A stretch of 64,000 nt of DNA from Candidatus Scalindua sp. SCAELEC01 (GTDB lineage Bacteria > Planctomycetota > Brocadiia > Brocadiales > Scalinduaceae), in NCBI GenBank assembly GCA_004282745.1, contig SHMT01000004.1:62001-126000 (forward strand). The letters run 5' to 3'. This document shows positions 1-64,000 of the stretch, piece by piece; positions within the stretch are counted from its first letter, which is position 1; the number at the start of each line of letters is the position of its first letter. Under the pieces are notes generated by a model. The model had not been told where the DNA came from and ran no database searches. It saw only the letters and a list, made by a program, of their open reading frames with translations. A program made the translations under genes and the position numbers.

Positions 1-2
1 CC

Positions 3-410
3 AGCCCATCTGGAAACATGGATACCTATGTTGCTCTTTGTCAGTATGCTGCATTGGATAAAAACACAACCATCCCTGATTCTCACTTTCCCTCAATAAA
101 AAGAATTACAATTCCTAAAACTACTGAGCTCTCTTTCAGAGATATCCATTGTGGCCAAGGGCTCTTTATAGAAATGAATTTCGACGATCTCAAGGATGTC
201 GCACATATAACTCAATCGAAGGATCAAACAATCACAGCCTTTGGATTTAGTAGTGAAGCCATGAAAAAGCAATTAATTCCGTATTTAAAGGGAGGAGTCA
301 ATAGAATAGTAGGCTTTGGAAATGCCCTGACCTTTTCTCATGATTGGGATGGATATGATCTTCTTAACGAATTTACACGCATTATCACTGTTGAAGACGC
401 ACTTTACTAA
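3..410 (+). CDS. Acyl-CoA reductase (LuxC-like), C-terminal fragment
   Basis: This is a left-edge fragment. The reading frame is open to the window border, so the ATG at 18 is probably internal and the true start lies outside. The last 40 residues (GGVNRIVGFGNALTFSHDWD and the following GYDLLNEF) resemble the C-terminal end of LuxC-type long-chain acyl-CoA reductases, which reduce activated fatty acids to aldehydes. The catalytic cysteine and NAD-binding region would be upstream and cannot be checked. It ends 9 bases before the next membrane protein, so the two are probably co-transcribed at the left end of the polysaccharide locus. Acyl-activating enzymes are frequent neighbours of XrtA loci, but the link is inference. 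Confidence 0.6.
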   Translation, partial: SPSGNMDTYVALCQYAALDKNTTIPDSHFPSIKRITIPKTTELSFRDIHCGQGLFIEMNFDDLKDVAHITQSKDQTITAFGFSSEAMKKQLIPYLKGGVNRIVGFGNALTFSHDWDGYDLLNEFTRIITVEDALY

Positions 411-419
411 TGGGGACAT

Positions 420-1427
420 ATGAAAAAACCGCTTATTCTTGTTTTTAAAATTGTATGTGTTTCTCTGATAATTCTTTTTTTCTATAAAACCGTAAACTGG
501 AATGACATTCTCTCTTCTTTGAAAGGGATTTCAATCCCTTTGGGGATAGTGGCTCTTCTGGTAGCTATTGCAGATAGGATTGTCGTGGCGTATAAGTGGT
601 CAATTTTGATAAAAGCATATGATATTGTAAATCCATGGTATGCCCCTTATGTTTCAGCCTTTCGGGGGAAAGTTTTCATGTTGTTTACACCGTCAAGTAT
701 CGGGATAGATGTTTACAAAACATATTACATGAAAAAGTTTGGAGGTTCTCTGTTATCAATTGTCTCCTCCATAACGGTAGAGAGGTTGGTTGGTGCACTT
801 TCGTCATTAGCCATTATTGCTCTTCTCCTTTACTTTAGCATCAAACCTATGCATCCGGACTTGGCGATACTATCAGGCTATTGTGGAATATTGGGTTTTC
901 TTATTATTTGTGTGATTACCTGGTCAATTACTTCTCACGCTACTCAATTAACAAAAGTATCAATTCCGGGTTTTATTCCGTTAAAAAGTAAGGAAATATT
1001 TAAGAAGTTTATCAACGGTGTAACTTCAATATCAAATAAAAAGTCTTCGGTCTATTACTATTTTTTTATTTCTGTAATAGAAAAACTTTTTTATGGTACA
1101 GCAGTGTACTTTGCAGTTCGAAGTTTGGGTATACATGATATTCCTTATACGTATCTTATTGCCGCAACCCCGCTCATTGCTATGGCAGAACGTCTGCCAG
1201 TATCTTTTTCATCAATTGGTTTTCGGGAGGGGTTATTTGTAGCATTATTGTATCCATATTATCAGGATATTTCCTATTCTGTGAGTGTTGCTTTAGTTTT
1301 AAGAGCGGTTGATATGGTTATCATCGGTATGAGTTTATTATTTTGGTTTACTGAGGAACCATCAAAATGGAAGCAGGAGGAGTTACAGAATATTCAAAGA
1401 GAGATGCAAGGTCAAACATTTTCATGA
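420..1427 (+). CDS. Lysylphosphatidylglycerol synthase TM-family (UPF0104) membrane protein
   Basis: This is a polytopic membrane protein of 335 residues with about eight hydrophobic segments, the usual size for the LPG_synthase_TM/UPF0104 family. The family-typical stretch near residue 265 (SSIGFREGLFVALL) corresponds to the conserved glycine-arginine-glutamate loop of the family. Members include flippase-like and glycosyltransferase-associated proteins of cell-envelope loci. The actual substrate here is unknown. A GGGG-rich ribosome-binding site (TGGGGAC) sits directly before the ATG. It follows the LuxC-like gene by 9 bases and precedes the glycoside-hydrolase-like gene by about 30, so operon membership is likely. 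Confidence 0.75.
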   Translation: MKKPLILVFKIVCVSLIILFFYKTVNWNDILSSLKGISIPLGIVALLVAIADRIVVAYKWSILIKAYDIVNPWYAPYVSAFRGKVFMLFTPSSIGIDVYKTYYMKKFGGSLLSIVSSITVERLVGALSSLAIIALLLYFSIKPMHPDLAILSGYCGILGFLIICVITWSITSHATQLTKVSIPGFIPLKSKEIFKKFINGVTSISNKKSSVYYYFFISVIEKLFYGTAVYFAVRSLGIHDIPYTYLIAATPLIAMAERLPVSFSSIGFREGLFVALLYPYYQDISYSVSVALVLRAVDMVIIGMSLLFWFTEEPSKWKQEELQNIQREMQGQTFS

Positions 1428-1458
1428 TGGGTATATATAAGAAGACGGAAGGCAGGTA

Positions 1459-2763
1459 ATGTTGAAAAAAACAAAGTTGCGATATCTTTTTAGTATTATC
1501 TTTTGCGCAATTATTTTATTGGTGGTCGTGTATCGAATGCCGATAGGGATTTCTCGTTTGTTTGCGGAACCGCTTCATGGGCAAATCATAGTCGACTCGA
1601 ACAATCCTTCCTGGTTAAAATACAATAAGGGTGGAGCATTATTCATGTGTGGACCTGGTGATCCTGAAGGCTTTTTGTATCGAGGAACAATCAATCCGGA
1701 CGGTACTCGCAATGGAGACCAAATGATGCTTATTAACAAGCTTAAGAGCACCGGGGCAAATAGTATTTATCTTATGGCTGTGCGTTCACATGGAGGAGAC
1801 GGAGACCCGTCACAAAATCCTTTTATTGACCATGATCCCCATAAGGGAATTAATATGAAAGTACTTGATCAGTGGGAACAATGGTTTACAGAAATGGACA
1901 ATAGCGGGATAGTAATATTTTTCTTCTTTTATGATGATGGCGCACGGATTTGGAAAAGACGGTTTTGGGATTTTGCCGATTGTATATTAAAAGATGCAGA
2001 GAAAGAATTTACGGCGAAAATCGTTAATCGTTTTAAACATCATAAGAACCTCATTTGGGTGGTTGCGGAAGAGTATCAAGAGGCTTTCAGTGTTACCCAT
2101 GTTTCTCGTATAGCTGAAGAGATTAGTAAGGAAGATGATCACAACCATGTTATAGCCGTTCATAAAAATCATGGTTTGGATTTTTCTGAATTTGCTAATA
2201 ACAAACATATTGATCAATTTGCAATACAGTACAATGTCAAAAGCGATACTCAGCTTCATGACGGGATAGTTACCGCATGGAATAAAGCTGCCGGTAGGTA
2301 TAATCTAAATATGTCTGAATGCAGTAATTACGGCTTTGGACAAAGAGCCAGGAAAAAGAATTGGGCGATCGCTTTGGGAGGGGCATATGTTATGTGCTTA
2401 GGTTGGGATATAGCGAATACACCGATAGATACACTTGAAGATGCAGGTCGTTTAGTGCAATTTATGCAAGGCACGGATTTTAACAAAATGGCACCTCATG
2501 ACGAAATTGCATTTGGTGGTACTGAGTATGTACTGGCAGATCCAGGAGTTAGTTACATTGCCTATACATCCAATCTTTCTGGAAATATTGGCCTGAAAAA
2601 TATGAGAAATGGTCTTTTTGGGTTTAAATGGTTCGATGTTACAAATGGTAATACTGTTTTTCAAAATAATGTTCGAGTTGATTCGGGCAACCAAACGTGG
2701 ACAAAACCTGTTAACATAGGAAACGAGCTAGCCGTATATATATATCGTATTAGTGAACCATAG
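1459..2763 (+). CDS. Membrane-anchored glycoside-hydrolase-like protein
   Basis: A hydrophobic N-terminal segment (residues 8-28) looks like a signal anchor, placing the rest outside the cytoplasm. The body reads like a TIM-barrel glycoside hydrolase of the DUF4038/apiosidase-like kind. KNLIWVVAEEYQEA near residue 200 sits where these enzymes carry the acid/base glutamate. The C-terminal part (GFKWFDVTNGNTVFQ) resembles the beta-sandwich 'putative collagen-binding' tail that often follows such barrels. Family assignment is from motif resemblance only. A GGCAGG ribosome site precedes the start. In a polysaccharide locus it may trim or remodel the exported polymer, which is inference. Confidence 0.5.
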   Translation: MLKKTKLRYLFSIIFCAIILLVVVYRMPIGISRLFAEPLHGQIIVDSNNPSWLKYNKGGALFMCGPGDPEGFLYRGTINPDGTRNGDQMMLINKLKSTGANSIYLMAVRSHGGDGDPSQNPFIDHDPHKGINMKVLDQWEQWFTEMDNSGIVIFFFFYDDGARIWKRRFWDFADCILKDAEKEFTAKIVNRFKHHKNLIWVVAEEYQEAFSVTHVSRIAEEISKEDDHNHVIAVHKNHGLDFSEFANNKHIDQFAIQYNVKSDTQLHDGIVTAWNKAAGRYNLNMSECSNYGFGQRARKKNWAIALGGAYVMCLGWDIANTPIDTLEDAGRLVQFMQGTDFNKMAPHDEIAFGGTEYVLADPGVSYIAYTSNLSGNIGLKNMRNGLFGFKWFDVTNGNTVFQNNVRVDSGNQTWTKPVNIGNELAVYIYRISEP

Positions 2764-2831
2764 TGACGATGTAGCACCCCTATAGTTGAGATAAGCTTTA
2801 ATATATTAATCTTTCATAAGTATTTCTTAAA

Positions 2832-4223
2832 ATGAGTTTACAATTTCACGGTGCTACAGAAGGCGTTACAGGAACATGCCATCAAATTTCATTTGAGAAT
2901 GAAAGTATACTGATTGACTGCGGAATCTTTCAGGGAAAAGAAGCAAGAGATCACAGCGAACTAAAAATAGACTTTGCCATCTCAAATGTTAAGGGATTAG
3001 TCCTAACACACGCTCATATTGACCATGTGGGTCGCCTCCCATACTTGCTGGGAGCAGGATATACGGGTCCAATATATACTTCTATACCAACTGCATACTT
3101 GGTTCCGGAACAGTTAATAGATGCTCTCAAGATAGGTTTCACCAGGAACACGATAATGATTCAAACCGTAATCAAAATAATTAAAGAACGTATCGTACCC
3201 TGCAAATATGACCAATGGATAACGGTATCTGATACATTTCGTATTAAATTTCATCCTGCTGGGCACATTCTTGGCAGTGCTTTTATCGAGGTAGATATCC
3301 TATCAGGCCAAGGATATTGTATAACAAACGGTATGAAGAGAAGGCGAGTTGTCTTTTCGGGTGACCTTGGGGCCCCTTATACCCCAATCTTAAGTTCTCC
3401 CCGTTCCCCATATCGTGCAGACATTCTTGTGCTTGAATCAACGTATGGAAATAGAACACATAAAAGAAGGGAGGGTAGACGTACTGTCTTATTAAAAATA
3501 TTAAAGAAGTCTCTTTCAGATAATGGAATAGTTATCATTCCAGCATTTGCAGTTGGAAGGACACAGGAGCTGCTTTACGAATTAAACGAAATTGTTGAAT
3601 CCGGCAAACTTCCGACAATTCCCGTTATAGTGGATTCACCTCTAGCAAATAGGTTTGTAAAACTCTATTCTGACCTTAACTCATTTTGGGATAAGGAGTC
3701 AAAAAGACGATTGAGAAGAGGTGATGATCCGTTTCTCTTTCCGGGCATTATGAGTATTGTAAATCACAGAGAGCATACAAAGGTGATAAGACGGTTGAGA
3801 AAAGAGGGTGGTCCCGCAATTGTCATAGCAGGAAGCGGTATGTGTACAGGGGGAAGGGTCATAAACTACCTTAAAAATTTTTTGTCTGATAGAAGGAGTG
3901 ATATTATCTTCATCGGTTATCAGTCTTCCGGAACATTGGGCGGAGAAATACTAAACTATCGTGATACTAACAAAAAAAGTCCGGGTTATGTAATGATTGA
4001 TGGTAAACAGGTACGTATACAGGCAGGTGTTCATGAAATATCTGGGTATTCGGCCCATGCAGGACAGAATGATCTAATACGTTGGGTCAAGGGGTTTAGG
4101 CAAAAACCCAAAAAAATATTCCTCGTTCATGGAGAGCCTTTGGCCAAAAGGGTACTAAAGAAAAAGTTGAATGCTATTGGGCTGGAGGTAGTGATTGCTA
4201 AGAGGAAGGAATATAGTATGTAG
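2832..4223 (+). CDS. Beta-CASP metallo-beta-lactamase-fold RNase-like protein
   Basis: All metal-binding motifs of the family are visible: LTHAHIDHVGRLP (about residue 57), HPAGHILGSAF (about 144), VVFSGDLG (about 173) and the C-terminal GYSAHAGQNDL and FLVHGEP. The beta-CASP signature IPAFAVGRTQELLYEL and the IAGSGMCTGGR loop are also intact. The length of 463 is normal for bacterial CPSF73-like MBL proteins. Family members are endo/exoribonucleases, so a role in RNA processing is expected, though the RNA target is unknown. No clear ribosome-binding site precedes the ATG. The gene overlaps the longest frame of the following glycosyltransferase. It is an unusual companion for polysaccharide genes. 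Confidence 0.85.
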   Translation: MSLQFHGATEGVTGTCHQISFENESILIDCGIFQGKEARDHSELKIDFAISNVKGLVLTHAHIDHVGRLPYLLGAGYTGPIYTSIPTAYLVPEQLIDALKIGFTRNTIMIQTVIKIIKERIVPCKYDQWITVSDTFRIKFHPAGHILGSAFIEVDILSGQGYCITNGMKRRRVVFSGDLGAPYTPILSSPRSPYRADILVLESTYGNRTHKRREGRRTVLLKILKKSLSDNGIVIIPAFAVGRTQELLYELNEIVESGKLPTIPVIVDSPLANRFVKLYSDLNSFWDKESKRRLRRGDDPFLFPGIMSIVNHREHTKVIRRLRKEGGPAIVIAGSGMCTGGRVINYLKNFLSDRRSDIIFIGYQSSGTLGGEILNYRDTNKKSPGYVMIDGKQVRIQAGVHEISGYSAHAGQNDLIRWVKGFRQKPKKIFLVHGEPLAKRVLKKKLNAIGLEVVIAKRKEYSM

Positions 4224-4269
4224 CGGAAAGGAGTTTTCTCTTATTCAAACCAAACACTCTCAAGTTCGT

Positions 4270-5217
4270 ATGTCAGACGTTGAGATCTCAATCATAATTC
4301 CTCTCTATAACGAAGAGGAGAGTATAAGACATCTGTATGAATCTGTTACCCAGGTAATGGGGGAGATAGACAGGGGTTACGAAATAATCTTTATTGATGA
4401 TGGCAGTACCGATACAACCTTTGTACGTGCCAAAGCTCTCCACAAAAGTGATCCACATTTAAAAGTGATAAAATTTAGGAGAAACTATGGCCAGACCCCT
4501 GCTATGCAAGCAGGTTTTGATCATGCAATTGGGAGTGTCATTATTAGCATGGATGGAGATTTACAGAATGATCCGAGAGACATTCCTAAATTTCTTGAAA
4601 AGATCGAAGAGGGATATGACATTGTATGCGGTTGGAGAAAGAACAGAAAAGACAAACTGGTTTCCCGTAAGATCCCGTCAAAAATAGCCAATTGGTTAAT
4701 GGGTATTGTTTCTGGCATAAAGATTCATGATAATGGTTGCTCCTTGAAGGCATACAGGAATATGGCGATAAAAAAAACACGTTTATATTCTGACATGCAC
4801 CGTTTTATTCCTGCAATGACGTCTATTATTGGAGCTAAATATGGTGAGATTGTTGTCAATCATCACGCCAGAAGATTTGGCACCAGTAAATATGGGTTAT
4901 CGAGAATATGGAAGGTCTTCCTGGATATGTTTACCATGAAGATGCTCGTCAGTTTTTCATCGGTTCACGGTGTATGGTTTGGGATTTTGGGTACTCCTTT
5001 TCTGATTATGGGCGTACTCTTTTCCATTTACTCAATAAATTTATATCTAAAAATAGCTGTTTTAGAAACCTTTCCCATAGTCATTCCCTCAATTGCAATT
5101 TTACTCTTTTTTCTGTTTGCTCACATGTTACTCGTTGGTTGTCTAACTGAAATGATACAAAAAACAGGTGACACCAAGAGAAAGGATGTGGGTGGGGTAT
5201 CATCTTTTGAAGTTTAA
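4270..5217 (+). CDS. GtrB/DPM1-like family 2 glycosyltransferase
   Basis: An N-terminal GT-A domain carries EISIIIPLYNEEES, FIDDGSTD and the metal-binding SMDGDLQNDP motif. Two hydrophobic segments at the C-terminus (around residues 235-300) match GtrB/ArnC-type enzymes that transfer a sugar from a nucleotide donor to polyprenyl phosphate at the membrane. I chose the ATG at 4270 because it starts just before the conserved beta-strand. An in-frame ATG at 4195 would add 25 residues unlike the family and overlap the previous gene. A purine-rich AAAGGAG lies about 38 bases upstream, too far for a normal ribosome site. The product would feed lipid-linked sugar to the ArnT-like enzyme at 6476. Confidence 0.8.
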   Translation: MSDVEISIIIPLYNEEESIRHLYESVTQVMGEIDRGYEIIFIDDGSTDTTFVRAKALHKSDPHLKVIKFRRNYGQTPAMQAGFDHAIGSVIISMDGDLQNDPRDIPKFLEKIEEGYDIVCGWRKNRKDKLVSRKIPSKIANWLMGIVSGIKIHDNGCSLKAYRNMAIKKTRLYSDMHRFIPAMTSIIGAKYGEIVVNHHARRFGTSKYGLSRIWKVFLDMFTMKMLVSFSSVHGVWFGILGTPFLIMGVLFSIYSINLYLKIAVLETFPIVIPSIAILLFFLFAHMLLVGCLTEMIQKTGDTKRKDVGGVSSFEV

Positions 5218-5270
5218 TCTGGGAGGTTTAGCACTATCAGCGGTGTTATTGTTTTGAAAGAAAATTAACT

Positions 5271-6287
5271 ATGGACATCTCAATTATTGTTCCTGTCGTA
5301 GAACGTTACGATGATCTGAATAAACTATATTCAGAGTTCTCCTCAGCCTTTGACAAACTAGGAAAATCCTATGAGTTTATCTTTGTGATTGATGGGGAAT
5401 TTAACGATGCGTACCACGTATTGCAGAACCTGAAAGTAGAGAATCCATCGATAAAAATTATTAAGCTGAGTCGAAATCATGGTGAATCTGTTGCTCTATC
5501 AATCGGGTTAGAAATAGCTCGTGGAGAATATCTTTTTACCCTGGCATCATATTTCCAGGTAGAACCCGAAACAGTAAGTGCAGTTTGGGAAGGGTTGAAT
5601 GAAGGGTGTGATCTTGTATTAACAAGGCGTTGCCCGAGGATTGATTCAAGAATGAATAGACTTCAATCATTTATTTTTCATTGGTTAATACAGAAGATGA
5701 CGGCAACTCACTTCCACGATATTAGCTGCGGGCTTAGGGGAATGAAGAGGAAGGTCTTTGAAGAGATTAATTTATATGGTGATTTACATAGGTTTATTCC
5801 GATATTGGCAGACAAATACGGTTTCAGGATAAAGGAAATAAAGGCAAAGCAGAGAAAAGAAGATATTGCTTTACGATTGGTAAGATTGGGTTCATATCCT
5901 CGACGTTTACTCGATATCCTTACGGTATTTTTCATTACCAAATTTACCATGAAACCACTACGTTTTTTTGGATTAATTGGAATGACACTATTTGGTGTTG
6001 GTGGTGTTATTAGTGTCTATCTTTCTCTTTATAAGATTTTAGGAATGGGTGGAATAGCAGATCGACCTCTTTTATTGATTGGTGTCTTATTAATGGTGTT
6101 AGGGATACAGACGTTGTCAATTGGTCTTATCGGAGAGATAATAATCTTTACCCATGCGAAAAGTGTTAAAGAGTACAATATCGATGAATTTCTCACGAGA
6201 GATGATCAACGAGACACGTTATTGAAAAGAGAGAATAACATCGATGCTATTCTCAGAGGAGACCATAGGATGGGGTCGCGCATTTAA
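5271..6287 (+). CDS. Degenerate GtrB/DPM1-like family 2 glycosyltransferase
   Basis: The layout is the same as the upstream gene: a GT-A domain followed by two C-terminal membrane segments (about residues 230-290). MDISIIVPVVERYDDL and FVIDGEFND stand where the nucleotide-sugar strand and the DDGSxD motif should be. The metal-binding DxD position is replaced by TLASYFQVEPE, with no aspartate pair. The cytosolic fold appears preserved (CGLRGMKRKVF corresponds to the usual SCGF-like region). It could be an inactive partner, a metal-independent enzyme, or an enzyme with altered chemistry. It lies about 50 bases after its paralogue, so a tandem duplication with divergence is plausible. Confidence 0.75.
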   Translation: MDISIIVPVVERYDDLNKLYSEFSSAFDKLGKSYEFIFVIDGEFNDAYHVLQNLKVENPSIKIIKLSRNHGESVALSIGLEIARGEYLFTLASYFQVEPETVSAVWEGLNEGCDLVLTRRCPRIDSRMNRLQSFIFHWLIQKMTATHFHDISCGLRGMKRKVFEEINLYGDLHRFIPILADKYGFRIKEIKAKQRKEDIALRLVRLGSYPRRLLDILTVFFITKFTMKPLRFFGLIGMTLFGVGGVISVYLSLYKILGMGGIADRPLLLIGVLLMVLGIQTLSIGLIGEIIIFTHAKSVKEYNIDEFLTRDDQRDTLLKRENNIDAILRGDHRMGSRI

Positions 6288-6447
6288 CGTAACGTCATCA
6301 AGTTGTTTTTTTTCACCTTTAGTGCGAAATAGTGGAGGAATTGAAATTTGTAGTGAGTGTAAATAGGTTTATGAGAATGTTCAGGGGTATGAGCAAAAAA
6401 GGTAATATTTTTCCTGTACCCTTATTGTAGTGTTGTGCACGTTATAT

Positions 6448-6475
6448 ATGTTTAGTGTTATAAGGAAATTAAATA
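6448..6475 (+). pseudogene. Displaced native 5' end of the ArnT-like gene
   Basis: The ATG at 6448 begins nine codons (MFSVIRKLN) that run into the MITE and hit TGA at 6481-6483. If the 145-bp element and one 6-bp duplication (151 bp in total) are removed, these codons join in frame to the SDNEKYLIYIAL segment that leads into the first membrane helix. The purine-rich TAAGGAAA lies inside this segment and could now serve as ribosome site for the MITE-borne GTG at 6476. The reconstruction is read directly from the sequence. That it was the ancestral start is inference. Confidence 0.6.
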
Positions 6476-6620
6476 GTGTTTGAACGAAAACTACCCATCT
6501 ACTACGTTACTGCAACAATTTCGAAATCCTCAAGTACAATTGTACGTTCCGGTTACGAAATTGTTACGCGCCTTGTACCTGGGCACTTTTCACTCAAACA
6601 CAGGGTTTTCGTTCAGGCAC
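6476..6620 (+). mobile_element. 145-bp MITE, copy A
   Basis: The ends are imperfect inverted repeats (GTGTTTGAACGAAAAC left; complement of GTTTTCGTTCAGGCAC right). The copy is flanked by a perfect 6-bp duplication TAAATA (6470-6475 and 6621-6626). The interior is itself partly palindromic around GTACAATTGTAC. No transposase is encoded, so it must be moved in trans. It sits inside the 5' end of the ArnT-like gene. Confidence 0.9.
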
Positions 6621-8584
6621 TAAATAGCGATAATGAAAAATACCTTATTTATATAGCACTAGTATTTTTTATTATTCTCGGTATGTATTTTCGTTTTCTT
6701 GGTATTGACAATTGGTGTCTTGCCGTAGACGAATTCTTTACCGCTTCTTCGGTAAGCAGAATATTAGAGTATGGAATTCCAAGGTTTGAGCATGGAGGAT
6801 TTTACGTCAGGGGGCTGTTTTTTCAATATTTTGAAGCATCGTTGTCTTTGATTTTCGGATTTGATGAAGCCACACTCAGGTATGGATCAATATTTTTTAA
6901 TTTACTCACCATTCCAGGCCTCTATTTTCTGGGGAGAAGCCTTGGTGGGCGGTGGCTTGGATTAACTGCAGTAGGGATCTTTAGTATTTCATTGGTTGAG
7001 ATTGAGATGTCTAGATATATTAGAATGTACACGGCATTTCAGTGTCTTTTTGTATGGTACGTACTTATCCAAGTTAAGGTAATAACTGAAAAAGACGGTA
7101 CGAAGATTAAGTGGCTTTATATTATCGCTCTTTGCAGTATTTTTGTACACGAAGGTGCTATTTTTCCGGTTCTCCTGCTTTTTCTGCCATTGTTGTTTGA
7201 ATTTCCTGGAGAGAAAAAAAGACACATTTTTATCAGTCTTGCAATACTGATTGTAACATATTTTTATCTAACTTTTGATTTTAGACACTTTGGAACAATT
7301 GATCATCTCCCCCAGGATTATCAAAAGATAATAGGAGTTTCAAAGATCCTCTTACCCAATCTTTACTTCGTAAATACCATTATTGAGACTAAAGGGTGGT
7401 TGTTGGCATATGGAGTTATTTTACTAACGAACATCTTTCTTCTCTATCGAATATGGCATGATACAGGGATAAAAAATAGTAAAAAGTACATTCTCACACT
7501 TCTCTTAATGTTCGGTATGATACAAATGTTTGGAGCAATTCTGTTGCTCCTTTTCGGTTCTCTGATTAGTGATAAGGTTAACAGGAAAGATCTCGGAAAC
7601 AGGAGAGTGCGGATTGCGATTGGGTGTTTAGGTCTTACCCTCAGTTTTTGGATTTTATATGGAATATTTACCGATTTATGGGTACAACATTATCCTTATC
7701 TGTTTGAAATAAGTGAAAAAAAGGTTTTAGTAGTATTATTTAAATACCCAAATATTTTTGATACTTTCATCTTTCCCTGGAGGAGTGCCACTCCTTCTAT
7801 TTTTACGGGTCTATTTTTTTCACTTTTATACATACTACTCTTACGTGTTACCAAAAAGGAGAGTGGAGACTCCCCCTTATGTGTGATTACACTCTCCTTC
7901 ATATCGTGCATAAGTTTGCTTGGGATTATAGCTACAGCATACTCTCGAACCAGGTACTCATTTTTTTTATATCCCGTTGTTATTGTACTCATTCTTTTTG
8001 TTATACAATCAATAATTAACCGATTTAAGAAACTGAAATATCACCCTTCACTGTTTTTTTTCTTATCGATTTTCTTTTTTATGATGACTGATGATTATGA
8101 TCTTAACCATTTAATGAATATAAGTTCACCGGAAATTAATTTTAGAATGGACTATGCGTTAGATAAAGCTGATCATTTTATGGTGAGAAGGGATTTCGAG
8201 TCACCGGCTCGATTTATTAACGATAATTGTAAAAATAGTGACATTATTATCATTAAGCCGATACCTTGTAGCTTTTATTTAAAGAAAACAGACTATGTAT
8301 TCCTTCCTTATGGTAGTCTCGAATTTCCTAATCTGTCGATCCAAAAAGGAACGAAGGAGTTGTGGACGTCGGCAAAATTGTTGAGCAAATTTGATGATAT
8401 TCAGGAGTTAGTTCAAAATACACAAGAGACTGTTTGGTTGATTGATTATAGTGAAAAGTTTCCCTGGAAAGATGATGTTCAAGAGGAGTTTTACAAGAAC
8501 TTTCTGAAATTTAAGGCATATACGAGTGTGGATGGTTTTTTTAATGTATTAAAAATACCTACTGCTTACAGTCGGAAGATATGA
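6476..8584 (+). CDS. ArnT/PMT-like membrane glycosyltransferase with MITE-derived N-terminus
   Basis: This large polytopic protein has about 11-13 membrane segments. The acidic pair in the first periplasmic loop (NWCLAVDEFFTAS) and the conserved following residues are typical of GT39/GT83 enzymes, which move a sugar from polyprenyl phosphate to an acceptor outside the membrane. It is the likely partner of the GtrB-like enzymes upstream. As it stands, the frame starts with a GTG that is the first base triplet of a MITE copy, and about 48 N-terminal residues are encoded by the repeat. Removing the MITE and one target duplication joins an upstream ATG at 6448 in frame (MFSVIRKLN then SDNEKYL). 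The native start was therefore probably displaced. Confidence 0.75.
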   Translation: MFERKLPIYYVTATISKSSSTIVRSGYEIVTRLVPGHFSLKHRVFVQALNSDNEKYLIYIALVFFIILGMYFRFLGIDNWCLAVDEFFTASSVSRILEYGIPRFEHGGFYVRGLFFQYFEASLSLIFGFDEATLRYGSIFFNLLTIPGLYFLGRSLGGRWLGLTAVGIFSISLVEIEMSRYIRMYTAFQCLFVWYVLIQVKVITEKDGTKIKWLYIIALCSIFVHEGAIFPVLLLFLPLLFEFPGEKKRHIFISLAILIVTYFYLTFDFRHFGTIDHLPQDYQKIIGVSKILLPNLYFVNTIIETKGWLLAYGVILLTNIFLLYRIWHDTGIKNSKKYILTLLLMFGMIQMFGAILLLLFGSLISDKVNRKDLGNRRVRIAIGCLGLTLSFWILYGIFTDLWVQHYPYLFEISEKKVLVVLFKYPNIFDTFIFPWRSATPSIFTGLFFSLLYILLLRVTKKESGDSPLCVITLSFISCISLLGIIATAYSRTRYSFFLYPVVIVLILFVIQSIINRFKKLKYHPSLFFFLSIFFFMMTDDYDLNHLMNISSPEINFRMDYALDKADHFMVRRDFESPARFINDNCKNSDIIIIKPIPCSFYLKKTDYVFLPYGSLEFPNLSIQKGTKELWTSAKLLSKFDDIQELVQNTQETVWLIDYSEKFPWKDDVQEEFYKNFLKFKAYTSVDGFFNVLKIPTAYSRKI

Positions 8585-8704
8585 AATAAGGGAACTTCGT
8601 ATCAATTACAAGCTCAATGTGTTATCTCAAAAGAGTAACATTAGAGAAGGGGCGTTTAGGATAGTTTCTCGTATTCTAGACAATTAGAAAAAGTTTCAAG
8701 TGTT

Positions 8705-9553
8705 ATGATAAAGAATTATCTTACCGTAGATGTAGAAGATTATTTCCACGTATCTGCCTTTTCAAACAGAGTTAGGTATGAAGAGTGGAATAACTATGAA
8801 AGTCGTGTTGTGAGTAATACAAAGCGGATTTTAGAGATTCTGAATAGAGCTGGAGATATAAAGGGGACTTTTTTTATACTTGGATGGGTTGCAGAGAAAC
8901 ATCCTGGGCTGGTTAAGGAGATTGATGCTCAAGGGCATGAAATCGGTTGCCACAGCTATCGGCACAAACTTGTCTACGATAGTACTCCTAAAGAATTCAG
9001 GAGTGATCTTATTAAAGCACGAGATATCTTAGAGGGTATTACGGGGAAAAAGATTTTCGGATACCGGGCTCCAAGCTATTCGATAACGAATAAATCACTC
9101 TGGGCCTTTGAAATATTGGCAGAACTCGGTTTTACCTATGATTCAAGCATATTCCCGATCTCTCATGATCGATATGGAATACCCGACGCGCCGAGATTTA
9201 ACTATTGGCTTCCTGAGCACGGTTTAAGGGAATATCCTATTTCAACTGCAAAGATATTGGGTATAAAAGTTCCTGTATCAGGAGGTGGGTATTTGAGACT
9301 CTTCCCATACTGGTTTACAAAAATTGCATTGAAGAAAATCAACTATGACGAGATGCAACCTTTCGTATTTTATATACATCCATGGGAAATAGACCCTCAG
9401 CAGCCGAGGATTAAGGGAGCTACTCTTTTTTCTCGATTTAGACATTACAACAATCTTGAAAAGGCAGAAAACCGCTTCACCAAATTACTTCAAGATTTCC
9501 AGTTTACACCAATTATTCCTCAGTTCGAACAATCTGAATGTCTCTCCGTTTAA
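8705..9553 (+). CDS. XrtA-system polysaccharide deacetylase (DUF3473 type)
   Basis: This NodB-fold deacetylase has the opening LTVDVEDYFHVSAF, characteristic of the exosortase-A-associated subgroup. EIGCHSYRHKLVYD carries the metal-binding histidines, FGYRAPSYSI the conserved arginine region, and VFYIHPWEIDP the C-terminal histidine motif. The length of 282 is normal for this subgroup. It would remove N-acetyl groups from the nascent polysaccharide. It is followed by the FemAB-like and AsnB-like genes, the same grouping found in XrtA/PEP-CTERM loci. No strong ribosome-binding site is seen before the ATG. Confidence 0.88.
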   Translation: MIKNYLTVDVEDYFHVSAFSNRVRYEEWNNYESRVVSNTKRILEILNRAGDIKGTFFILGWVAEKHPGLVKEIDAQGHEIGCHSYRHKLVYDSTPKEFRSDLIKARDILEGITGKKIFGYRAPSYSITNKSLWAFEILAELGFTYDSSIFPISHDRYGIPDAPRFNYWLPEHGLREYPISTAKILGIKVPVSGGGYLRLFPYWFTKIALKKINYDEMQPFVFYIHPWEIDPQQPRIKGATLFSRFRHYNNLEKAENRFTKLLQDFQFTPIIPQFEQSECLSV

Positions 9554-9623
9554 TAGGTATAACACGGAATCTATAGTTCCACTTAACGTTTAATTATACC
9601 TGCATGTAAGCCTTACCTCATAC

Positions 9624-10673
9624 ATGAAGATCAGAACAGCAACCATCAAAGACCGACATGAGTGGGATCAGTTTGTTACGTTGCACCCTGATGCCTCTCC
9701 CTACCATCTCTTTGCATGGAAATTGGCCGTGGAGGAGGCCTATCACCATAAAGGATACTACTTGATTGCAGAGGAGGGTGCAAAGATTCAGGGAGTCTTA
9801 CCTCTGATACTTTTGCGGCCACCTCTCCTCTCAGGACAGTTAGTTTCCTTACCGTTTTGTGATATAGGTAATAGTTTGAGCGATTGTGACGATGTCCATG
9901 AGATACTCATCAGAGAGTCAATCTCTCTGGCCAAAAAAATAAAAGCGAAAAAGATAGAATTGCGTTGTGATTTAACCACTCTTTCATCCACTGAGAATGT
10001 TGTATTGGTAAGCACAGAGACACAAAAAGTAAGGATGGTGCAACAGTTGCCATCTTCATCTGAGCAACTTTGGGGTTCGTTCAAATCGAAACTACGTAGT
10101 CAGATACGAAAAGCTGAAAAAAATGGTTTACGGTTTGTGTGGGGTTCGAGTGAACAACTTAACGATTTTTATCGTATTTTTTGTCGTAATATGAGGGAAC
10201 TCGGTTCTCCAGTTCATTCGAAAGAGTGGTTCAAGTGTATAGTGCGACATTATGGCGAAAATGTACGTCTGGGATTGGTCTACCACAATAATAGACCCAT
10301 TGGAGGTGGAATTACCTTAAGCATTGATAAAAAAATTTGTGTCCCCTGGGCCTCAACTCTCCGTGCATACAATCGACTTTCACCAAATATGCTGCTCTAT
10401 TGGAATCTCCTAAAATATGCAGCACATAAAGATTATGATCAATTTGATTTTGGTAGGTCTACTCCAGGTGAGGGCACTTTCAAATTTAAAATGCAGTGGG
10501 GAGCCAAGCCGACTCCACTCTATTGGAATTACATTGCTCCTAACGGTAAGAGGTTTAAATTAGATAATAAGTCTGCATCAACCAGGGAGAGAGTAGAGAA
10601 AATATGGCAAAAACTTCCGCTCCCCTTGACCAACTGTATTGGGCCATCCATTAGAAAACATATCAGTCTTTAG
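9624..10673 (+). CDS. FemAB-like protein, XrtA/PEP-CTERM associated
   Basis: This GNAT-type protein of the FemAB group has 349 residues. The visible family features are LRSQIRKAEKNGLRF (around residue 155) and, near the C-terminus, FDFGRSTPGEGTFKFKMQWG, which is the conserved FGRS/KxxWG end of the TIGR03019-like subgroup. Classical FemAB enzymes transfer amino acids from tRNA to peptidoglycan; the XrtA-associated group is thought to modify envelope polysaccharide, with unknown substrate. It lies between the deacetylase and the amidotransferase. Its stop codon TAG forms the first three bases of the target duplication of MITE copy B. Confidence 0.85.
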   Translation: MKIRTATIKDRHEWDQFVTLHPDASPYHLFAWKLAVEEAYHHKGYYLIAEEGAKIQGVLPLILLRPPLLSGQLVSLPFCDIGNSLSDCDDVHEILIRESISLAKKIKAKKIELRCDLTTLSSTENVVLVSTETQKVRMVQQLPSSSEQLWGSFKSKLRSQIRKAEKNGLRFVWGSSEQLNDFYRIFCRNMRELGSPVHSKEWFKCIVRHYGENVRLGLVYHNNRPIGGGITLSIDKKICVPWASTLRAYNRLSPNMLLYWNLLKYAAHKDYDQFDFGRSTPGEGTFKFKMQWGAKPTPLYWNYIAPNGKRFKLDNKSASTRERVEKIWQKLPLPLTNCIGPSIRKHISL

Positions 10674-10676
10674 TTA

Positions 10677-10821
10677 GTGTTTGAACGAAAACTACCCATC
10701 TACGGAGTTGCTGCAACAATGACGTAATCCTCACGTACTTGAGTACGCTCCGGTTACGTAATTATTTCGCGCCTTGTACCTGGGCAGTTTTGGTTCAAGC
10801 ACTCGATTTTCGTTCACGCAC
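10677..10821 (+). mobile_element. 145-bp MITE, copy B
   Basis: This is the same element as copy A, in the same orientation, with a perfect 6-bp duplication TAGTTA on both sides (10671-10676, 10822-10827). The interior belongs to a second subtype: the core palindrome is GTACTTGAGTAC and the neighbouring arms read ATGACGTAAT/ATTACGTAAT-like instead of ATTTCGAAAT. Its internal frame is closed by a TAA, unlike copy A. It sits exactly at the stop codon of the FemAB gene. Confidence 0.9.
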
Positions 10822-10886
10822 TAGTTATTATTCTGTGGGGTAAAACTAAGAAGTTCGCGACATGCCGCGTGAAATTCTCAATCAAA

Positions 10887-12770
10887 ATGTGTGGAATTGT
10901 AGGAAAATTTAACTTTCAGACGAAGGAACCGGTATCTCCGGAACTCCTCAATATGATGTGTGATACGATTGATTATAGAGGGCCGGATGATAGTGGTGTC
11001 TATGCCGATGGGTATATTGGATTAGGGCATCGCCGTTTAAGCATCCTTGATCTTTCTAAACTCGGACACCAACCCATGTCCTCTCGGGAGAAAACAATAT
11101 GGATTACGTTCAATGGTGAGATTTATAACTATAGATATTTAAAGAGAAATTTACAAGCTAAAGGGTATACATTTTTAAGCGATTGTGACACCGAGGTTAT
11201 CATATATCTCTATCAGGAGTACGGGGAAGGATGCCTTGAGTATCTGAGAGGGATGTTTGCCTTTGCAATCTGGGATTCGAAAAGAGGTCTCTTGTTTCTG
11301 GCACGTGATCGTATCGGCAAGAAACCTCTGTTCTATTATCATGACGGAAAGTGTTTGCTCTTTGCATCTGAATTAAAGGCTATTTTTAAGGATAGAACCT
11401 TAAAGAAAGAGATAAATTTTGAGGCATTTTATGATTATTTTAAATATCAATACATACCTGATCCTAAGACAATTTATAAGAATGCCCATAAACTCAGACC
11501 CGGTCATTACCTCTTATGTACACAAGAAGGAATACAAATCAAGGAATATTGGGACATCTCTTTTCGTAATCAATCAAATCTGTGTGAAGCAGAAATGTCA
11601 GAGGAACTCCTCAGCATACTGAAAGAGAGTGTACGGCTTAGGATGATTAGTGATGTACCTCTTGGCGCTTTCCTGAGCGGTGGTATTGATTCGAGTGGTA
11701 TTGTAGCCCTGATGGCTAAGCAATCAAACAATCCAGTTACCACTTGTTCTATTGGCTTCGACTCAGAAGACTATGATGAAGTCCGGTTTGCAAGAGTGAT
11801 TGCAAATCAATATGGCACTGATCATCATGAGTTTACGGTAAAGGAGAACGCTGAAGAAGTACTCGCAGACCTTGCATTCTATTTTGACGAGCCTTTTGCC
11901 GACTCATCAGCAGTGCCCACGTACTACGTTTCGAAAATTGCTAGACAAAAAGTAACCGTTGCCCTTTCCGGTGACGGTGGGGATGAAAATTTTGCCGGTT
12001 ATGAAAAGTATTATCTTGACGATATTGAAAATAGACTAAGAAATAAAATTCCACGTACGTTGAGGAGAACAATCTTTCCTTTTCTTGCAAGTTTCTTATC
12101 AAGGGGAAATCATCAAATTTTTCAAAAAGGGAGGACACTATTCAATACCCTCAGTCACGCATCTGATTACGGCTTCTTTCTGACAAATACTGAATTTGAT
12201 GATCAGTTGTGGAATGAATTGATAAATGAAGATACGAAAAAACAGATAGGAGAGTACGATCCGTTTAGTGTTACGAAATACTATTATAATAAAGCCGATA
12301 CGGATAATCATCTATCAAAAATCCTTTACACAGACTTAAAAACGTATTTGCCTGGTGACATTCTCGTCAAGGTTGATCGCATGAGCATGGCTCATTCACT
12401 TGAAGTTAGGGCACCCATCCTAGACCATAAGGTAATCGAATATGCAGCCAGTATTCCATCAAGGCTTAAGTATAACGGTGGTGAGAAGAAATATATTCTC
12501 AAAAAGAGCTTCCAACAGATACTGCCACACTCAATAATGAACAGAAAGAAGATGGGATTCTCCGTCCCATTAGCTCATTGGCTGAGAGAAGAGCTTAAGG
12601 AGTATACCGAGAACCATCTCTTTTCCCCTGATGCAAGCATGAATAATTTTTTCCAAAGAAATGCGGTAGAGAAAATATGGAATCTCCATCAGGCAAAAAC
12701 CAGGGACTACTCAACCATACTATGGAGTTTACTTATGTTTGAGTTGTGGTATCGCAGGTTTGTTGGGTAA
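10887..12770 (+). CDS. Asparagine-synthase-like amidotransferase, XrtA associated
   Basis: This is a class-II glutamine amidotransferase plus asparagine synthase domain. I place the start at 10887 because it yields MCGIVGKF, leaving the catalytic cysteine at position 2 as the N-terminal nucleophile; an upstream ATG-like frame at 10869 would bury it. The glutaminase domain shows YRGPDDSG and GHRRLSILDLS. The synthetase domain carries the ATP pyrophosphatase loop FLSGGIDSSG (about residue 265). The length of about 627 and the position after the FemAB gene fit the exosortase-A-associated amidotransferase subgroup (TIGR03108-like). It probably amidates a uronic acid or similar group in the polymer, which is inference. 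Confidence 0.85.
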   Translation: MCGIVGKFNFQTKEPVSPELLNMMCDTIDYRGPDDSGVYADGYIGLGHRRLSILDLSKLGHQPMSSREKTIWITFNGEIYNYRYLKRNLQAKGYTFLSDCDTEVIIYLYQEYGEGCLEYLRGMFAFAIWDSKRGLLFLARDRIGKKPLFYYHDGKCLLFASELKAIFKDRTLKKEINFEAFYDYFKYQYIPDPKTIYKNAHKLRPGHYLLCTQEGIQIKEYWDISFRNQSNLCEAEMSEELLSILKESVRLRMISDVPLGAFLSGGIDSSGIVALMAKQSNNPVTTCSIGFDSEDYDEVRFARVIANQYGTDHHEFTVKENAEEVLADLAFYFDEPFADSSAVPTYYVSKIARQKVTVALSGDGGDENFAGYEKYYLDDIENRLRNKIPRTLRRTIFPFLASFLSRGNHQIFQKGRTLFNTLSHASDYGFFLTNTEFDDQLWNELINEDTKKQIGEYDPFSVTKYYYNKADTDNHLSKILYTDLKTYLPGDILVKVDRMSMAHSLEVRAPILDHKVIEYAASIPSRLKYNGGEKKYILKKSFQQILPHSIMNRKKMGFSVPLAHWLREELKEYTENHLFSPDASMNNFFQRNAVEKIWNLHQAKTRDYSTILWSLLMFELWYRRFVG

Positions 12771-12832
12771 GTTGGCAGGTACAATCTGTAATCTGGTAGA
12801 TGCATATTCTGGGAAATTATTGCACAAAAATT

Positions 12833-13768
12833 ATGGAAAAAACGAAAAAAATATCAATCATAATTCCGGCTTTTAACGAAGAGGAGCACCTCCCATCTTG
12901 TTTGGAATCTATAGCAAATCTTGATTATCCTAAAAGTTATATAGAAATTGTAGTTGTGGACAATGGCTCTACAGACAGTACAAAGGAGATTGCTAGGAGG
13001 TTTGGTGCAAAAGTGTTATGTGATGGATCGCTAAATGTTTCAGGGCTGAGAAATTTAGGTGTGGCGGAGTCTTCCGGTGAAATAATTACCTTTGTTGATG
13101 CTGACTGTGTTGTACAGAAGGAATGGTTAAAGCGAGCTGAAAGATATTTTGATGATTTAAACATTGCGGCTTGGGGAAGTCCCCCGGTTCCTCCTGTGAG
13201 ATCTACGTGGGTGCAGAAAACATGGTTTCTGATACGTAAAAAAACGAATCAGGTGCAAGAGGTGGATTGGCTTGAGTCGATGAATCTTTTTGTAAGAAAG
13301 GAACTTTTTACCGCTATTGGGGGGTTCAATAAATCACTGGTCACTTGCGAAGATGTGGATTTCTGTTACCGGATAAGAGAATGTGGAACAATTGTCTCTG
13401 ATAGCAGGATCGAGGTTGTTCACCTTGGTGAAGCAGCAACTATTAAAGAGTTTATGAGAAAAGAGACCTGGAGAGGTAAGAGTAATTTGAGTGGAATTTT
13501 TGCTCATGGGTTCAGGGTAAAGGAAATTCCCAGTCTCTTTCTCCCCTTATACTTTGGGATTTTTATCCCCGGTTTATTGTTGTTCTCTTTCTTGTCGTTT
13601 GATCCCAGGGTGGTGCTTACGGCATTCATACTATATGTTACCCCCTCTTTTTTCGTGTTGTATAAGGTGATAGGGAAAAAAGCAAATGGTGTTGATTTAT
13701 TGAGACTTCTCTTTCTGTCTCAGTTTTATTTCCTTGCTCGTACACTCTCCCTTGTCAAAAGAGCGTGA
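12833..13768 (+). CDS. Family 2 glycosyltransferase
   Basis: A GT-A domain with ISIIIPAFNEEEHL, VVDNGSTDST and the metal-binding FVDADCVV is followed by two or three hydrophobic segments at the C-terminal end (around residues 235-305). SMNLFVRKELFTAIGGF and CEDVDFCYRI are the usual acceptor-side motifs of this group. The ATG at 12833 fits the family start better than the in-frame ATG at 12800, which adds 11 unrelated residues. It lies about 60 bases after the amidotransferase and reads in the same direction. It probably adds one sugar of the repeat unit, but donor and acceptor cannot be read from the sequence. Confidence 0.8.
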   Translation: MEKTKKISIIIPAFNEEEHLPSCLESIANLDYPKSYIEIVVVDNGSTDSTKEIARRFGAKVLCDGSLNVSGLRNLGVAESSGEIITFVDADCVVQKEWLKRAERYFDDLNIAAWGSPPVPPVRSTWVQKTWFLIRKKTNQVQEVDWLESMNLFVRKELFTAIGGFNKSLVTCEDVDFCYRIRECGTIVSDSRIEVVHLGEAATIKEFMRKETWRGKSNLSGIFAHGFRVKEIPSLFLPLYFGIFIPGLLLFSFLSFDPRVVLTAFILYVTPSFFVLYKVIGKKANGVDLLRLLFLSQFYFLARTLSLVKRA

Positions 13769-13875
13769 GGGAAAGATGCAAATACACTATTTTTCGGTAG
13801 AACTTTTTTAAGTCCTGGGCCTTAAGTATGTACTGTTGGTTTCTCATTTTTGATAGGCACAGGTGATCAACCATT

Positions 13876-15213
13876 ATGACTACCATACTACTCTTTTTAC
13901 TTACCGTTGGGACCTTTGTTGGCTCTCTGTTTCAAGCGTGGTTAGGGGTAACCGCCTACTATGTCCTTGCGATATTATCACCACAATCAATATGGTATTG
14001 GATTTTTGGAGATATGAGGGTCTCCTTTTATATTGCCATATCTGCACTGATGGGATTTATTGTTGCCGTTATCTCTAAAAAGGTAAATTTTTCTATTCTC
14101 AAGAGTATGCAAAATCTCTATCTCTTGATTTTCTGGATCTTAATTCATCTCTCTCTGGTTTTTAGCCAGTTTGCAAATACCAATGAATTAGAATCACGTT
14201 ACCGAATGGAGCTAATTGATAAGATGTTTATCATGTATTTCGTAGCCATATTGCTGATCGATACAAGAAAGAAATTCCACTATTTTATCACTATTATGCT
14301 GGTATCAGTGATTTTCTATACCTATTGGGGCAACAATCAATATTTTTCCGGCCAGATGTGGGGGCCGCGCTTAATGGGCCCGATATTCAATGGCAACTAT
14401 AAAGATGAAAATACGTTTGCTATGTTTTTTGTATTGGGTATACCTTTCTTATATTTTATGGGGTGTTATTATCAAAATAGGTTTTTACGGTATATGCTTT
14501 GGGGGACGATACCCTTTGCGTGGCATGCCATTTTTTTGACCGCTTCCCGAGGAGGGCTTCTCGGTATAGGAGTAGTGACACTCTTCATCGGTTATCGGTC
14601 AAAATCGAAACTGCTAGGTATGGGAATTATCATTGGCCTCATAGTAGCCCTATCTTTGCAGGGGGGATATATGCGCGAGAGGGGAAAAACAATCGCCGGC
14701 AAAGATGCAGAGCCAAACCCGAGACTTGAATCATGGAAAACGGGTATAAATATGATGAAGGCACATCCTCTTTTAGGTGTTGGACTGAACAAATTTGTTC
14801 CCGCATATCTCTATTATTCCGGACCAGACGCCTCTGTACACGTGGCCCATAGTGCAGTAATTCAAGTAGGGGCAGAATGCGGAGTTCTTGCCGCTCTCAT
14901 GTTTCTGCTGCTTAACATAAACCTGATTTACCAATTTTGGAAGCACAGAGGTAAAAGGGGTGATAGGGTAGACCCTCTCCTATCGTATACTAACGACGCG
15001 ACAGTCGCTTCACTCTTAGGCTTTTTTACGTGTGCTATCTTTCTCGATCTCGCCTGGTATGAAAATTTTTATTATCTGTTGGTTCTGAGTATTGTAAGGC
15101 TTAAACTCCTCAAAATGGAAGAAGATCATGATAGTTATACAGAAACACCTACTTATCGTGACGAGTTACAAGGGTTTCACAATGAGAGGGTAAGGAAGAG
15201 CTACATTACCTGA
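13876..15213 (+). CDS. O-antigen ligase/polymerase-like membrane protein, XrtA associated
   Basis: This polytopic membrane protein of 445 residues has about ten hydrophobic segments and a large loop. The stretch FLTASRGGLLGIG (about residue 216) and the following GVGLNKFVPAYLYYSG belong to the Wzy_C/O-antigen ligase family. The length and position match the exosortase-A-associated 'O-glycosylation ligase' subgroup. Such proteins join lipid-linked oligosaccharide units or transfer them to protein on the outer face of the inner membrane. The charged tail after residue 415 is hydrophilic and probably cytoplasmic. It is flanked by glycosyltransferases on both sides. Confidence 0.8.
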   Translation: MTTILLFLLTVGTFVGSLFQAWLGVTAYYVLAILSPQSIWYWIFGDMRVSFYIAISALMGFIVAVISKKVNFSILKSMQNLYLLIFWILIHLSLVFSQFANTNELESRYRMELIDKMFIMYFVAILLIDTRKKFHYFITIMLVSVIFYTYWGNNQYFSGQMWGPRLMGPIFNGNYKDENTFAMFFVLGIPFLYFMGCYYQNRFLRYMLWGTIPFAWHAIFLTASRGGLLGIGVVTLFIGYRSKSKLLGMGIIIGLIVALSLQGGYMRERGKTIAGKDAEPNPRLESWKTGINMMKAHPLLGVGLNKFVPAYLYYSGPDASVHVAHSAVIQVGAECGVLAALMFLLLNINLIYQFWKHRGKRGDRVDPLLSYTNDATVASLLGFFTCAIFLDLAWYENFYYLLVLSIVRLKLLKMEEDHDSYTETPTYRDELQGFHNERVRKSYIT

Positions 15214-15236
15214 GTCTCAAATCCGGATCAAATATT

Positions 15237-16544
15237 ATGAATATACTCTTTTTGGCCCATCGGATCCCTTATCCACCGGATAAGGGAGATAAGATACGCT
15301 CCTTTAATACAATTAAACATCTATCAAAATCGAACAATCTCTTTTTGGGGACAACTTTGGATCAAAAGTCCGATATGAAGTATGTATCCGGACTAAGGAA
15401 ATTTTGTCGTGAAATCCATGCCGTCTCTTTTCATAAGAAAATCAAGTTATTAAGGAGTTTCTTTTCTGGTATATCACTGTCCGTTGCCAATTTCTATGAC
15501 ACTTCTCTACAGAACTTTGTGGATAAGGCCCTAAACGAGAGAAAAATTGATGTTGTCATATGCTTCTGTTCTCCCATGGCTGAGTATATATTTAGGACTC
15601 CACTTTTTAAAGAGGGTAAGATGGGGAGTATACGACTCGTAATGGATTATGTGGACCTGGATTCCGACAAATGGTCACAGTATGCCAGCTATTCTCGATT
15701 CCCCCTCAACATCCTTTACCGCATAGAAAGCAGTCGGTTATTCAAATATGAGACTAAGGTTAACAGGATATTTGACCATTCTGTTTTTATCTCTGAACGA
15801 GAAGTGACTGTATTCAACAATCTGAATGGAGATGCAAGAAATGTCCATGTTATATCAAATGGTGTTGACGGTGACTATTTTTCTCCAAGATCTAGAGAAA
15901 ACGGTGCAGTGTCTATCGGAAATGGGGATGAGAAAAGCAGCACTGACCAAAAAACCGGTACTGTGAGACCCTCACTGGTATTTACCGGTGTAATGGATTA
16001 CTTTGCCAATGAGGATGGAGTAAGATGGTTTTGCAATAGCGTATTTCCTAGAATACGAGCTCAAATACCCGGTGTACAATTCTATATCGTTGGAAATCGG
16101 CCAACGAAAATGGTGCAAAGACTTTCATTGGTTGAAGGAGTTACGGTAACTGGTTTTGTAGAAGACATTAGGGAATACTATTGGTTGGCAGATGTCTGCG
16201 TTGCACCTCTGAGAATAGCAAGGGGTCTACAGAATAAGGTCCTAGAGGCAATGGCAACAGGTAATGCCGTTGTCGCAACCACTAACGCACGAGATGGCAT
16301 TATTGCTCATGAAAAAGTTGATATCGTAACGGCAGATGATGAGGAATCCTTTGCCCAAGAGGTAGTCACTCTCTTACAAGATGGACAAAGAAGAAGAGAG
16401 ATGGGTATGAAAGCGGTTGAGAATATTAATAAAAATTATTCTTGGGGTCTAAACCTGAAAAAATTTGATCGTTTAATTAATAACAGGCAAATTAGTCCGA
16501 AACAAACAGCAAATGCAAACAGACTTTTGTCAACAAGATGCTGA
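15237..16544 (+). CDS. Family 4 glycosyltransferase, XrtA-associated (TIGR03087-like)
   Basis: The N-terminus MNILFLAHRIPYPPDKGDKI is the hallmark of the PEP-CTERM/XrtA-associated glycosyltransferase subgroup. The second Rossmann domain carries VFTGVMDYFANEDGVRWF (about residue 245) and the donor-binding EAMATGNAVVAT near residue 337. The length of 435 is normal, with an insertion of low complexity around residues 220-240. It follows the ligase by about 20 bases. Its 3' end overlaps the next glycosyltransferase frame by 7 bases if that gene starts at 16538. It adds a sugar to the lipid-linked precursor in the cytoplasm; the sugar is unknown. Confidence 0.87.
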   Translation: MNILFLAHRIPYPPDKGDKIRSFNTIKHLSKSNNLFLGTTLDQKSDMKYVSGLRKFCREIHAVSFHKKIKLLRSFFSGISLSVANFYDTSLQNFVDKALNERKIDVVICFCSPMAEYIFRTPLFKEGKMGSIRLVMDYVDLDSDKWSQYASYSRFPLNILYRIESSRLFKYETKVNRIFDHSVFISEREVTVFNNLNGDARNVHVISNGVDGDYFSPRSRENGAVSIGNGDEKSSTDQKTGTVRPSLVFTGVMDYFANEDGVRWFCNSVFPRIRAQIPGVQFYIVGNRPTKMVQRLSLVEGVTVTGFVEDIREYYWLADVCVAPLRIARGLQNKVLEAMATGNAVVATTNARDGIIAHEKVDIVTADDEESFAQEVVTLLQDGQRRREMGMKAVENINKNYSWGLNLKKFDRLINNRQISPKQTANANRLLSTRC

Positions 16545-16561
16545 GAAATTCACATGGGAAG

Positions 16562-17674
16562 ATGAAAAAGAGAATTGCTCACGTAACCTTCGATATGAGG
16601 ATAGGTGGTGCAGAGCAGGTTATTTACAACCTTATTGAAAACACTAATCAAACTCAATACGATCTATCTGTTTTATGTCTTGAACCATCGATTGGACCCT
16701 TTGGGAGAAAACTCCAAGAGAACGGGTATGAGGTAGTCTCCTTTAACAGGAGACCCGGTTTTGACATTACACTCATAAGCCAGATACATGATCATATAAC
16801 GAAAAACAATATTGATATACTTCACTGTCATCAATATACCCCTTATATCTATGGATTATTTGCCTCCTTTTTTACGGGCGCTAATATAATTTTTACGGAA
16901 CACGGAAGATTTTATCCAGACAAAAGAAGTTTTAAGAGGGTTTTGCTAAACCCTATACTCAATATTTTCACCGATTATGTTACGGCTATTTCATCGGCGA
17001 CCAGGAATGCCTTAATAGAGTTTGAGAACTTTCCGGGAAAGAAGGTAAAGATTGTCTATAATGGCATTGATGGTTCACCGTATATGGCCCCAGTAGATAA
17101 AGGAGTAAGAGAATCGCTTGGCATTAACCAAAAAGATTATATCCTCGGTACCGTTGCCAGGCTGGATCCTATTAAAAACCACAAAATGATGATCAAGGCG
17201 CTTGGGAGAGTAAAAAAAGAGTATCCAGATACACATCTTATTATTGTAGGTGATGGCCCTGAAATGGAATGTCTGAAATCATTTACTACAAGTCTTGGAC
17301 TCTCTTCAAACGTTATATTTACCGGTTTTAAAGAGGATGTATACAACTATATGAAGATTTTTGATCTCTTTCTGCTGACATCTTTCAGTGAGGGAACGGC
17401 AATGACCTTACTTGAGGCTATGGTTTCGGGTATTCCCTGCATTGCAACTGAAGTTGGGGGTAATCCAGAGATAGTCAATGATACTGAAACGGGCTTCATC
17501 GTCCCTAATGATGATGAACAAGCTCTTTCTGAAAAGATCCTTGTACTTTTGAGAGATAAGGCTTTACAAAAGGAGATGGGACTTGCGGGGAGAAATAGAT
17601 TTAAAGAAAAATTTACCGTGGACAAAATGGTCACACCATATGAGGAGATGTATGAGAGTTTGGCTCATAGGTGA
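16562..17674 (+). CDS. Family 4 glycosyltransferase (TIGR03088-like)
   Basis: A GT-B glycosyltransferase with the opening RIAHVTFDMRIGGAEQVIYN, the central GTVARLDPIKNHKMMIKA and the donor-site EAMVSGIPCIATEVGGNPE. The arrangement right after the TIGR03087-like gene is the one seen in XrtA loci. I chose ATG 16562 because it leaves a normal short N-terminus; an ATG at 16538 overlaps the upstream gene and adds eight residues. It probably acts in the cytoplasm on the lipid-linked oligosaccharide. The downstream intergenic region contains a repeat copy (17752-17889). Confidence 0.83.
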   Translation: MKKRIAHVTFDMRIGGAEQVIYNLIENTNQTQYDLSVLCLEPSIGPFGRKLQENGYEVVSFNRRPGFDITLISQIHDHITKNNIDILHCHQYTPYIYGLFASFFTGANIIFTEHGRFYPDKRSFKRVLLNPILNIFTDYVTAISSATRNALIEFENFPGKKVKIVYNGIDGSPYMAPVDKGVRESLGINQKDYILGTVARLDPIKNHKMMIKALGRVKKEYPDTHLIIVGDGPEMECLKSFTTSLGLSSNVIFTGFKEDVYNYMKIFDLFLLTSFSEGTAMTLLEAMVSGIPCIATEVGGNPEIVNDTETGFIVPNDDEQALSEKILVLLRDKALQKEMGLAGRNRFKEKFTVDKMVTPYEEMYESLAHR

Positions 17675-17751
17675 TACGTTGTTGAACAATCTGGAAAAGT
17701 AAGAGCGTTTCATACTGGATTGATGCATTACTCAAAGAACGATATTTGGTA

Positions 17752-17889
17752 TATACTCATCGCGAATTGGTTTTCGGTTTTTCGGAAAACCAAATTTTGG
17801 TGAAGGTATCCCCGGACAAAAGAGCCGAGGACTTTACTCGCTCCTTTTTTTCTCGGATTTTATCCGAAAACCATTATGAAATGAGTATA
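17752..17889. repeat. TA-flanked palindromic element (inner-element family), stand-alone copy
   Basis: This 138-bp segment begins TATACTCAT and ends ATGAGTATA, forming an inverted repeat over its ends. The interior contains TTTTCGGAAAACC and GGATTTTATCCGAAAACC arms. The right half matches the 109-bp element nested inside MITE copies F, G and H. It differs by carrying GGTATCCCCGGAC in the middle, which is shared with the copy at 45266. It sits in the gap between the glycosyltransferase and the lyase-like gene. Confidence 0.75.
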
Positions 17890-17942
17890 TTTGAAACGCA
17901 TAATTGTTTGTTGTGAAGCATTAGTAAAATCGTAGAGTAGCT

Positions 17943-20636
17943 ATGAATTTTTCCGTACCAATTGTCATAGAAGAGGCCTCAGGCAAGAGTCGTTTCAACG
18001 AACCGGTAACGGTAGGAATTCCATTTCCCCGTGGGTCCTTGATTAATACGACAGAACTGAAATTATACAATCGAGCAAAGCGACATTTACCGCTACAATC
18101 ACAGGTACTTGCAACGTGGCCTGATGGTAGTGCAAAATGGGTACTCCTTGATTTTCAGGTATCTGCTCAGCCAAATACATGTGAGGTATTAGAACTATGC
18201 ACAAATCCTTCTCCTTTGATGAGTAAAGGGTTGAAAAGGAAAGAAGGGAAGATTACCATCGATAGGGACTTGAACTCGTTTACTATCAATACTGGGGCCG
18301 CTTCCTTTTTTCTCAATACCATTATCTTTAAACCTTTTGATCGTGTCGTAATTACAGATCACGACTTTTTAGATAATGCAAATAGTGAAATTGTCCTTGT
18401 TGATGAAGCGGATATAAAATATGAACCGAAAATAGATAATATCACCATAGAAACGAGAGGAGATCTGCGAGCAACCGTAAAGATTGAAGGTCAGTTTATC
18501 AATGCAAACAGATCAGTTTTTGCCCATTTTGTCTCCAGGGTAAGTTTTTTTGTAAATAGCGCAATTGTCAAAATAGAATTCACGATTCACAACCCGAGAG
18601 CTGCCAAACACCCCGGTGGACTATGGGACCTGGGAGATCCCAGTTCAATCTTTTTTAAAGACCTCTCCATCTATACCGGCTTAAATTCCCATTATCAGCC
18701 ACACAGTACCTATCATCTGTGTGATGAGATACCAGTCAACGGCAATCAACCGAGTAATGAATTATCGGCTAAGTGCCATAAGGCTAACCCTGCAAATAAT
18801 TTCATTATCTATCAGGATTCCAGTGGGGGAGAAAATTGGAAGAGTCGTAATCACGTTAATAGAAACGGAGAGGTAAGAAATTCATTCAGGGGCTATAGGG
18901 TCTTCTGTAATAATGAGTTAATCAGAGAGGGGTTTAGAACCAATCCAACTCTCTCAATACATGATAATATCAGACAAATCACGGCATCGGTGCAGGAGTT
19001 CTGGCAGAATTTTCCAAAAGCATTGGAGACACATGAGAACGCCTTGATAATCAGACTATTTCCAAAACAATACAACGATCTCTTTGAGTTGCAGGGAGGT
19101 GAGCAAAAGACTCACACACTATTTGTTAGCTTTGGTGAGGTTAAAGACGAAAGTATAGAGTTACCTTGGTCGCAAAATCCTCTGTATATACGTTCTCGCC
19201 TGGAATGGTATGCAAAAACAGACGTATTCGGTTCTCTGTCAAATGTGGATGGAGACAAAATTGAGAAACTGTGTGATGCGGTACTACCCGCTATCAAAGG
19301 AGAGGATACTTTTTTTGATAGGAGAGAGATCACAGACGAATATGGTTGGAGACACTTTGGTGACTTATACGCAGATCATGAAGCGGTTGGTCATAAGGGC
19401 TCTTCTCCTTTAATTTCTCATTACAACAACCAATATGATGGTATTTATGGGATGTTGACTCAATTTTTAATTCATGGTGACACCCTGTGGTTTGTACTCG
19501 CTAATCAATTATGTAGTCATGTGAAAGATATTGACATTTACCATACAGATTATGATAGACCAGAATATAACAGAGGATTATTCTGGCACACAGATCATTA
19601 TAAAGATGCACAAACATCTACCCACCGCTGTTTTTCACAAAAAAATGCAGATTCGCGAAACAGAGCAGCATATGGAGGCGGACCATCGCTGTCACATAAC
19701 TATTCTACCGGTCTTTTGCTGCATCACTATCTGACCGGTTCCTCTTCCTCCCTGGATGCGGTAAAGGATTTAGCGGTTTTCGTTGAGAACAACCTCTATT
19801 GCGAAGAGACAGTAGCGAATAGAGTTATAAAGAATACAAAGCGAATGATCTCTTGTGTAAAAGGACCTTTACAGAAACGGCAATTAGTACAAATTAACCA
19901 GGTTTATGGATTGGATGGTCCCGGTAGAGCAAGCGGAAATTCTTTAAATACCTTACTTGATGCATATTCAATAACGGATGATACAAAATATTTGAAGGAT
20001 GCAGAATCTTTGATACAAAACTGTATCAATCCAGATGATGATATTGAAAAGAGGCATTTACTTGATGCGGAAAACAGGTGGATGTATCTGGTCTTTCTGC
20101 AGTCGTTGGGTAAATATTTAGATCTGAAGTCTCTGCATGGTTATTTTGACACTATGTGGCTCTATGCAAGACACAGCCTTATAACATATGCGGAATGGAT
20201 GGTAAATAATGAATATTTCTATCTTGATAAACCAGAAAAATTGGAATACCCCAACGAAACGTGGGCAGCACAGGAGATTCGAAAATCTAATGTTTTATTA
20301 TATGCAGCAAAATATTCAAATGCAGAGAGACAGAAGCTGTTTTTAGATAAGGCCAGATATTTTTATGAAGGAGGCATGAAAATCATTGATAAATTTGAGA
20401 CAAAAACTCTGACCCGTCCTATCGTCCTCTTAATGTTGAACGGAATGATGCTGTATAGCTTCAAAGATTGTGAGGGGAACAATAGAGAAAACACAAAGAT
20501 ATCTCCTCATCTTTTGAAAGAAAAATACAAGGATAGATTTTGTTTAGATATTATCTCTTCTGTAATGAAAACTTTTGTTACCTTTTCAATAAAAAGAGAG
20601 TTTCAATTTCTCAAGTGGCGGTTGCTTACAAAATGA
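17943..20636 (+). CDS. Exo-rhamnogalacturonan-lyase-like (PcRGLX/YetA-type) protein
   Basis: A large 897-residue protein without an obvious signal peptide. The N-terminal 90 residues (FNEPVTVGIPFPRGSL, then WPDGSAKWVLLDFQ) match the RIFT-barrel domain that opens PcRGLX/YetA-like lyases. The middle and C-terminal parts (DEYGWRHFGDLYADHEA; AYGGGPSLSHNYSTGLLLHH; YAEWMVNNEYFYLD) look like the alpha/alpha toroid catalytic domain with histidine- and tyrosine-rich motifs. Known members cleave rhamnogalacturonan-type acidic polysaccharides. Here it lies between glycosyltransferase and flippase genes, so it may trim the polymer made by the locus. Substrate and location are inference. Confidence 0.6.
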   Translation: MNFSVPIVIEEASGKSRFNEPVTVGIPFPRGSLINTTELKLYNRAKRHLPLQSQVLATWPDGSAKWVLLDFQVSAQPNTCEVLELCTNPSPLMSKGLKRKEGKITIDRDLNSFTINTGAASFFLNTIIFKPFDRVVITDHDFLDNANSEIVLVDEADIKYEPKIDNITIETRGDLRATVKIEGQFINANRSVFAHFVSRVSFFVNSAIVKIEFTIHNPRAAKHPGGLWDLGDPSSIFFKDLSIYTGLNSHYQPHSTYHLCDEIPVNGNQPSNELSAKCHKANPANNFIIYQDSSGGENWKSRNHVNRNGEVRNSFRGYRVFCNNELIREGFRTNPTLSIHDNIRQITASVQEFWQNFPKALETHENALIIRLFPKQYNDLFELQGGEQKTHTLFVSFGEVKDESIELPWSQNPLYIRSRLEWYAKTDVFGSLSNVDGDKIEKLCDAVLPAIKGEDTFFDRREITDEYGWRHFGDLYADHEAVGHKGSSPLISHYNNQYDGIYGMLTQFLIHGDTLWFVLANQLCSHVKDIDIYHTDYDRPEYNRGLFWHTDHYKDAQTSTHRCFSQKNADSRNRAAYGGGPSLSHNYSTGLLLHHYLTGSSSSLDAVKDLAVFVENNLYCEETVANRVIKNTKRMISCVKGPLQKRQLVQINQVYGLDGPGRASGNSLNTLLDAYSITDDTKYLKDAESLIQNCINPDDDIEKRHLLDAENRWMYLVFLQSLGKYLDLKSLHGYFDTMWLYARHSLITYAEWMVNNEYFYLDKPEKLEYPNETWAAQEIRKSNVLLYAAKYSNAERQKLFLDKARYFYEGGMKIIDKFETKTLTRPIVLLMLNGMMLYSFKDCEGNNRENTKISPHLLKEKYKDRFCLDIISSVMKTFVTFSIKREFQFLKWRLLTK

Positions 20637-20816
20637 ATGTCTTTATCTTTGACGCCAGTCTGTTCTGATACAAAGAGTAACTAAACTCTTTAAGAAAGAG
20701 GGTAATTCATATTTCTGAAATCCTTTTTTCGATTTGAGAATGTGAGAACATCTACACACGAGACATCCTAAAATTCAAGTGAAATAGAGGCAAGACAGAA
20801 ACCTTATATAAATAGC

Positions 20817-22313
20817 ATGGATATAAAGGGTAACCTGAAGGAGATCGGTAAACATGGTTCGATATATGTCTTGGGCTGGATACTCAATTCTGCTTTGAGT
20901 CTTGGACTGCTTCCTGTCTATACCCGCTATCTGGAGAAAACCGAGTACGGTATGCTATCACTCCTTGATAGCACAATTGAACTTGTCAGGATTCTTTGCG
21001 CTTTAGGTATCGGTTCTGCAATTATACGATTTTTTCATGACAAACAGGATGATGAACACCGACGTAAGGTTCTGTCGACCGGGATAACGTTCCTCATGAT
21101 TATGATCGTGGTACTTGGGGTGATCGTGTATCCGTTAAGTGGCAAAATCACTAAGCTTGTCCTTGGTGAAGATGGCCGTCCTCTCTATTTTCAAGTTGCC
21201 CTTGCCACCATGTTACTCGGTTTGCTGAGAAGTGGGGCTGATACCTATCTGACAACCAGTAAAAGATCCATTACCTTTATTATTGTGAACAGTGGACAGA
21301 CTCTCCTGAGTGCTGTAATTAATCTGTATCTTATCGTATTTCTTGGCATGGGCGTGTTGGGTATGTTGTATGGATCACTCATTGCTTCCCTGCTGGTGAA
21401 TGTTGTTTTGATGCAATATGTTATAAGGAAAAACGGTTTGGGTATTGATACATCTCTTCTGATTAATATGTTCAGGTATGGATTACCCCTTGTGCCTGCA
21501 ATTCTTGCTGCAGCGGCAATGCACAACCTTGACCGTTTCTTTATTCGTAACTATGTTAACATGGCAGAAGTCGGACTGTATTCGCTCGCTTACATGTTCC
21601 CCTTTATGTTGAATGGTCTGTTCTCAAATGCCTTTTCCCGAATATGGGGTGCAAGTACCATGTACAGTATTGCGCGTGCACCGGATGCATCGTACCAATT
21701 TTCTCGAATTTGCACCTATTATATGACGGTATTAACCTTTGCCTTGTTTGCGATTTCGGTGGGCGCTGATACGCTTCTTTCTCTCTTTGCTGCGCCATCC
21801 TACTTTGATGCTCAACGTTATTTACCCATAATTGCATTAGGTGTATGGGGCTATGCGATGCATACGTTTGTCAGAATTGGTGTTGATCTGACCAAAAAGA
21901 CATATCTCTTTACCATTAATTATGTCTTGGCTTTCGTTATTAATATTGTTCTTAATTTTCTTATTGTCCCACGTTGGGGAGCTATAGGGGCTGCTTGGGT
22001 AACCGTGGCAACATATTTCAGTTTTAGTTTTGGAGGTTTTCTGTTATATCGACACTGTTATCCTATCAGGCTTGAATGGATTAGGCTATCGGTGTTGATT
22101 CTTCTGGCAATCGGGCTCTTTATCTGTCGTCAGTTTTTTCATGTATACGGTTTTACCGGTACTTTGCTCATAGAAATCTCATTTATAGCGCTGTTCCCAA
22201 TTATACTCATTTACACAAAGGGTTTCTTTACGTCAGGTGAAAGGTTGCAAATCAAAACCTGGTGTTCATCGAAGGCAAGTTTGATGGTAAGGACACGCAC
22301 GACTCATCAATAA
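20817..22313 (+). CDS. Wzx-like polysaccharide flippase (MOP superfamily)
   Basis: This membrane protein of 498 residues has about 12-14 hydrophobic segments, as usual for Wzx/PST-type flippases. The N-terminus (GSIYVLGWILNSALSLGLLP, then YTRYLEKTEYG) is the typical first helix and loop of the family, and FRYGLPLVPAIL opens the second half. It would move lipid-linked repeat units across the inner membrane for the Wzy/ligase-like protein at 13876. It stands about 180 bases after the lyase-like gene. No start-deciding ribosome site is evident. Confidence 0.87.
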   Translation: MDIKGNLKEIGKHGSIYVLGWILNSALSLGLLPVYTRYLEKTEYGMLSLLDSTIELVRILCALGIGSAIIRFFHDKQDDEHRRKVLSTGITFLMIMIVVLGVIVYPLSGKITKLVLGEDGRPLYFQVALATMLLGLLRSGADTYLTTSKRSITFIIVNSGQTLLSAVINLYLIVFLGMGVLGMLYGSLIASLLVNVVLMQYVIRKNGLGIDTSLLINMFRYGLPLVPAILAAAAMHNLDRFFIRNYVNMAEVGLYSLAYMFPFMLNGLFSNAFSRIWGASTMYSIARAPDASYQFSRICTYYMTVLTFALFAISVGADTLLSLFAAPSYFDAQRYLPIIALGVWGYAMHTFVRIGVDLTKKTYLFTINYVLAFVINIVLNFLIVPRWGAIGAAWVTVATYFSFSFGGFLLYRHCYPIRLEWIRLSVLILLAIGLFICRQFFHVYGFTGTLLIEISFIALFPIILIYTKGFFTSGERLQIKTWCSSKASLMVRTRTTHQ

Positions 22314-22320
22314 CCGATTG

Positions 22321-22349
22321 TATACTAAAACCAAATCGGTTTTCGTATG
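22321..22349. repeat. Miniature remnant of the inner element
   Basis: A short palindromic stretch begins TATACTAAAACC and contains CAAATCGGTTTTCGTATG. It matches one end of the inner TA-flanked element with most of the interior missing. It is placed between the flippase and the next glycosyltransferase. Confidence 0.5.
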
Positions 22350-22382
22350 TCATATAACTCTTTGATAATCGTATAACACAAA

Positions 22383-23519
22383 ATGCGTTTTACTGTTGCC
22401 TATTTACTCAACTCATCTCAGATTGGTGGTGCTAACCGCAGCATGTTGACTCTCTGGAATGGATTGAATGGCATGTCGATAGAACCATTAGTGTACTGTC
22501 CATCATCGGGTCCAATGGTCTCACTTATTGAGAATGCTGGGTTGCCTTACCATATTTATCCCTATTTTCAACCCAGTTGGAAGCAACCAATTAAGTCTTA
22601 TCTTAAAAGACGCGTATGGAAAAGATCCTTTCGTTCTCATAACGTTTCACTGGTTCATGCAAATGACCTCTTTAATGGAAGGTCCGTTGTCTTAGCCAGT
22701 CACTATCTGGGAATACCCCTACTCTGTCATGTTCGTTTTCCACCAACAAAAGAGTATTGTTTATGGGCCTTTAAGAATTTACCGAAACCTGACGGTTTTA
22801 TATTCAACAGCAAAGCACTTCAAAGAGAAATTGGCCCATTTCTTCAGGAATCTTGCCCGGAATCTCTGCAATGGGTTGTCTATAATGGAGTCGATCTTTC
22901 AGCGCTGAAGTTTAATCTGGATTCCAAGAACATTAGACCCAGAGTAGGTATCATTGCAAACCTGCAAACAGTGAAAGGGCATGAAGATTTTATTCATATG
23001 GCTTCGATGCTTATTCGTAGGGGACATGATGTCGTATTTGACATCATTGGCGGAGATATTCATCAATCTGGAAGAGAGGAGCATTTGAAGCGTTTGTCAC
23101 GTGATTTGGGCATTGCCAAACGTATCTATTTCCATGGTAACATAAAAGATGTCTATGCTACTATTCAGGAACTGGATGTTGCTGTTTGTGCTTCCCATGT
23201 AGAACCGTTTGGTCGTTGCATTATTGAAGCAATGGCTTGCGGAACAGCTATTGTTGCAACTCATGTTGGGGGGATCCCTGAAATTGTTACCAATAATGAG
23301 AACGGGCTATTAGTACCACCAAAGAAACCCGAAAGTTTGGCTAACGCGGTGGAATTCTTACTGGAGAATAGAGAGGTCCGCGACCAAATGGCTCTTAACG
23401 GAAGAGATAGCGTTGAGAAACTATTCAGCAAGGAGGCACATGTGAGTGCAATAACTGATATTTACGGAAAAATTCATAACCACGGTAGTGAAACCGAAGA
23501 ACCTTTGGCTGAGTCCTGA
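22383..23519 (+). CDS. Family 4 glycosyltransferase
   Basis: A GT-B fold enzyme of 378 residues. QIGGANRSMLTLWNGL near the N-terminus is the acceptor-side glycine loop. VGIIANLQTVKGHEDFI (about residue 182) opens the donor domain, and EAMACGTAIVATHVGGIPE is the donor-binding E-x7-E region. It follows the flippase by about 70 bases and is followed immediately by the sulfotransferase, with which it may be co-transcribed. The sugar specificity cannot be inferred. Confidence 0.82.
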   Translation: MRFTVAYLLNSSQIGGANRSMLTLWNGLNGMSIEPLVYCPSSGPMVSLIENAGLPYHIYPYFQPSWKQPIKSYLKRRVWKRSFRSHNVSLVHANDLFNGRSVVLASHYLGIPLLCHVRFPPTKEYCLWAFKNLPKPDGFIFNSKALQREIGPFLQESCPESLQWVVYNGVDLSALKFNLDSKNIRPRVGIIANLQTVKGHEDFIHMASMLIRRGHDVVFDIIGGDIHQSGREEHLKRLSRDLGIAKRIYFHGNIKDVYATIQELDVAVCASHVEPFGRCIIEAMACGTAIVATHVGGIPEIVTNNENGLLVPPKKPESLANAVEFLLENREVRDQMALNGRDSVEKLFSKEAHVSAITDIYGKIHNHGSETEEPLAES

Positions 23520-23538
23520 ACCTTTTTTACCAATAAAA

Positions 23539-24579
23539 ATGATACCATTCAAACGTCCGTTTTACTGGATTGTTAACTTTCTCTTACATTCAAATTATTT
23601 TAGAGAATCTCTTTGGGAGACATCGAAAGATATTTTCTGTCAGAACAATTATATACCAACAAACAAATTATCACTCCATAGTATTCCGGCGCAATATAAG
23701 TGTAGTACTGAAAATAGTAAAAATGAAATTGCCCCTGTTTTTGTGACTGCCAGATTCCGGTCCGGTTCTACGTTTTTCTGGCAACTTTTTAGGAACATCG
23801 ATGGGACAACAACATACTACGAACCACTTAATGAAAATCGCTGGTATTTACACAACGAGGTTAAGCCCCAGATAGATCCTACCCACTTAGGGGTAAAAGA
23901 TTACCATAAAGAGTATTATGGAATGTCATATCTCGACAAATGGTTCAGGTATGAATGGTCTTACCGATACTTGTTCATGGATGAGAAACATTACGATCCA
24001 AATTTATATAACTATATAAACGCTTTAATAGTTGGTGCGTCCGGTATACCTGTTTTACAATTTAATAGGATGGATTTTAGATTGGCATGGTTAAAGGCTA
24101 ATTTTCCAAAAGCAAAAATTGTACATCTCTATAGAAATCCACGAGAGCAGTGGATGTCAATACAGAGAGATGGAGGAGTCGTTCCTTTAGAGTATAAACT
24201 TTCTCCTTCATCAAATCTGGCTCTTTTTGACACCTTACATTGGGCACGTGATCTGCGCCATGTTTTCCCTTTTCTTGAATTAGACAACGAGATTCATCCG
24301 TACGCTCTTCATTATTTTATCTGGCGCCTCTCTTATTCCTTTGGGAAGTGCTATGCCGATTACTCAATAGCTTATGAAGATATTATTACGGAGTTTAGGG
24401 AGACATTTGGGCGTCTTCTTGATGACCTCGGGATTAATGGTGTTGACATAAATCTGCTTTTACCATTAAACCGGGGGAGAGTCAGAAATAGTTGGCAGGA
24501 GTACGCGCCAGTTTTATGGTTTGAAGAGATAGAAACAAAATGTGATCGTATTCTGAAAACATATTTCTCAGAAATTTAG
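23539..24579 (+). CDS. Sulfotransferase family protein
   Basis: VTARFRSGSTFFWQLFRN near residue 63 is the 5'-phosphosulfate-binding loop. IVHLYRNPREQWMSIQRDGG near residue 193 is the 3'-phosphate-binding arginine/serine motif of PAPS-dependent sulfotransferases. The protein would add sulfate to a carbohydrate hydroxyl. The ATG at 23539 begins 17 bases after the previous stop. A GTG at 23488 in the same frame would overlap that gene by 32 bases and is less likely. It suggests the polymer of this locus is sulfated, consistent with a marine or saline habitat. The habitat statement is inference. Confidence 0.8.
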   Translation: MIPFKRPFYWIVNFLLHSNYFRESLWETSKDIFCQNNYIPTNKLSLHSIPAQYKCSTENSKNEIAPVFVTARFRSGSTFFWQLFRNIDGTTTYYEPLNENRWYLHNEVKPQIDPTHLGVKDYHKEYYGMSYLDKWFRYEWSYRYLFMDEKHYDPNLYNYINALIVGASGIPVLQFNRMDFRLAWLKANFPKAKIVHLYRNPREQWMSIQRDGGVVPLEYKLSPSSNLALFDTLHWARDLRHVFPFLELDNEIHPYALHYFIWRLSYSFGKCYADYSIAYEDIITEFRETFGRLLDDLGINGVDINLLLPLNRGRVRNSWQEYAPVLWFEEIETKCDRILKTYFSEI

Positions 24580-24650
24580 AACTGCTGTTTCATTACTCAT
24601 TGGTCTGTGACGTTCTCCTTTTTCAATTGGTTTTTCATCCCGGATATATC

Positions 24651-24779
24651 TTAGGGTCCAGGAAAGAATAACGTGTCGTTCTTGCCTGTCCCCGCCAGAA
24701 AGAGTGTCGGGTTGGCGAATGGCTGGTAGGCCGGGCGATAAATTAACAAGCTGTTTTTTCTAAACCCTTATCAATACTG
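24651..24779. repeat. Element with TTAGGG...AATAAC ends and GC-rich palindromic core
   Basis: The left end TTAGGGTCCAGGAAAGAATA and the right end (complement AAGGGTTTAGAAAAAACAGC) form an imperfect inverted repeat. They resemble the ends of the element at 33046-33383. The core holds a GC-rich unit (CCCCGCCAGAAAGAG to GGCTGGTAGGCCGGGCG) that recurs, partly inverted, at 45299-45388. The whole occupies most of the gap between the sulfotransferase and the next glycosyltransferase. Confidence 0.55.
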
Positions 24780-24784
24780 CAAAT

Positions 24785-25942
24785 ATGAAGACACTCCTCA
24801 TTTCAGAGATATTTCCCCCTAAAACAGGTGGCAGTGGACGGTGGTTTTTTGAGGTGTATTCAAGGCTGTCGAGAAAGGATTATATTATCTGTGCAGGAAA
24901 CGATGAAGAAGCAGATGCGTTTGATTCCGGCTCCGATGTAAACATTATCCGCCTACCACTGTCTCTTTCGGATTGGGGCGTTATCAATCCGAAATGTATG
25001 TTTGCCTACCTGCGACTATTTTTGCGTATTCTCATCATTATCCGGAGAGAGGGGGTAGAGGCAATACATTGTGGAAGGTCACTTCCCGAAGGATTATTGG
25101 GATGGTTGGTCTGGAAATTTACCAAAATTCCCTTTCTGTGCTATGTTCATGGTGAAGAGCTTGCTACATTTCAAAAAAGCCGTGAATTGGTGTGGCTTTC
25201 ACGTAAGGTATTTACCGGTGCAACCTATATAATCGTCAACAGCCGCAATACGAAACGACTGCTTACTGATTATTTGCCGACAATAGAGAAAAAAATTCAG
25301 ATACTTCACCCTGGAGTTAATGTTAATTATTTCAAACCGGTATCCGCAAACAAAACCATACGTTCTGAGTTAGGATGGAAGAACAGGCTAGTTATTTTGA
25401 CTGTTGGCCGGTTGCAAAGAAGGAAAGGGCACGATGTCGCCATTCTCTCATTGAAGGCCGTAAAGAATACGTTTCCAAACGTCTTATACGCGATTGCAGG
25501 AGCTGGCGAGGAGCGAGAACCTCTGGAGCATCTGGTTAATGAAGATGGCCTTAACGAAAATGTCCAATTTCTTGGTGAGATAGATGATGAAACACTACTT
25601 AAATGTTATCAGCAATGCGATCTATTTCTCCTGGCCAATCGAGAAGTTGATGGAGACATTGAGGGTTTTGGGATGGTGCTTGTCGAGGCACAATCGTGCG
25701 GGAAACCCGTTATTGCTGGAGATTCGGGTGGTACCATTGAGACCATGATACCCGGTAAGAGTGGTCTAATCATAGATTGTAGAGAGTCGACAAGACTTGC
25801 CACGGCCCTTAATCAATTACTCGATGAATCAGATACAAGGAAATCGATGGGACGTAATGCCGTGAAGTGGGTTAATGAGAATTTTGATTGGAATTCACTT
25901 GTAGTAAAGGCAGAGGACTTATTCGGTAATATTTCTCGGTAA
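24785..25942 (+). CDS. Family 4 glycosyltransferase
   Basis: A GT-B enzyme of 385 residues. MKTLLISEIFPPKTGGSGRW carries the N-terminal glycine loop. FLCYVHGEELATFQ contains the conserved histidine region, VGRLQRRKGHDVAILSL begins the donor domain, and FGMVLVEAQSCGKPVIAG is the E-x7-E donor site. It is the third of five family 4 enzymes in the locus. The acyltransferase gene follows after 29 bases, suggesting co-transcription. Confidence 0.83.
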   Translation: MKTLLISEIFPPKTGGSGRWFFEVYSRLSRKDYIICAGNDEEADAFDSGSDVNIIRLPLSLSDWGVINPKCMFAYLRLFLRILIIIRREGVEAIHCGRSLPEGLLGWLVWKFTKIPFLCYVHGEELATFQKSRELVWLSRKVFTGATYIIVNSRNTKRLLTDYLPTIEKKIQILHPGVNVNYFKPVSANKTIRSELGWKNRLVILTVGRLQRRKGHDVAILSLKAVKNTFPNVLYAIAGAGEEREPLEHLVNEDGLNENVQFLGEIDDETLLKCYQQCDLFLLANREVDGDIEGFGMVLVEAQSCGKPVIAGDSGGTIETMIPGKSGLIIDCRESTRLATALNQLLDESDTRKSMGRNAVKWVNENFDWNSLVVKAEDLFGNISR

Positions 25943-25971
25943 TCTCAAATGTGCTGTTCTCATATTCGTCT

Positions 25972-26565
25972 ATGTTGAATAACATAAAAAAAATAATGAA
26001 GACGATAGTAAATAGTATCTGCCTGATTTCGGTCTCACCCCTGCTATTGTTTTATTATCCTTTTGGTATGGTAACCAACAGAGATACAGTTTTTAGTACC
26101 ATTGCTCAACTCCTCAGCCTGCTTCCCGGGATATCAGGGAGTTATTTAAGGAAAGCGTTCTATCGACTAACAATGACAAGATGTGATAGCGAATGCGTAA
26201 TATTCTTTGGTACCCTATTTTCTCAGGTTGATACGGAAATTGGTAGGGGCGTATATATTGGACCAAACTGTAATATTGGTAGAAGCAAGATTGGCGATCA
26301 TTGTACTCTCGGTAGCAATGTTCATATATTAAGTGGAAAGGGGCAGCACAAATTTGAAAGTGTGGAGATCCCCATTCAAGAGCAGGGGGGTATTTTTGAA
26401 AAGATATCAATTGGTGAAGATACCTGGATTGGGAATAGTGCGCTCATCATGGCTAATATTGGGAAAAAGTGCATAATTGGTGCAGGATCTGTGGTGACTA
26501 AAGAGGTGGAAGCTTTTTCAATAGTTGCCGGTAACCCTGCTAGATTAATAAGGAAACGCATCTAA
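25972..26565 (+). CDS. Hexapeptide-repeat acyltransferase
   Basis: About 197 residues. A hydrophobic N-terminal helix precedes a left-handed beta-helix made of isoleucine-led hexapeptides (IGRGVYIGPNCNIGRSKIGD, then IGEDTWIGNSALIMANIGKK). The C-terminus GAGSVVTKEVEAFSIVAGNP is the standard end of Wca/Cap-type acetyltransferases. It would O- or N-acetylate a sugar using acetyl-CoA. The start is uncertain: ATG at 25972 or GTG at 25951 in the same frame, neither with a good ribosome-binding site. Confidence 0.78.
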   Translation: MLNNIKKIMKTIVNSICLISVSPLLLFYYPFGMVTNRDTVFSTIAQLLSLLPGISGSYLRKAFYRLTMTRCDSECVIFFGTLFSQVDTEIGRGVYIGPNCNIGRSKIGDHCTLGSNVHILSGKGQHKFESVEIPIQEQGGIFEKISIGEDTWIGNSALIMANIGKKCIIGAGSVVTKEVEAFSIVAGNPARLIRKRI

Positions 26566-26614
26566 AGATTCAAAGCTTTTTAAGTTTTTTCTCAGTTGTA
26601 AATAAGGGGGCGAA

Positions 26615-27790
26615 ATGAAGCGACTGAATGTGTTACAGTTTATTTGTCCAACAGGTCTTTATGGTGCTGAGAGGTGGATCTTGGCACTGGCAAAATTTTT
26701 GAATTCAGATTATATTAATTGCCAATTAGCGGTTACGAAAGAGTCGAAGGACCAGAATATTGAAATCTTTGAAAGATTCAAGTTTCTTGGCCTTGATTCT
26801 CATCAAATTCAGGCACACGGAAGGTTTGATCTGTTTATGGTTTCTAAACTCGTCACCCTGATAAGGCAAAAGAGTATAGACATAATACATACTCATGGCT
26901 ATAAATCGGATATATTAGGTGTAGTTGCTGCATATATAACGGGAATTAGATCGGTTGCAACACCTCATGGTTTTGAAAATGTGAGAGATCGAAAACTCCA
27001 GATTTATATTAAACTTGGAGGTATTGCTCTTCGGTACTTTGATAGAGTTGTACCGCTCTCTGAAGATCTTGAGTATGAGATGTACAAAATAGGGATCAAC
27101 CCTAAGAAAGTTCGACTTATTCAAAATGGGGTTGATCTGGAAGAGATTGAGAGGGAGAGGAGTTCTCATATACCATCTCTCTCTGCTAATCGTGATGAAA
27201 AAATTATTGGATATATTGGACAGATGGCTTCTCGGAAAAATATACTAGACCTGATAAAGACCTTTGATCTTCTTTATGCGAAACATAAAAACATTAAACT
27301 ACTCCTCGTTGGTGATGGTCCTCAGAGGGATGAATTAGAAAAACAAGCGAAAGAAATGGATTCCTCTTCAAAAATCCATTTTCTGGGGTACCAGAACGAC
27401 CGTTTGAGAATACTAAAAGAGTTTGATCTCTTTTGCATGACCTCTTCACTAGAAGGTATACCGAGAAGCGTTATGGAGGCAATGGCTATGGGAATTCCTG
27501 TTGCGGCTTTTGATATACCGGGAATTGATAAACTTATTGTGGATGGTAAGACAGGATTAGTTGCGGACTTTGGTAATAGAGAGAAATTAAAAGAGTGCTG
27601 TGAACGTCTGATTTTTAATGAAGAATTATCGTATACAATATCCCAGAATGGCAGAGATCACATCCTTAACCATTTCTCTTCTGAGAGAATGGCACAAGGG
27701 TATACGTCCCTATACTACCAACTGTTAGACATGGATAATACAATTATGAAAACAAGTTCTGATATAGCCGTAAACAGTGCTCTTACGTGA
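26615..27790 (+). CDS. Family 4 glycosyltransferase
   Basis: A GT-B enzyme of 391 residues preceded by a good ribosome site (AAGGGGG, 4-5 bases before the ATG). YGAERWILALAKFL is the N-terminal acceptor loop, IIHTHGYKSDILG and SVATPHGFEN are the conserved histidine regions, IGYIGQMASRKNILDL starts the donor domain, and EAMAMGIPVAAFDIPGI is the donor site. It is the last glycosyltransferase of the locus before the secreted protein at 27921. Confidence 0.83.
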   Translation: MKRLNVLQFICPTGLYGAERWILALAKFLNSDYINCQLAVTKESKDQNIEIFERFKFLGLDSHQIQAHGRFDLFMVSKLVTLIRQKSIDIIHTHGYKSDILGVVAAYITGIRSVATPHGFENVRDRKLQIYIKLGGIALRYFDRVVPLSEDLEYEMYKIGINPKKVRLIQNGVDLEEIERERSSHIPSLSANRDEKIIGYIGQMASRKNILDLIKTFDLLYAKHKNIKLLLVGDGPQRDELEKQAKEMDSSSKIHFLGYQNDRLRILKEFDLFCMTSSLEGIPRSVMEAMAMGIPVAAFDIPGIDKLIVDGKTGLVADFGNREKLKECCERLIFNEELSYTISQNGRDHILNHFSSERMAQGYTSLYYQLLDMDNTIMKTSSDIAVNSALT

Positions 27791-27920
27791 TCCGAGAGAC
27801 AGGGATTGCACCTTTGTATGAAACAGGAAAATTCAATATACTCGTCCCTAAATCAGTCTTAGTATACCTACAGGAGCTATTATTGCATAATATTACCTTT
27901 ATGAGAGGAGAGACCCTGCC

Positions 27921-29243
27921 ATGAATAGATTGTTAATGTATATCATCATTGTCGTAGTACCCGTATACAGTTCTCTTGCGAGTGCGCAGCACTCTGTCTT
28001 GGTAAATCTTAGCGGGGTCGATAAGGCGAGGCTTGTTTTACCTCAGGACCTCGTATATGAAGGTGCATTTCGGTTCCCTTCGGGTGGAGAAAATTCAAGA
28101 TGGTCATATGGGGCTAGTGGTTTTACCTTTTATCCTAATGGTGACTCTACAGGGCCAAATGATGGGTATCCCGGTTCACTCTATGGAATAGGGCATGATC
28201 ATCATCAACTCGTTGCGGAAATATCCATCCCAAAACCGGTAACTTCTCTTGGGAAAAATGCTGCGGAGCTCAATGTTGCCACATTCTTACAGGACTTTGC
28301 CGATATAACCGGAGGTCTAAGATCACAAATTGGAGTTGATAAAGTTGGTGGCCTGTCCTATCTACCCAAAATGGGGGCACAAGCAACAGGGAAGATCTAT
28401 TGGACAATATATGAGTATTATAACGCGAATGGCGTAGACTATTTGAGCCACGGGTGGTCAGAGTTGAATTTGTCAAAAGTTCAAGCGAAGGGTGTGTGGC
28501 ACGTTGGCCCAAAAAACAATTCTGAATTCCATTCAATGAGGAGTGCTGATTACATATTTGAGATACCCGCATCGTGGGCTGATATTCATGTCGGTAATAA
28601 ATATCTTGCCTCTGGTAGACACCGAGAAGCGGGTGCGTTTGGATCAAGTGAAGGGCCTGCACTTTTTGCGTTTGGACCGTATAACGATGGAAATCCTCCT
28701 GGTAACGGTGCGGTATTGGATGCGGTACCGTTAATTTGGTATCCCAAAGGAGGTGGTTACTATCCCGATTATAGTGAATGTGATAGATGGGGGGGCGGTG
28801 CTTGGTTAACCGCCGGGGAAAAGTCAGCAGTTGTCTTTGTGGGAAGTAAAGCTCTCGGTGACACATATTATGGAGATGGACGTTCCTTTGATTGTAGTAA
28901 TGCCAAAGGATATCATTGTACACCCTATGAACCGCAAATTATCTTCTACGACCCCGAAGACCTTACCTCTGTAGCAAACGGTGGGAAAAAACCTTACCAA
29001 GTTGTACCGTATGCGATCTTTCGTCCGGCAGGTTTCATGTGGGATCAATGTCGAGTCGATCTTGGTGGTGCAGCATTTGATCGGGCAAGAGGCCTGCTCT
29101 ATGTTTTTCAAAAATCGGCGGAGAGAGTGACCAATAGCTATGAATCTTATCCACTTGCTCATGTGTTTAAGATTACGGGAAGTGGTTCACCCGTGGACAC
29201 AACTCCACCATCACCACCAACTAAATTGGAACTGCAGCCATGA
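27921..29243 (+). CDS. Secreted protein of unknown function
   Basis: Residues 1-22 form a clear signal peptide ending ASA-Q. The start is supported by AGAGGAG about 10 bases upstream. The mature part is rich in glycine, tyrosine and tryptophan, with motifs such as YEGAFRFPSG and GSLYGIGHDHHQLVAEISIP that suggest a beta-propeller-like secreted protein. It ends in a proline/threonine-rich linker (PVDTTPPSPPTKL) of the kind that usually precedes a fibronectin-type domain, which is absent here. It may therefore be C-terminally shortened. I do not recognise the family. It closes the polysaccharide locus and may be surface exposed. Confidence 0.7.
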   Translation: MNRLLMYIIIVVVPVYSSLASAQHSVLVNLSGVDKARLVLPQDLVYEGAFRFPSGGENSRWSYGASGFTFYPNGDSTGPNDGYPGSLYGIGHDHHQLVAEISIPKPVTSLGKNAAELNVATFLQDFADITGGLRSQIGVDKVGGLSYLPKMGAQATGKIYWTIYEYYNANGVDYLSHGWSELNLSKVQAKGVWHVGPKNNSEFHSMRSADYIFEIPASWADIHVGNKYLASGRHREAGAFGSSEGPALFAFGPYNDGNPPGNGAVLDAVPLIWYPKGGGYYPDYSECDRWGGGAWLTAGEKSAVVFVGSKALGDTYYGDGRSFDCSNAKGYHCTPYEPQIIFYDPEDLTSVANGGKKPYQVVPYAIFRPAGFMWDQCRVDLGGAAFDRARGLLYVFQKSAERVTNSYESYPLAHVFKITGSGSPVDTTPPSPPTKLELQP

Positions 29244-29930
29244 TTTTTTCTAGAAATGAGCATCTTACTCTATTGCATGTAAGAAACTTTCGCTGCTTAA
29301 ACGGTATCAGGGCTGAATGAGGTACAATGTATCCTATACATAAGGCGCTTTCGTTTCCGTACAATGGTTGTAAAATTGACAAAATCACCCTTTTTTTGAA
29401 TCGGTTAAACTCCTTTTTCAAAACACTCCTCCGTGCTTCTGCCTTCCCCCCATTTACAAAATACTCCTCCCAATAATACCAAATAGTGTTTGAACGAAAA
29501 CTCCCAAGCTTGCATACACTTGGAAGGCAAGCCATCTACTACGTTACTGCAACAATTTCGAAATCCTCAAGTACAATTGTACGTTCCGGTTACGAAATTG
29601 TTACGCGCATTGTACCTGGGAACTTTTCACTCAAACACAGGGTTTTCGTTCAGACACCTAATACACTTTTTGCTTGATTTGATACCCTAATCTGCTATTC
29701 ATTGAATACCATTGCATTTTAAGAACTACCCTGTTACTCTTAAATATTCAATAGGAGCACTTGTGTGCTCTCAGGTAGTGCGATTAAAAATCATTTATTA
29801 ATGTATTTTGATTAATAATCAGAGTGGATTCGCCTATATTGTGTTACCGTATTGCTTATTACATAATTTGCTGAATAAGTATTTTTACTGTTACTATGTA
29901 TACTATTTTTTCTAAATGTATTGATATGTC
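29244..29930. other. Intergenic region with one MITE copy
   Basis: The 687 bases between the secreted protein and the ParB-like gene hold MITE copy C (29486-29657) and no convincing gene. The short frames here run through the repeat or are out of phase with any recognisable protein. The last 250 bases are very AT-rich and may hold the ParB-like promoter, but I cannot fix a convincing pair of boxes. Confidence 0.6.
29486..29657 (+). mobile_element. MITE copy C (172 bp, internal 27-bp insertion)
   Basis: The terminal repeats are GTGTTTGAACGAAAAC and the complement of GTTTTCGTTCAGACAC. It is flanked by CAAATA (29480-29485) and CTAATA (29658-29663), a duplication with one mismatch. It is of the same subtype as copies A and D, but carries about 27 extra bases after the left repeat (CCCAAGCTTGCATACACTTG region). 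Confidence 0.85.
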
Positions 29931-30908
29931 ATGACTATACAAAAACTAAACATCGAGGATATACATTTTTCATCGGAAGAAAATATGAGATATTTGTCGA
30001 GTTCCGTGCAAATTTTAAACAAACTCATGGATTCAATAGGTAAAGTGGGCCTCATTAATCCGGTGATAGTAAAAAAAATGAAAAAAGGGAACAAATTATA
30101 TACCATTGTTTGTGGATATCAACGGGTTTGGGCTTTTAAAGAGTTAGAAATAGAGAAAATCGATGCAAAAATTGTTGATGGAGTTACGGATGAAGAACTC
30201 CTCCTCATCAGTTTTTACGATAATCTCTATTCACGGGGATTTAACGATATAGAAAAGGCCGCTATCCTTAAAAATTTTAGAGAGATAGGTTATACGAAAA
30301 AGAGATTGCTATTGGAAATATTACCTCTTTTAGATATTCCACAAAATGAGAAAATTTTAGATAAATATCTTTCTCTTTTAAGGCTTGGAGAGAAAGTGGT
30401 CGATTCTCTCGTTAAGCAGGAATTGGAGATTGAAAAGGCCTTTCTTCTTGCTCCTCTTGAAAAGGATGAGAGTGATAGCGTTTATACTGTTTTATGTAAG
30501 GAATCAAAGATGAACGTAAATGAGGCAAAGGAAACGCTAAGGAACTTACTTGACCTGAAACAGATCAAGCAGTGCGGGATTCCTGAATTACTAAAGCTAA
30601 GGGAAATCAAAAGTATTCTTCAAGAGAGCAATACGAACAAAAGGCAAAAAGGGGAGTGTATTTACCGGTTAATTAAGGGCATGCGTTATCCGACCATTAC
30701 CAAAAAAGAGAATGAGTTTGCCCTATCAGTGAAAGCGTTGGCCCTTGATAACAACGTTCGTATTAATCACTCCAGATTTTTCGAGAAGGATGAGATCCAG
30801 ATTTCCATCAAGGTCTCGGATGAGAAGGGTCTAGGAGGCTACCTGACTAAGCTTCAGACCCACGTACAGGCAGGTTGTTTTAAGAAGATTTTTCCAGAAC
30901 ATGGTTAG
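29931..30908 (+). CDS. ParB/Spo0J-like nuclease-fold protein
   Basis: Residues 1-90 form a ParB N-terminal domain: MDSIGKVGLINPVIVKK, then YTIVCGYQRVWAFKEL, which is the conserved GxxR nucleotide-binding box in slightly altered form (GYQR). A helical middle part follows (residues 95-170) with a possible helix-turn-helix around TKKRLLLEILPLL. The C-terminal third is not recognisable. There is no ParA partner next to it and no parS-like palindrome that I can see, so it may be a regulator rather than a chromosome partition protein. The ATG at 29931 has no strong ribosome site. Confidence 0.65.
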   Translation: MTIQKLNIEDIHFSSEENMRYLSSSVQILNKLMDSIGKVGLINPVIVKKMKKGNKLYTIVCGYQRVWAFKELEIEKIDAKIVDGVTDEELLLISFYDNLYSRGFNDIEKAAILKNFREIGYTKKRLLLEILPLLDIPQNEKILDKYLSLLRLGEKVVDSLVKQELEIEKAFLLAPLEKDESDSVYTVLCKESKMNVNEAKETLRNLLDLKQIKQCGIPELLKLREIKSILQESNTNKRQKGECIYRLIKGMRYPTITKKENEFALSVKALALDNNVRINHSRFFEKDEIQISIKVSDEKGLGGYLTKLQTHVQAGCFKKIFPEHG

Positions 30909-30932
30909 ACATTAATAGTGGAGATATAGGGA

Positions 30933-32912
30933 TTGTTAATCTTAGGCGTTGATATTGGAGGGACGTTTACGGACTTTGTATCATTTGATGGAAGGAAATT
31001 GCATACTGCAAAAATCCTCTCTACACCTAACAAACCTGAAGAAGCGGTATTCAGGGGGATAAGACTACTTGGGCTTTCACAAAAGCAGGTTAACATTGTT
31101 CATGGATCCACGGTTGCTACGAATGCACTTCTTGAACGGAGAGGGGCAAAGGTTGCCTTGGTCACAACAAAGGGCTATGAAGGCGTAATCCAAATTGGCA
31201 GACAAAACAGGAGTACTCTCTACGATCTTTTTATTGAACGCGAATCACCTTTCGTTTCTGAAAAAGATATATTTGGTGTTCAAGAGAGGGTTACGGCAAC
31301 GGGAGAAGTGAAGCAGTTGGTAAGCAAGCATAGTTTGAAAAAGATAAAGACGATATTATTGAAAAATAGGATAGAGGCGGTTGCTATCTGTTTTCTTTTT
31401 TCTTATACCAATCCTGTAAACGAAGAGGTGGTAATGGATTATTTAAAACAAACAGGTATTCACATTTCTGCATCCCATAAAATTTTACCTGAATATCGTG
31501 AATTTGAGAGATTTAGTACAACAGTAGCAAATGCATACGTGTCACCAGTTATGTCAAGGTACATAGCATCTCTAGAGAATAAACTTGGTGTCAATTGTTT
31601 AAGGATAATGCAATCGAATGGCGGTAGCATCTCTTCAAAACGAGCGAAAGAGAGGTCTATAAACTGTGTACTATCAGGGCCTGCAGGTGGAGTAGTGGGC
31701 GCTTCCAGAATTGCAAAGCTTGCAGGTTTTGAAAAAATTATTACCTTCGATATGGGGGGAACTTCAACCGATGTATCTCTGTGTGATGGGAGTGCACTTC
31801 ACACAACTAAAACTTCGATTGGAGATGTTCCGATAAAGATTCCCGTAATAGACATTCATACCGTCGGTGCTGGAGGTGGATCTATTGCCTACCTTGACCC
31901 TGGAGGTGCATTGAGAGTTGGTCCTCAGAGTGCAGGCTCTGTGCCCGGTCCAATCTGCTACGGCAAAGGAGAGAAGATAACGGTTACCGATGCTAATCTC
32001 TTTTTGGGGAGAATTTATGCTGAATATTTTCTCGGTGGCAGGATGTGTCTTGACGTTAACAAAGTGTCTGAGGCCGTGAATTTGTTTTCGAAGAGAGTAA
32101 AGATTGGTCCAGTCAAATTGGCTGAAGGCATAATAGATGTTGCTAATACGCATATGGAAAGGGCCATTAAGGTGATTTCAGTTGAGAAGGGGTTTGATGT
32201 AAGGGATTACACCCTGGTCTCTTTCGGGGGTGCAGGTGGGCAACATGCATGCGAGTTGGCAAACAATCTCTCAATGAAGGGAGTCTTGATTCCGAAGAAT
32301 GCTGGCGTATTATCTGCACTCGGTATGACCATTGCCGATATTGTGAAAGATTACTCAAAGAGTGTGCTCGTCTCGGTTGACAAAAGTGATTTTAATAAAC
32401 TTCTTAAAATGCTGATGCCATTAGTTAGTACAGGCAAAAACGAAATCCTTGCCGAAGGTATCCCGGAATATAAGATAAAGACAGAGAAATTTCTTGATAT
32501 GAGGTATGTAAACCAATCTCACGAAATTACCTTACCTTTTAAAAAGAGTTTTGTTGAAGATTTTCACCGACTTCATAAGAGATTGTACGGTTACGCAGGA
32601 AGAGAGTACGAGGTGGAAGTGGTTAATGTTCGAGTACGGGTGACGGGAAAAACGAGGAAACCTTCATTTGTAACAAAATCAAAGAGGATGAAAAGAGAAA
32701 GTGGGGAACTTCTCAACGTGTCTAGGTGTTTTTTTAAGGGCAAATGGATGCAGGTAAATATTTATGACAGGCTTAGTCTCTCAACCGGTTCCTCAATGAA
32801 GGGGCCTGCACTGATCGTGGAAGACACGGCAACAACATTTCTCCCTCCCAATTATTTGTGTGATGTTGATGGGTATGAAAACCTTATTATAAGAAAGGAG
32901 ATTGAAAAATGA
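30933..32912 (+). CDS. Hydantoinase/oxoprolinase family protein (HyuA-like)
   Basis: This is an ASKHA-fold ATPase of 659 residues. LGVDIGGTFTDFV at the N-terminus and VHGSTVATNALLERRGA are the first nucleotide-binding motifs. ITFDMGGTSTDVSL (about residue 270) and VGAGGGSIAYLDPGGALRVG are the family signatures, and the C-terminal domain around residues 550-650 is intact. It starts with TTG at 30933, preceded by the purine-rich GGAGATATAGGGA. HyuA-type subunits normally pair with HyuB to hydrolyse cyclic amides; no hyuB-like gene follows. It lies 24 bases after the ParB-like gene and may be co-transcribed with it. Confidence 0.85.
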   Translation: MLILGVDIGGTFTDFVSFDGRKLHTAKILSTPNKPEEAVFRGIRLLGLSQKQVNIVHGSTVATNALLERRGAKVALVTTKGYEGVIQIGRQNRSTLYDLFIERESPFVSEKDIFGVQERVTATGEVKQLVSKHSLKKIKTILLKNRIEAVAICFLFSYTNPVNEEVVMDYLKQTGIHISASHKILPEYREFERFSTTVANAYVSPVMSRYIASLENKLGVNCLRIMQSNGGSISSKRAKERSINCVLSGPAGGVVGASRIAKLAGFEKIITFDMGGTSTDVSLCDGSALHTTKTSIGDVPIKIPVIDIHTVGAGGGSIAYLDPGGALRVGPQSAGSVPGPICYGKGEKITVTDANLFLGRIYAEYFLGGRMCLDVNKVSEAVNLFSKRVKIGPVKLAEGIIDVANTHMERAIKVISVEKGFDVRDYTLVSFGGAGGQHACELANNLSMKGVLIPKNAGVLSALGMTIADIVKDYSKSVLVSVDKSDFNKLLKMLMPLVSTGKNEILAEGIPEYKIKTEKFLDMRYVNQSHEITLPFKKSFVEDFHRLHKRLYGYAGREYEVEVVNVRVRVTGKTRKPSFVTKSKRMKRESGELLNVSRCFFKGKWMQVNIYDRLSLSTGSSMKGPALIVEDTATTFLPPNYLCDVDGYENLIIRKEIEK

Positions 32913-33045
32913 GAAGAATGTACTCTTTTCTCAGTTAATAGTGAGACAAATACAACTGTTGGAAAAATTAACGTAATCATTAAACGGTTTGAAGGGTATG
33001 GTGCAATGTATAAGACAAAGGGTTTCTGATTAAAGAGTACTTGAC

Positions 33046-33383
33046 TAAGGGCCCAAGAAAAAATAACTTGTGTTTGAACGAAAACTACCCATCTACTACG
33101 TTGCTGCAACAATTTCGAAATCCTCAAGTACAATTGTACGTTCCGGTTACGAAATTGTTACGCGCCTTGTACCTGGGCACTTTTCATTCAAACACAGGGT
33201 TTTCGTTCAGACACTAACTTGTTGTTCTCGCATCTCATTTTCAGGTCACCTTCGGCCGCTCTTCACTCGCAGCATCCTCGCTGTAGCTTAGGCTACACCT
33301 GCGGTCCTGGTTGGTCAGATCGGCCAAATTTGACATAAAACTGAGCACGATAAAACAACAAGTTATTTTTTCCTGCACCCTAA
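33046..33383. repeat. Inverted-ended element interrupted by MITE copy D
   Basis: The left end TAAGGGCCCAAGAAAAAATA continues as AACTTG, is interrupted by the MITE, and resumes as TTGTTCTCG. The right end ACAAGTTATTTTTTCCTGCA followed by CCCTA is its inverted partner. Without the MITE and one duplication the element is about 187 bp. The core is GC-richer and holds a hairpin TGTAGC-TTAG-GCTACA at 33282-33297. Related ends occur at 24651-24779. Confidence 0.6.
33070..33214 (+). mobile_element. 145-bp MITE, copy D
   Basis: The ends are the same as copy A, with a perfect 6-bp duplication TAACTT (33064-33069 and 33215-33220). The interior is nearly identical to copy A, including the GTACAATTGTAC core and an uninterrupted reading frame from the first GTG. 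It is nested inside another inverted-ended repeat, which shows the MITE insertion is the later event. Confidence 0.9.
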
Positions 33384-33445
33384 GGGGGTTCTTTGCCTTG
33401 TGATGGGTATAATATATTAATGGGAACAAATATGGGGGGAAAATA

Positions 33446-34345
33446 ATGAAGGCTTCCATAGATTTGGGAACCAATACCTGTCTTTTATTAATTGCGGAGG
33501 TTGAGGCAGGGCGAGTTAAGAACGTAAAAGGAGATTATGCTGAAATTGTCCGTCTTGGGGAAAAAGTAGATCAAACCGGACAGCTTCAACCAGCGGCCAT
33601 GGATCGCGCCCTCTCCTGTCTCTTGAGCTATAAAAAAAGACTTGCTAAGGTTTGTATCTTACCTGGTGAGGTCGTTTGTGTTGCTACCAGTCAGGCGAGG
33701 AATGGGAGAAACAGTGCTGAATTTTTTTTAAAGGTTTTGAAGGAAACTGGTTTCAGATTCAAAACCATTACAGCACTAGAAGAGGCACGATTTACTTTTT
33801 ATGGCTCTCTCCTTACTGATATGGATTCATCCCGTTATCTTGTAGTGGACTTAGGAGGGGGCAGCACAGAGTTTGTAGCTGTTGATGGTGGGAGAAGTCT
33901 CGAATTAGGTTCCGTTCGGTTTACCGAGAGGTATCTGACATCAGATCCGGTAACAGAGGCACAATTTCAGAGATGTATTAAAGAAATCGATAAGAAATTG
34001 GAAGTCCTTAAACCCTGGAGAAACACATTGCCAGATGACCTTGAGATGATTGCGGTAGCCGGTACAGCAACAACGCTTGCTTCCTGGCACCTTGCACAAG
34101 AGGAATTTAATGCAAACGAAATTGAGATGGAGGAACTTGCAAAAGGAGATTTTGTTACTATGGTAGATATCCTTAAATCCCAAACTGTTTCAGAAAGGTT
34201 GGAGTTGTTGGGTATAGAAGAGGGACGGGCCGATGTTATTCTTGCGGGGGCAATGATTTTTTGGAGAATCATGGAAAAACTTGGCTTTTCAAGTTGTCGA
34301 ATCAGTCCACGAGGTTTAAGGTATGGAGTATTTGCGACAATCTGA
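33446..34345 (+). CDS. Ppx/GppA-type phosphatase
   Basis: This is an ASKHA-fold phosphatase of 299 residues. ASIDLGTNTCLLLIAEV at the N-terminus, VVDLGGGSTEFV (about residue 133) and IAVAGTATTLAS (about residue 207) are the phosphate-binding and adenosine motifs of exopolyphosphatase/pppGpp phosphohydrolases. It corresponds to the short form that lacks the C-terminal HD-like domain of E. coli Ppx. GGGGGGAAAATA provides a ribosome site before ATG 33446. It may link polyphosphate or (p)ppGpp levels to stress, as known for the family. Confidence 0.85.
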   Translation: MKASIDLGTNTCLLLIAEVEAGRVKNVKGDYAEIVRLGEKVDQTGQLQPAAMDRALSCLLSYKKRLAKVCILPGEVVCVATSQARNGRNSAEFFLKVLKETGFRFKTITALEEARFTFYGSLLTDMDSSRYLVVDLGGGSTEFVAVDGGRSLELGSVRFTERYLTSDPVTEAQFQRCIKEIDKKLEVLKPWRNTLPDDLEMIAVAGTATTLASWHLAQEEFNANEIEMEELAKGDFVTMVDILKSQTVSERLELLGIEEGRADVILAGAMIFWRIMEKLGFSSCRISPRGLRYGVFATI

Positions 34346-34486
34346 TAGTAAAATTATTTCAAAGAGTACCGATAAGTAGTAAACATTGGCCTTGCTAGAA
34401 TAGGTTTTGTAAAATTGCGAGTTCCTCGCACGGAGTAAATCTCTTTTTGGTAAGAAAGGCTCATGCATGATGAAATAAAAATATAA

Positions 34487-34515
34487 TTGTTTGACTCAAT
34501 GACTTAGGATATAAT
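34487..34515 (+). promoter_or_regulatory. Sigma-70-like promoter for the exported protein gene
   Basis: TTGTTT (34487-34492) and TATAAT (34510-34515) are separated by 17 bases, a consensus -10 box with a four-of-six -35 box. The gene starts at 34567, so the leader would be about 45 bases. This is a sequence match only. Confidence 0.45.
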
Positions 34516-34566
34516 TCACGCTTTATTTTATTCTTGATAGTGATTGTTAACCTTAATTAAAAAAAT

Positions 34567-35382
34567 ATGATTAAAAATTTCTTTTTTATATGCCTCATTT
34601 CACTTCTCATACCAGCCACTGCTTTTTCATTTGATAATCAAACCGAGGTCAATTTGGCTAAAACCGCACAGGTTGATAAAAAGCAAGTGATCAATGATGT
34701 CTATTCACTTGTTGATGAAGAAAATATTAAGCTGTTTAATCAAAAGGACAGTGAAATGGATAAATTGCTGGAAGACCTTTTTACCGTTACAGTTCCTAGG
34801 TCAAAACTTGAGCAGTTTTATACAATGCTTTATTATATTTCGAAGTATGCTACGATTGAAAAAGACGAGATTAAGATTGATCGTGACTCGACGATTAGAC
34901 TATTGATTTCAAGTAAGGTTTTCAGTGATCCGGGATTCCCCAAGCGAATTTCTCAGGTCTATTTGTCTCGGGTCGATAGAGAAACGCCATACTATAAAGT
35001 TTCATTTGATAGCGATCAAATAGAGCTGGAATTGAATAAAAGCTATGGATATGGTATTTCCAGGGAGGGGATGCACCAACAGGCAAAATCGCTCGTCTTC
35101 TACGGATCATTTTCTTTCAGACTGAGGAAAAAGGAAGAGAATGTTGAAGCCTTTGATTTTGAAGATGTTGACCTCTACGGATCTTTTGGTTCTCGAGGTT
35201 TTATCAATGTTGATATTCAATATGTTGCGATAAAGTCCGTCGAATTCCATAAGGGAACTGATATGGCGCTGGTGAAGGCAAAGGTTTCTCGAAAAGAGTT
35301 TGAAGAGAACAAACACACTTGGCTTCTTAGTCTCGTAACAAGATTCGTTAATGATAAGTCTTTGCAACCGATAGACTGGTAA
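34567..35382 (+). CDS. Exported protein of unknown function
   Basis: Residues 1-20 are a signal peptide ending TAFS-F, so the protein is exported. The rest (about 250 residues) is soluble and mixed in charge, with no motif I recognise; DFEDVDLYGSFGSRGFINVD around residue 200 looks like beta-structure. A consensus-like promoter precedes it and no gene follows closely, so it may be a single-gene unit. No lipobox is seen. Confidence 0.65.
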   Translation: MIKNFFFICLISLLIPATAFSFDNQTEVNLAKTAQVDKKQVINDVYSLVDEENIKLFNQKDSEMDKLLEDLFTVTVPRSKLEQFYTMLYYISKYATIEKDEIKIDRDSTIRLLISSKVFSDPGFPKRISQVYLSRVDRETPYYKVSFDSDQIELELNKSYGYGISREGMHQQAKSLVFYGSFSFRLRKKEENVEAFDFEDVDLYGSFGSRGFINVDIQYVAIKSVEFHKGTDMALVKAKVSRKEFEENKHTWLLSLVTRFVNDKSLQPIDW

Positions 35383-35636
35383 GGCATCAACTGAAATCAG
35401 CAATGGATAATATAATCTTTTCATTAGGGTATGGCGGTTTGTGAATTGATGAGGTTTTAAAACACCGACAAATTTTTTGTGTTTATAACAATAGATATTC
35501 AATGTTTCACACCACTTTTGTAAGTATGATTTTTAATGGCTGCGTTTAGCCAGAGGTTTTTAAAACAATTCAGAAAATGAGGAAAGCACCTTGAAGATAT
35601 TTAATTTAAATAATTGCTTGTGAAAGGATGAAGACC

Positions 35637-36287
35637 ATGGATATTAAAGAGTTGGAAGAGGGGATAACAGATGCTATCAGGTCGTCGACAGATGAAGTTT
35701 TTACCTCTATGCTCATGATGGAAGTAAAGGCTGAAGACTCGTTTGTTAGAGATGAAAAAACTGTCAGTACAGATTTGATCTCGTCTCTCCATTTCTTTGG
35801 TGAAAATTATATGGGGAAGATTGCCGTCTTTTCATCTGGCGCTGTCGCATGTCATATTGCCAATGCAATGCTTGGGAGTGAGACCAAAGAGGTGGATAGT
35901 GAAATCAAAGATGGTATGGGAGAAATTGTCAATATGATTGCCGGTAGCGCAAAGGTAAAGTTATTTGATGCACTTGGCGATATTCATCTTTTAACACCAT
36001 GGGTAATAGCTGGAAGGCATTTGTCCATTGCCTCTTCAGATGGAAATAGTGGTAGTGAACTTGATTTGGCCCTTGATGCCCAAGCGCAATTTTCCTGGGT
36101 AATGACAAAATTTACGTTTGAACACGGCTCATTTATGGTAGGGGTACAACCAAACGCCGTTCCTGATGAAAACAAAAGTTCTTCTGATAATACTATTGAG
36201 TCCTTGCAGGAAGAAAATAGAATATTGAAAAAAGAAGTTGAACATCTTCAATCGCAGTTAAACAACACAATTGCCTCTTCTCTTTAA
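35637..36287 (+). CDS. CheX-like chemotaxis/phosphatase protein
   Basis: This is a CheC/CheX-fold protein. DGMGEIVNMIAGSAK near residue 100 is the E-x2-N phosphatase motif that acts on CheY-P-type receivers. YMGKIAVFSSGAVACHIANA belongs to the conserved fold. The start at 35637 is preferred because AAAGGA lies 8 bases before it, whereas the in-frame ATG at 35628 overlaps that site. The C-terminal 35 residues (LQEENRILKKEVEHLQSQL) form a coiled coil, an addition not usual in CheX, suggesting dimerisation or a partner. No other chemotaxis gene is nearby. Confidence 0.8.
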   Translation: MDIKELEEGITDAIRSSTDEVFTSMLMMEVKAEDSFVRDEKTVSTDLISSLHFFGENYMGKIAVFSSGAVACHIANAMLGSETKEVDSEIKDGMGEIVNMIAGSAKVKLFDALGDIHLLTPWVIAGRHLSIASSDGNSGSELDLALDAQAQFSWVMTKFTFEHGSFMVGVQPNAVPDENKSSSDNTIESLQEENRILKKEVEHLQSQLNNTIASSL

Positions 36288-36913
36288 TGCATAACCGTAT
36301 AAACAGAACGGTTTCTTGCTATCACAATTGATAGGTAAATTGGTAAGTTTATCTAAAAAAGGAGCGTGTTCTATATTTTCGATGTTTTCTGTTTGTTGAT
36401 ATCTAGTTGGGCACGAAAGGGTTGTCGGCGTACTACCGAAAAACCCGCACTTTACATTACCTTTGGCATGAAACAGGAGTTAGGCTGAAATCCCCCAAAC
36501 ACGATGGCACCCATCAATAAGTGTAACCGGTGCGGAGGTCTTTGCGCGACTTCATATTCATGATACGGCTATGACGACTACATGTTGCCTCACGAGAGAA
36601 AATATTTACTTCTCAACGTTTGTGATACACTCTGTTCATCTCTCCGATTCAGTTCAGTTCCCGCTCACCTCTTGCTCCTGCTGTTAACATGGTATACTCC
36701 TCAAATTTTTCTTATAAAAAAAGATATTTCTGCATTTCCAAAAAAGGTATCTGATTATCCGTGTTGTTAATTTGATATCACTCTACCACTCTTTTCCACT
36801 TGATTTTTGATACTTATACACTTAGTATTTAAGAGTATACTTATCCCAAATCGGTTTTAGTATATCATAGAAGTCAATTTTTCATGAATCAATCTATACA
36901 AGCGTGAGTAGTT
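36288..36913. other. Intergenic region without a supported gene
   Basis: These 626 bases contain no convincing CDS. A 19-codon frame at 36504-36563 reads MAPINKCNRCGGLCATSYS and resembles the beginning of a small zinc-ribbon protein, so it may be a decayed gene. A 29-bp palindromic remnant of the inner element lies at 36836-36864, just upstream of the decarboxylase. Confidence 0.5.
36836..36864. repeat. Miniature inner element
   Basis: TATACTTATCCC joined to AAATCGGTTTTAGTATA brings the two ends of the inner TA-flanked element together with the middle missing. It stands about 50 bases before the decarboxylase start and could form a small hairpin in the leader. Confidence 0.5.
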
Positions 36914-38545
36914 ATGAATAATTGTAGTACCATTAGCGGCTATCTTATCCAACAGTTATCTACCCATGGAGTACGCCATGTATTTGGAGTACCTGGTGAT
37001 TATGTACTGGGTTTCTTCCATGAACTGCAATGTAGCAAACTCCGAGTAATAAATACCTGTGACGAGCAGGGGGCTGGCTATGCGGCTGACGCATATGCAA
37101 GAATTGCTGGTTTGGGGGCAGTTTGCGTCACCTACTGCGTTGGAGGACTCAAGCTGGCGAATACAACCGCCCAGGCTTTTGCTGAAAAATCTCCTGTGAT
37201 TGTGATGAGTGGGGCTCCGGGTACTAATGAACGCTCACGATCTCCACTTTTACATCATAAGGTCCGTGACTTTAATACACAGCTAAAGGTTTTTGAACAG
37301 CTCACGGTTGCCTCAACGGTACTTGACAATCCACATACTGCGTGTCGTGAGATTCACCGTGTTTTTAATGCAGCATTGCGCTATAAAAGGCCGGTTTATA
37401 TCGAGATTCCTCGCGATATGGTTTCAGTGCCCGTTTCACTGGATAATATACCTGATGAGAAGCTTGAATTGAGTGACATGAATACGCTCAATGAAGCCTT
37501 GCGTGAAGCTGGTCACATGATTAATACATCCAAAAGACCCGTAATAATCGCAGGGATAGAGTTGCATCGTTTTGGCCTGCAGAAGGAGCTTCTAGAATTT
37601 GTTGAAAATACCCGTATACCGGTTGTATCAACACTTCTTAGTAAATCCGTCATGAGCGAGCATCACCCACTCTATCTAGGGGTCTATGGTGGGGCTATGG
37701 GGAGAGAGGAGGTGATCCGTTACGTTGAGTCAAGCGACTGCTTGATTTTACTTGGTACTTTTATGACAGATATCAATCTTGGGATCTTCACTGCACATCT
37801 TGATCAGGGATGCTCTCTCTCTGTGACGAGTGAGAAGATCTCTATACGCTATCATTCATACGAAGATATACGTATGGAAGATTTCATCAGGGGAATGTTA
37901 AAGATAAACATTTGCAGACGTAAAGAGAGAGGAAGGGTACACCCTCCTCTGGCACCCCCTGACTTCATTCCTGGGAGAAAAATCACCATACGCCATTTAT
38001 ACCAACGTCTCAATTCATTTCTTGAAAAAGAGATGGTGGTTATAGCGGATACGGGTGATGCAATGTTTGCAGCTATGGATATGACAATCCATGAAGAGAC
38101 CGAGTTCCTGTCAGCTGCATACTATGCCTCATTAGGATTTGCAGTACCGGCAAGTCTGGGAGTTCAGATGGCGAAACCGGAATTAAGGCCTTTGGTGTTG
38201 GTAGGAGACGGTGCTTTTCAGATGACAGGTATGGAATTGTCAACAATAGCAAGATACCACCTGAATCCGATTGTTGTAATACTGAATAATCGAGGCTATG
38301 GGACAGAAAGGTACATGCGTGATGGACCATTCAACGATCTAACTACGTGGGAATACAGTCGTATACCAGAAATTATAAAAAGTGGCAAAGGGTTTGATAT
38401 AAAGACTGAGGATCAGTTGGAGGATGCGTTGTGTGCTGTTCGTGATTACACAGAGGACTTTTGTATTCTTGATGTTCACATAGATCAGGAAGACTGTTCG
38501 ATTGCCCTTCAACGCATGACGAAGGCATTGAAAAAACGAACGTAA
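36914..38545 (+). CDS. Thiamine-diphosphate 2-oxo acid decarboxylase (PDC/IPDC type)
   Basis: A 543-residue ThDP enzyme. HVFGVPGDYVLGFFHEL holds the conserved aspartate, TCDEQGAGYAADAYAR the cofactor-activating glutamate, and SPLLHHKVRDF the two adjacent histidines that mark pyruvate/indolepyruvate-type decarboxylases rather than acetolactate synthases. VLVGDGAFQMTGMEL with ILNNRGYG is the ThDP/magnesium site. It would decarboxylate an alpha-keto acid to an aldehyde; the substrate is not readable. A Sir2-type gene follows after about 80 bases on the same strand. The long upstream gap suggests its own promoter. Confidence 0.82.
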   Translation: MNNCSTISGYLIQQLSTHGVRHVFGVPGDYVLGFFHELQCSKLRVINTCDEQGAGYAADAYARIAGLGAVCVTYCVGGLKLANTTAQAFAEKSPVIVMSGAPGTNERSRSPLLHHKVRDFNTQLKVFEQLTVASTVLDNPHTACREIHRVFNAALRYKRPVYIEIPRDMVSVPVSLDNIPDEKLELSDMNTLNEALREAGHMINTSKRPVIIAGIELHRFGLQKELLEFVENTRIPVVSTLLSKSVMSEHHPLYLGVYGGAMGREEVIRYVESSDCLILLGTFMTDINLGIFTAHLDQGCSLSVTSEKISIRYHSYEDIRMEDFIRGMLKINICRRKERGRVHPPLAPPDFIPGRKITIRHLYQRLNSFLEKEMVVIADTGDAMFAAMDMTIHEETEFLSAAYYASLGFAVPASLGVQMAKPELRPLVLVGDGAFQMTGMELSTIARYHLNPIVVILNNRGYGTERYMRDGPFNDLTTWEYSRIPEIIKSGKGFDIKTEDQLEDALCAVRDYTEDFCILDVHIDQEDCSIALQRMTKALKKRT

Positions 38546-38628
38546 TGCACACAATGATATCTCTGAAGTTTGTTCCAGTTTGGTTTTGACTGGGCAAGAT
38601 TGGGCGATAGAGATATAAGGTTTAAAGT

Positions 38629-39402
38629 ATGAATTCGACTTATAACTACAATGGCAAGGGAATCGAAGATTTCAAACTTGCTATCAAGAATAGCAGAAAA
38701 ATTGTTGGATTTACCGGTGCAGGGATAAGTACTGAATCGGGAATTTCCGACTATCGAAGTAAAGGTGGTATCTGGGATAGATTTAAACCCGTGCTATTTG
38801 ATGAATTCATCTCAGATCAAAGTAAACGAATTCTCTATTGGCAAAGAAAACAGGAATTGTGGAAGGATATGAGAAATGCATTGCCAAATAGTGGACATAT
38901 GTTTTTTAAAAGCCTTTACGACAAAAAGAAGCTAATAGGTCTTGTTACACAAAATATTGATGGGTTACATGAGAAAAGCGGATTACCACAAGACATTATA
39001 GTTAATTTGCATGGGAATAATCTTGAGATTATCTGCCTTTCATGCGGCATTGTGGAACCGGCCGAAAAGATCCTTAATGATTTGGATCTTGAAAGAGGTG
39101 CACCATTATGTGAACGTTGTGGGGGGCTTCTCAAACCGAATACTATATCATTTGGACAAAATCTGAAAGAGAGGGACTTGACCAAGGCAAATGAGTTATC
39201 TCTTTGTTGCGACCTTATGGTAGTAGTGGGTTCAACGCTTGTGGTCCAGCCTGCATCCTCTTTTCCTTACATTGCCAAGAAAAATGGAGCTCTTGTTGTC
39301 ATCATCTCCCTTTCCGATACTCCTGCTGATGGCTACGCTGATTTTGTTTTCCACCAAAAGATGGGAGAAATTGCACAATTGATTACCTGTGAAGAGAGTT
39401 AA
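38629..39402 (+). CDS. cobB: Sir2-type NAD-dependent protein deacylase
   Basis: A 257-residue sirtuin. GFTGAGISTESGISDYRS (about residue 26) is the NAD-binding loop, TQNIDGLHEKSG and NLHGN (about residue 127) provide the catalytic histidine, and two CxxC pairs (CLSC and CERC) form the zinc site. VVVGSTLVVQPAS is the conserved C-terminal NAD contact. Family members remove acetyl or longer acyl groups from lysines, for example on acetyl-CoA synthetase. It follows the keto-acid decarboxylase, and an aldehyde/acetyl metabolism link is possible but inferred. Confidence 0.88.
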   Translation: MNSTYNYNGKGIEDFKLAIKNSRKIVGFTGAGISTESGISDYRSKGGIWDRFKPVLFDEFISDQSKRILYWQRKQELWKDMRNALPNSGHMFFKSLYDKKKLIGLVTQNIDGLHEKSGLPQDIIVNLHGNNLEIICLSCGIVEPAEKILNDLDLERGAPLCERCGGLLKPNTISFGQNLKERDLTKANELSLCCDLMVVVGSTLVVQPASSFPYIAKKNGALVVIISLSDTPADGYADFVFHQKMGEIAQLITCEES

Positions 39403-39733
39403 GGCATTCAGTCGAAATATTTTGGCAGCCCTCACAGGTATGATTGTATCCCTCACGCCCGAACGGTAGTCCGCTTGAACCCATGGTAGCATAATCCACA
39501 CGATCTAGTTCTGGCTACCCTAAAAATTGACTCCTCACAAAGCAATTCGGAAATTTGTGCCAACCCATGACTCAAATCTAAGTGCCCGTCTGCTATAACC
39601 GTTCTCTCGGGTGACAAATACCAATATATTCTTTCTGGAAATCTCAGTGATAACTTTGTTGGTTTATTGTTGTGCGAAAATTTATTTAGTATATAATCCA
39701 CAGCAATAGTTTGATGTCATTGTATAAAGCTGA
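39403..39733. other. Intergenic region, nothing recognised
   Basis: The 331 bases between the sirtuin and murA hold only short frames without ribosome sites or known motifs. I see no repeat copy here. The AT-rich 39650-39730 stretch may contain the murA promoter. Confidence 0.5.
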
Positions 39734-41035
39734 ATGATGGAAAAAATGGTCATACAGGGTGGGAACCCTTTACAGGGAAGCATAAGAATCAATGGTGCCA
39801 AGAATGCGGCACTACCAATTATGGCTTCTTGTTTGTTACTCAAAGGGACCTCTCGGATAAAGGGAATTCCGGAACTCACAGATGTGAAGACACTTTGTGA
39901 GATTCTTAACAATCTAGGTGTTCACACGAAAAGGTGTGAAGATCATTCACTTGAGATAACAGTTCAAGATGATGTAAATGTGACCGCGCCATATGATCTT
40001 GTCCGCAAAATGAGAGCATCGATATGCGTTTTGGGACCCTTGCTTGGTAGAAGGGGGGCAGCCAAAGTATCGATTCCCGGTGGATGTTCAATAGGGCCAA
40101 GACCTATCGATCTCCATGTCAAAGGGATTAAGGCCCTTGGTGCAAAAGTTGAGATGAAAGACGGATATGTCATTGCAACAGGAAAAAGATTAAAGGGGAA
40201 TACGGTATATCTTGGTGGTGCAAATGGATCGAGTGTCCTGGGGACTTGTAATATTATGATGGCGGCAGTGTTAGGTGAAGGAAGAACTACCATTACGAAT
40301 GCCGCCTGTGAGCCGGAAGTTCAGGATCTTGCCAATTTCCTTAATAAAGCTGGTGCAAGGATATCGGGAATAGGACAAAAAAACCTGATAATTGACGGAG
40401 TTGATGAGATGCATGGTACTCATTACGAAATTATTCCAGATCGAATTGAAGCGGGAACCTTCATGATAGCTGCCGCTATTACCGAGGGGAGAGTTGTGTT
40501 GGAAAATATTGTGCCAAATCACTTAACTTCCGTTATTGACAAACTTGAAGAAATGGGAATAAATATTCGAATTAGTACGATGAACCGGGGAAATGCTGCT
40601 GGTGAAAAGGTTACCGAATGCATAGTGGAAGGGGATAAGGAGTTTCACCCGGTAAATATTACGGCATTACCCTATCCCGGTATTCCAACGGATATGCAGG
40701 CACAATTTACCGCTCTCTTGAGCATAGTAGAAGGTGTAAGCATAATAACGGAAAAAGTTTTTCCTCATAGGTTCGTTCACGTTGCCGAACTCAATAGAAT
40801 GGGTGCGAATATTCGGAATGATGATGCAATTTCGATTATAACGGGTGTACCCTCGCTTTCCGGAACAACAGTTATGGCTTCTGACCTAAGAGCAAGTGCG
40901 TCACTGGTAATTGCAGGATTGGTAGCCAAAGGAGTTACAGAGATCAGGCGATTGTATCACATTGATAGGGGGTATGAAAAGATTGAGGAACGCCTTACGG
41001 ATTTAGGCGCAAAAATGTGGAGAGAAAGAGAGTGA
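39734..41035 (+). CDS. murA: UDP-N-acetylglucosamine 1-carboxyvinyltransferase
   Basis: A full-length MurA of 433 residues that transfers enolpyruvate to UDP-GlcNAc, the first committed step of peptidoglycan synthesis. NGAKNAALPIMASCLL at the N-terminus holds the conserved lysine-asparagine pair. MRASICVLGPLLGRRGAAKV and PGGCSIGPRPIDLH carry the active-site loop with the catalytic cysteine. YPGIPTDMQAQ and the C-terminal DLRASASLVIAGLVAKG are standard. ATG 39734 and ATG 39737 are both possible. Its presence indicates a normal peptidoglycan precursor pathway. Confidence 0.95.
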   Translation: MMEKMVIQGGNPLQGSIRINGAKNAALPIMASCLLLKGTSRIKGIPELTDVKTLCEILNNLGVHTKRCEDHSLEITVQDDVNVTAPYDLVRKMRASICVLGPLLGRRGAAKVSIPGGCSIGPRPIDLHVKGIKALGAKVEMKDGYVIATGKRLKGNTVYLGGANGSSVLGTCNIMMAAVLGEGRTTITNAACEPEVQDLANFLNKAGARISGIGQKNLIIDGVDEMHGTHYEIIPDRIEAGTFMIAAAITEGRVVLENIVPNHLTSVIDKLEEMGINIRISTMNRGNAAGEKVTECIVEGDKEFHPVNITALPYPGIPTDMQAQFTALLSIVEGVSIITEKVFPHRFVHVAELNRMGANIRNDDAISIITGVPSLSGTTVMASDLRASASLVIAGLVAKGVTEIRRLYHIDRGYEKIEERLTDLGAKMWRERE

Positions 41036-41264
41036 AATATTTTCAGTTGAACATTTATCTAATTTGTACATAATGTACCCATTGCAAAATGATTTTTGGA
41101 GTTTCAACTGATAATCGGTTTGCGGAAACCGAAACGCGGTTTGTGGTGAGTCTAGGTGATAAATAATACAGTCTAAAACAAATAACCTTCAGGGCCTTTT
41201 GCTATCAATTGTTTAGAGTGCTTTCAGAATGGATCTTTTCTGCAGGTAATTGACCAGGTAAAAA

Positions 41265-42653
41265 ATGTTTGAATCTATAACCGGTAGCCTTGACACGATA
41301 TTTAATAAACTTCGCGGTAAGGGGAGATTAACAGAAGAGAATATCAAAGAAGGATTGCGTGAAGTAAGGGTTGCTCTTCTTGAAGCAGATACGAATTACT
41401 TAGTCGTCAAGGATTTTATCCAAAAGGTCATTGATCGTGCAGTCGGAGATGAGGTCATACGGAGTGTGGCTCCGGGGCAACAGATTGTAAAAATAGTCCA
41501 TGATGAGATGATAACCCTTATGGGAGCAGGTGATTCTTCCATACCGTATGTAGATGGTGACATTACGATCTTAATGCTTGTGGGATTACAGGGAAGTGGA
41601 AAGACTACGACATCCGGCAAACTCGCAAACTTAATTGCGTCAAAAGGCAGAAGACCTCTTCTTGTAGCTGCCGATGTACAGAGGCCTGCCGCAATAGAAC
41701 AGCTACAAGTTCTTGGTAAACAGCTCAATATTCCCGTCTTTTCTGAGAAAGGCGTGACTCCCGTTAAGATATGCAGAGGGGCGGTAACGTTTGCGAAGGC
41801 AAACAACCATGACGTTGTAATCCTTGACACTGCAGGTAGGTTGCATATAGATGAAGAGTTAATGCTGGAATTAAACGAGATCAATAAGAAAGTCAAACCA
41901 ACTCAAATTTATTTTGTGTGCGATTCTATGACCGGGCAGGATGCGGTTAACAGTGCGAAGGAATTTAATGTACAATTTGGTTTAGATGGTGTGATATTAA
42001 CAAAGTTGGATGGAGATACACGGGGTGGGGCGGCGTTATCAATTAAAGCCGTTACCGGTAAGCCCATAAAGTTTGTTGGCGTAGGGGAAAAGCTTGATAA
42101 ATTAGAAGAATTTCATCCTGATCGTATGGCATCAAGAATCCTGGGAATGGGTGACGTTGTATCATTAGTTGAAAAAGCGCAAAAGGTGATCAATGAGGAG
42201 GATGCCGCAAAATTGGAAAAAAAGATCAAGGACGGTTCTTTAAGTCTTGATGATTTTCTAAACCAATTACAACAAATTAGGAAAATGGGTCCTTTAAAAG
42301 ATATTATGGGCATGATTCCTGGGTTAGGAAAAAAAATGAAGGGAATGCAGGTTGATGAAAAGCAGGTGCAGAATGCTGAAGCAATTATTCATTCTATGAC
42401 ACGAGAGGAGCGAATGCAGCCCGACATTGTTGAGGGGAATAGAAAAAATAGGATTGCTTCTGGTAGCGGAACAAATGTGCTTGATGTGAGCCAGTTGCTG
42501 AAACAGTTTAAACAGATGAAAAAAATGTTTAAACATTTCGGTGGAGATGGTGGAAATCTCATGCCTTCCGAAGGAATGTTGCCCAACGATGCGATGAAAA
42601 TGAATAGAAAACTGAGAAGTAAACGGAAGAAAGTGAAAAGAAAAAAAAGATAA
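41265..42653 (+). CDS. ffh: Signal recognition particle protein Ffh
   Basis: The SRP54 GTPase, 462 residues, delivers nascent membrane proteins to the translocon with 4.5S RNA. The N domain covers residues 1-95. The G domain has GLQGSGKTTTSGKLA (P-loop, about 107), LDTAGRLHIDEEL and TKLDGDTRGGAALS. The methionine-rich M domain (KMGPLKDIMGMIPGLGKKM onward) ends in a basic tail. It heads the ffh-rpsP-trmD-rplS-yraN cluster, an order common in bacteria. Confidence 0.96.
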   Translation: MFESITGSLDTIFNKLRGKGRLTEENIKEGLREVRVALLEADTNYLVVKDFIQKVIDRAVGDEVIRSVAPGQQIVKIVHDEMITLMGAGDSSIPYVDGDITILMLVGLQGSGKTTTSGKLANLIASKGRRPLLVAADVQRPAAIEQLQVLGKQLNIPVFSEKGVTPVKICRGAVTFAKANNHDVVILDTAGRLHIDEELMLELNEINKKVKPTQIYFVCDSMTGQDAVNSAKEFNVQFGLDGVILTKLDGDTRGGAALSIKAVTGKPIKFVGVGEKLDKLEEFHPDRMASRILGMGDVVSLVEKAQKVINEEDAAKLEKKIKDGSLSLDDFLNQLQQIRKMGPLKDIMGMIPGLGKKMKGMQVDEKQVQNAEAIIHSMTREERMQPDIVEGNRKNRIASGSGTNVLDVSQLLKQFKQMKKMFKHFGGDGGNLMPSEGMLPNDAMKMNRKLRSKRKKVKRKKR

Positions 42654-42721
42654 ATGGGGGTCGAGAAGACGCTTGTGTGACACTTGAATTGGAAATTTAT
42701 TTAAAAGATAGGAGAGTTGGT

Positions 42722-42979
42722 ATGGCAGTAAAGATAAGGTTAAAAAAGATGGGAAGAAAGGGTAGACCATTTTATAGGATTTGTGCTTTTGATGCTCGTG
42801 AAGAGCGTGATGGCAGAAGCATTGAGCAGCTTGGGACATACGACCCAATGGAAAAGGAAGAGGAAAAAAAGGTATCTTTGAAAAAGGAGAGGGTTGAATA
42901 TTGGATTAGTGTTGGCGCACAACCTACTGAAACTGTGTCCAACATCCTTAAAAAAAATGGTATCGTATGTAAGAAATAA
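42722..42979 (+). CDS. rpsP: 30S ribosomal protein S16
   Basis: The sequence MAVKIRLKKMGRKGRPFYRI is the canonical S16 start, and 85 residues is the usual length. The ATG at 42722 is preceded by AGGAGAG at the right distance, so the longer frame from 42677 is not used. It contains the conserved RSIEQLGTYDP segment. It is translated right after ffh, with trmD following. Confidence 0.96.
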   Translation: MAVKIRLKKMGRKGRPFYRICAFDAREERDGRSIEQLGTYDPMEKEEEKKVSLKKERVEYWISVGAQPTETVSNILKKNGIVCKK

Positions 42980-43092
42980 CTTTGCCCCTTTTGTAGCTTA
43001 CTTGGTCTGTTTTGCTACGATTTAGCGTGTGAATTCTCCTCAAAATTCTTGAAAAATTTTACACTCAAAAGTTATTGAAGACTCGAAGAACA

Positions 43093-43773
43093 ATGCGAAT
43101 TGATATCTTGACTCTATTTCCTGGTATGTTCCGTGCAGTTTTTGCTGAAAGCATGTTAAAAATTGCACAAGATAAGGAGTTGGTGGAGCTTCGTATGCAC
43201 AATATTAGGGATTATTCTCATGATAAGCATAAGTGTGTAGATGATAAACCCTATGGTGGTGGTGGAGGAATGGTGTTAAAACCGGAACCGCTATTCCGTG
43301 CGGTTGAATCTGTAGACAAGCAAGATTGTATGGTTGCAAAGAAAATCCTATTGACACCTCAAGGCAAAACCTTTGATCAACAGCTTGCGATTGATTTGGC
43401 ACAAGAGAGTCGGCTTATGTTCATTTGCGGTCGCTATGAAGGGTTTGATGAGAGGATTAGGTTAGGGATTGAACTCCTTGAGGTCTCAATTGGTGATTAT
43501 GTATTAACGGGTGGAGAAATACCGGCTATGGTCATGACGGATGCAATTGTGAGGTTAATCCCAGGTGTATTGGGTGGAAAAAGATCATTGCAATGTGAAT
43601 CATTTATGAATAAAATGCTGGATTATCCTCAGTATACAAGACCTGAAGTATTTAGGGGGATGAAAGTGCCTGAAATACTTAGATCTGGTAATCATAGATC
43701 GATCGAAGAGTGGAGAAATGATAAATCAGAAAAAAAAACAGAGGAGAGAAGACCGGATTTATTAGAGAAATAA
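43093..43773 (+). CDS. trmD: tRNA (guanine37-N1)-methyltransferase
   Basis: A trefoil-knot methyltransferase that makes m1G37 in tRNA and prevents frameshifting. MRIDILTLFPGMF is the family start, so ATG 43093 is preferred over a TTG at 43075. DDKPYGGGGGMVLKPEP, FICGRYEGFDERI and IGDYVLTGGE are the SAM and tRNA-binding motifs. The C-terminal YTRPEVFRGMKVPEIL with SGNHRSIEEW is standard. About 227 residues, normal length. Confidence 0.96.
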   Translation: MRIDILTLFPGMFRAVFAESMLKIAQDKELVELRMHNIRDYSHDKHKCVDDKPYGGGGGMVLKPEPLFRAVESVDKQDCMVAKKILLTPQGKTFDQQLAIDLAQESRLMFICGRYEGFDERIRLGIELLEVSIGDYVLTGGEIPAMVMTDAIVRLIPGVLGGKRSLQCESFMNKMLDYPQYTRPEVFRGMKVPEILRSGNHRSIEEWRNDKSEKKTEERRPDLLEK

Positions 43774-43815
43774 GGGTTTACATCAGAAAAATTTTATGTA
43801 TTTAGGAGTTGTCTT

Positions 43816-44172
43816 ATGAACATGGTGGATGAATTAGAGAAGGAAAACATGAAGGAACAGGTTCCACAGTTTCGTGTCGGGGATCAGGTTGATGTGCATG
43901 TTAAAATTGTAGAGGGTGATAAAGAGCGAATACAAATTTTTAATGGTATAGTTATTGCGAGAAAAGGTGGTGGCAACAGAGAGACATTTACGGTAAGACG
44001 AATAGTTCAGGGAGAAGGAGTCGAGAGGGTTTTCCCTATCCATTCTCCGCACGTGGTAGATGTTGTCGTGAAAAAATCTTATAAGGTAAGACGTGCAAAA
44101 TTGTACTATCTAAGGGAAAAAAGTGGTAAAGCGGCTAGGCTTAAGGAGCTCCCTAGAAAAAAGAAAAAATAG
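43816..44172 (+). CDS. rplS: 50S ribosomal protein L19
   Basis: A ribosomal protein of 118 residues. VPQFRVGDQVDVHVKIVEGD, IQIFNGIVIARKGGG and FTVRRIVQGEGVERVFPIHS are the L19 core, followed by the basic tail KVRRAKLYYLREKSGKAAR. TTAGGAG precedes the ATG at proper spacing. It ends 28 bases before MITE copy E. Confidence 0.96.
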   Translation: MNMVDELEKENMKEQVPQFRVGDQVDVHVKIVEGDKERIQIFNGIVIARKGGGNRETFTVRRIVQGEGVERVFPIHSPHVVDVVVKKSYKVRRAKLYYLREKSGKAARLKELPRKKKK

Positions 44173-44199
44173 GCAAATTTCGAGAAAACCTACTAAATA

Positions 44200-44344
44200 G
44201 TGCCTGAACGAAAACCCTGTGTTTGAATGAAAAGTGCCCAGGTACAAGGCGCGTAATAATTTCGTGACCGGAACGTACTAATGTACTTGAGGATTACGTC
44301 ATTATTACGGCAACGAAGTAGATGGGTAGTTTTCGTTCAACCAC
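44200..44344 (-). mobile_element. 145-bp MITE, copy E
   Basis: A reverse-orientation copy between rplS and yraN, with a perfect 6-bp duplication TAAATA (44194-44199 and 44345-44350). The terminal repeats are GTGCCTGAACGAAAAC and the complement of GTTTTCGTTCAACCAC. The interior is closer to the copy B/G subtype (ATTACGTCATTATTACGG). A frame running out of it joins the yraN frame. Confidence 0.9.
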
Positions 44345-44400
44345 TAAATATCTTTTTTTGTATTAAGATGCTATGGCAAAGAAATATACATGTCGGTAAG

Positions 44401-44784
44401 ATGGGGCCAAAGGCGCTCTGGATTAAGGGCGAAGGTTTGGCAAGGAAATTTTTAAAGAAACGAGGTTACAAGATATTAAAAAGGAACTATGTCAGCAAGA
44501 GTGGTGAAATTGATATCGTAGCATTTGATAAGGGTATTATTGTATTTGTAGAGGTAAAGGCCCGTATTTCTGAGAGTTATGGTTCTCCTGTGTTGGCTAT
44601 AACAAAAGGAAAGAAAAGGAAAATTATTAAGACTGGATTGAGTTACCTGATGGAAAATGAGATTGGAAATGCAAGTTACCGTTTTGATGTGGTTTCAATT
44701 TCATACAGCAAAGCAGCAATAGACCCCACAATTGAGTTATTTCAGGGGGCATTTTCATCTGATGGCCTTTTTGACCATGTTTAA
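44401..44784 (+). CDS. yraN: YraN/UPF0102 nuclease-like protein
   Basis: A small restriction-endonuclease-fold protein of about 127 residues. GEGLARKFLKKRGYKIL is the N-terminal helix, and GEIDIVAFD with IVFVEVKAR contains the E-D-ExK nuclease-type triad. The function is unknown, but the gene often follows rplS/rnhB as here (rnhB is absent). The frame is open upstream to 44281 through MITE sequence. I take ATG 44401 because it gives the normal length; ATG 44368 is an alternative and neither has a strong ribosome site. Confidence 0.85.
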   Translation: MGPKALWIKGEGLARKFLKKRGYKILKRNYVSKSGEIDIVAFDKGIIVFVEVKARISESYGSPVLAITKGKKRKIIKTGLSYLMENEIGNASYRFDVVSISYSKAAIDPTIELFQGAFSSDGLFDHV

Positions 44785-44848
44785 GAGATACCCCTCAGAT
44801 TTTGTCACCTCTTTTTTTCTTGTAGTTTTAATAAAACGTAGATGTCTT

Positions 44849-44938
44849 ATGAATAAGAGAAACAAATGGATACTGATTAGTATTGGTTTTGTTGTACTGG
44901 TAATTTTGCTTTATGTAGCAAAAAATATGGAAAATTAG
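44849..44938 (+). CDS. Possible small single-helix membrane peptide
   Basis: A 29-residue frame with MNKRNKWILISIGF followed by VVLVILLYVAKN, that is a basic start and one hydrophobic segment of about 18 residues. No ribosome-binding site is convincing, and the longer frame from 44732 overlaps yraN. It could be a small membrane protein or chance. Confidence 0.3.
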   Translation: MNKRNKWILISIGFVVLVILLYVAKNMEN

Positions 44939-45581
44939 TACGATGTACTGCTACTGTCTTTACAAACCGAGGAATAGCGCCAATTCTATAATAGCTTTTC
45001 TCTGAAATCTGGTAAGGAATAAGACGAGGAATTTTCTCTCTTGAATCCGAAGATAACCGATGACATTACCTTCCACACGATTTTTTGAGGCAGGGTTTCC
45101 TGCTAATCTCTTTTGAAAAGAACTTCAGATTTAACTCAGCTTCCAGATCAGTATTGCTGTATCCTGCACTTCACAATACTGATTTCTTCTGATTGCTAGA
45201 GTCCTCCACTTTGTATCGGTCTTTAACACACCATTGCTGTTTTTCTGTAACCTGAAACGTTACAATATACTAAAACCGATTTGATTTTCGGCTTTATCCG
45301 TCCCCGCCAGAAAGAGCGTCGCCCGCCCGGCCTACCAGCCATTCGGACGGGGGCTGGCGAACAGCTGACAGGCCGGGCGGGCCGGAAACCAAATCTTGGT
45401 GGAGGTATCCCCGGACAAAGCGCCGAGGACTTTACTCGCTCAATTTTATTTCGGATTTTGTCCGAAAACCATTATGAGATGAGTATATCTGGGATTATTG
45501 AAGACTGTGTATGTCTTTTCCTTGATCATAAAGGTGGAATCTCCTACCCGGAGAGTTTCTCACCATTTCATCAATTGGAGT
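44939..45581. other. Intergenic region with one long element copy
   Basis: These 643 bases contain the 222-bp element at 45266-45487 and otherwise low-complexity AT-rich sequence without a supported gene. The frame from 45281 runs through the repeats and has no protein-like features. The stretch 44990-45240 shows nothing I can name. Confidence 0.5.
45266..45487. repeat. Inner-element family copy with GC-rich palindromic insert
   Basis: It begins TATACTAAAACCGATTTG and ends ATGAGATGAGTATA, the two ends of the TA-flanked element. A GC-rich palindromic block (about 45299-45388, GCCCGCCCGGCCTACCAGCC and its inverse GGCCGGGCGGGCCGG) sits inside. That block shares sequence with the core of the element at 24651. 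The middle GGTATCCCCGGACAAAG is shared with the copy at 17752. Confidence 0.7.
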
Positions 45582-46340
45582 ATGAACAAAAAAAATTATG
45601 AAAAAAAGCATATTGTTTCATCTTATGCCCACTCTCAATTACAAAAACCGGAGTTAATTATTTTTGAAAAGTATCAAGAGCACATTCGAGGTAAATGCCT
45701 ACTCGACATAGGCTGCGGAGCCGGCAGAACAACCTCATACCTCTATAATTTGAGTAAAAATTATAGAGGGGTTGATTATTCATTAGAAATGATAGAAGCA
45801 AGCAGGGTAAGGTTCAAAGGCGTGTGCTTTATCCAGGGAGATGTGAGAAGCTTGAACATGATAGAGGACGGGTTATGTGATTTTGTACTTTTTTCTTACA
45901 ATGGACTTGATTCTGTTTCCCACGAGGGAAGATTAATGGGCTTAAGGGAGATACACAGAGTGCTTTGCCGAAATGGGATGTTTGTCTTTTCCGCCCACAA
46001 TAGGAATCACCGAGAGGCAAGTTCACAGCCGAGAGTGACATTTACCCTAAATGTACCTACGATGATTAGTAATATCACAAAGTTCCTCTTATCCACTTAC
46101 AATCACACCAGGAACAAGAAAAATCAACAATTTGAAGAAGAGTATTGTATTCTCAATGATCGGGCGCACAATTATGCTATGTTGACCTATTATATTGACA
46201 AAAAGAGTCAAATTTCACAACTGATGAAAATAGGTTTCGAGGTGATCGAGATGTTTGACACTTTTGGGAACGTATTAGGGCAAGGCAGTGATGATGGTGA
46301 TAGTGCATGGATTTATTACGTGGCCAGAAAACGGGGATAA
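45582..46340 (+). CDS. Class I SAM-dependent methyltransferase
   Basis: About 252 residues. CLLDIGCGAGRTTSYLYNL (about residue 40) is motif I, which binds S-adenosylmethionine. GVDYSLEMIEASR holds the acidic ribose-binding residue, and GLCDFVLFSYNGLD is motif IV. The C-terminal part is not diagnostic of substrate. The start at 45582 is chosen because upstream residues in the same frame (from 45498) are encoded by non-protein-like sequence close to the repeat. No functional partner is apparent. Confidence 0.75.
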   Translation: MNKKNYEKKHIVSSYAHSQLQKPELIIFEKYQEHIRGKCLLDIGCGAGRTTSYLYNLSKNYRGVDYSLEMIEASRVRFKGVCFIQGDVRSLNMIEDGLCDFVLFSYNGLDSVSHEGRLMGLREIHRVLCRNGMFVFSAHNRNHREASSQPRVTFTLNVPTMISNITKFLLSTYNHTRNKKNQQFEEEYCILNDRAHNYAMLTYYIDKKSQISQLMKIGFEVIEMFDTFGNVLGQGSDDGDSAWIYYVARKRG

Positions 46341-46587
46341 CTGCAAATTTAAAGAGTTCATGTACCGAAGTATGAAAGTTAACTCCTTAACTCTTCGTCT
46401 TCGATACTTTTGTGTGAGAAATGTATCTCGTCAATATTCAGGTATGGAAAGAGAAGAGGTGTATAGGTGTAAAGGATTTTTTTGTTTGTAATTTTTTATA
46501 TTTTTAATACTATAAATGAGAGCAGATGTGGGAATCTATACTACAGGAGACAGGAATAGTAAAGGGGCTATTTAACGGTAATCAAAT

Positions 46588-47118
46588 ATGGGAAACGGAA
46601 AAATGAAATACACGGTAATTATCATTACAATACTGCTCTTTTTTGCGGGAAATAGTAGATGCTTTGCCATCGGAAAGATTGTAGACTATTTTCTGAACAA
46701 CGAGAATTCTTGGGACGTAACAAAAAATATTATTCAGGAGAAACCCAAAAAAATTGTCGTTACCGGAGGTACAGAAGGTTTGGGTTTTGATCTTGCAGAG
46801 TTGACGAGTGGCGATGAGGTATCTTTGGTGTTTTTAGAACCTGGGAAGTCTGTTACTCTAAGAACCCAGGGGTACTGGAACGCCGAGGACAAACTCCTGA
46901 TAGGTGAGAACAGGGTCGTGTCCGTTATTACGCGTAATTATGGAGATCGCACAAAGTTCCACTATAAGTTTAAATTACAGAGAAAAAAAGATAACGGATC
47001 AACGATGTTGTATAATAATACAAAGCCCATCCTTGAAAGTCAATACGATGGGAGTAGGCCGGTCAAGGACTTCGCAAGTTTATCAGGAATTAGGATGTGT
47101 GTAATCGAAGTCAGGTAG
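46588..47118 (+). CDS. Small exported protein of unknown function
   Basis: A signal peptide covers residues 1-27 (ILLFFAGNSRCFA cleavage). The mature part of about 150 residues is beta-rich in appearance, with LVFLEPGKSVTLRTQG and FHYKFKLQRKK. ATG 46588 and ATG 46603 are both in frame; the latter gives a more usual signal peptide (MKYTVIIITILLFFAG). I recognise no family. It is followed after about 90 bases by the cysteine-rich small protein. Confidence 0.6.
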   Translation: MGNGKMKYTVIIITILLFFAGNSRCFAIGKIVDYFLNNENSWDVTKNIIQEKPKKIVVTGGTEGLGFDLAELTSGDEVSLVFLEPGKSVTLRTQGYWNAEDKLLIGENRVVSVITRNYGDRTKFHYKFKLQRKKDNGSTMLYNNTKPILESQYDGSRPVKDFASLSGIRMCVIEVR

Positions 47119-47209
47119 TTGCTTTTTTGTTTTATAAACCATTATGTTAAGATTATAATGGTGTTAATGGATTTACTATTTTAATGGTTGTCTTGAAAGG
47201 AGTCCATGT

Positions 47210-47557
47210 ATGGTACGAATTGGATCTTTTGTAATTACTATTGTCGTTACTCTTGTACTCATGAATTTTTGTGCAGGTACCACTTCATACGCTGGTGGTT
47301 GTTGTGACATCCAGCAAGTGTCAGATACCGCTGAAGAAAGCTGCAAGGTGTGCGGAAAAGCGGTTAATAGTAAAGGGGGACGTGTAGAAGTAGAAGATGA
47401 CGGCAAGAACGTATCATTGTGTTGTGAGGGTTGTGCAAATGCTTACAGGGAAGATCCTGGCAAGTACTCTCATCACGAAAAAAAACGTGAATCTTATAGA
47501 GAAAAATATCAAAGAAAAGAACCGAAGAAACGACAAAGAGGTGAGGGGTATTATTAA
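47210..47557 (+). CDS. Exported small cysteine-rich (YHS/TRASH-like) metal-binding protein
   Basis: A signal peptide (residues 1-26) is followed by a cysteine-rich domain: GGCCDIQ, then CKVCGKAVNSKGG and LCCEGCANAYREDPGKY. The CxxC...CCxxC pattern with a following aromatic resembles YHS/TRASH-type heavy-metal domains, usually for copper or similar ions, here exported. The C-terminal 30 residues are strongly basic. AAAGGAGTCC precedes the ATG by a good distance. A perfect stem-loop with a T-run follows at 47589, so the unit ends here. Confidence 0.7.
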   Translation: MVRIGSFVITIVVTLVLMNFCAGTTSYAGGCCDIQQVSDTAEESCKVCGKAVNSKGGRVEVEDDGKNVSLCCEGCANAYREDPGKYSHHEKKRESYREKYQRKEPKKRQRGEGYY

Positions 47558-47588
47558 AGAGCGTTAATGCACGCCGTTTTTCTCGCAG

Positions 47589-47629
47589 AGGCATTCTTGC
47601 ATAGTTTGATTGCAAGAATGCCTTTTTTT
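47589..47629 (+). terminator. Rho-independent terminator
   Basis: A 13-bp perfect stem AGGCATTCTTGCA/TGCAAGAATGCCT with a 9-base loop is followed by seven T residues. It lies 32 bases after the stop of the cysteine-rich protein gene. It ends only five bases before the ATG of the next gene (47634), so that gene cannot rely on this transcript unless there is read-through. Confidence 0.85.
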
Positions 47630-47633
47630 AAAA

Positions 47634-48086
47634 ATGAAGAGATACACATTTCTGATCATCATAATTATTATTTCTCTCACAATCCTCACAAAACTGGTCC
47701 TGCTATCTAAACCAATAGTAGTGACGGATAAATCTAACTCCCTTATGGTGGGCGAGAGGCAGGAAAGTCCTCAAAAAGCTGATTCCCCGAAAAAATACTC
47801 AATCAAACGGCTTTATCCCAATGGCACCTCTAAAACTGCTCCCTTAAAGACGAGCAGTGAATTAAGTGCTCGAAAATTACGGTTATATGCTCAAGCGTAT
47901 ATTAAAGTCCAAAGTTATCTGGAACGGGCTGGTAGGAATGCAAACTATAATGCAACCACGAAGATTGTGAATCGTTATGGCTTAAGTGTCGAGGATTACA
48001 CTCGGATATCAACTCAGATGAATAAAAGTCCTCTATTTCGCGAAGAAGTGCAGAAACTGATTCACGAGATGGAAGGAACTCACTAG
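47634..48086 (+). CDS. Membrane-anchored/exported DUF4168-like small protein
   Basis: About 150 residues. A hydrophobic N-terminus (residues 4-22, FLIIIIIISLTILTKLVLLS) acts as anchor or signal. The C-terminal half (LRLYAQAYIKVQSYLERAG, then IVNRYGLSVEDYTRI and SPLFREEVQKLI) resembles the DUF4168 helical domain. I chose ATG 47634 because the longer frame from 47610 begins inside the terminator hairpin. There is no ribosome-binding site between hairpin and ATG, so initiation is unclear. Function unknown. Confidence 0.6.
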   Translation: MKRYTFLIIIIIISLTILTKLVLLSKPIVVTDKSNSLMVGERQESPQKADSPKKYSIKRLYPNGTSKTAPLKTSSELSARKLRLYAQAYIKVQSYLERAGRNANYNATTKIVNRYGLSVEDYTRISTQMNKSPLFREEVQKLIHEMEGTH

Positions 48087-48338
48087 TGTGTGGGATCTCG
48101 ATAAAGTATTTCAGATTTGTTTAATTGTTTTGTAGAGATCAATTTCGTTGTTGCTAATGATATTTCTCAATGAACCGTCTACGTGGTGTATCATCATGTC
48201 TCTCTTTTTTATTTGTACCCATGAGAAATCGATTTAGATGTGGACTTTGACTATATTGTTTAGTATTATGGCTCTTGAAGAATAGACTGGGGAAAGCACT
48301 TAACTTGTTGCATATTAATACATTATACGGAGAATAAG

Positions 48339-49178
48339 ATGTTGAAGACAATCCTAGTACCGGTTGACGGATCAGATAGCTGTCTGGTTGCTGTTGATTA
48401 TGCAATTGAACTATCGAGGATATTCGATGCCGAGTTAGTTGGTGTCTCAATTATAGATATAAAGAGATTGGCCGGGCCATTTATGAGAGACTTGGGTACA
48501 AGTATTGGTGGTATGGTACCTTACGCTGATTTCCAACGAAAAATCAGACAAATATTGGAAGAGATGGCTATCGCTGCTTTAGACGAGTTCGAAGGAAAAT
48601 GTAAGTCTGCAAAGGTATCATTCATTCGTGAAAAAAGAGAAGGCATTGTGAGTAAAGAGATAGTGAGTGCTGCCAAAAGATGCGATATGATTTCAATGGG
48701 TATGGCAGGGGAACACGCCTTATGGCGAGATGCTCTCTTGGGTTCAAATCTTGAATCTGTAGCCAGGCAGACACATAAGCCGATATTGGTTGCTCCAGGA
48801 AAATATAAAAAAATTTCAAAAATGCTTATAGCCTATGATGGTAGTGCTTTTTCTAATAAAGCTTTGGCTACCGGTGCTACGATTGCCCAAAAGGCAGGTA
48901 TACCTATCACCGTTATCCATGTTTCGGATGACAAAGCGGGCGGTGAAATAGTCCTCTCGCAGGCAGTAGGTTCTCTCAAAGATTATAATGTTACCTATGA
49001 CACTGTAATTGAAGGAGGAGAGCCCGCTCAAGCTATTGTCGATGTCGGTAAAAAAGGAAACTATGATCTCATGGTTATGGGGGCTTATGGCCATTCACGG
49101 TTAAGGGAGCTTGTTCTCGGTAGCTCCACGGTGCAGATAATGAGAAATGTTAATTGTCCATTAGTGCTCTGCAGGTAG
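48339..49178 (+). CDS. Tandem-domain universal stress protein
   Basis: Two UspA domains in one chain of 279 residues. The first starts TILVPVDGSDSCLVAVDYAI, the second KMLIAYDGSAFSNKALATG near residue 160. The second ends with GAYGHSRLRELVLGSSTVQ, the G-2x-G-9x-G-S/T ATP-binding motif; the first has a weaker version (GMAGEHALWRDALLGSN). Such tandem proteins are ATP-binding stress or signalling proteins. A CGGAG ribosome site precedes the ATG. It is followed by a single-domain Usp gene in the same direction. Confidence 0.87.
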   Translation: MLKTILVPVDGSDSCLVAVDYAIELSRIFDAELVGVSIIDIKRLAGPFMRDLGTSIGGMVPYADFQRKIRQILEEMAIAALDEFEGKCKSAKVSFIREKREGIVSKEIVSAAKRCDMISMGMAGEHALWRDALLGSNLESVARQTHKPILVAPGKYKKISKMLIAYDGSAFSNKALATGATIAQKAGIPITVIHVSDDKAGGEIVLSQAVGSLKDYNVTYDTVIEGGEPAQAIVDVGKKGNYDLMVMGAYGHSRLRELVLGSSTVQIMRNVNCPLVLCR

Positions 49179-49275
49179 TGGGTGTTTCCGCTCTCTGGAT
49201 TTCTTAAAGAGCTTTTACAGACACGTTTATTTTTAATAGACATCTGAATTTGTGTACTCTTAAAGGAGAGGTACT

Positions 49276-49734
49276 ATGATTAAACTAAAGAAGATCTTGT
49301 GCCCTATAGATCACTCTGATTGTTCAAAAGAGGCCTTAAAGTATGCAGTATCGTTTGCCTTGAGAGAGGACGCGATACTTTACTTATTACACGTAATTGA
49401 TATACGTACTTTTGATGAAAACCTAGATACTATTTCAAAACAGGCTCCCGATGATGAAGCAATTCGTCAACTGAGGGAAAAACTTCTGGAGTGTGTGCCT
49501 GATGAAATTCGATGCGATATGAAAATAGAAGCCATTGTGGTACAGGGAATACCTTTTGTGGAAATTATCAGTACGGCAAAGCAGAATAACGTGGATATGC
49601 TCGTATTAGGTACACATGGGAGAACTGGACTTGCGCATATAATGCTTGGTAGTGTCTCTGAAAAAGTAGTGAGAAAAGCCCCTTGTCCAGTATTGACCGT
49701 AAGACAACCAAACCATAAGTTTGTCATGCCGTAA
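49276..49734 (+). CDS. Universal stress protein (single domain)
   Basis: A UspA protein of 152 residues. KILCPIDHSDCSKEALKYAV is the N-terminal strand/helix and GTHGRTGLAHIMLGSVSE is the intact ATP-binding motif. AAAGGAGAGG provides a strong ribosome site. It sits about 100 bases after the tandem Usp gene and 40 bases before a Usp fragment, making a three-gene cluster. Confidence 0.9.
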   Translation: MIKLKKILCPIDHSDCSKEALKYAVSFALREDAILYLLHVIDIRTFDENLDTISKQAPDDEAIRQLREKLLECVPDEIRCDMKIEAIVVQGIPFVEIISTAKQNNVDMLVLGTHGRTGLAHIMLGSVSEKVVRKAPCPVLTVRQPNHKFVMP

Positions 49735-49774
49735 GCAATTTTCCTTTTCTTGTTTGTATCGAAGACAAATCTAC

Positions 49775-50005
49775 ATGATAGGCTTTCAAAAAATCTTATG
49801 CTCGGTTGATTTTTTTGAATGTTTACTTGAGGCGTCAAAGTATGCCTTACATCTCACAGGGATTGCACATTCTCAGCTAACCATAATTTCTATCATTGAT
49901 GGTAATGGTTATGATTCTGGTGTCCTTGCCAACAAAAAGAGAGATTCTCCGCTTAAGCTAATGTCAAATCGGGAACAAATAGATTTAACAGATTTAAAGG
50001 TATGA
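49775..50005 (+). CDS. Truncated universal stress protein, coupled to SMUG1 gene
   Basis: About 76 residues. FQKILCSVDFFECLLEASKY and LTIISIIDG are the first strand and helix of a UspA domain, but the ATP-binding C-terminal half is missing. The stop overlaps the ATG of the next gene (ATGA at 50002), so the two are probably translationally coupled. It could be a decayed Usp gene kept for coupling or a real small protein. The longer frame from 49721 overlaps the previous gene and is not used. Confidence 0.6.
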   Translation: MIGFQKILCSVDFFECLLEASKYALHLTGIAHSQLTIISIIDGNGYDSGVLANKKRDSPLKLMSNREQIDLTDLKV

Positions 50006-50715
50006 GTTTACAAGAGATAATTGATGATTTATTACGAGATCTTAAAGACCTGAGATTTAGTGATCCAATAACTCATGTGTACAACCCACTGGAATATGCA
50101 CGGGAGTCCTACGATAGATATTTAGCTCAATATGCAAATGGTCCAAAAGAGATCGTTTTACTGGGGATGAATCCCGGTCCATGGGGTATGGCCCAAACTG
50201 GTATCCCCTTTGGTGAAGTAAACTTAGTGAAGGAGTGGTTGGGTATTGAGACTCATGTGGGCATACCTAAGAGGGCACATCCAAAACGTCCGGTTCACGG
50301 TTTTCTCTGCCAGAGAAGTGAAGTGAGCGGTAAAAGATTGTGGGGCTGGGCGAAAGAAAGGTTTGCTTCACCAGATCAATTTTTTAAACGATTTTTAGTG
50401 TTAAACTATTGCCCATTGATATTTATGGAAGAGAGTGGTCGCAACAGAACACCGAATAACATTAAAAATGCTGAACTAAAACCGTTACTTAATGCCTGTG
50501 ATCGGGCTCTCCGCAATACAATAGAGAGGCTACAACCTCTTTATGTTTTAGGGGTTGGAACTTTTGCTGAACAGAGAGCCAACACAGCCTTGACCGGTAT
50601 CGATGTAACCATTGGCAGGATTACCCATCCTAGCCCCGCAAATCCAAAGGCAAATCGAGGCTGGAGTATTCTCGTTGAGAAAGAGATAAAAGAGTTGGGA
50701 ATTGGGCTTCCATAA
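50002..50715 (+). CDS. SMUG1-type uracil-DNA glycosylase
   Basis: A member of the uracil-DNA glycosylase superfamily, SMUG1 branch, that removes uracil and oxidised pyrimidines from DNA. LLGMNPGPWGMAQTGIPFGE (about residue 53) is the SMUG1 form of the catalytic motif (GMNPGP, with asparagine in place of the Ung aspartate). ITHPSPANPKANRGW is the C-terminal HPSP-type motif. 237 residues is normal. Bacterial SMUG1 is uncommon but known. It overlaps the truncated Usp gene by four bases. Confidence 0.9.
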   Translation: MSLQEIIDDLLRDLKDLRFSDPITHVYNPLEYARESYDRYLAQYANGPKEIVLLGMNPGPWGMAQTGIPFGEVNLVKEWLGIETHVGIPKRAHPKRPVHGFLCQRSEVSGKRLWGWAKERFASPDQFFKRFLVLNYCPLIFMEESGRNRTPNNIKNAELKPLLNACDRALRNTIERLQPLYVLGVGTFAEQRANTALTGIDVTIGRITHPSPANPKANRGWSILVEKEIKELGIGLP

Positions 50716-51026
50716 TACGAGCGATATAGGATTAACAATTCATCATGTTAGTATATCTAAATCTATGATTATGAAGGCGCGATTTGCAGTTGCGCATAGT
50801 GCATTTGATGTTATGATACTATCAGGAAAATAGGGGGAAATGACATACTTGGAGAACATATTTACTCATTACGGTGTTTTTTAATTTCGTTCTTAAGAGG
50901 CTCGAACGATATGATAGGAAGTATAAAATGTATCCAGACGATCTATCGAAGCATCAACTTGAAAGTGTTTCGTTGCCTGGTGATGATAACCGTTAAGATT
51001 TAGAGCGTCAATGGAGGAAATGAGGA
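50716..51026. other. Intergenic region, nothing recognised
   Basis: These 311 bases contain only short frames and no repeat copy. A TGGAGGAAATGAGGA purine-rich stretch at its right end is the ribosome-binding region for the GmhB-like gene, which starts with GTG at 51027. Confidence 0.5.
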
Positions 51027-51557
51027 GTGACAGGTGCTATTTTTCTTGATAGAGACGGAACTATTAATAAGGATTCTGGTTATGTTCACAAACCGGAGGA
51101 TCTCTTAATTCTACCCGGTGTGATTGAGGGTTTGCAATTATTAAACAGATATAAACTCTTCATAATCACCAACCAATCTGGTATTGGAAGGGAATATTTT
51201 ACTACTGAGAAATTTCTTATCTTTAATAATCTTTTAGTGAGAAAACTGAACGAAAACAATATTATCATCGAGAACACCTATTATTGTCCACATGTACCGG
51301 ATGCTGATTGCGAGTGTCGAAAACCAAAAATAAAACATTTAAAAGAGGCAGAAAAAACATATAAAATAGATCTAACCCGATCGTATGTTATTGGAGACCG
51401 GGAATCTGACATGGAGATGGGAAGAAGAGGGGGGTGTAAGACTATGCTTGTATTGAGCGGGCATATAAAAAAACTTCATAATAATTTCTCCGTCAAACCC
51501 GATATTATAGTTAATGATCTGTATGAAGGGGCAAAAATTATTACAGAAAGCGTGTGA
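51027..51557 (+). CDS. HAD-family D-glycero-heptose bisphosphate phosphatase-like (GmhB-like)
   Basis: A HAD-IIIA phosphatase of 176 residues. AIFLDRDGTINKDSGYVHKP is the nucleophile motif, FIITNQSGIGREYF motif II, CRKPKIKHLKEA motif III and VIGDRESDMEMGRR motif IV. The cysteine/histidine loop YYCPHVPDADCECRKP matches the zinc-binding region of GmhB/HisB-N. It starts with GTG after GAGGAAATGAGGA. GmhB acts in ADP-heptose synthesis for LPS; other heptose genes are not in the window. Confidence 0.83.
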   Translation: MTGAIFLDRDGTINKDSGYVHKPEDLLILPGVIEGLQLLNRYKLFIITNQSGIGREYFTTEKFLIFNNLLVRKLNENNIIIENTYYCPHVPDADCECRKPKIKHLKEAEKTYKIDLTRSYVIGDRESDMEMGRRGGCKTMLVLSGHIKKLHNNFSVKPDIIVNDLYEGAKIITESV

Positions 51558-51697
51558 AGGCTTTCACAACACATTTTACCCTGTTGTTCGTTAAAGGTTT
51601 GTTTATTTCCTGTGTTATTTACGGTGGACGTTTCTTTGTCCAACTAGCGGTATATTAAATTGTTATTTGCTGTAAACAGAAGGAGGGTACTTAAAAA

Positions 51698-52549
51698 GTG
51701 AGATTATTAAAGGTCTTTGTATTTTTATTAATAAACACCGGTATGGTAATATGTGCTTTTGTGCCATCAATCACACTTCTTGCCGAAATTAATTCTTCAA
51801 ATGATTACATTCTAGGACCTGAAGATGTTATCACCATTAAGGTGTGGGATAATAACGATTTGGACCTTACCGTAGAAATTTCACAAGAAGGATCATTTAC
51901 CTTCCCGCTTATTGGTACTGTTAAAGCACAAGGTCATTCAGTGCTTCAACTTGAAAAACTCATCCATGACAGATTGTCAGATGGTTATATTGTGTCCCCC
52001 CAAGTAACTATTAATGTAGAAAAATATAAAACACAAAAGGTATTTGTCCTTGGTCAGGTGAAGAGTCCAGGGGTCTACAATATTAAAGGTAATATCCATC
52101 TTTTAGAATTAATTTCTATGGCTGGAGGTCTTTCCGATGACGCTGAACGTTCAGTAACTATAGTACGGTCTCGCTCTTCTAAAAATATTGACGGGAAGGT
52201 TTCTCGTTCAGGGAAAAAGGAAAATATTTTCAAGATTGATCTTGGGGAGTATGAAGAAGATAACATACACGAGACTTTTCTGGTAAAAAGCGGAGATTAT
52301 GTTTATGTCAATAAGAAATCACATTTTTTTGTTACCGGGGAAGTAAAGAAAACAGGGGATTTTTCCTGGGAGAAAGATTTAACCGTCCGGCAGGCTCTCT
52401 CCCGTGCGGGAGGTACAACAGATACAGCATCTGAAAAGCGTATTACTATCATTCGTGTAAAAAACGAGAAAGAAGTTGTCGTGAAAGCAAAAATGGAAGA
52501 TCTGGTTGAGCCGAATGATATTATTCAGGTTCCAGAACGCCTCTTTTAG
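51698..52549 (+). CDS. Wza-like polysaccharide export protein
   Basis: An N-terminal hydrophobic signal (residues 1-29) is followed by the polysaccharide biosynthesis/export domain (YILGPEDVITIKVWDNNDLD) and two SLBB-like domains (KVFVLGQVKSPGVYNIKG; HFFVTGEVKKTGDFSW). It starts with GTG after AAGGAGGG. The 283-residue length suits a single outer-membrane export subunit. A clear lipobox is not seen (CAFVPS is not a standard match). It would export the polymer assembled by the locus at 1-29,000, although no Wzc-like co-polymerase is next to it. Confidence 0.85.
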   Translation: MRLLKVFVFLLINTGMVICAFVPSITLLAEINSSNDYILGPEDVITIKVWDNNDLDLTVEISQEGSFTFPLIGTVKAQGHSVLQLEKLIHDRLSDGYIVSPQVTINVEKYKTQKVFVLGQVKSPGVYNIKGNIHLLELISMAGGLSDDAERSVTIVRSRSSKNIDGKVSRSGKKENIFKIDLGEYEEDNIHETFLVKSGDYVYVNKKSHFFVTGEVKKTGDFSWEKDLTVRQALSRAGGTTDTASEKRITIIRVKNEKEVVVKAKMEDLVEPNDIIQVPERLF

Positions 52550-52659
52550 TACGAGTACTACATAATCAGATTTAAAAAAGAGGGATTGAGTATCATAAAT
52601 CGAGACCGAAGAGAGCGCTGTCTGGAAAAAAGCAAAAGTTTCTCTAACGGAAGGGAGGA

Positions 52660-53850
52660 TTACTGCTTCACCCTATCCTTAAAAATTTTTTCTCCTGGTT
52701 TTGTATTGATACCAGGCCAGATCTTTCTGCCAGGATAGATCATTGTATTGATACCCGTATGGACATTATCAGCAACAATAGCTCCAAATTTCCTTAATCC
52801 AGTATCAACTACTCGATGTTTGACGATTGATTGTACATTCTTATTGTCATGACGCAGATTTGCCGTGATAGTACCAGCACCCAAATTACTATTTTCTCCA
52901 ATAACACTATCTCCTATGTATGAAAGATGGGGTACTTTTGCTCTGTCCATTATGATGCTATTCTTAATCTCAACTGACTGTCCGATATGACAGTTGCTGC
53001 CTATGGATGTATTTCCTCTGAGATAGCAGTTAGGTCCGATTTTACAATTATCCCCAATAACTATATTTCCTTCGATATATGAACCAGACAAGATTTTCGA
53101 ATTTTTCCCTATTACCACTTTTCCATGTATGGTAACATTCTTCTCAATTTCTCCATGCGTGATATTCTCGATTGTAGAAACTAAGGTATTGTTCACCGTT
53201 ATCAAATCCCAGGGGTACCCCACAGACAACCAATGCCCCTTAACCTCCTCACACACCACACTCTCTTTTTTTACTAATACAGTGATATAATCTACAATTT
53301 CATATTCACCCCGCGGACTTTTTTTAAGCTTATGAGTAAACACCTCTTTATCAAAGACATAGAGTCCTGTATTTGCTATGTCTGAAACAAATTTTTCAGG
53401 TTTCTCCACAATTTCTTTTACTTCTTGGTTGTCAACAATGAAAACACCGAATCTACTAGGATTCTCAACCTTACATCCAAGGACCGCGTATTTATGTTTT
53501 AAACATGACTCTATATCTATCCGAGAAAAAATATCATCTCCACCGATTACTAAGAACCGGTCTTTTATTAATGGTTCAACACAATTAAGTGCATGACCTG
53601 TTCCTAATTGTGATTTCTGCTCTACATACTGTATCCGTAATGTTCCCTGTTTGTGACCAATCTCTTTTATGAGCATATCTTTCATAAAACCAACTATTAC
53701 GATAACTTCATCGACCAACCCTTGTAAGGCATCAAGATTGTGTCGTATTATCTCTCTGTTCATTACCTTGAGTAACGGTTTTGGTTGTGTTAATGTCAAT
53801 GGCCATGTCCTTGTACTTTTTCCAGCAGCGAGAATTACGGCTTGTGTCAT
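52660..53850 (-). CDS. GlmU-like bifunctional sugar-1-phosphate nucleotidylyl/acetyltransferase
   Basis: About 396 residues. The start is placed at ATG 53850, one base after the glmM stop, giving TQAVILAAGKSTRTWPLTLT, a slightly altered nucleotidyltransferase signature (the usual GTR is STR). LTQPKPLLKV and GDDIF follow. The C-terminal left-handed beta-helix has VPHLSYIGDSVIGENSNLG with the catalytic histidine region of GlmU-type acetyltransferases. The architecture fits archaeal-type GlmU (for example ST0452-like). It makes UDP-GlcNAc or a related sugar nucleotide from the GlmM product encoded just upstream. Confidence 0.8.
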   Translation of the reverse strand: MTQAVILAAGKSTRTWPLTLTQPKPLLKVMNREIIRHNLDALQGLVDEVIVIVGFMKDMLIKEIGHKQGTLRIQYVEQKSQLGTGHALNCVEPLIKDRFLVIGGDDIFSRIDIESCLKHKYAVLGCKVENPSRFGVFIVDNQEVKEIVEKPEKFVSDIANTGLYVFDKEVFTHKLKKSPRGEYEIVDYITVLVKKESVVCEEVKGHWLSVGYPWDLITVNNTLVSTIENITHGEIEKNVTIHGKVVIGKNSKILSGSYIEGNIVIGDNCKIGPNCYLRGNTSIGSNCHIGQSVEIKNSIIMDRAKVPHLSYIGDSVIGENSNLGAGTITANLRHDNKNVQSIVKHRVVDTGLRKFGAIVADNVHTGINTMIYPGRKIWPGINTKPGEKIFKDRVKQ

Positions 53851-53851
53851 A

Positions 53852-55204
53852 TTAGGCTCCAATTTCGGTTTGTATCGCATTTGCAATGTCGTTGGTTATT
53901 TTAGTAATATCATCTTTGTTCTCACCTTCAACCATCACTCTGCACATATCTTGTGTTCCCGAATAACGCACGAGTACTCTTCCTTTTTTTCCAAGGATTT
54001 TCTCTGCACAAGTGATTGCTTCATTTGCTTGTAAAGAGTTAATCTCCTTTTTCTCTCTTACTTCGATATTTGTGGTAACCTGCGGCAACGGTGTCATGCA
54101 TTTTGCTAATTCGCTTAACTTCTTTCCTTCTTCCTTAATGATCATGAGCAATTGTAAAGCGGAGATAATGCCGTCTCCGGTTGTGGTATTATTTGAAAAT
54201 ATGATATGACCTGACTGCTCACCACCTAAGACATACCCATTTTCTCTCATTGCCTCGATTACGTTTCTATCTCCCACGTTAGTCTTGACTACATGTATAC
54301 CATTTTCCTCCATTGCCATATCAAATCCTTTATTAGTCATTATGGTTACAGCAACACCGCTTTTCTCTAAGACCCCTTTTTTTTGCATGGAAACCGCACA
54401 TATTGCAATTATCTGGTCACCATCAATAGAATTTCCTTTTTCATCACACACGATAACTCTATCAGCATCTCCATCTAAGGCGATCCCAATGTCTGCCTTG
54501 ACTTTTTTTACCGTTTCCATCATGTTTTCTGGGTGCAACGCCCCACAGTTTAAGTTAATATTTAGGCCATCCGGTCTCTTATTCAGCACAACGACTTCTG
54601 CACCTAATTCACTAAATACTTGTGGAGCAGTACTGTAAGCTGCACCATTGGCGCAATCCAACACAATTTTTAACCCGGTAAGACTTGCACTCTTAATAGA
54701 AGATTTCGCAAACTCTATGTATCTTCCTTTTGCATCTTGCATCCTCTCTAATTTTCCGATTAGTTTGCCTCGTATTGATTCAGTTTCTGTCTCTCTATTA
54801 AAGACCTTATACTCTATTTGTTCTTCAAGACTGCCTGATAACTTCTGCCCGTCTGCCTGGAAAACCTTTATGCCATTATCTTCAGCAGGATTATGAGATG
54901 CGCTAATGACAAGACCGGCGTCAGCCCTTAATGACTTTGTTAAAAAAGCAATCGCAGCTGTTGGCAAGACGCCAAGAAGCAAGACATCAGCACCTGCGGA
55001 TAATAGGCCAGCGGTAAGTGCATTCTCTATCATATAGCCGCTTAAGCGTGTATCTTTTCCAATAAGAAACTTCATCCTTTTTTTTTCACCCTTTTCTTTG
55101 AAAATCGAGGCAATTACCTTTCCTAAAACAAGCATCACTTCCGGGGTTATTGGTGATTTATTTGCAACACCCCTGATTCCATCGGTTCCGAATAGTTTTT
55201 CCAT
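53852..55204 (-). CDS. glmM: Phosphoglucosamine mutase
   Basis: A 450-residue alpha-D-phosphohexomutase. GTDGIRGVANKSPITPEVML is the N-terminus, ISASHNPAEDNGIKVF holds the phosphorylated serine (about 102), LDGDADRV the magnesium loop, and GGEQSGHIIF the sugar-binding loop. RYSGTQDMCRVMVEG is the phosphate-binding C-terminus. It converts glucosamine-6-phosphate to glucosamine-1-phosphate. It forms a two-gene minus-strand operon with the GlmU-like gene, which starts one base after its stop. Confidence 0.95.
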   Translation of the reverse strand: MEKLFGTDGIRGVANKSPITPEVMLVLGKVIASIFKEKGEKKRMKFLIGKDTRLSGYMIENALTAGLLSAGADVLLLGVLPTAAIAFLTKSLRADAGLVISASHNPAEDNGIKVFQADGQKLSGSLEEQIEYKVFNRETETESIRGKLIGKLERMQDAKGRYIEFAKSSIKSASLTGLKIVLDCANGAAYSTAPQVFSELGAEVVVLNKRPDGLNINLNCGALHPENMMETVKKVKADIGIALDGDADRVIVCDEKGNSIDGDQIIAICAVSMQKKGVLEKSGVAVTIMTNKGFDMAMEENGIHVVKTNVGDRNVIEAMRENGYVLGGEQSGHIIFSNNTTTGDGIISALQLLMIIKEEGKKLSELAKCMTPLPQVTTNIEVREKKEINSLQANEAITCAEKILGKKGRVLVRYSGTQDMCRVMVEGENKDDITKITNDIANAIQTEIGA

Positions 55205-55359
55205 ATTTCTTTCTGTTTTAAATAGATGGTTATAATTGTGAATTTTTACTTCTTCCGGGTCTTATGTTCTTTCACAGTACATCTGGATAACAGGGTTGGT
55301 GGGTAAGTGTCGCTCACCTGTATGATACTGAACGCTCCGGTGAACAAAAAGCAGTTGAT

Positions 55360-56064
55360 TTATTTAAAAGGCTCTATTATTTCTACAGAATCCGGTAAAT
55401 CCAGCCTGAAAATATTATCGGATATCTCTCCGTTAATATTAATATTGCTTAAGGCTATAGTATTCACAATCTCACCATCGCTTTCGAATAGTTGGAATTG
55501 TGACGGGAGCCACTCAGTCTCTTTTATCCATAACAGAATTCGAGAATATTGAGATTCAGTTGTCTCTTTTGGTATTAACTCTAGGTGGTAGATTGTACCT
55601 GCTAAATTGGTTAAATCGTCAATGATCGTAATATCATACTTTTTTCTTATTTTATCTGCAGAGTACTCATAGCCAAGTTCGAAAAGGTCGACTTCCTGCG
55701 GCGCATTTATACCATCATCAATTTTGTATTTTTCTACCTGTTGTTCTTCCGGATGGTAAATCCACATATGTGCACCATCGAAAACATTTACCTCGTTTCT
55801 CGGAGGGAGAAAATGGATCTTCATTTTTTTTGGTTTCTTGTATTTGAGTGTTCCATGGGAGGTTTCAACAGAGTCAAGCAGGGAGATGTTTCTCGTATAT
55901 TGTATGTCCGCAGTCATGGTCTTTAGCCGTTCACTAGCATCCTCGATATATTGTAATATTTCATCCAGTTTGGTCTCATATTTCTCTTCACATGATAGGT
56001 TGTTTATGTGAATAATAAAAATGCAAAAAGAAAAACCAAGTACTTTGAAAATATCCCTCTTCAT
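55360..56064 (-). CDS. LolA-like outer-membrane lipoprotein carrier
   Basis: A periplasmic protein with a signal peptide (residues 1-25, SFCIFIIHINNLSC). The LolA/LppX beta-fold is suggested by TMTADIQYTRNISLLDSVET, GTLKYKKPKKMKIHF and MWIYHPEEQQVEKY. The start at 56064 is chosen because AAGAGGAGATG sits before it; an upstream ATG at 56091 in frame is less likely. It would carry lipoproteins or lipids to the outer membrane, consistent with a diderm envelope. It lies about 145 bases downstream of the HydG gene on the same strand. Confidence 0.75.
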   Translation of the reverse strand: MKRDIFKVLGFSFCIFIIHINNLSCEEKYETKLDEILQYIEDASERLKTMTADIQYTRNISLLDSVETSHGTLKYKKPKKMKIHFLPPRNEVNVFDGAHMWIYHPEEQQVEKYKIDDGINAPQEVDLFELGYEYSADKIRKKYDITIIDDLTNLAGTIYHLELIPKETTESQYSRILLWIKETEWLPSQFQLFESDGEIVNTIALSNININGEISDNIFRLDLPDSVEIIEPFK

Positions 56065-56208
56065 CAATTCATCTCCTCTTAATGAGTTCACATATTGTAA
56101 TCGGAAATTATTGTAGCACAGACAAAAAGGAAATGTAAGTATAATTAAGTCAATGCCTCTATTTTAATGCTTTTTCCTGTTTTCCAACCCACAAGTTGAA
56201 TCAACTTG

Positions 56209-57585
56209 TTATAAATAGAGATCTCTTTTACCTTGAAGAAGTAATTCCATATAGTCCGAAGTTGTTTTTCTGATATGTGGATCTTCAATTTTGTGAAGCT
56301 CGGAAGAGAGGAAATCCTTAATCTTTTGGGACGACTTTGGCATATGATCGAGAAGGTACTCCTCGAATGTGAGAAGAGCGTTTGGATGACAGAGTTTTTT
56401 TATCTCTCCTGGTTTCGCAAGGTCCATAAACTTCTCCCCAGTTCTACCCGAACGATAACAGGAGGTGCAGAAGCTCGGGAGAAACCCCATGGTAGCCAGA
56501 TTTTCTACCACTTCTGTAAGCGAACGGTTGTCAGATGTGTTAAATTGTCCAGGAGGATTACCACTGCCACTGTAACCTCCCGGGGCGGTCTTTGAACCGG
56601 CCGATATCTGTGATACACCAAGATGGAAGAGCTCATTTCGCAAGGATTCCTTCTCCCTTGTTGAAAGGATGATGCCCGTATAGGGAACGGCCAGTCTGAG
56701 AATTGCAACAATCTTTTTTAGTTCTCGGTCTGAAACTTGATAGGGGGGATGATTGGAAATTTCAGATCCGAAGGCGGGTTCAATTCGTGGGATTGAGATA
56801 GTATGCGGTCCTACTCCAAACCTTTCCTCAAGGTGCAGTGCGTGCAGGAGAATTGCAAGAACCTCAAATTTGTAATCATAGAGACCAAAGAGCGCCCCAA
56901 TACCCACATCGTCTATACCGGCTGTTTGAGCATCGTCGCATGCATGGAGCCGTTTCAAATAGTCAGACTTTGGCCCGCTGAGGTGCATTTTATTATACGT
57001 ACTCTTGTGGTATGTCTCCTGGAATAGCTGATAGGTACCAATACAAGCGCTCTTTAGCGTTTTGAAATCTTTCACTTCCATGGGTGCAACGTTCACATTT
57101 ACCCGTCTAATGGCGCCGTTTCCGACCTTAGTTTCATAGACGGTTTTGATAACTTCTTTTAAGTAATCAATATTGGCTGCTTGATCTTCTGCTGAGACAA
57201 GGAGTAACCGTTTGTGTCCCTGTGCGATGAGGGCCTTAGTTTCCTCCCGTACCTCATCTTTGCTCAGAATATGTTGGTTGCTATTTGAGGACTCTTGGCT
57301 AAAACCACAATAAAGACAGCGGTTTATACATCTATTTGACAAATAGAGTGGTGCAAACAGTACAAGACGGTTTCCGTAGATTGAACCTTTGATCTGTCTG
57401 GCAGTGGCAAAGATTCTGTTCAGTATGACCTCATCTTCACAATTGAGAAGGAGCGCCGCTTCCGCGGGATTTAGACCTTTTAATTCTAAGGACTTATGAA
57501 TGATAGTCTCAACACTTTGATTGGAAGGCGTTTGTGTTTCTTTCAAGATATCGAATATGTTGACTTCATTAATAAAGTTTTTCAT
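56209..57585 (-). CDS. hydG: HydG-type radical SAM tyrosine lyase ([FeFe] H-cluster maturase)
   Basis: This 458-residue protein has both iron-sulfur sites of HydG. The radical SAM motif CINRCLYC (C86, C90, C93) is present, and so is the C-terminal CTSCYRSGRTGEKFM with a third cysteine 22 residues later (CX2CX22C). Known HydG cleaves tyrosine and builds an iron complex carrying CO and CN. SAGSKTAPGGYSGSGN and FQETYHKSTYNKMHLSGP are conserved TIM-barrel parts. It follows the HypC-HydE fusion gene by 42 bases on the same strand, so the two should be co-transcribed. No HydF or hydrogenase is in the window. Confidence 0.9.
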   Translation of the reverse strand: MKNFINEVNIFDILKETQTPSNQSVETIIHKSLELKGLNPAEAALLLNCEDEVILNRIFATARQIKGSIYGNRLVLFAPLYLSNRCINRCLYCGFSQESSNSNQHILSKDEVREETKALIAQGHKRLLLVSAEDQAANIDYLKEVIKTVYETKVGNGAIRRVNVNVAPMEVKDFKTLKSACIGTYQLFQETYHKSTYNKMHLSGPKSDYLKRLHACDDAQTAGIDDVGIGALFGLYDYKFEVLAILLHALHLEERFGVGPHTISIPRIEPAFGSEISNHPPYQVSDRELKKIVAILRLAVPYTGIILSTREKESLRNELFHLGVSQISAGSKTAPGGYSGSGNPPGQFNTSDNRSLTEVVENLATMGFLPSFCTSCYRSGRTGEKFMDLAKPGEIKKLCHPNALLTFEEYLLDHMPKSSQKIKDFLSSELHKIEDPHIRKTTSDYMELLLQGKRDLYL

Positions 57586-57627
57586 ACCTGTAGCTTTTCT
57601 TTTAAAAAAAGTATCATCGTTCCCTAT

Positions 57628-58923
57628 CTATAAACCCAAATCAGTAGGAGCCCTTCCAATGGATCTCAGTAATAGTTGTGCTTCTGTTACCTGGTCTTCT
57701 AGGGAGATGTCGCCTCTTGCTCTGGACGGGTAAATATCGTAGAGAGCTGCAAAGTTTGTAGGTGTCAAGTTTAACATTACTGAATTTGCCCCACACAAAA
57801 GGGCCTGTCGTTTTGCTTTTGGGTATAAGGACTCTAGGGCCGTTGTCACCAGAATTTTTCCATAGGGGTCGATGAGTCGTAAAACAGAAAGGGCCTTGAG
57901 TATAGACCCTACATCCGGGGCTTTATACCCTGAAAGTGGCGTACCAGGATGCGGTATAAATGGACCAAAAGAGTACATATCAGCACCCAGCTCTTTTGCA
58001 AGCAGAAAATCGTCAATAATGGTTTCAACATTTTGTTGAGGAAGGCCTATCAGGCTGCCAGTAGCAATAAGGTAGCCAATATTCTTAAGGAGCTTGAGAT
58101 ACCTCATCCTCTCTTTTAAAGATGAATGGGGATGCAACTTTGCATAGAGAGCATCATCTGAAGTTTCAAATCTGAATAGGACAGCCCTTGCACCGGCTTC
58201 AAATGCCCGTAGATAAAATGCATCTTCTCTTTCTCCAACGCTGAGAAAAAGAAAAACCGGATAATGTTCCATTATCATTTTTATTAAATTCAAGATCTCT
58301 TTTGAGCTATAAGAGGGATCTTCACCCGATTGAAGTACGATTCCCTTAAATCCAAAACGTTCGACGGCATTTCCAACAATATCGCGAATCTGTTTGGGGG
58401 TGAGGCGATACCGGGTAAGGTTAATGTTTGATCTGTTTATGCCGCAGTATGCGCACTGGCACATGCAGTTATTAGAAAACTCAACAATTCCATGGACGCA
58501 ACAGGCATTACCCAAAAACTTTTGGCGTATGAAATTGGCTGATTTGTGTAGTACCTCCAATTCATCAAGATCTTCACTTAAGAGTAACCGCACTGCCTCT
58601 TCCCGAGAAATTGAGCCACCGTACGTCGCCTTAGAAATTATCTTGAGAAACCCTTTACTAATAGTTGTCTTGTCATGATGTAGTTTGGAAAGCCGAGTGT
58701 CTGTCTCTTTCAGCTCAAAGAATAGCTCTTTCCAGCTATCCAGGATCTCCTCGGCAAGTTTTTTCCCTATTTTCTGCACAACAAATCCTCCCTGTGCATA
58801 GACGTAATCACCTACTTGGAGGGCGTAAAAATCGTTTCGTGCTGTCCTCTCTTCTCCAAAATAATCTATGGTAATTAAATTATCTGATATACTTTTTACA
58901 TTTCCGGGAATAGCGTAGCACAT
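57628..58923 (-). CDS. HypC-HydE fusion: chaperone domain plus radical SAM maturase
   Basis: This protein has 431 residues. Residues 1-70 read as HypC/HupF: MCYAIPGNVKSI with the essential cysteine at position 2, then QVGDYVYAQGGFVVQKIGKK and a helix. The usual VHxGFA histidine is replaced by glutamine. After a linker (70-105), residues 110-431 are HydE-like: EFSNNCMCQCAYCG (C153, C157, C160), LQSGEDPSY, GSLIGLPQQNVETIIDD and FGPFIPHPGTPLSG. HypC carries the Fe(CN)2CO unit for [NiFe] hydrogenases; HydE processes the HydG product for [FeFe] hydrogenases. Joining them in one chain is unusual. The frame is continuous with no stop or gap between domains. Confidence 0.85.
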   Translation of the reverse strand: MCYAIPGNVKSISDNLITIDYFGEERTARNDFYALQVGDYVYAQGGFVVQKIGKKLAEEILDSWKELFFELKETDTRLSKLHHDKTTISKGFLKIISKATYGGSISREEAVRLLLSEDLDELEVLHKSANFIRQKFLGNACCVHGIVEFSNNCMCQCAYCGINRSNINLTRYRLTPKQIRDIVGNAVERFGFKGIVLQSGEDPSYSSKEILNLIKMIMEHYPVFLFLSVGEREDAFYLRAFEAGARAVLFRFETSDDALYAKLHPHSSLKERMRYLKLLKNIGYLIATGSLIGLPQQNVETIIDDFLLAKELGADMYSFGPFIPHPGTPLSGYKAPDVGSILKALSVLRLIDPYGKILVTTALESLYPKAKRQALLCGANSVMLNLTPTNFAALYDIYPSRARGDISLEDQVTEAQLLLRSIGRAPTDLGL

Positions 58924-58927
58924 AAAT

Positions 58928-58939
58928 AGTATTAATACT
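58928..58939. promoter_or_regulatory. Palindrome directly upstream of the HypC-HydE gene
   Basis: AGTATTAATACT is a perfect 12-bp palindrome lying four bases before the minus-strand ATG at 58923. No ribosome-binding site is visible there. It could be an operator or chance in AT-rich DNA. Confidence 0.25.
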
Positions 58940-59115
58940 CATTCAACATGTATCGATTTATAAATTTCTACACAAAAACACTCTAACCTACCATAATTCG
59001 CCACAACTTACCATCTCTCTGGAACTAGGTTAACCGGTTTTAACGGCTACACACCAGGGGCATATACCTGGTTTTGGTTAAAAATGTCAATGAGAATATG
59101 CAATACAGGTAGTTA

Positions 59116-59371
59116 GTGTCTGAACGAAAACCCTGTATTTGAGTGAAAAGTGCCCAGGTACACTCATCTCATAATGGTTTTCGGATAAAATCCGAGATAA
59201 AATTGAGCGAGTGTAACTGCAACCAAGATTTAGTTGCCGGTAAAACCGAAAACCAAATCGGTTTTAGTATACAAGGCGCGTAACAATTTCGTAACCGGAA
59301 CGTACAATTGTACTTGAGGAGTTCGAAATTTTTGCAGTAACGTAGTAGATGGGTAGTTTTCGTTCAAACAC
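59116..59371 (-). mobile_element. Composite MITE copy F (256 bp, with nested element)
   Basis: The outer ends are GTGTCTGAACGAAAAC and the complement of GTTTTCGTTCAAACAC. The flanks TAGTTA (59110-59115) and TAGTCA (59372-59377) differ by one base. At the GGTA/CAAGG position of the outer element a 109-bp inner element (59161-59269) is inserted with a duplicated TA. Subtype as copy A (GTACAATTGTAC core). Confidence 0.9.
59161..59269. mobile_element. Nested 109-bp TA-targeting element in copy F
   Basis: It begins CACTCATCTCATAATGG and ends CGGTTTTAGTA, bounded by TA on both sides (59159-59160 and 59270-59271), while uninserted MITE copies read GGTACAAGG across this point. The internal inverted arms include TTTTCGGATAAAATCCGAGA and ACCGAAAACC. 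It has no coding capacity. TA duplication is typical of IS630/Tc1-mariner relatives, which is inference here. Confidence 0.8.
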
Positions 59372-59533
59372 TAGTCAGCAGTTTTGGTATAACCAGAGGG
59401 TCTCTGTTCAGGTGTGGCGTATACAGTGAACAAAAAGAGAGCAAAAACAGGGGGAAAAGTGAACGCACGCAATAAAAAACACCCATTCCTCGCTACAAAT
59501 GGAATATTTCTCTGCGCTACAGTGAACTATTTA

Positions 59534-59789
59534 GTGCGTGAACGAAAACCCAGTGTTTGAACCGAAACTGCCCAGGTACACTCATCTCATAATGGTTTTC
59601 GGATAAAATCCGAGATAAAATTGAGCGAGTGTAACTGCAACCAAGATTTGGTTGCCGGTAAAACCGAAAACCAAATCGGTTTTAGTATACAAGGCGCGAA
59701 ATAATTACGTAACCGGAGCGTACTCAAGTACGTGAGGATTACGTCATTGTTGCAGCAACGCCGTAGATGGGTAGTTTCCGTTCAAACAC
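59534..59789 (-). mobile_element. Composite MITE copy G (256 bp, with nested element)
   Basis: A perfect 6-bp duplication TATTTA (59528-59533 and 59790-59795) flanks it. The outer part belongs to the copy B subtype (GTACTCAAGTAC core, ATTACGTCATTG arms). The nested 109-bp element sits at the same TA as in copies F and H and differs from that of copy F by one base only. It lies 162 bases from copy F in the same orientation. Confidence 0.9.
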
Positions 59790-60206
59790 TATTTAGGGTT
59801 CTGACGGAGTTGATAGGCGTATGGTATAAAAACAAGTAGGAAAAGGTGTGTATGGTTTAGTAAAAGAAATAAATTTAAAACAAACCTTATAATTACTCTC
59901 TCTTCCTCCTTCTCCCTGAACATCCTCCTGACACGTGTTCAGCTAAGAAAATTTGGCAATCACTGCCGGATTTCCTATAAGCGTTATGAGCTAAAAAGGA
60001 AAAGAATGTTATGACAAAACTTGCTAAAAACTTAACTAATTGAGCGCCATACACACCTTCTCCTTTCATTATACAAAAAAAACTGTTGATGTCAAATAGG
60101 AAAAAATAAAAAATTATGAAAAATATGTTTAAAAAAGAGTAGCACTTCTCATCTTCTTTCTCTTTACGTTACCCTTTTTAAGGCCTGTTTATCGAAGGTA
60201 ATACGC

Positions 60207-61340
60207 ATGATGCATTACACTTATCAAATTATTAGTTGCTTTTTCCTCGGGTATCCGATTAATATGTTAGCTATTATGAAAACAGAAACTGTATCTGAAA
60301 AAGAGGCACATTCAAATTTGCAATCAAAATCGAGGAACAGTGTCGGCCCCAAGAAGACTTTCAGGGACTCACTCTTTAAGGTCTCTTCCAACACAATTGG
60401 GAGAGGGACGACAAAATTCCTTTTTAAGCTGTACGATCTTGGAAGGTTTGATATCTTTGGAAAACCGCAAGGTGCCATTAGTTCGTTTGATATAACCAAC
60501 AGGTGCAACCTCCGTTGCAAGCACTGCTATTTCTATGCTCACGATTACGAATCTGAAAAAGAGCTCACGGATGATGAGTGGATTAATAAGTTGGAGGAGC
60601 TGAAGGAGACCGATTTTCCTTTTTATCAATGCTCGTGGATAGGGGGGGAACCGCTCTTGCGCAAAGAGCTGATAGAGCGATGCATGAAGTATTTTAAATC
60701 AAATCTGGTTGCCACAAATGGCACTATTCCGCTTCCCGATTGGCCCGATGTTAATTTTTATATTGCAGTCGACGGACCAGAGGAGATGCATGATGAGATA
60801 CGGGGAAAAGGCTGTTATGCCAAGATCAGGAAAAATGCAAACCGGCCTGATTTAAAGATAATTGTCTCCATGGTCGTCAATAAGATCAACTACACGGGGA
60901 TTGAACGATTTCTTGAAGATTGGGTAAATACTCCTGTAAAAGGGTGCCTATTCCAGATGCATACACCGGTGAAGGGGCTAGAGTATAATGACGAACTGTG
61001 GCCGGGGTGGGAATTACGGGACCAAATTGTCGATAAATTAATAGCACTAAAGGAAGAGAAATATGGTGATTTCATTGCCGTGCCAAGGTATGTTCTTGAG
61101 ATGATGAAGTCAGATACGTGTAAAGAGGTAACGACAAATTGCCTCTTTCGGCAAATATCTTTTTGTCTCGATCCGCAAGGCAATAGGAAGCGTCCTTGCA
61201 TGATGGGACCTTTGGCTGACTGTGAACGTTGCGGTTGTGTTTTGCCATTCCATCTTAAGGCATTGGAGGATAAAAAATTAATGTTCCGGGAAATGCTTAT
61301 GAATCTGAAACGTAAGGTTGGCAAAAAAGTTTTTAATTAG
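60207..61340 (+). CDS. Radical SAM protein with C-terminal cysteine cluster
   Basis: This protein has up to 377 residues. SSFDITNRCNLRCKHCYFYA (near residue 97) contains the CX3CX2C radical SAM motif, and SWIGGEPLLRKELI is the GGEP SAM-contact motif. The C-terminal FCLDPQGNRKRPCMMGP and CERCGC cysteines suggest an auxiliary SPASM-like cluster. The reaction is unknown. The N-terminal 60 residues are poorly conserved in appearance, and the start could be at 60207, 60264 or 60276. The stop TAG is completed by the first base of MITE copy H. It is flanked on both sides by composite MITEs in inverted orientation. Confidence 0.75.
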   Translation: MMHYTYQIISCFFLGYPINMLAIMKTETVSEKEAHSNLQSKSRNSVGPKKTFRDSLFKVSSNTIGRGTTKFLFKLYDLGRFDIFGKPQGAISSFDITNRCNLRCKHCYFYAHDYESEKELTDDEWINKLEELKETDFPFYQCSWIGGEPLLRKELIERCMKYFKSNLVATNGTIPLPDWPDVNFYIAVDGPEEMHDEIRGKGCYAKIRKNANRPDLKIIVSMVVNKINYTGIERFLEDWVNTPVKGCLFQMHTPVKGLEYNDELWPGWELRDQIVDKLIALKEEKYGDFIAVPRYVLEMMKSDTCKEVTTNCLFRQISFCLDPQGNRKRPCMMGPLADCERCGCVLPFHLKALEDKKLMFREMLMNLKRKVGKKVFN

Positions 61341-61595
61341 TGTTTGAACGAAAACTACCCATCTACTGCGTTACTGTAACAATTTCGTAATCCTCAAGTA
61401 CAAGGGTACGTTCCGGTTACAAAATTGTTACGCGCCTTGTATACTAAAACCGATTTGGTTTTCGGTTTTACCGGCAACTAAATCTTGGTTGCAGTTACAC
61501 TCGCTCAATTTTATCTCGGATTTTATCCGAAAACCATTATGAGATGAGTGTACCTGGACACTTTTCGTTCAAACACTGGGTTTTCGTTCAGACAA
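61340..61595 (+). mobile_element. Composite MITE copy H (256 bp, with nested element)
   Basis: Forward orientation, flanked by a perfect TAATTA duplication (61334-61339 and 61596-61601). The nested element is the exact reverse complement of the one in copy F and lies at the same TA. The right terminal base differs from other copies (CAGACAA). Its first base supplies the G of the stop codon of the radical SAM gene. Confidence 0.88.
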
Positions 61596-61836
61596 TAATT
61601 AGAAAACTGTTGCTGACCGCGCAATGCTTTGTGAATGTAACTCTGTAATACTCTTTTCTATGCCATATTTCAATAATCATTGTATACTATTGCGAACTTG
61701 ATAATGCAGTGTTTCCGTTCAAGCACTAGTTATGTTCGTCACGTCATGTAAAGAGATAACGCCTATCTTAATATCATCTAGTTGCCATCTATTCCTTCAA
61801 CTAATATTAGATACAGGTATTATTTCTCGATAGCAA
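61341..61836. other. Intergenic region with composite MITE and a solo MITE end
   Basis: The gap before the potassium transporter holds composite MITE H and a solo right-end remnant near 61708-61725 (GTGTTTCCGTTCAAGCAC, followed by TAGTTA). No gene is supported. Confidence 0.6.
61708..61725. repeat. Solo terminal remnant of the MITE
   Basis: GTGTTTCCGTTCAAGCAC matches the right terminal repeat of the MITE with one substitution and is followed by TAGTTA, a typical target sequence. The left part of the element is missing, so this is a deletion remnant or a chance match of about 15 bases. Confidence 0.5.
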
Positions 61837-63180
61837 ATGAAGATACTGAAAAAATACACATCGAAGCCTGGGGTGGCTATCGTTATCAGTTTTATGATCT
61901 TCATCTTCATTGGCGCTTCCCTGCTTATGCTACCCCAGGCGACAACCGATGGGAGAGGCGCCTCGTTTATCGATGCTATTTTTACCTCTACGTCTGCGGT
62001 GTGTGTAACCGGCCTCATTGTGCAGGAAACATCACTCTACTTTTCCCGTTTCGGCCATATTGTCATACTGGCGCTTATCCAGATTGGCGGATTGGGCATC
62101 ATGACCTCTTACATGTTCCTGAGTATGGCTATCGGCAAGAGGCTCTTAATTTCTCAACAGGTTACGATGAAGGGTGTGTTTGATACCGAGTATGGTGATG
62201 GAATTAAGAGAACCGTCTTATTCATTGTGACATCAACATTTATTATTGAGGGGATAGGGGCAACTGTTTTGGCCATCCACTGGTCCGATGGCCCCTTAGG
62301 TAGAGACCTATTCTACGCACTATTCCACTCGATAAGCGCTTTTTGTAATGCAGGTTTCTCGCTCGATAGCGAGAGCCTGGCGCCGTACCAGACTGACCCA
62401 ACCGTAAACCTCACAATTGTGTCTCTTATTATTGCGGGGGGGATAGGATTCAGCGTTTTAATTAATCTGTCGGACCTTTTGACACCCTCTCGGGAGAGAA
62501 ACAGAAAACGGAAGCTTACTCTTCACACCAAGATAGTGTTGACCACAACGGGAATATTAATTATAGTGGGTACAATTCTCTTTTACACATTTGAGTATGA
62601 GCATACATTGGCCTCCCTTTCCGTCACGGATAAGATCTTTGTGTCTCTCTTTCAATCTGTTACTACAAGAACGGCGGGATTTACCATGGTTGATGTTGGT
62701 GGCCTTACCGCACCCACGTTTTTGTATTTTATTTTCTTCATGTTTATTGGTGGTTCACCCGGTTCTACTGCAGGGGGAATCAAAACAAGCACGCTCTTTG
62801 TAATCGCCATCCTCGTTTACAATCTTTTTCGAGGACGAGAGGATATCGAGATATCTGGACGTACGATTCCGAAACGGACGGTACTGAAAGCGGTCTCTCT
62901 CGTAACAATCTCTCTCTTTACGGTTATGGTATTTAGTATGTTCCTACTCCATTCAGAAGATGCCCCCTTTCAGGACATCATATTTGAGGCATTTTCGGCG
63001 TTTGGGACCGTTGGGCTTAGTTGTGGATTAACACCATCCCTTTCTCCAGGAGGGAAGATGGTTGTCTGTCTATTAATGCTTGTTGGAAGAGTAGGGCCAT
63101 TAACTATGGCACTCATTATCGGGAGGAAGATTGTTGAGAAAAAGGTCCGGTTCCCTGAAGAGAACATAGTTGTGGGATAA
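61837..63180 (+). CDS. KtrB/TrkH-type potassium uptake protein
   Basis: A 447-residue membrane protein with the four-fold pore repeat of the Trk/Ktr/HKT superfamily. The filter loops are STSAVCVTGL (about residue 59), HSISAFCNAGFSL, TTRTAGFTMVD and AFGTVGLSCGLTP, each with the selectivity-filter glycine. The short length and N-terminus are closer to KtrB than to TrkH. It imports potassium with an RCK subunit (KtrA/TrkA), which is not seen in the remaining window, so the partner is encoded elsewhere. No clear ribosome-binding site precedes the ATG. Confidence 0.9.
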   Translation: MKILKKYTSKPGVAIVISFMIFIFIGASLLMLPQATTDGRGASFIDAIFTSTSAVCVTGLIVQETSLYFSRFGHIVILALIQIGGLGIMTSYMFLSMAIGKRLLISQQVTMKGVFDTEYGDGIKRTVLFIVTSTFIIEGIGATVLAIHWSDGPLGRDLFYALFHSISAFCNAGFSLDSESLAPYQTDPTVNLTIVSLIIAGGIGFSVLINLSDLLTPSRERNRKRKLTLHTKIVLTTTGILIIVGTILFYTFEYEHTLASLSVTDKIFVSLFQSVTTRTAGFTMVDVGGLTAPTFLYFIFFMFIGGSPGSTAGGIKTSTLFVIAILVYNLFRGREDIEISGRTIPKRTVLKAVSLVTISLFTVMVFSMFLLHSEDAPFQDIIFEAFSAFGTVGLSCGLTPSLSPGGKMVVCLLMLVGRVGPLTMALIIGRKIVEKKVRFPEENIVVG

Positions 63181-63278
63181 TTATTTGTGAAGGATACCTG
63201 TGTGAGGAGAGATCCTGTGCTGGAGACAAAAGTTTCTGCTACGGTTTATTAGGTTGAACTGTGATAAAAACGGTGATC

Positions 63279-63358
63279 ACGCAAAGCCGCAAAGATCGCT
63301 AAGCATCGTAATGAATTCCTCCTTTTGAGTCTCTTAGCGCTCTTCGCGGCTTTGGGTG
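63279..63358. repeat. Inverted repeat with CGCAAAG arms
   Basis: The left arm (63279-63303, ACGCAAAGCCGCAAAGATCG then CTAAG) and the right arm (63333-63358, CTTAGCGCTCTTCGCGGCTT then TGGGT) are imperfect inverted copies of about 25 bp around a 29-base centre. Repeats of this CGCAAAGCCGCAAAG type occur dispersed in many environmental genomes. It lies about 100 bases after the potassium transporter gene and may act as a weak terminator or be a mobile remnant. Confidence 0.6.
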
Positions 63359-63481
63359 AGGGGAATATGACAAAAGATCGGTGCGTGAAACGCACCCTAC
63401 ATAAAGATCAATCAGGTCTGTTTTGGTATCGTGATGCAAAACAACTTTATTTTTATCTCGTGATAAAAGAAGGGGATGGGT

Positions 63482-64000
63482 ATGAAAGTGATGGCTCAGG
63501 TAAGGGTAATAATTGGTGTTTCCTGTTTCATTGTAACGGTATGTGCGTTTTGCTATTTGGATCCGGTACTGGCCGGTCCGGGCCTTAGGATTTAAGATTG
63601 AATTCTGGAGATACGTCAGGCAATGGACACTCTACTTTTCCCCAGATAAGTAGTGACGGTAACGGGCACGTATATGTGGCATGGAAGGATAGGCGAAACG
63701 GAAGCAATGACATCTATTTTAACTATTTTTTCGTAGATGGAATCGTCAATGTAAATGATTCTGTAGCAGTCCATCCTATAGCAGGTACTCACCAGTGGAG
63801 TTCGGATACAACCGATTGTCCGGACGGGTTTGTCGGGAAGTTTAGTTTTGATGTGGAGATCAAGAGTAGGAGCGATAAGCCGCTTTCTGATTTAGCGATT
63901 CAGATTGTAGCGTTGACAGGAGGAAATGTATTGATGGTTGCCGATGGAGAGTCCGGGAATGGGGGGACAACCCTGACCGTACCGGAAGAGGGTAGCTATT
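63482..64000 (+). pseudogene. Frameshifted secreted repeat protein gene (BNR/sialidase-like), cut by window edge
   Basis: An ATG at 63482 after AAGGGGATGGG opens a signal peptide (VIIGVSCFIVTVCAF and a LAGP end), but the frame stops at TAA 63593. From 63589 the -1 frame reads DLRLNSGDTSGNGHSTFPQI, then GNGHVYVAWKDRRNGSNDI, typical of BNR/sialidase-type beta-propeller repeats, and continues open to the window edge with a second domain (FVGKFSFDVEIKSRSDKPLS). The signal peptide and mature part thus lie in different frames. This is either a real frameshift, programmed slippage or an assembly error. The gene start and repeat content are read directly; the family is inferred. Confidence 0.6.

Follow-up and report, generated by a model that had tools for sequence, protein, structure and literature searches.

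A genome of the Candidatus Scalindua family, a group of anammox planctomycetes, contains, within the window (the whole stretch of 64,000 nucleotides analysed here), an operon of hydG and a hypC-hydE fusion gene, both on the minus strand and 42 bp apart. Our main conclusion, to which we give a probability of about 0.8, is that this operon is an alternative [NiFe]-hydrogenase maturation system, with HydG and HypC~HydE replacing HypD, HypE and HypF in making the Fe(CO)(CN)2 unit. To our knowledge, HydG and HydE are known solely from iron-only hydrogenase assembly. Among marine anammox bacteria, and also in one archaeon, the pair occurs exactly where the standard HypD, HypE and HypF machinery is missing, which points to a second way of building the [NiFe] site. 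The displacement of these three proteins by HydG and the fusion is well supported by the genome comparisons; the chemistry, we infer, would consist of tyrosine-derived CO and CN and their hand-over to HypC.

The hydG and hypC-hydE genes

The hydG gene (56209..57585, minus strand) encodes a protein of 458 aa belonging to the tyrosine lyase/Fe(CO)(CN) synthase family. It scored 513.9 bits against TIGR03955 (E 3e-154), above the cut-off of 312.15, and 497 bits against the crystallised HydG 4WCX. In 14 aligned sequences, both cysteine motifs were invariant: the radical-SAM CX3CX2C (C86/C90/C93; 57307..57330, minus strand) and the C-terminal auxiliary-cluster CX2CX22C (C373/C376/C399; 56389..56469, minus strand), which also aligns with 4WCX. 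The gap to the fusion gene covers 57586..57627 (minus strand); several relatives have a 4-bp overlap between the two genes. The original prediction of a complete hydG with both motifs, 42 bases past the fusion gene, was thus accurate. Known HydG converts tyrosine into an Fe(CO)2(CN)-cysteine synthon that is handed to HydE (PMC12752695, PMC11736057). Judging from its sequence, the HydG of the window probably cleaves tyrosine to CO and CN on iron.

The hypC-hydE gene (57628..58923, minus strand) encodes 431 aa. PF01455, the alignment and an AlphaFold model place a HypC domain with a linker helix at residues 1-78 (58690..58923, minus strand). The HypC domain proper (residues 1-64) scored 46.8 bits against PF01455, above the cut-off of 28.5, and 38.1 bits against the TIGR00074 subfamily, below the cut-off of 48. 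The HydE radical-SAM domain (residues 100-402; 57718..58626, minus strand), delimited by TIGR03956 and Thermotoga maritima HydE structures, reached 250.5 bits against TIGR03956 (E 2.6e-74), slightly below the cut-off of 254.6, which is exceeded by the HydE domains of relatives (276.3 bits in genome G031, 260.3 bits in an archaeon). When scored as HmdB the domain gave 61 bits against 250 bits to HydE, and as PylB it also scored lower than HydE, so both assignments were rejected.

The 17 full-length fusion sequences could be aligned end to end. The CX3CX2C motif of the HydE domain (C153, C157, C160 by alignment; 58444..58467, minus strand) is invariant in all 17 and in six [FeFe]-type HydE. Every fusion retains Cys2, the cysteine of the N-terminal Met-Cys of the HypC domain, which is essential for the interaction of HypC with the large subunit (PMC12134894). 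The canonical HypC histidine, present in 16/16 canonical HypC proteins from HypD-bearing genomes, is found in 0/17 fusions (Gln in 12, including that of the window, and Ala in five), as might be expected if its HypD partner is gone.

The AlphaFold model of the fusion had a pLDDT of 88.8 and a pTM of 0.90, and its HypC part consists of strands within residues 7-52 followed by a helix at 54-78. Compared with T. maritima HydE structures, including complex-B-bound forms, the HydE domain showed 37-38% identity and target-normalised TM values of 0.89-0.96. Forty HydE positions are invariant across the fused and [FeFe] types. The fused type also carries fixed core changes, including R64 to H, T144 to F and H170 to F (numbered on the T. 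maritima chain, whose N terminus has about 10 extra residues); R64 and T144 presumably line the complex-B pocket. In the tree, the HydE domains of the fusions group together (support 100/99), apart from [FeFe]-type HydE.

Upstream of hypC-hydE, a 1.3-kb stretch without a long open reading frame holds two direct copies of 269 nt (59110-59378 and 59528-59796), which are 88% identical, contain inverted repeats and are perhaps a small non-autonomous mobile element. The search for an RNA element around the operon gave no Rfam match. An archaeal-type SAM synthetase gene adjoins hypC-hydE in two Scalindua loci (L003 8520-9722 and L001 7311-8513).

Distribution of the pair and its association with [NiFe] hydrogenases

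The window genome (4.59 Mb, 98.6% complete) has no HypD, and neither HypE nor HypF above cut-off. We surveyed 62 genomes of the order, mostly incomplete metagenome assemblies. HydG and the fusion occur in an identical set of 17, none of which has HypD (found in 23 of the 62), HypE above cut-off (23) or HypF above cut-off (22). Among the 31 genomes that carry a [NiFe] large subunit and are at least 90% complete, 14 have HydG plus the fusion and 17 have the Hyp system, with none having both and none neither; every near-complete [NiFe]-bearing genome outside the first group has at least one of HypD, HypE and HypF. Neither system was found in five [NiFe]-bearing genomes, all of them 77-86% complete. 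Among [NiFe]-bearing genomes, the Fisher p of 1.6e-7 is inflated by shared ancestry, and separate events therefore count for more.

We considered whether HypD, HypE and HypF had been missed through fragmentation and rejected this, as they are absent in 17/17 fusion genomes, several of which are 99-100% complete and one of which (G032) is a single contig. HypE-like matches of about 105-125 bits were likewise rejected as HypE: they are superfamily relatives below cut-off that also occur in Hyp-bearing genomes, and most end before the end of the model, where canonical HypE carries its PRIC tail. HypB is absent in Scalindua, as it is in most Hyp-bearing anammox genomes.

On a contig other than that of the operon (C80), the window genome encodes a group-3-like [NiFe] hydrogenase with ferredoxin-like, flavin, small and large subunits and a maturation protease (TIGR00072, 137.8 bits). 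The large subunit has the RICGIC...DPCISCATHLMKVEFVNE cysteine motifs and the C-terminal tail. Across the fusion genomes, the cysteine motifs are conserved in the large subunits, most of which also have the C-terminal tail and an accompanying protease gene. The complete ones also keep the Arg of the APRG/AARG motif and the Thr of PTxxN, which we take to be the cyanide partners. The dN/dS values of about 0.04-0.3 for all three genes indicate purifying selection, which is strong on the large subunits. Each of three large-subunit lineages is accompanied by Hyp proteins in some genomes and by the HydG pair in others. The literature examined documents no H2 activity in these organisms.

Several gene neighbourhoods join the pair to [NiFe] genes. 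In G031, one strand carries hypC~hydE, a PIN-domain gene, hydG, hypA (97.6 bits against TIGR00100, above cut-off), hypB, three small open reading frames, and the small and large hydrogenase subunits; G039 has a similar cluster. The PIN-domain toxin-like gene and the other small genes of G031 are insertions that separate hypC-hydE from hydG and hypB from the subunit genes (L120 8405-8791 and 11347-12497). A second [NiFe] operon of G039 is syntenic with those of the Hyp-bearing G040 and G044, with large subunits 86-88% identical. From it hypE-hypD-hypF has been deleted, leaving a 5' hypF scar beside a cysC-like gene (L136 15825-16049, contig C86 of G039). In G030, a Scalindua-type hydG lies 19 bp upstream of a [NiFe] operon and was apparently acquired by transfer, because the hypC-hydE of this genome belongs to the other type. 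The expected place of hydG in G030, between hypC-hydE and hypA/hypB, is occupied by a type I restriction-modification system (hsdR, hsdS, hsdM; L124 6767-14685, contig C66), and the small subunit at this old locus is truncated. The fusion lies about 4-14 kb from [NiFe] genes in G052, G048, G046, G051 and G045. An archaeon (G062) has a fusion 46% identical to that of the window, with hydG adjacent, together with group-3-like and group-4-like [NiFe] large subunits, a HypA-like protein and a protease; HypD and HydA were searched for in this genome and neither was found.

In the single-contig genome G032, hypB is in pieces beside an intact hydG/hypC-hydE pair (L122 5756-6040). No hydrogenase subunit genes lie beside this pair, and a group-3-like [NiFe] operon is located elsewhere in the genome, at C1:3970999.

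Proposed route and competing explanations

In the standard pathway, HypD is the scaffold, and HypE and HypF provide cyanide from carbamoyl phosphate. We propose that HydG would instead cleave tyrosine and build iron with CO and CN, and that the HydE domain would take this mononuclear iron complex and remodel it, exchanging ligands to Fe(CO)(CN)2. The tethered HypC domain would receive the unit via Cys2 and pass it to the apo-large subunit like free HypC, from which the large subunit receives Fe(CN)2CO (PMC12134894). Nickel insertion, with HypA and HypB in some genomes, and C-terminal proteolysis would follow as usual, and HypD, HypE/HypF, HydF and HydA would all be dispensable. The flow of CO, CN and iron, the order of the steps and the conversion of 2 CO : 1 CN to 1 CO : 2 CN are presumed. 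The analysis supports the original prediction that another CO/CN-iron cofactor is the target of the pair, and we can name the candidate as the [NiFe]-hydrogenase Fe(CO)(CN)2 unit. Its further suggestion that HypC replaces HydF fits as regards an acceptor role but missed the main point, the replacement of HypD, HypE and HypF by the pair.

Ligand stoichiometry is the weakest point of this proposal, as the established product of HydG is Fe(CO)2(CN), not Fe(CO)(CN)2 (PMC12752695). Two tyrosine turnovers would supply two CN, and therefore one CO must be lost. The [NiFe] site might instead retain the ligands as HydG delivers them, Fe(CO)2(CN), which would make it a third kind of organometallic hydrogenase centre. 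We consider this unlikely, since retention of the Arg and Thr cyanide partners argues against it.

The strong family membership of HydG and the good similarity of HydE would suit ordinary [FeFe]-hydrogenase maturases, with HydF and HydA encoded elsewhere in the genome. This is extremely improbable, and for near-complete genomes it is already refuted. The observation that neither HydF nor HydA lies near the operon extends to the whole genome: HydA (PF02906) gave no match in the assembly to which the window belongs and 0/18 in the fusion-bearing genomes, while the T. maritima control matched. HydF above cut-off occurred in 0/62 genomes of the order, including all 17 bacterial carriers of the fusion, with GTPase-domain matches only; one control genome exceeded the cut-off. 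For HydA, this excludes an origin elsewhere in the genome in 18/18 of the fusion genomes searched; for HydF, it does so in the 17 bacterial fusion genomes. Since HydF is absent, a HydE making the dinuclear [2Fe] precursor for HydF is unlikely here. The [FeFe]-type HydE homologs examined also have no HypC domain, besides forming a separate group. The pair may alternatively build some other CO/CN-iron cofactor for another enzyme, its [NiFe] association being coincidental or indirect. G049 (88% complete) and G056 (94%), which carry the pair with no [NiFe] large subunit detected, would agree with this, as would the several HydE core positions unlike those of the [FeFe] type. We nevertheless judge it very unlikely, given one gene cluster that joins the pair to hypA, hypB and the genes of both hydrogenase subunits, a hydG heading a [NiFe] operon, the complete mutual exclusion with HypDEF in near-complete [NiFe]-bearing genomes, and the fusion to HypC, a protein known for binding [NiFe] large subunits.

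HydG might also give CO only to [NiFe] maturation, with cyanide made by a HypE/HypF-type route that involves an unrecognised enzyme. The source of CO in anaerobes, which a 2025 review calls the most pressing open question (PMC12134894), and the weak HypE-like proteins of the same superfamily in all genomes leave room for this. It is quite unlikely, however, because neither HypF nor HypE reaches its cut-off in fusion genomes, most of the HypE-like matches break off before the PRIC tail, such matches also turn up in Hyp-bearing genomes, and HydG produces both ligands. Decay of parts, as in the broken hypB of G032 and the truncated small subunit at the old locus of G030, could suggest that fusion genomes carry [NiFe] hydrogenases which are immature or relics without function, with the pair as an unrelated remnant. 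This is barely credible against the conserved cysteine motifs, the tails and protease genes kept in most, the strong purifying selection on large subunits, and the Scalindua-type hydG placed upstream of a [NiFe] operon in G030.

Comparison with known maturation systems

Six Hyp proteins are regarded as necessary for the [NiFe] cofactor (2025 review, PMC12134894), and synthesis based on HypCDEF is said to be well conserved (PMC9431212). HydG with HypC~HydE would be a second pathway to this cofactor. In the open-licence literature searched we found no description of such a route; all its parts come from known families, and the combination and its apparent job are new relative to that literature. 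Organisms that include anammox bacteria of the nitrogen cycle have kept [NiFe] hydrogenases without HypD, HypE and HypF, and instead have an enzyme of the family that synthesises CO/CN-iron from tyrosine. If the proposal is true, the biosynthetic routes to the [FeFe] and [NiFe] sites converge, the question of where CO comes from receives a concrete, testable answer for these organisms, and biotechnology may gain a way of making the iron part of the [NiFe] site with just two genes.

With the [FeFe] maturases HydG and HydE (TIGR03955, TIGR03956; 4WCX, 3CIX/7O1O), the pair shares the families, the radical-SAM motifs and the HydG auxiliary-cluster motif, and the model of its HydE barrel matches complex-B-bound T. 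maritima HydE. It differs in lacking HydF and HydA and in having a HydE that is fused to HypC, forms its own group and carries fixed core changes. With the Hyp system (HypABCDEF), it shares what is apparently a common client ([NiFe] large subunits from the same lineages), as well as a HypC domain with Cys2, the maturation protease and, in some genomes, HypA/HypB; here, however, HypD, HypE and HypF are absent, the HypC histidine is lost, and HydG and HydE stand in. HmdB and the other [Fe]-hydrogenase cofactor enzymes are alike in placing a radical-SAM enzyme in an iron-carbonyl cofactor pathway. The aerobic HypX route of Cupriavidus necator also provides an auxiliary CO source for [NiFe] maturation, but HypX uses formyl-THF and adds to the Hyp proteins, whereas here HypDEF are missing (PMC12134894).

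Follow-up and report, generated by a model that had tools for sequence, protein, structure and literature searches.

A HypC-HydE fusion protein that probably replaces, together with HydG, HypCDEF in [NiFe] hydrogenase maturation

In the HypCDEF pathway of [NiFe] hydrogenase maturation, the Fe(CN)2CO unit is held by Cys2 of HypC and Cys41 of HypD, and HypC delivers it to the large subunit (PMC11565642). A 2025 review regards six Hyp proteins as necessary for the [NiFe] cofactor and gives the source of the CO ligand under anoxic conditions as unresolved; HydE, radical SAM enzymes and FeFe maturation receive no mention in it (PMC12134894). In the HydE/HydG/HydF pathway, HydG draws on two tyrosines to make Fe(II)(cys)(CN)(CO)2. 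HydE receives this product, then adenosylates and reduces it en route to the diiron product (PMC12752695). In the open-licence papers searched, we found no account of a HypC-HydE fusion or of a part played by HydG in the maturation of [NiFe] enzymes.

A HypC domain joined to a HydE domain, encoded next to HydG

The window, which is the whole stretch of 64,000 nucleotides analysed here from Candidatus Scalindua sp. SCAELEC01, carries on its minus strand a single open reading frame of 431 amino acids, with its ATG at 58923, its stop at 57628 and no frameshift or internal stop, in which a HypC domain is joined to a HydE radical SAM domain. The first-pass annotation had proposed such a fusion at 57628-58923, and the proposal has held: the coordinates are correct, the strand is minus, profiles match both domains within one uninterrupted frame, and all motifs that it had pointed out (MCYAIPG, VGDYVYAQGGF, C153/C157/C160, LQSGEDP and FIPHPGTPL) are found in the reading frame. 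The features are:

57628..58923, minus strand: candidate HypC-HydE fusion maturase, single ORF, 431 aa (AlphaFold2 pLDDT 93.3, pTM 0.92)
58732..58923, minus strand: HypC domain, residues 1-64 (PF01455, E=3.4e-12)
58627..58731, minus strand: linker, residues 65-99, largely helical (AlphaFold2 model and comparison with 392-aa fusions)
57718..58626, minus strand: HydE-type radical SAM domain, residues 100-402 (TIGR03956, 250.5 bits; 1.4 A to 3iiz)
58492..58503, minus strand: Cys-Cys-x-His fingerprint (CCVH), residues 141-144 (alignment with TmHydE VHIR54)
58444..58467, minus strand: radical SAM motif CX3CX2C, C153/C157/C160 (sequence, TmHydE alignment)
57631..57717, minus strand: C-terminal tail, residues 403-431, last residues GRAPTDLGL (alignment of fusions)
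56209..57585, minus strand: HydG, 458 aa (TIGR03955, 513.9 bits; PDB 4wcx, E=3e-148)
56389..56469, minus strand: HydG auxiliary-cluster motif CX2CX22C, C373, C376 and C399 (sequence, comparison with 4wcx)

The N-terminal domain begins with Met-Cys and matches PF01455 (HupF_HypC) over its full length (profile positions 1-65 of 65) with 46.8 bits against a cut-off of 28.5, which places it in the HypC family, as had been expected; the stricter subfamily model TIGR00074 gives 38.1 bits, under its cut-off of 48. The expected HydE assignment of residues 100-402 stands in that HydE is the best-matching family, with PylB as runner-up at 138 bits, but the score (250.5 bits, or 251.2 in the genome search) falls slightly short of the TIGR03956 cut-off of 254.6. 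The closest solved structures are those of HydE from Thermotoga maritima (E=1e-66) and of HypC from Thermococcus kodakarensis (E=4e-8). Modelling of the fold agrees with these assignments: the AlphaFold2 model is confident over the whole chain, and its barrel superimposes on HydE 3iiz at 1.4 A. The linker is shorter in the 392-aa fusions, and the C-terminal tail is conserved within the main clade of fusions.

The fusion retains the radical SAM CX3CX2C motif and the substrate site of HydE. In the alignment, Q107, R159, M224, T268, T269, M291, Y303 and Y306 of TmHydE, which we take to be the substrate contacts in HydE structures, are Q198, R251, M316, T360, T361, M383, Y395 and Y398 of the fusion. 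The strand before the cluster reads CC[VI]HGI in the fusions, FCIHGI in a second Brocadiales clade and VHIRAI in TmHydE, and C142 and H144 are near-universal among fusions. Five fusion genomes carry a second HydE that could be read; it has no HypC, adjoins HydG or HydF, and has the canonical Arg at the position of His144. In a tree with six canonical HydE proteins, a small and long-branched outgroup, the fusions form one clade with support 100/100.

On the HypC side, every one of the 95 fusions whose start is intact has Cys2. Where ordinary HypC has a histidine (His45 in TkHypC, motif GDWVIVH), the fusion has Gln44; across 97 fusions this position holds Gln in 91 and Ala in 5. In TkHypC, His45 sits in a cavity beside HypD Cys38 (PMC11565642); loss of HypD as a partner would lead one to expect its replacement. 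Ordinary HypC has HypD as partner and a histidine facing it, and the fused domain departs from it in both respects.

The HydG gene lies 42 bp downstream of the fusion gene on the same strand; in several relatives (e.g., L086, L087) there is an overlap of 4 bp between them. The HydG protein scores far above the TIGR03955 cut-off of 312 and carries both cluster motifs, CX3CX2C and CX2CX22C, the latter being the site where HydG builds the Fe(CO)2(CN) synthon. Among 61 fusion-linked HydG proteins, 11 (at loci L129, L135, L136, L137, L142, L150-L152, L155, L156 and L166) depart from CTACYR in the auxiliary-cluster motif and read CTAGYRC: a cluster cysteine is gone and another stands three residues further on. 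The window also encodes, at 60207-61340 on the plus strand and divergently from the fusion gene, a radical SAM protein with no close NCBIfam family (the best match, NirJ1, has 55 bits where the cut-off is 650).

Partners and absentees in fusion genomes

The source genome (4.59 Mb, 104 contigs, 98.6% complete) encodes on a different contig from the fusion (G000:C80) a group-3 [NiFe] hydrogenase, with genes for diaphorase-type subunits, small subunit, large subunit and a HycI-type protease. Its large subunit matches PF00374 and has both CxxC pairs of [NiFe] enzymes, in the motifs RICGIC and DPCISC; the closest solved relative of the hydrogenase is sulfhydrogenase I from Pyrococcus furiosus. Profile searches of the same genome gave no HydA, no second HypC and no HypD, and neither HypF nor HydF above cut-off, so that of hydA, hydF and hypD, to which the first-pass annotation had drawn attention, none was found.

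The same pattern is seen in the order Brocadiales. Profile searches of 59 related genomes of this order find the fusion and HydG in the identical 17 genomes and HypD in 22 others, the overlap between fusion and HypD being zero (Fisher p=6e-5 for the 59 genomes, uncorrected for phylogeny). True [NiFe] large subunits are found among fusion genomes and HypD genomes alike: 41 genomes bear a hydrogenase, 15 of them with the fusion, 19 with HypD, none with both and 7 with neither; the large subunit is missing from two of the 17 fusion genomes, which are drafts. In all 17, the searches found neither HydA nor HydF. Of the 17 genomes, 13 reach a completeness of 90% or more and show little contamination, and one is a closed sequence; draft gaps as the reason for the missing HypD can therefore be ruled out. 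The closed genome, that of Kuenenia stuttgartiensis MBR1 (G026), has fusion, HydG and hydrogenase, and profile searches of it gave no HypD, HypF, HydF or HydA; a type 3b (sulf)hydrogenase has been reported by its authors (PMC5854607).

Neither is the two-domain architecture confined to one genome or one order. A scan of 84,980 species genomes yielded at least 269 relatives, of which the best 80 are fusions, from Omnitrophota, Elusimicrobia, Saganbacteria/WOR-1/Margulisiibacteriota, Spirochaetes, Atribacteria, Lentisphaerota, Woesearchaeota, Micrarchaeota, Nanoarchaeota and others, DPANN archaea thus being included; in the viral contigs scanned no relative was found. Because the fusion recurs uninterrupted on at least 80 independent contigs and in about 95 proteins, an assembly join of two separate genes is ruled out.

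Partners were searched genome-wide in 50 fusion genomes of many phyla and the 17 of Brocadiales, 67 in total. HypD was found in none of the 50 and in none of the 67; although many of these genomes are drafts, its absence from all of them is not explicable by gaps. HydG is present in 48 of the 50, two showing none. HypF above cut-off was likewise found in none of the 67; HypF-like matches of 125-128 bits in three genomes are far under the cut-off of 466 and are limited to profile positions 377-738, in ORFs some 530 aa long; we take them as carbamoyltransferase-like proteins and not as HypF. HydF, the first of the two genes that go with canonical HydE, scores above cut-off in 13 of the 67 genomes, and the second, HydA, has a match in 14. 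One or the other is present in 15 and both are missing from 52, if a 301-bit HydF match slightly under cut-off is treated as present.

The gene neighbourhood was read at 80 fusion loci, many of which end early at contig ends. At 40 of the 80 there is a [NiFe] large subunit, of group 3, group 2 or a short group-4-like type, in which the four cysteines (RICG[ITV]C and DPCxxC) are complete; for the other half no hydrogenase was found within the stretch read. Weak PF00374 matches of 20-46 bits near position 1-77 were left out whenever hydrogenases were counted; those in proteins of about 400 aa presumably represent complex I NuoD. When neighbours are clustered, HydG occurs at 50 loci, a large subunit at 42, a protease at 34, a small subunit at 23, two diaphorase subunits at 27 and 26, and HypA at 20 plus 4, and they almost always share the strand of the fusion. 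Profiles of HypD, HypE and HypF had no match in the 80 loci, to which the HypE search was confined. The clearest operon, L092 (G038), comprises the fusion, a toxin-antitoxin-like gene pair, HydG, HypA, HypB, small genes, and the small and large subunit; the arrangement of L091 is similar, and L153 and L164 are further examples of direct operons of fusion and hydrogenase.

Several details of these loci deserve mention in their own right. The toxin-antitoxin-like pair of L092 (6169-6791) stands between the fusion and HydG genes. The hydrogenases at L091:9165-11602 and L092:10548-13030 are group-2-like, with a large subunit ending in DPCLVCTVH without C-terminal extension, and adjoin genes for a PAS/histidine kinase and a response regulator; they look like hydrogen sensors for which the fusion system would be the maturase. 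Immediately upstream of the fusion gene at L153 (9745-9984), and likewise at about 20 comparable loci, lies a gene for a HypA of some 80 aa. This short protein covers PF01155 positions 1-67 alone and stops before the zinc-finger part; a HypA without zinc site may be another oddity of the fusion system. A Rex-like redox regulator, judged by sequence, follows the fusion at 14 of the 80 loci (L129, near 11400, and 13 others), which hints that the maturase operon may be under control that depends on NADH. Finally, a Falkowbacteria bin and a WOR-1 bin (L139 and L141) share identical proteins, both for the HydE part of the fusion and for the large subunit, probably by misplacement of a contig in one of the two metagenome bins.

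Related hydrogenases are found with both maturase sets. In the large-subunit tree, lineages of fusion type and of hyp type alternate with at least three changes, from which it follows that the maturase set was exchanged around hydrogenases of one family. For example, the fusion-type hydrogenase of G036 is nested in a clade with eight hyp-type ones, and a related hydrogenase (L114, G023) adjoins ordinary hypF-hypC-hypD-hypE. In G036, HydG and this hydrogenase, whose clade is hyp-matured in relatives, lie on one contig (L094, G036:C77) and the fusion with HypA and HypB on another (L093, G036:C66), possibly the mark of a recent maturase swap. Metal ligands and pocket residues are identical between 38 fusion-type and 12 hyp-type large subunits, and the residues of the CN/CO pocket (Arg352, Pro375-Thr376 and neighbours) are also the same in P. 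furiosus sulfhydrogenase I.

Proposed role and its alternatives

These findings make it very likely that HydG and HypC-HydE replace HypC, HypD, HypE and HypF in the maturation of [NiFe] hydrogenases. At the level of sequence, the proposal has the support of the domain make-up, the intact catalytic residues, the co-occurrence with HydG, the linkage to [NiFe] hydrogenases and the lack of HypD and HypF; every chemical step, including that the product is Fe(CN)2CO, we infer. HydG would split tyrosine into CO and cyanide and place both on iron, so that the CO and CN of the unit made by the fusion probably derive from tyrosine. The iron synthon would pass to the HydE barrel, which would assume HypD's role as construction site, HydG supplying both ligands; radical SAM chemistry and the Cys-Cys-x-His set would there yield a mononuclear unit, not the diiron one destined for HydA. 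The unit would then be taken up by Cys2 in the fused HypC, which would dock on the apo large subunit, as ordinary HypC does; nickel would come from HypA/HypB, and the protease would trim the tail.

The first-pass annotation had suggested that the fused HypC domain might either hold the product of HydE or pass an Fe-CO-CN unit on to some target that is not HydA. The second is now strongly favoured, given the 52 genomes without HydA and HydF and the fact that, where HypD and HypF are missing, the fusion accompanies [NiFe] hydrogenase operons; the client is most likely the [NiFe] hydrogenase. That the fusion is instead a HydE variant for [FeFe] hydrogenases, with HypC merely docking or stabilising, could be argued from the retained HydE fold and substrate-site residues and from the 15 genomes with HydA or HydF. 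However, all 17 Brocadiales are among the genomes that have neither, the HydE next to HydG or HydF in five genomes is a separate, HypC-less protein with the canonical Arg, and the fusion adjoins [NiFe] operons; we consider this role largely refuted, with hardly any chance left to it, and reject it. Very improbable, too, is that the unit serves some other enzyme, unknown or [Fe]-hydrogenase-like, and that the [NiFe] enzymes are inactive or matured by divergent Hyp proteins that escaped detection. The hydrogenase is indeed unlinked to the fusion in the source genome, and none lies in the stretch read at half of the fusion loci. Against this, HypD is highly conserved (470-505 bits in relatives) and yet found in none of the 67 fusion genomes, all catalytic cysteines are retained, and the four direct operons named above exist.

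The ligand set needs separate thought because HydG's product has two CO and one CN, so that Fe(CN)2CO requires one ligand exchange. Either this exchange would occur on the fusion, or the [NiFe] enzymes would carry the HydG product as Fe(CO)2(CN). For the latter speak the mono-cyanide, di-carbonyl iron that HydG gives (PMC12752695) and the fact that cyanide-adding HypE and HypF were not found near fusions. The CN/CO pocket, however, is that of the hyp-matured relatives and of P. furiosus sulfhydrogenase I, and its conservation favours the exchange step; we regard a different ligand set as unlikely.

Maturation by HydG and HypC-HydE would then be a second independent route to the [NiFe] active site, and we think it likely that such a route exists, in which CO and CN come from tyrosine via HydG and one fused radical SAM/chaperone protein stands in for HypCDEF in many bacterial phyla and DPANN archaea. 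If true, a natural two-gene replacement with a known source of CO and cyanide would offer an alternative cofactor route, and two hydrogenase maturation systems thought to be unrelated would be joined. Hydrogenases would be explained in seemingly maturase-less organisms such as anammox bacteria, Omnitrophota and Woesearchaeota, and the scoring of genomes for hydrogen metabolism would change.

Comparison with known maturation systems

With the HypCDEF pathway (HypC/HybG/HupF, PF01455) the fusion system shares the chaperone domain with N-terminal Met-Cys2, the client enzymes, and the HypA, HypB and protease alongside. It differs in that fusion genomes lack HypD and HypF and fusion loci lack HypE, that its HypC is attached to a radical SAM enzyme, and that the histidine near HypD has become Gln or Ala. 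Whereas HypCDEF uses carbamoyl phosphate and an unknown source of CO, tyrosine would presumably give both CO and CN via HydG.

With the HydE/HydG/HydF pathway (TIGR03956, TIGR03955, TIGR03918) it has in common a HydG with radical SAM and auxiliary-cluster motifs, the HydE fold (at 1.4 A) and the eight conserved site residues of TmHydE. Unlike canonical HydE, the fusion has HypC attached and CCxH in place of the Arg54 region, belongs to a separate clade, usually occurs without HydF and HydA, and would have a [NiFe] client. HmdB/HcgA-type enzymes of [Fe]-hydrogenase cofactor synthesis resemble it as BioB-like radical SAM enzymes in a hydrogenase cofactor pathway, but with the HmdB model the fusion scores no higher than 61 bits, the cut-off being 321. 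Judged from the sequences compared here, the fusion system is probably a second, hitherto undescribed way to build the iron-carbonyl-cyanide centre of [NiFe] hydrogenases.
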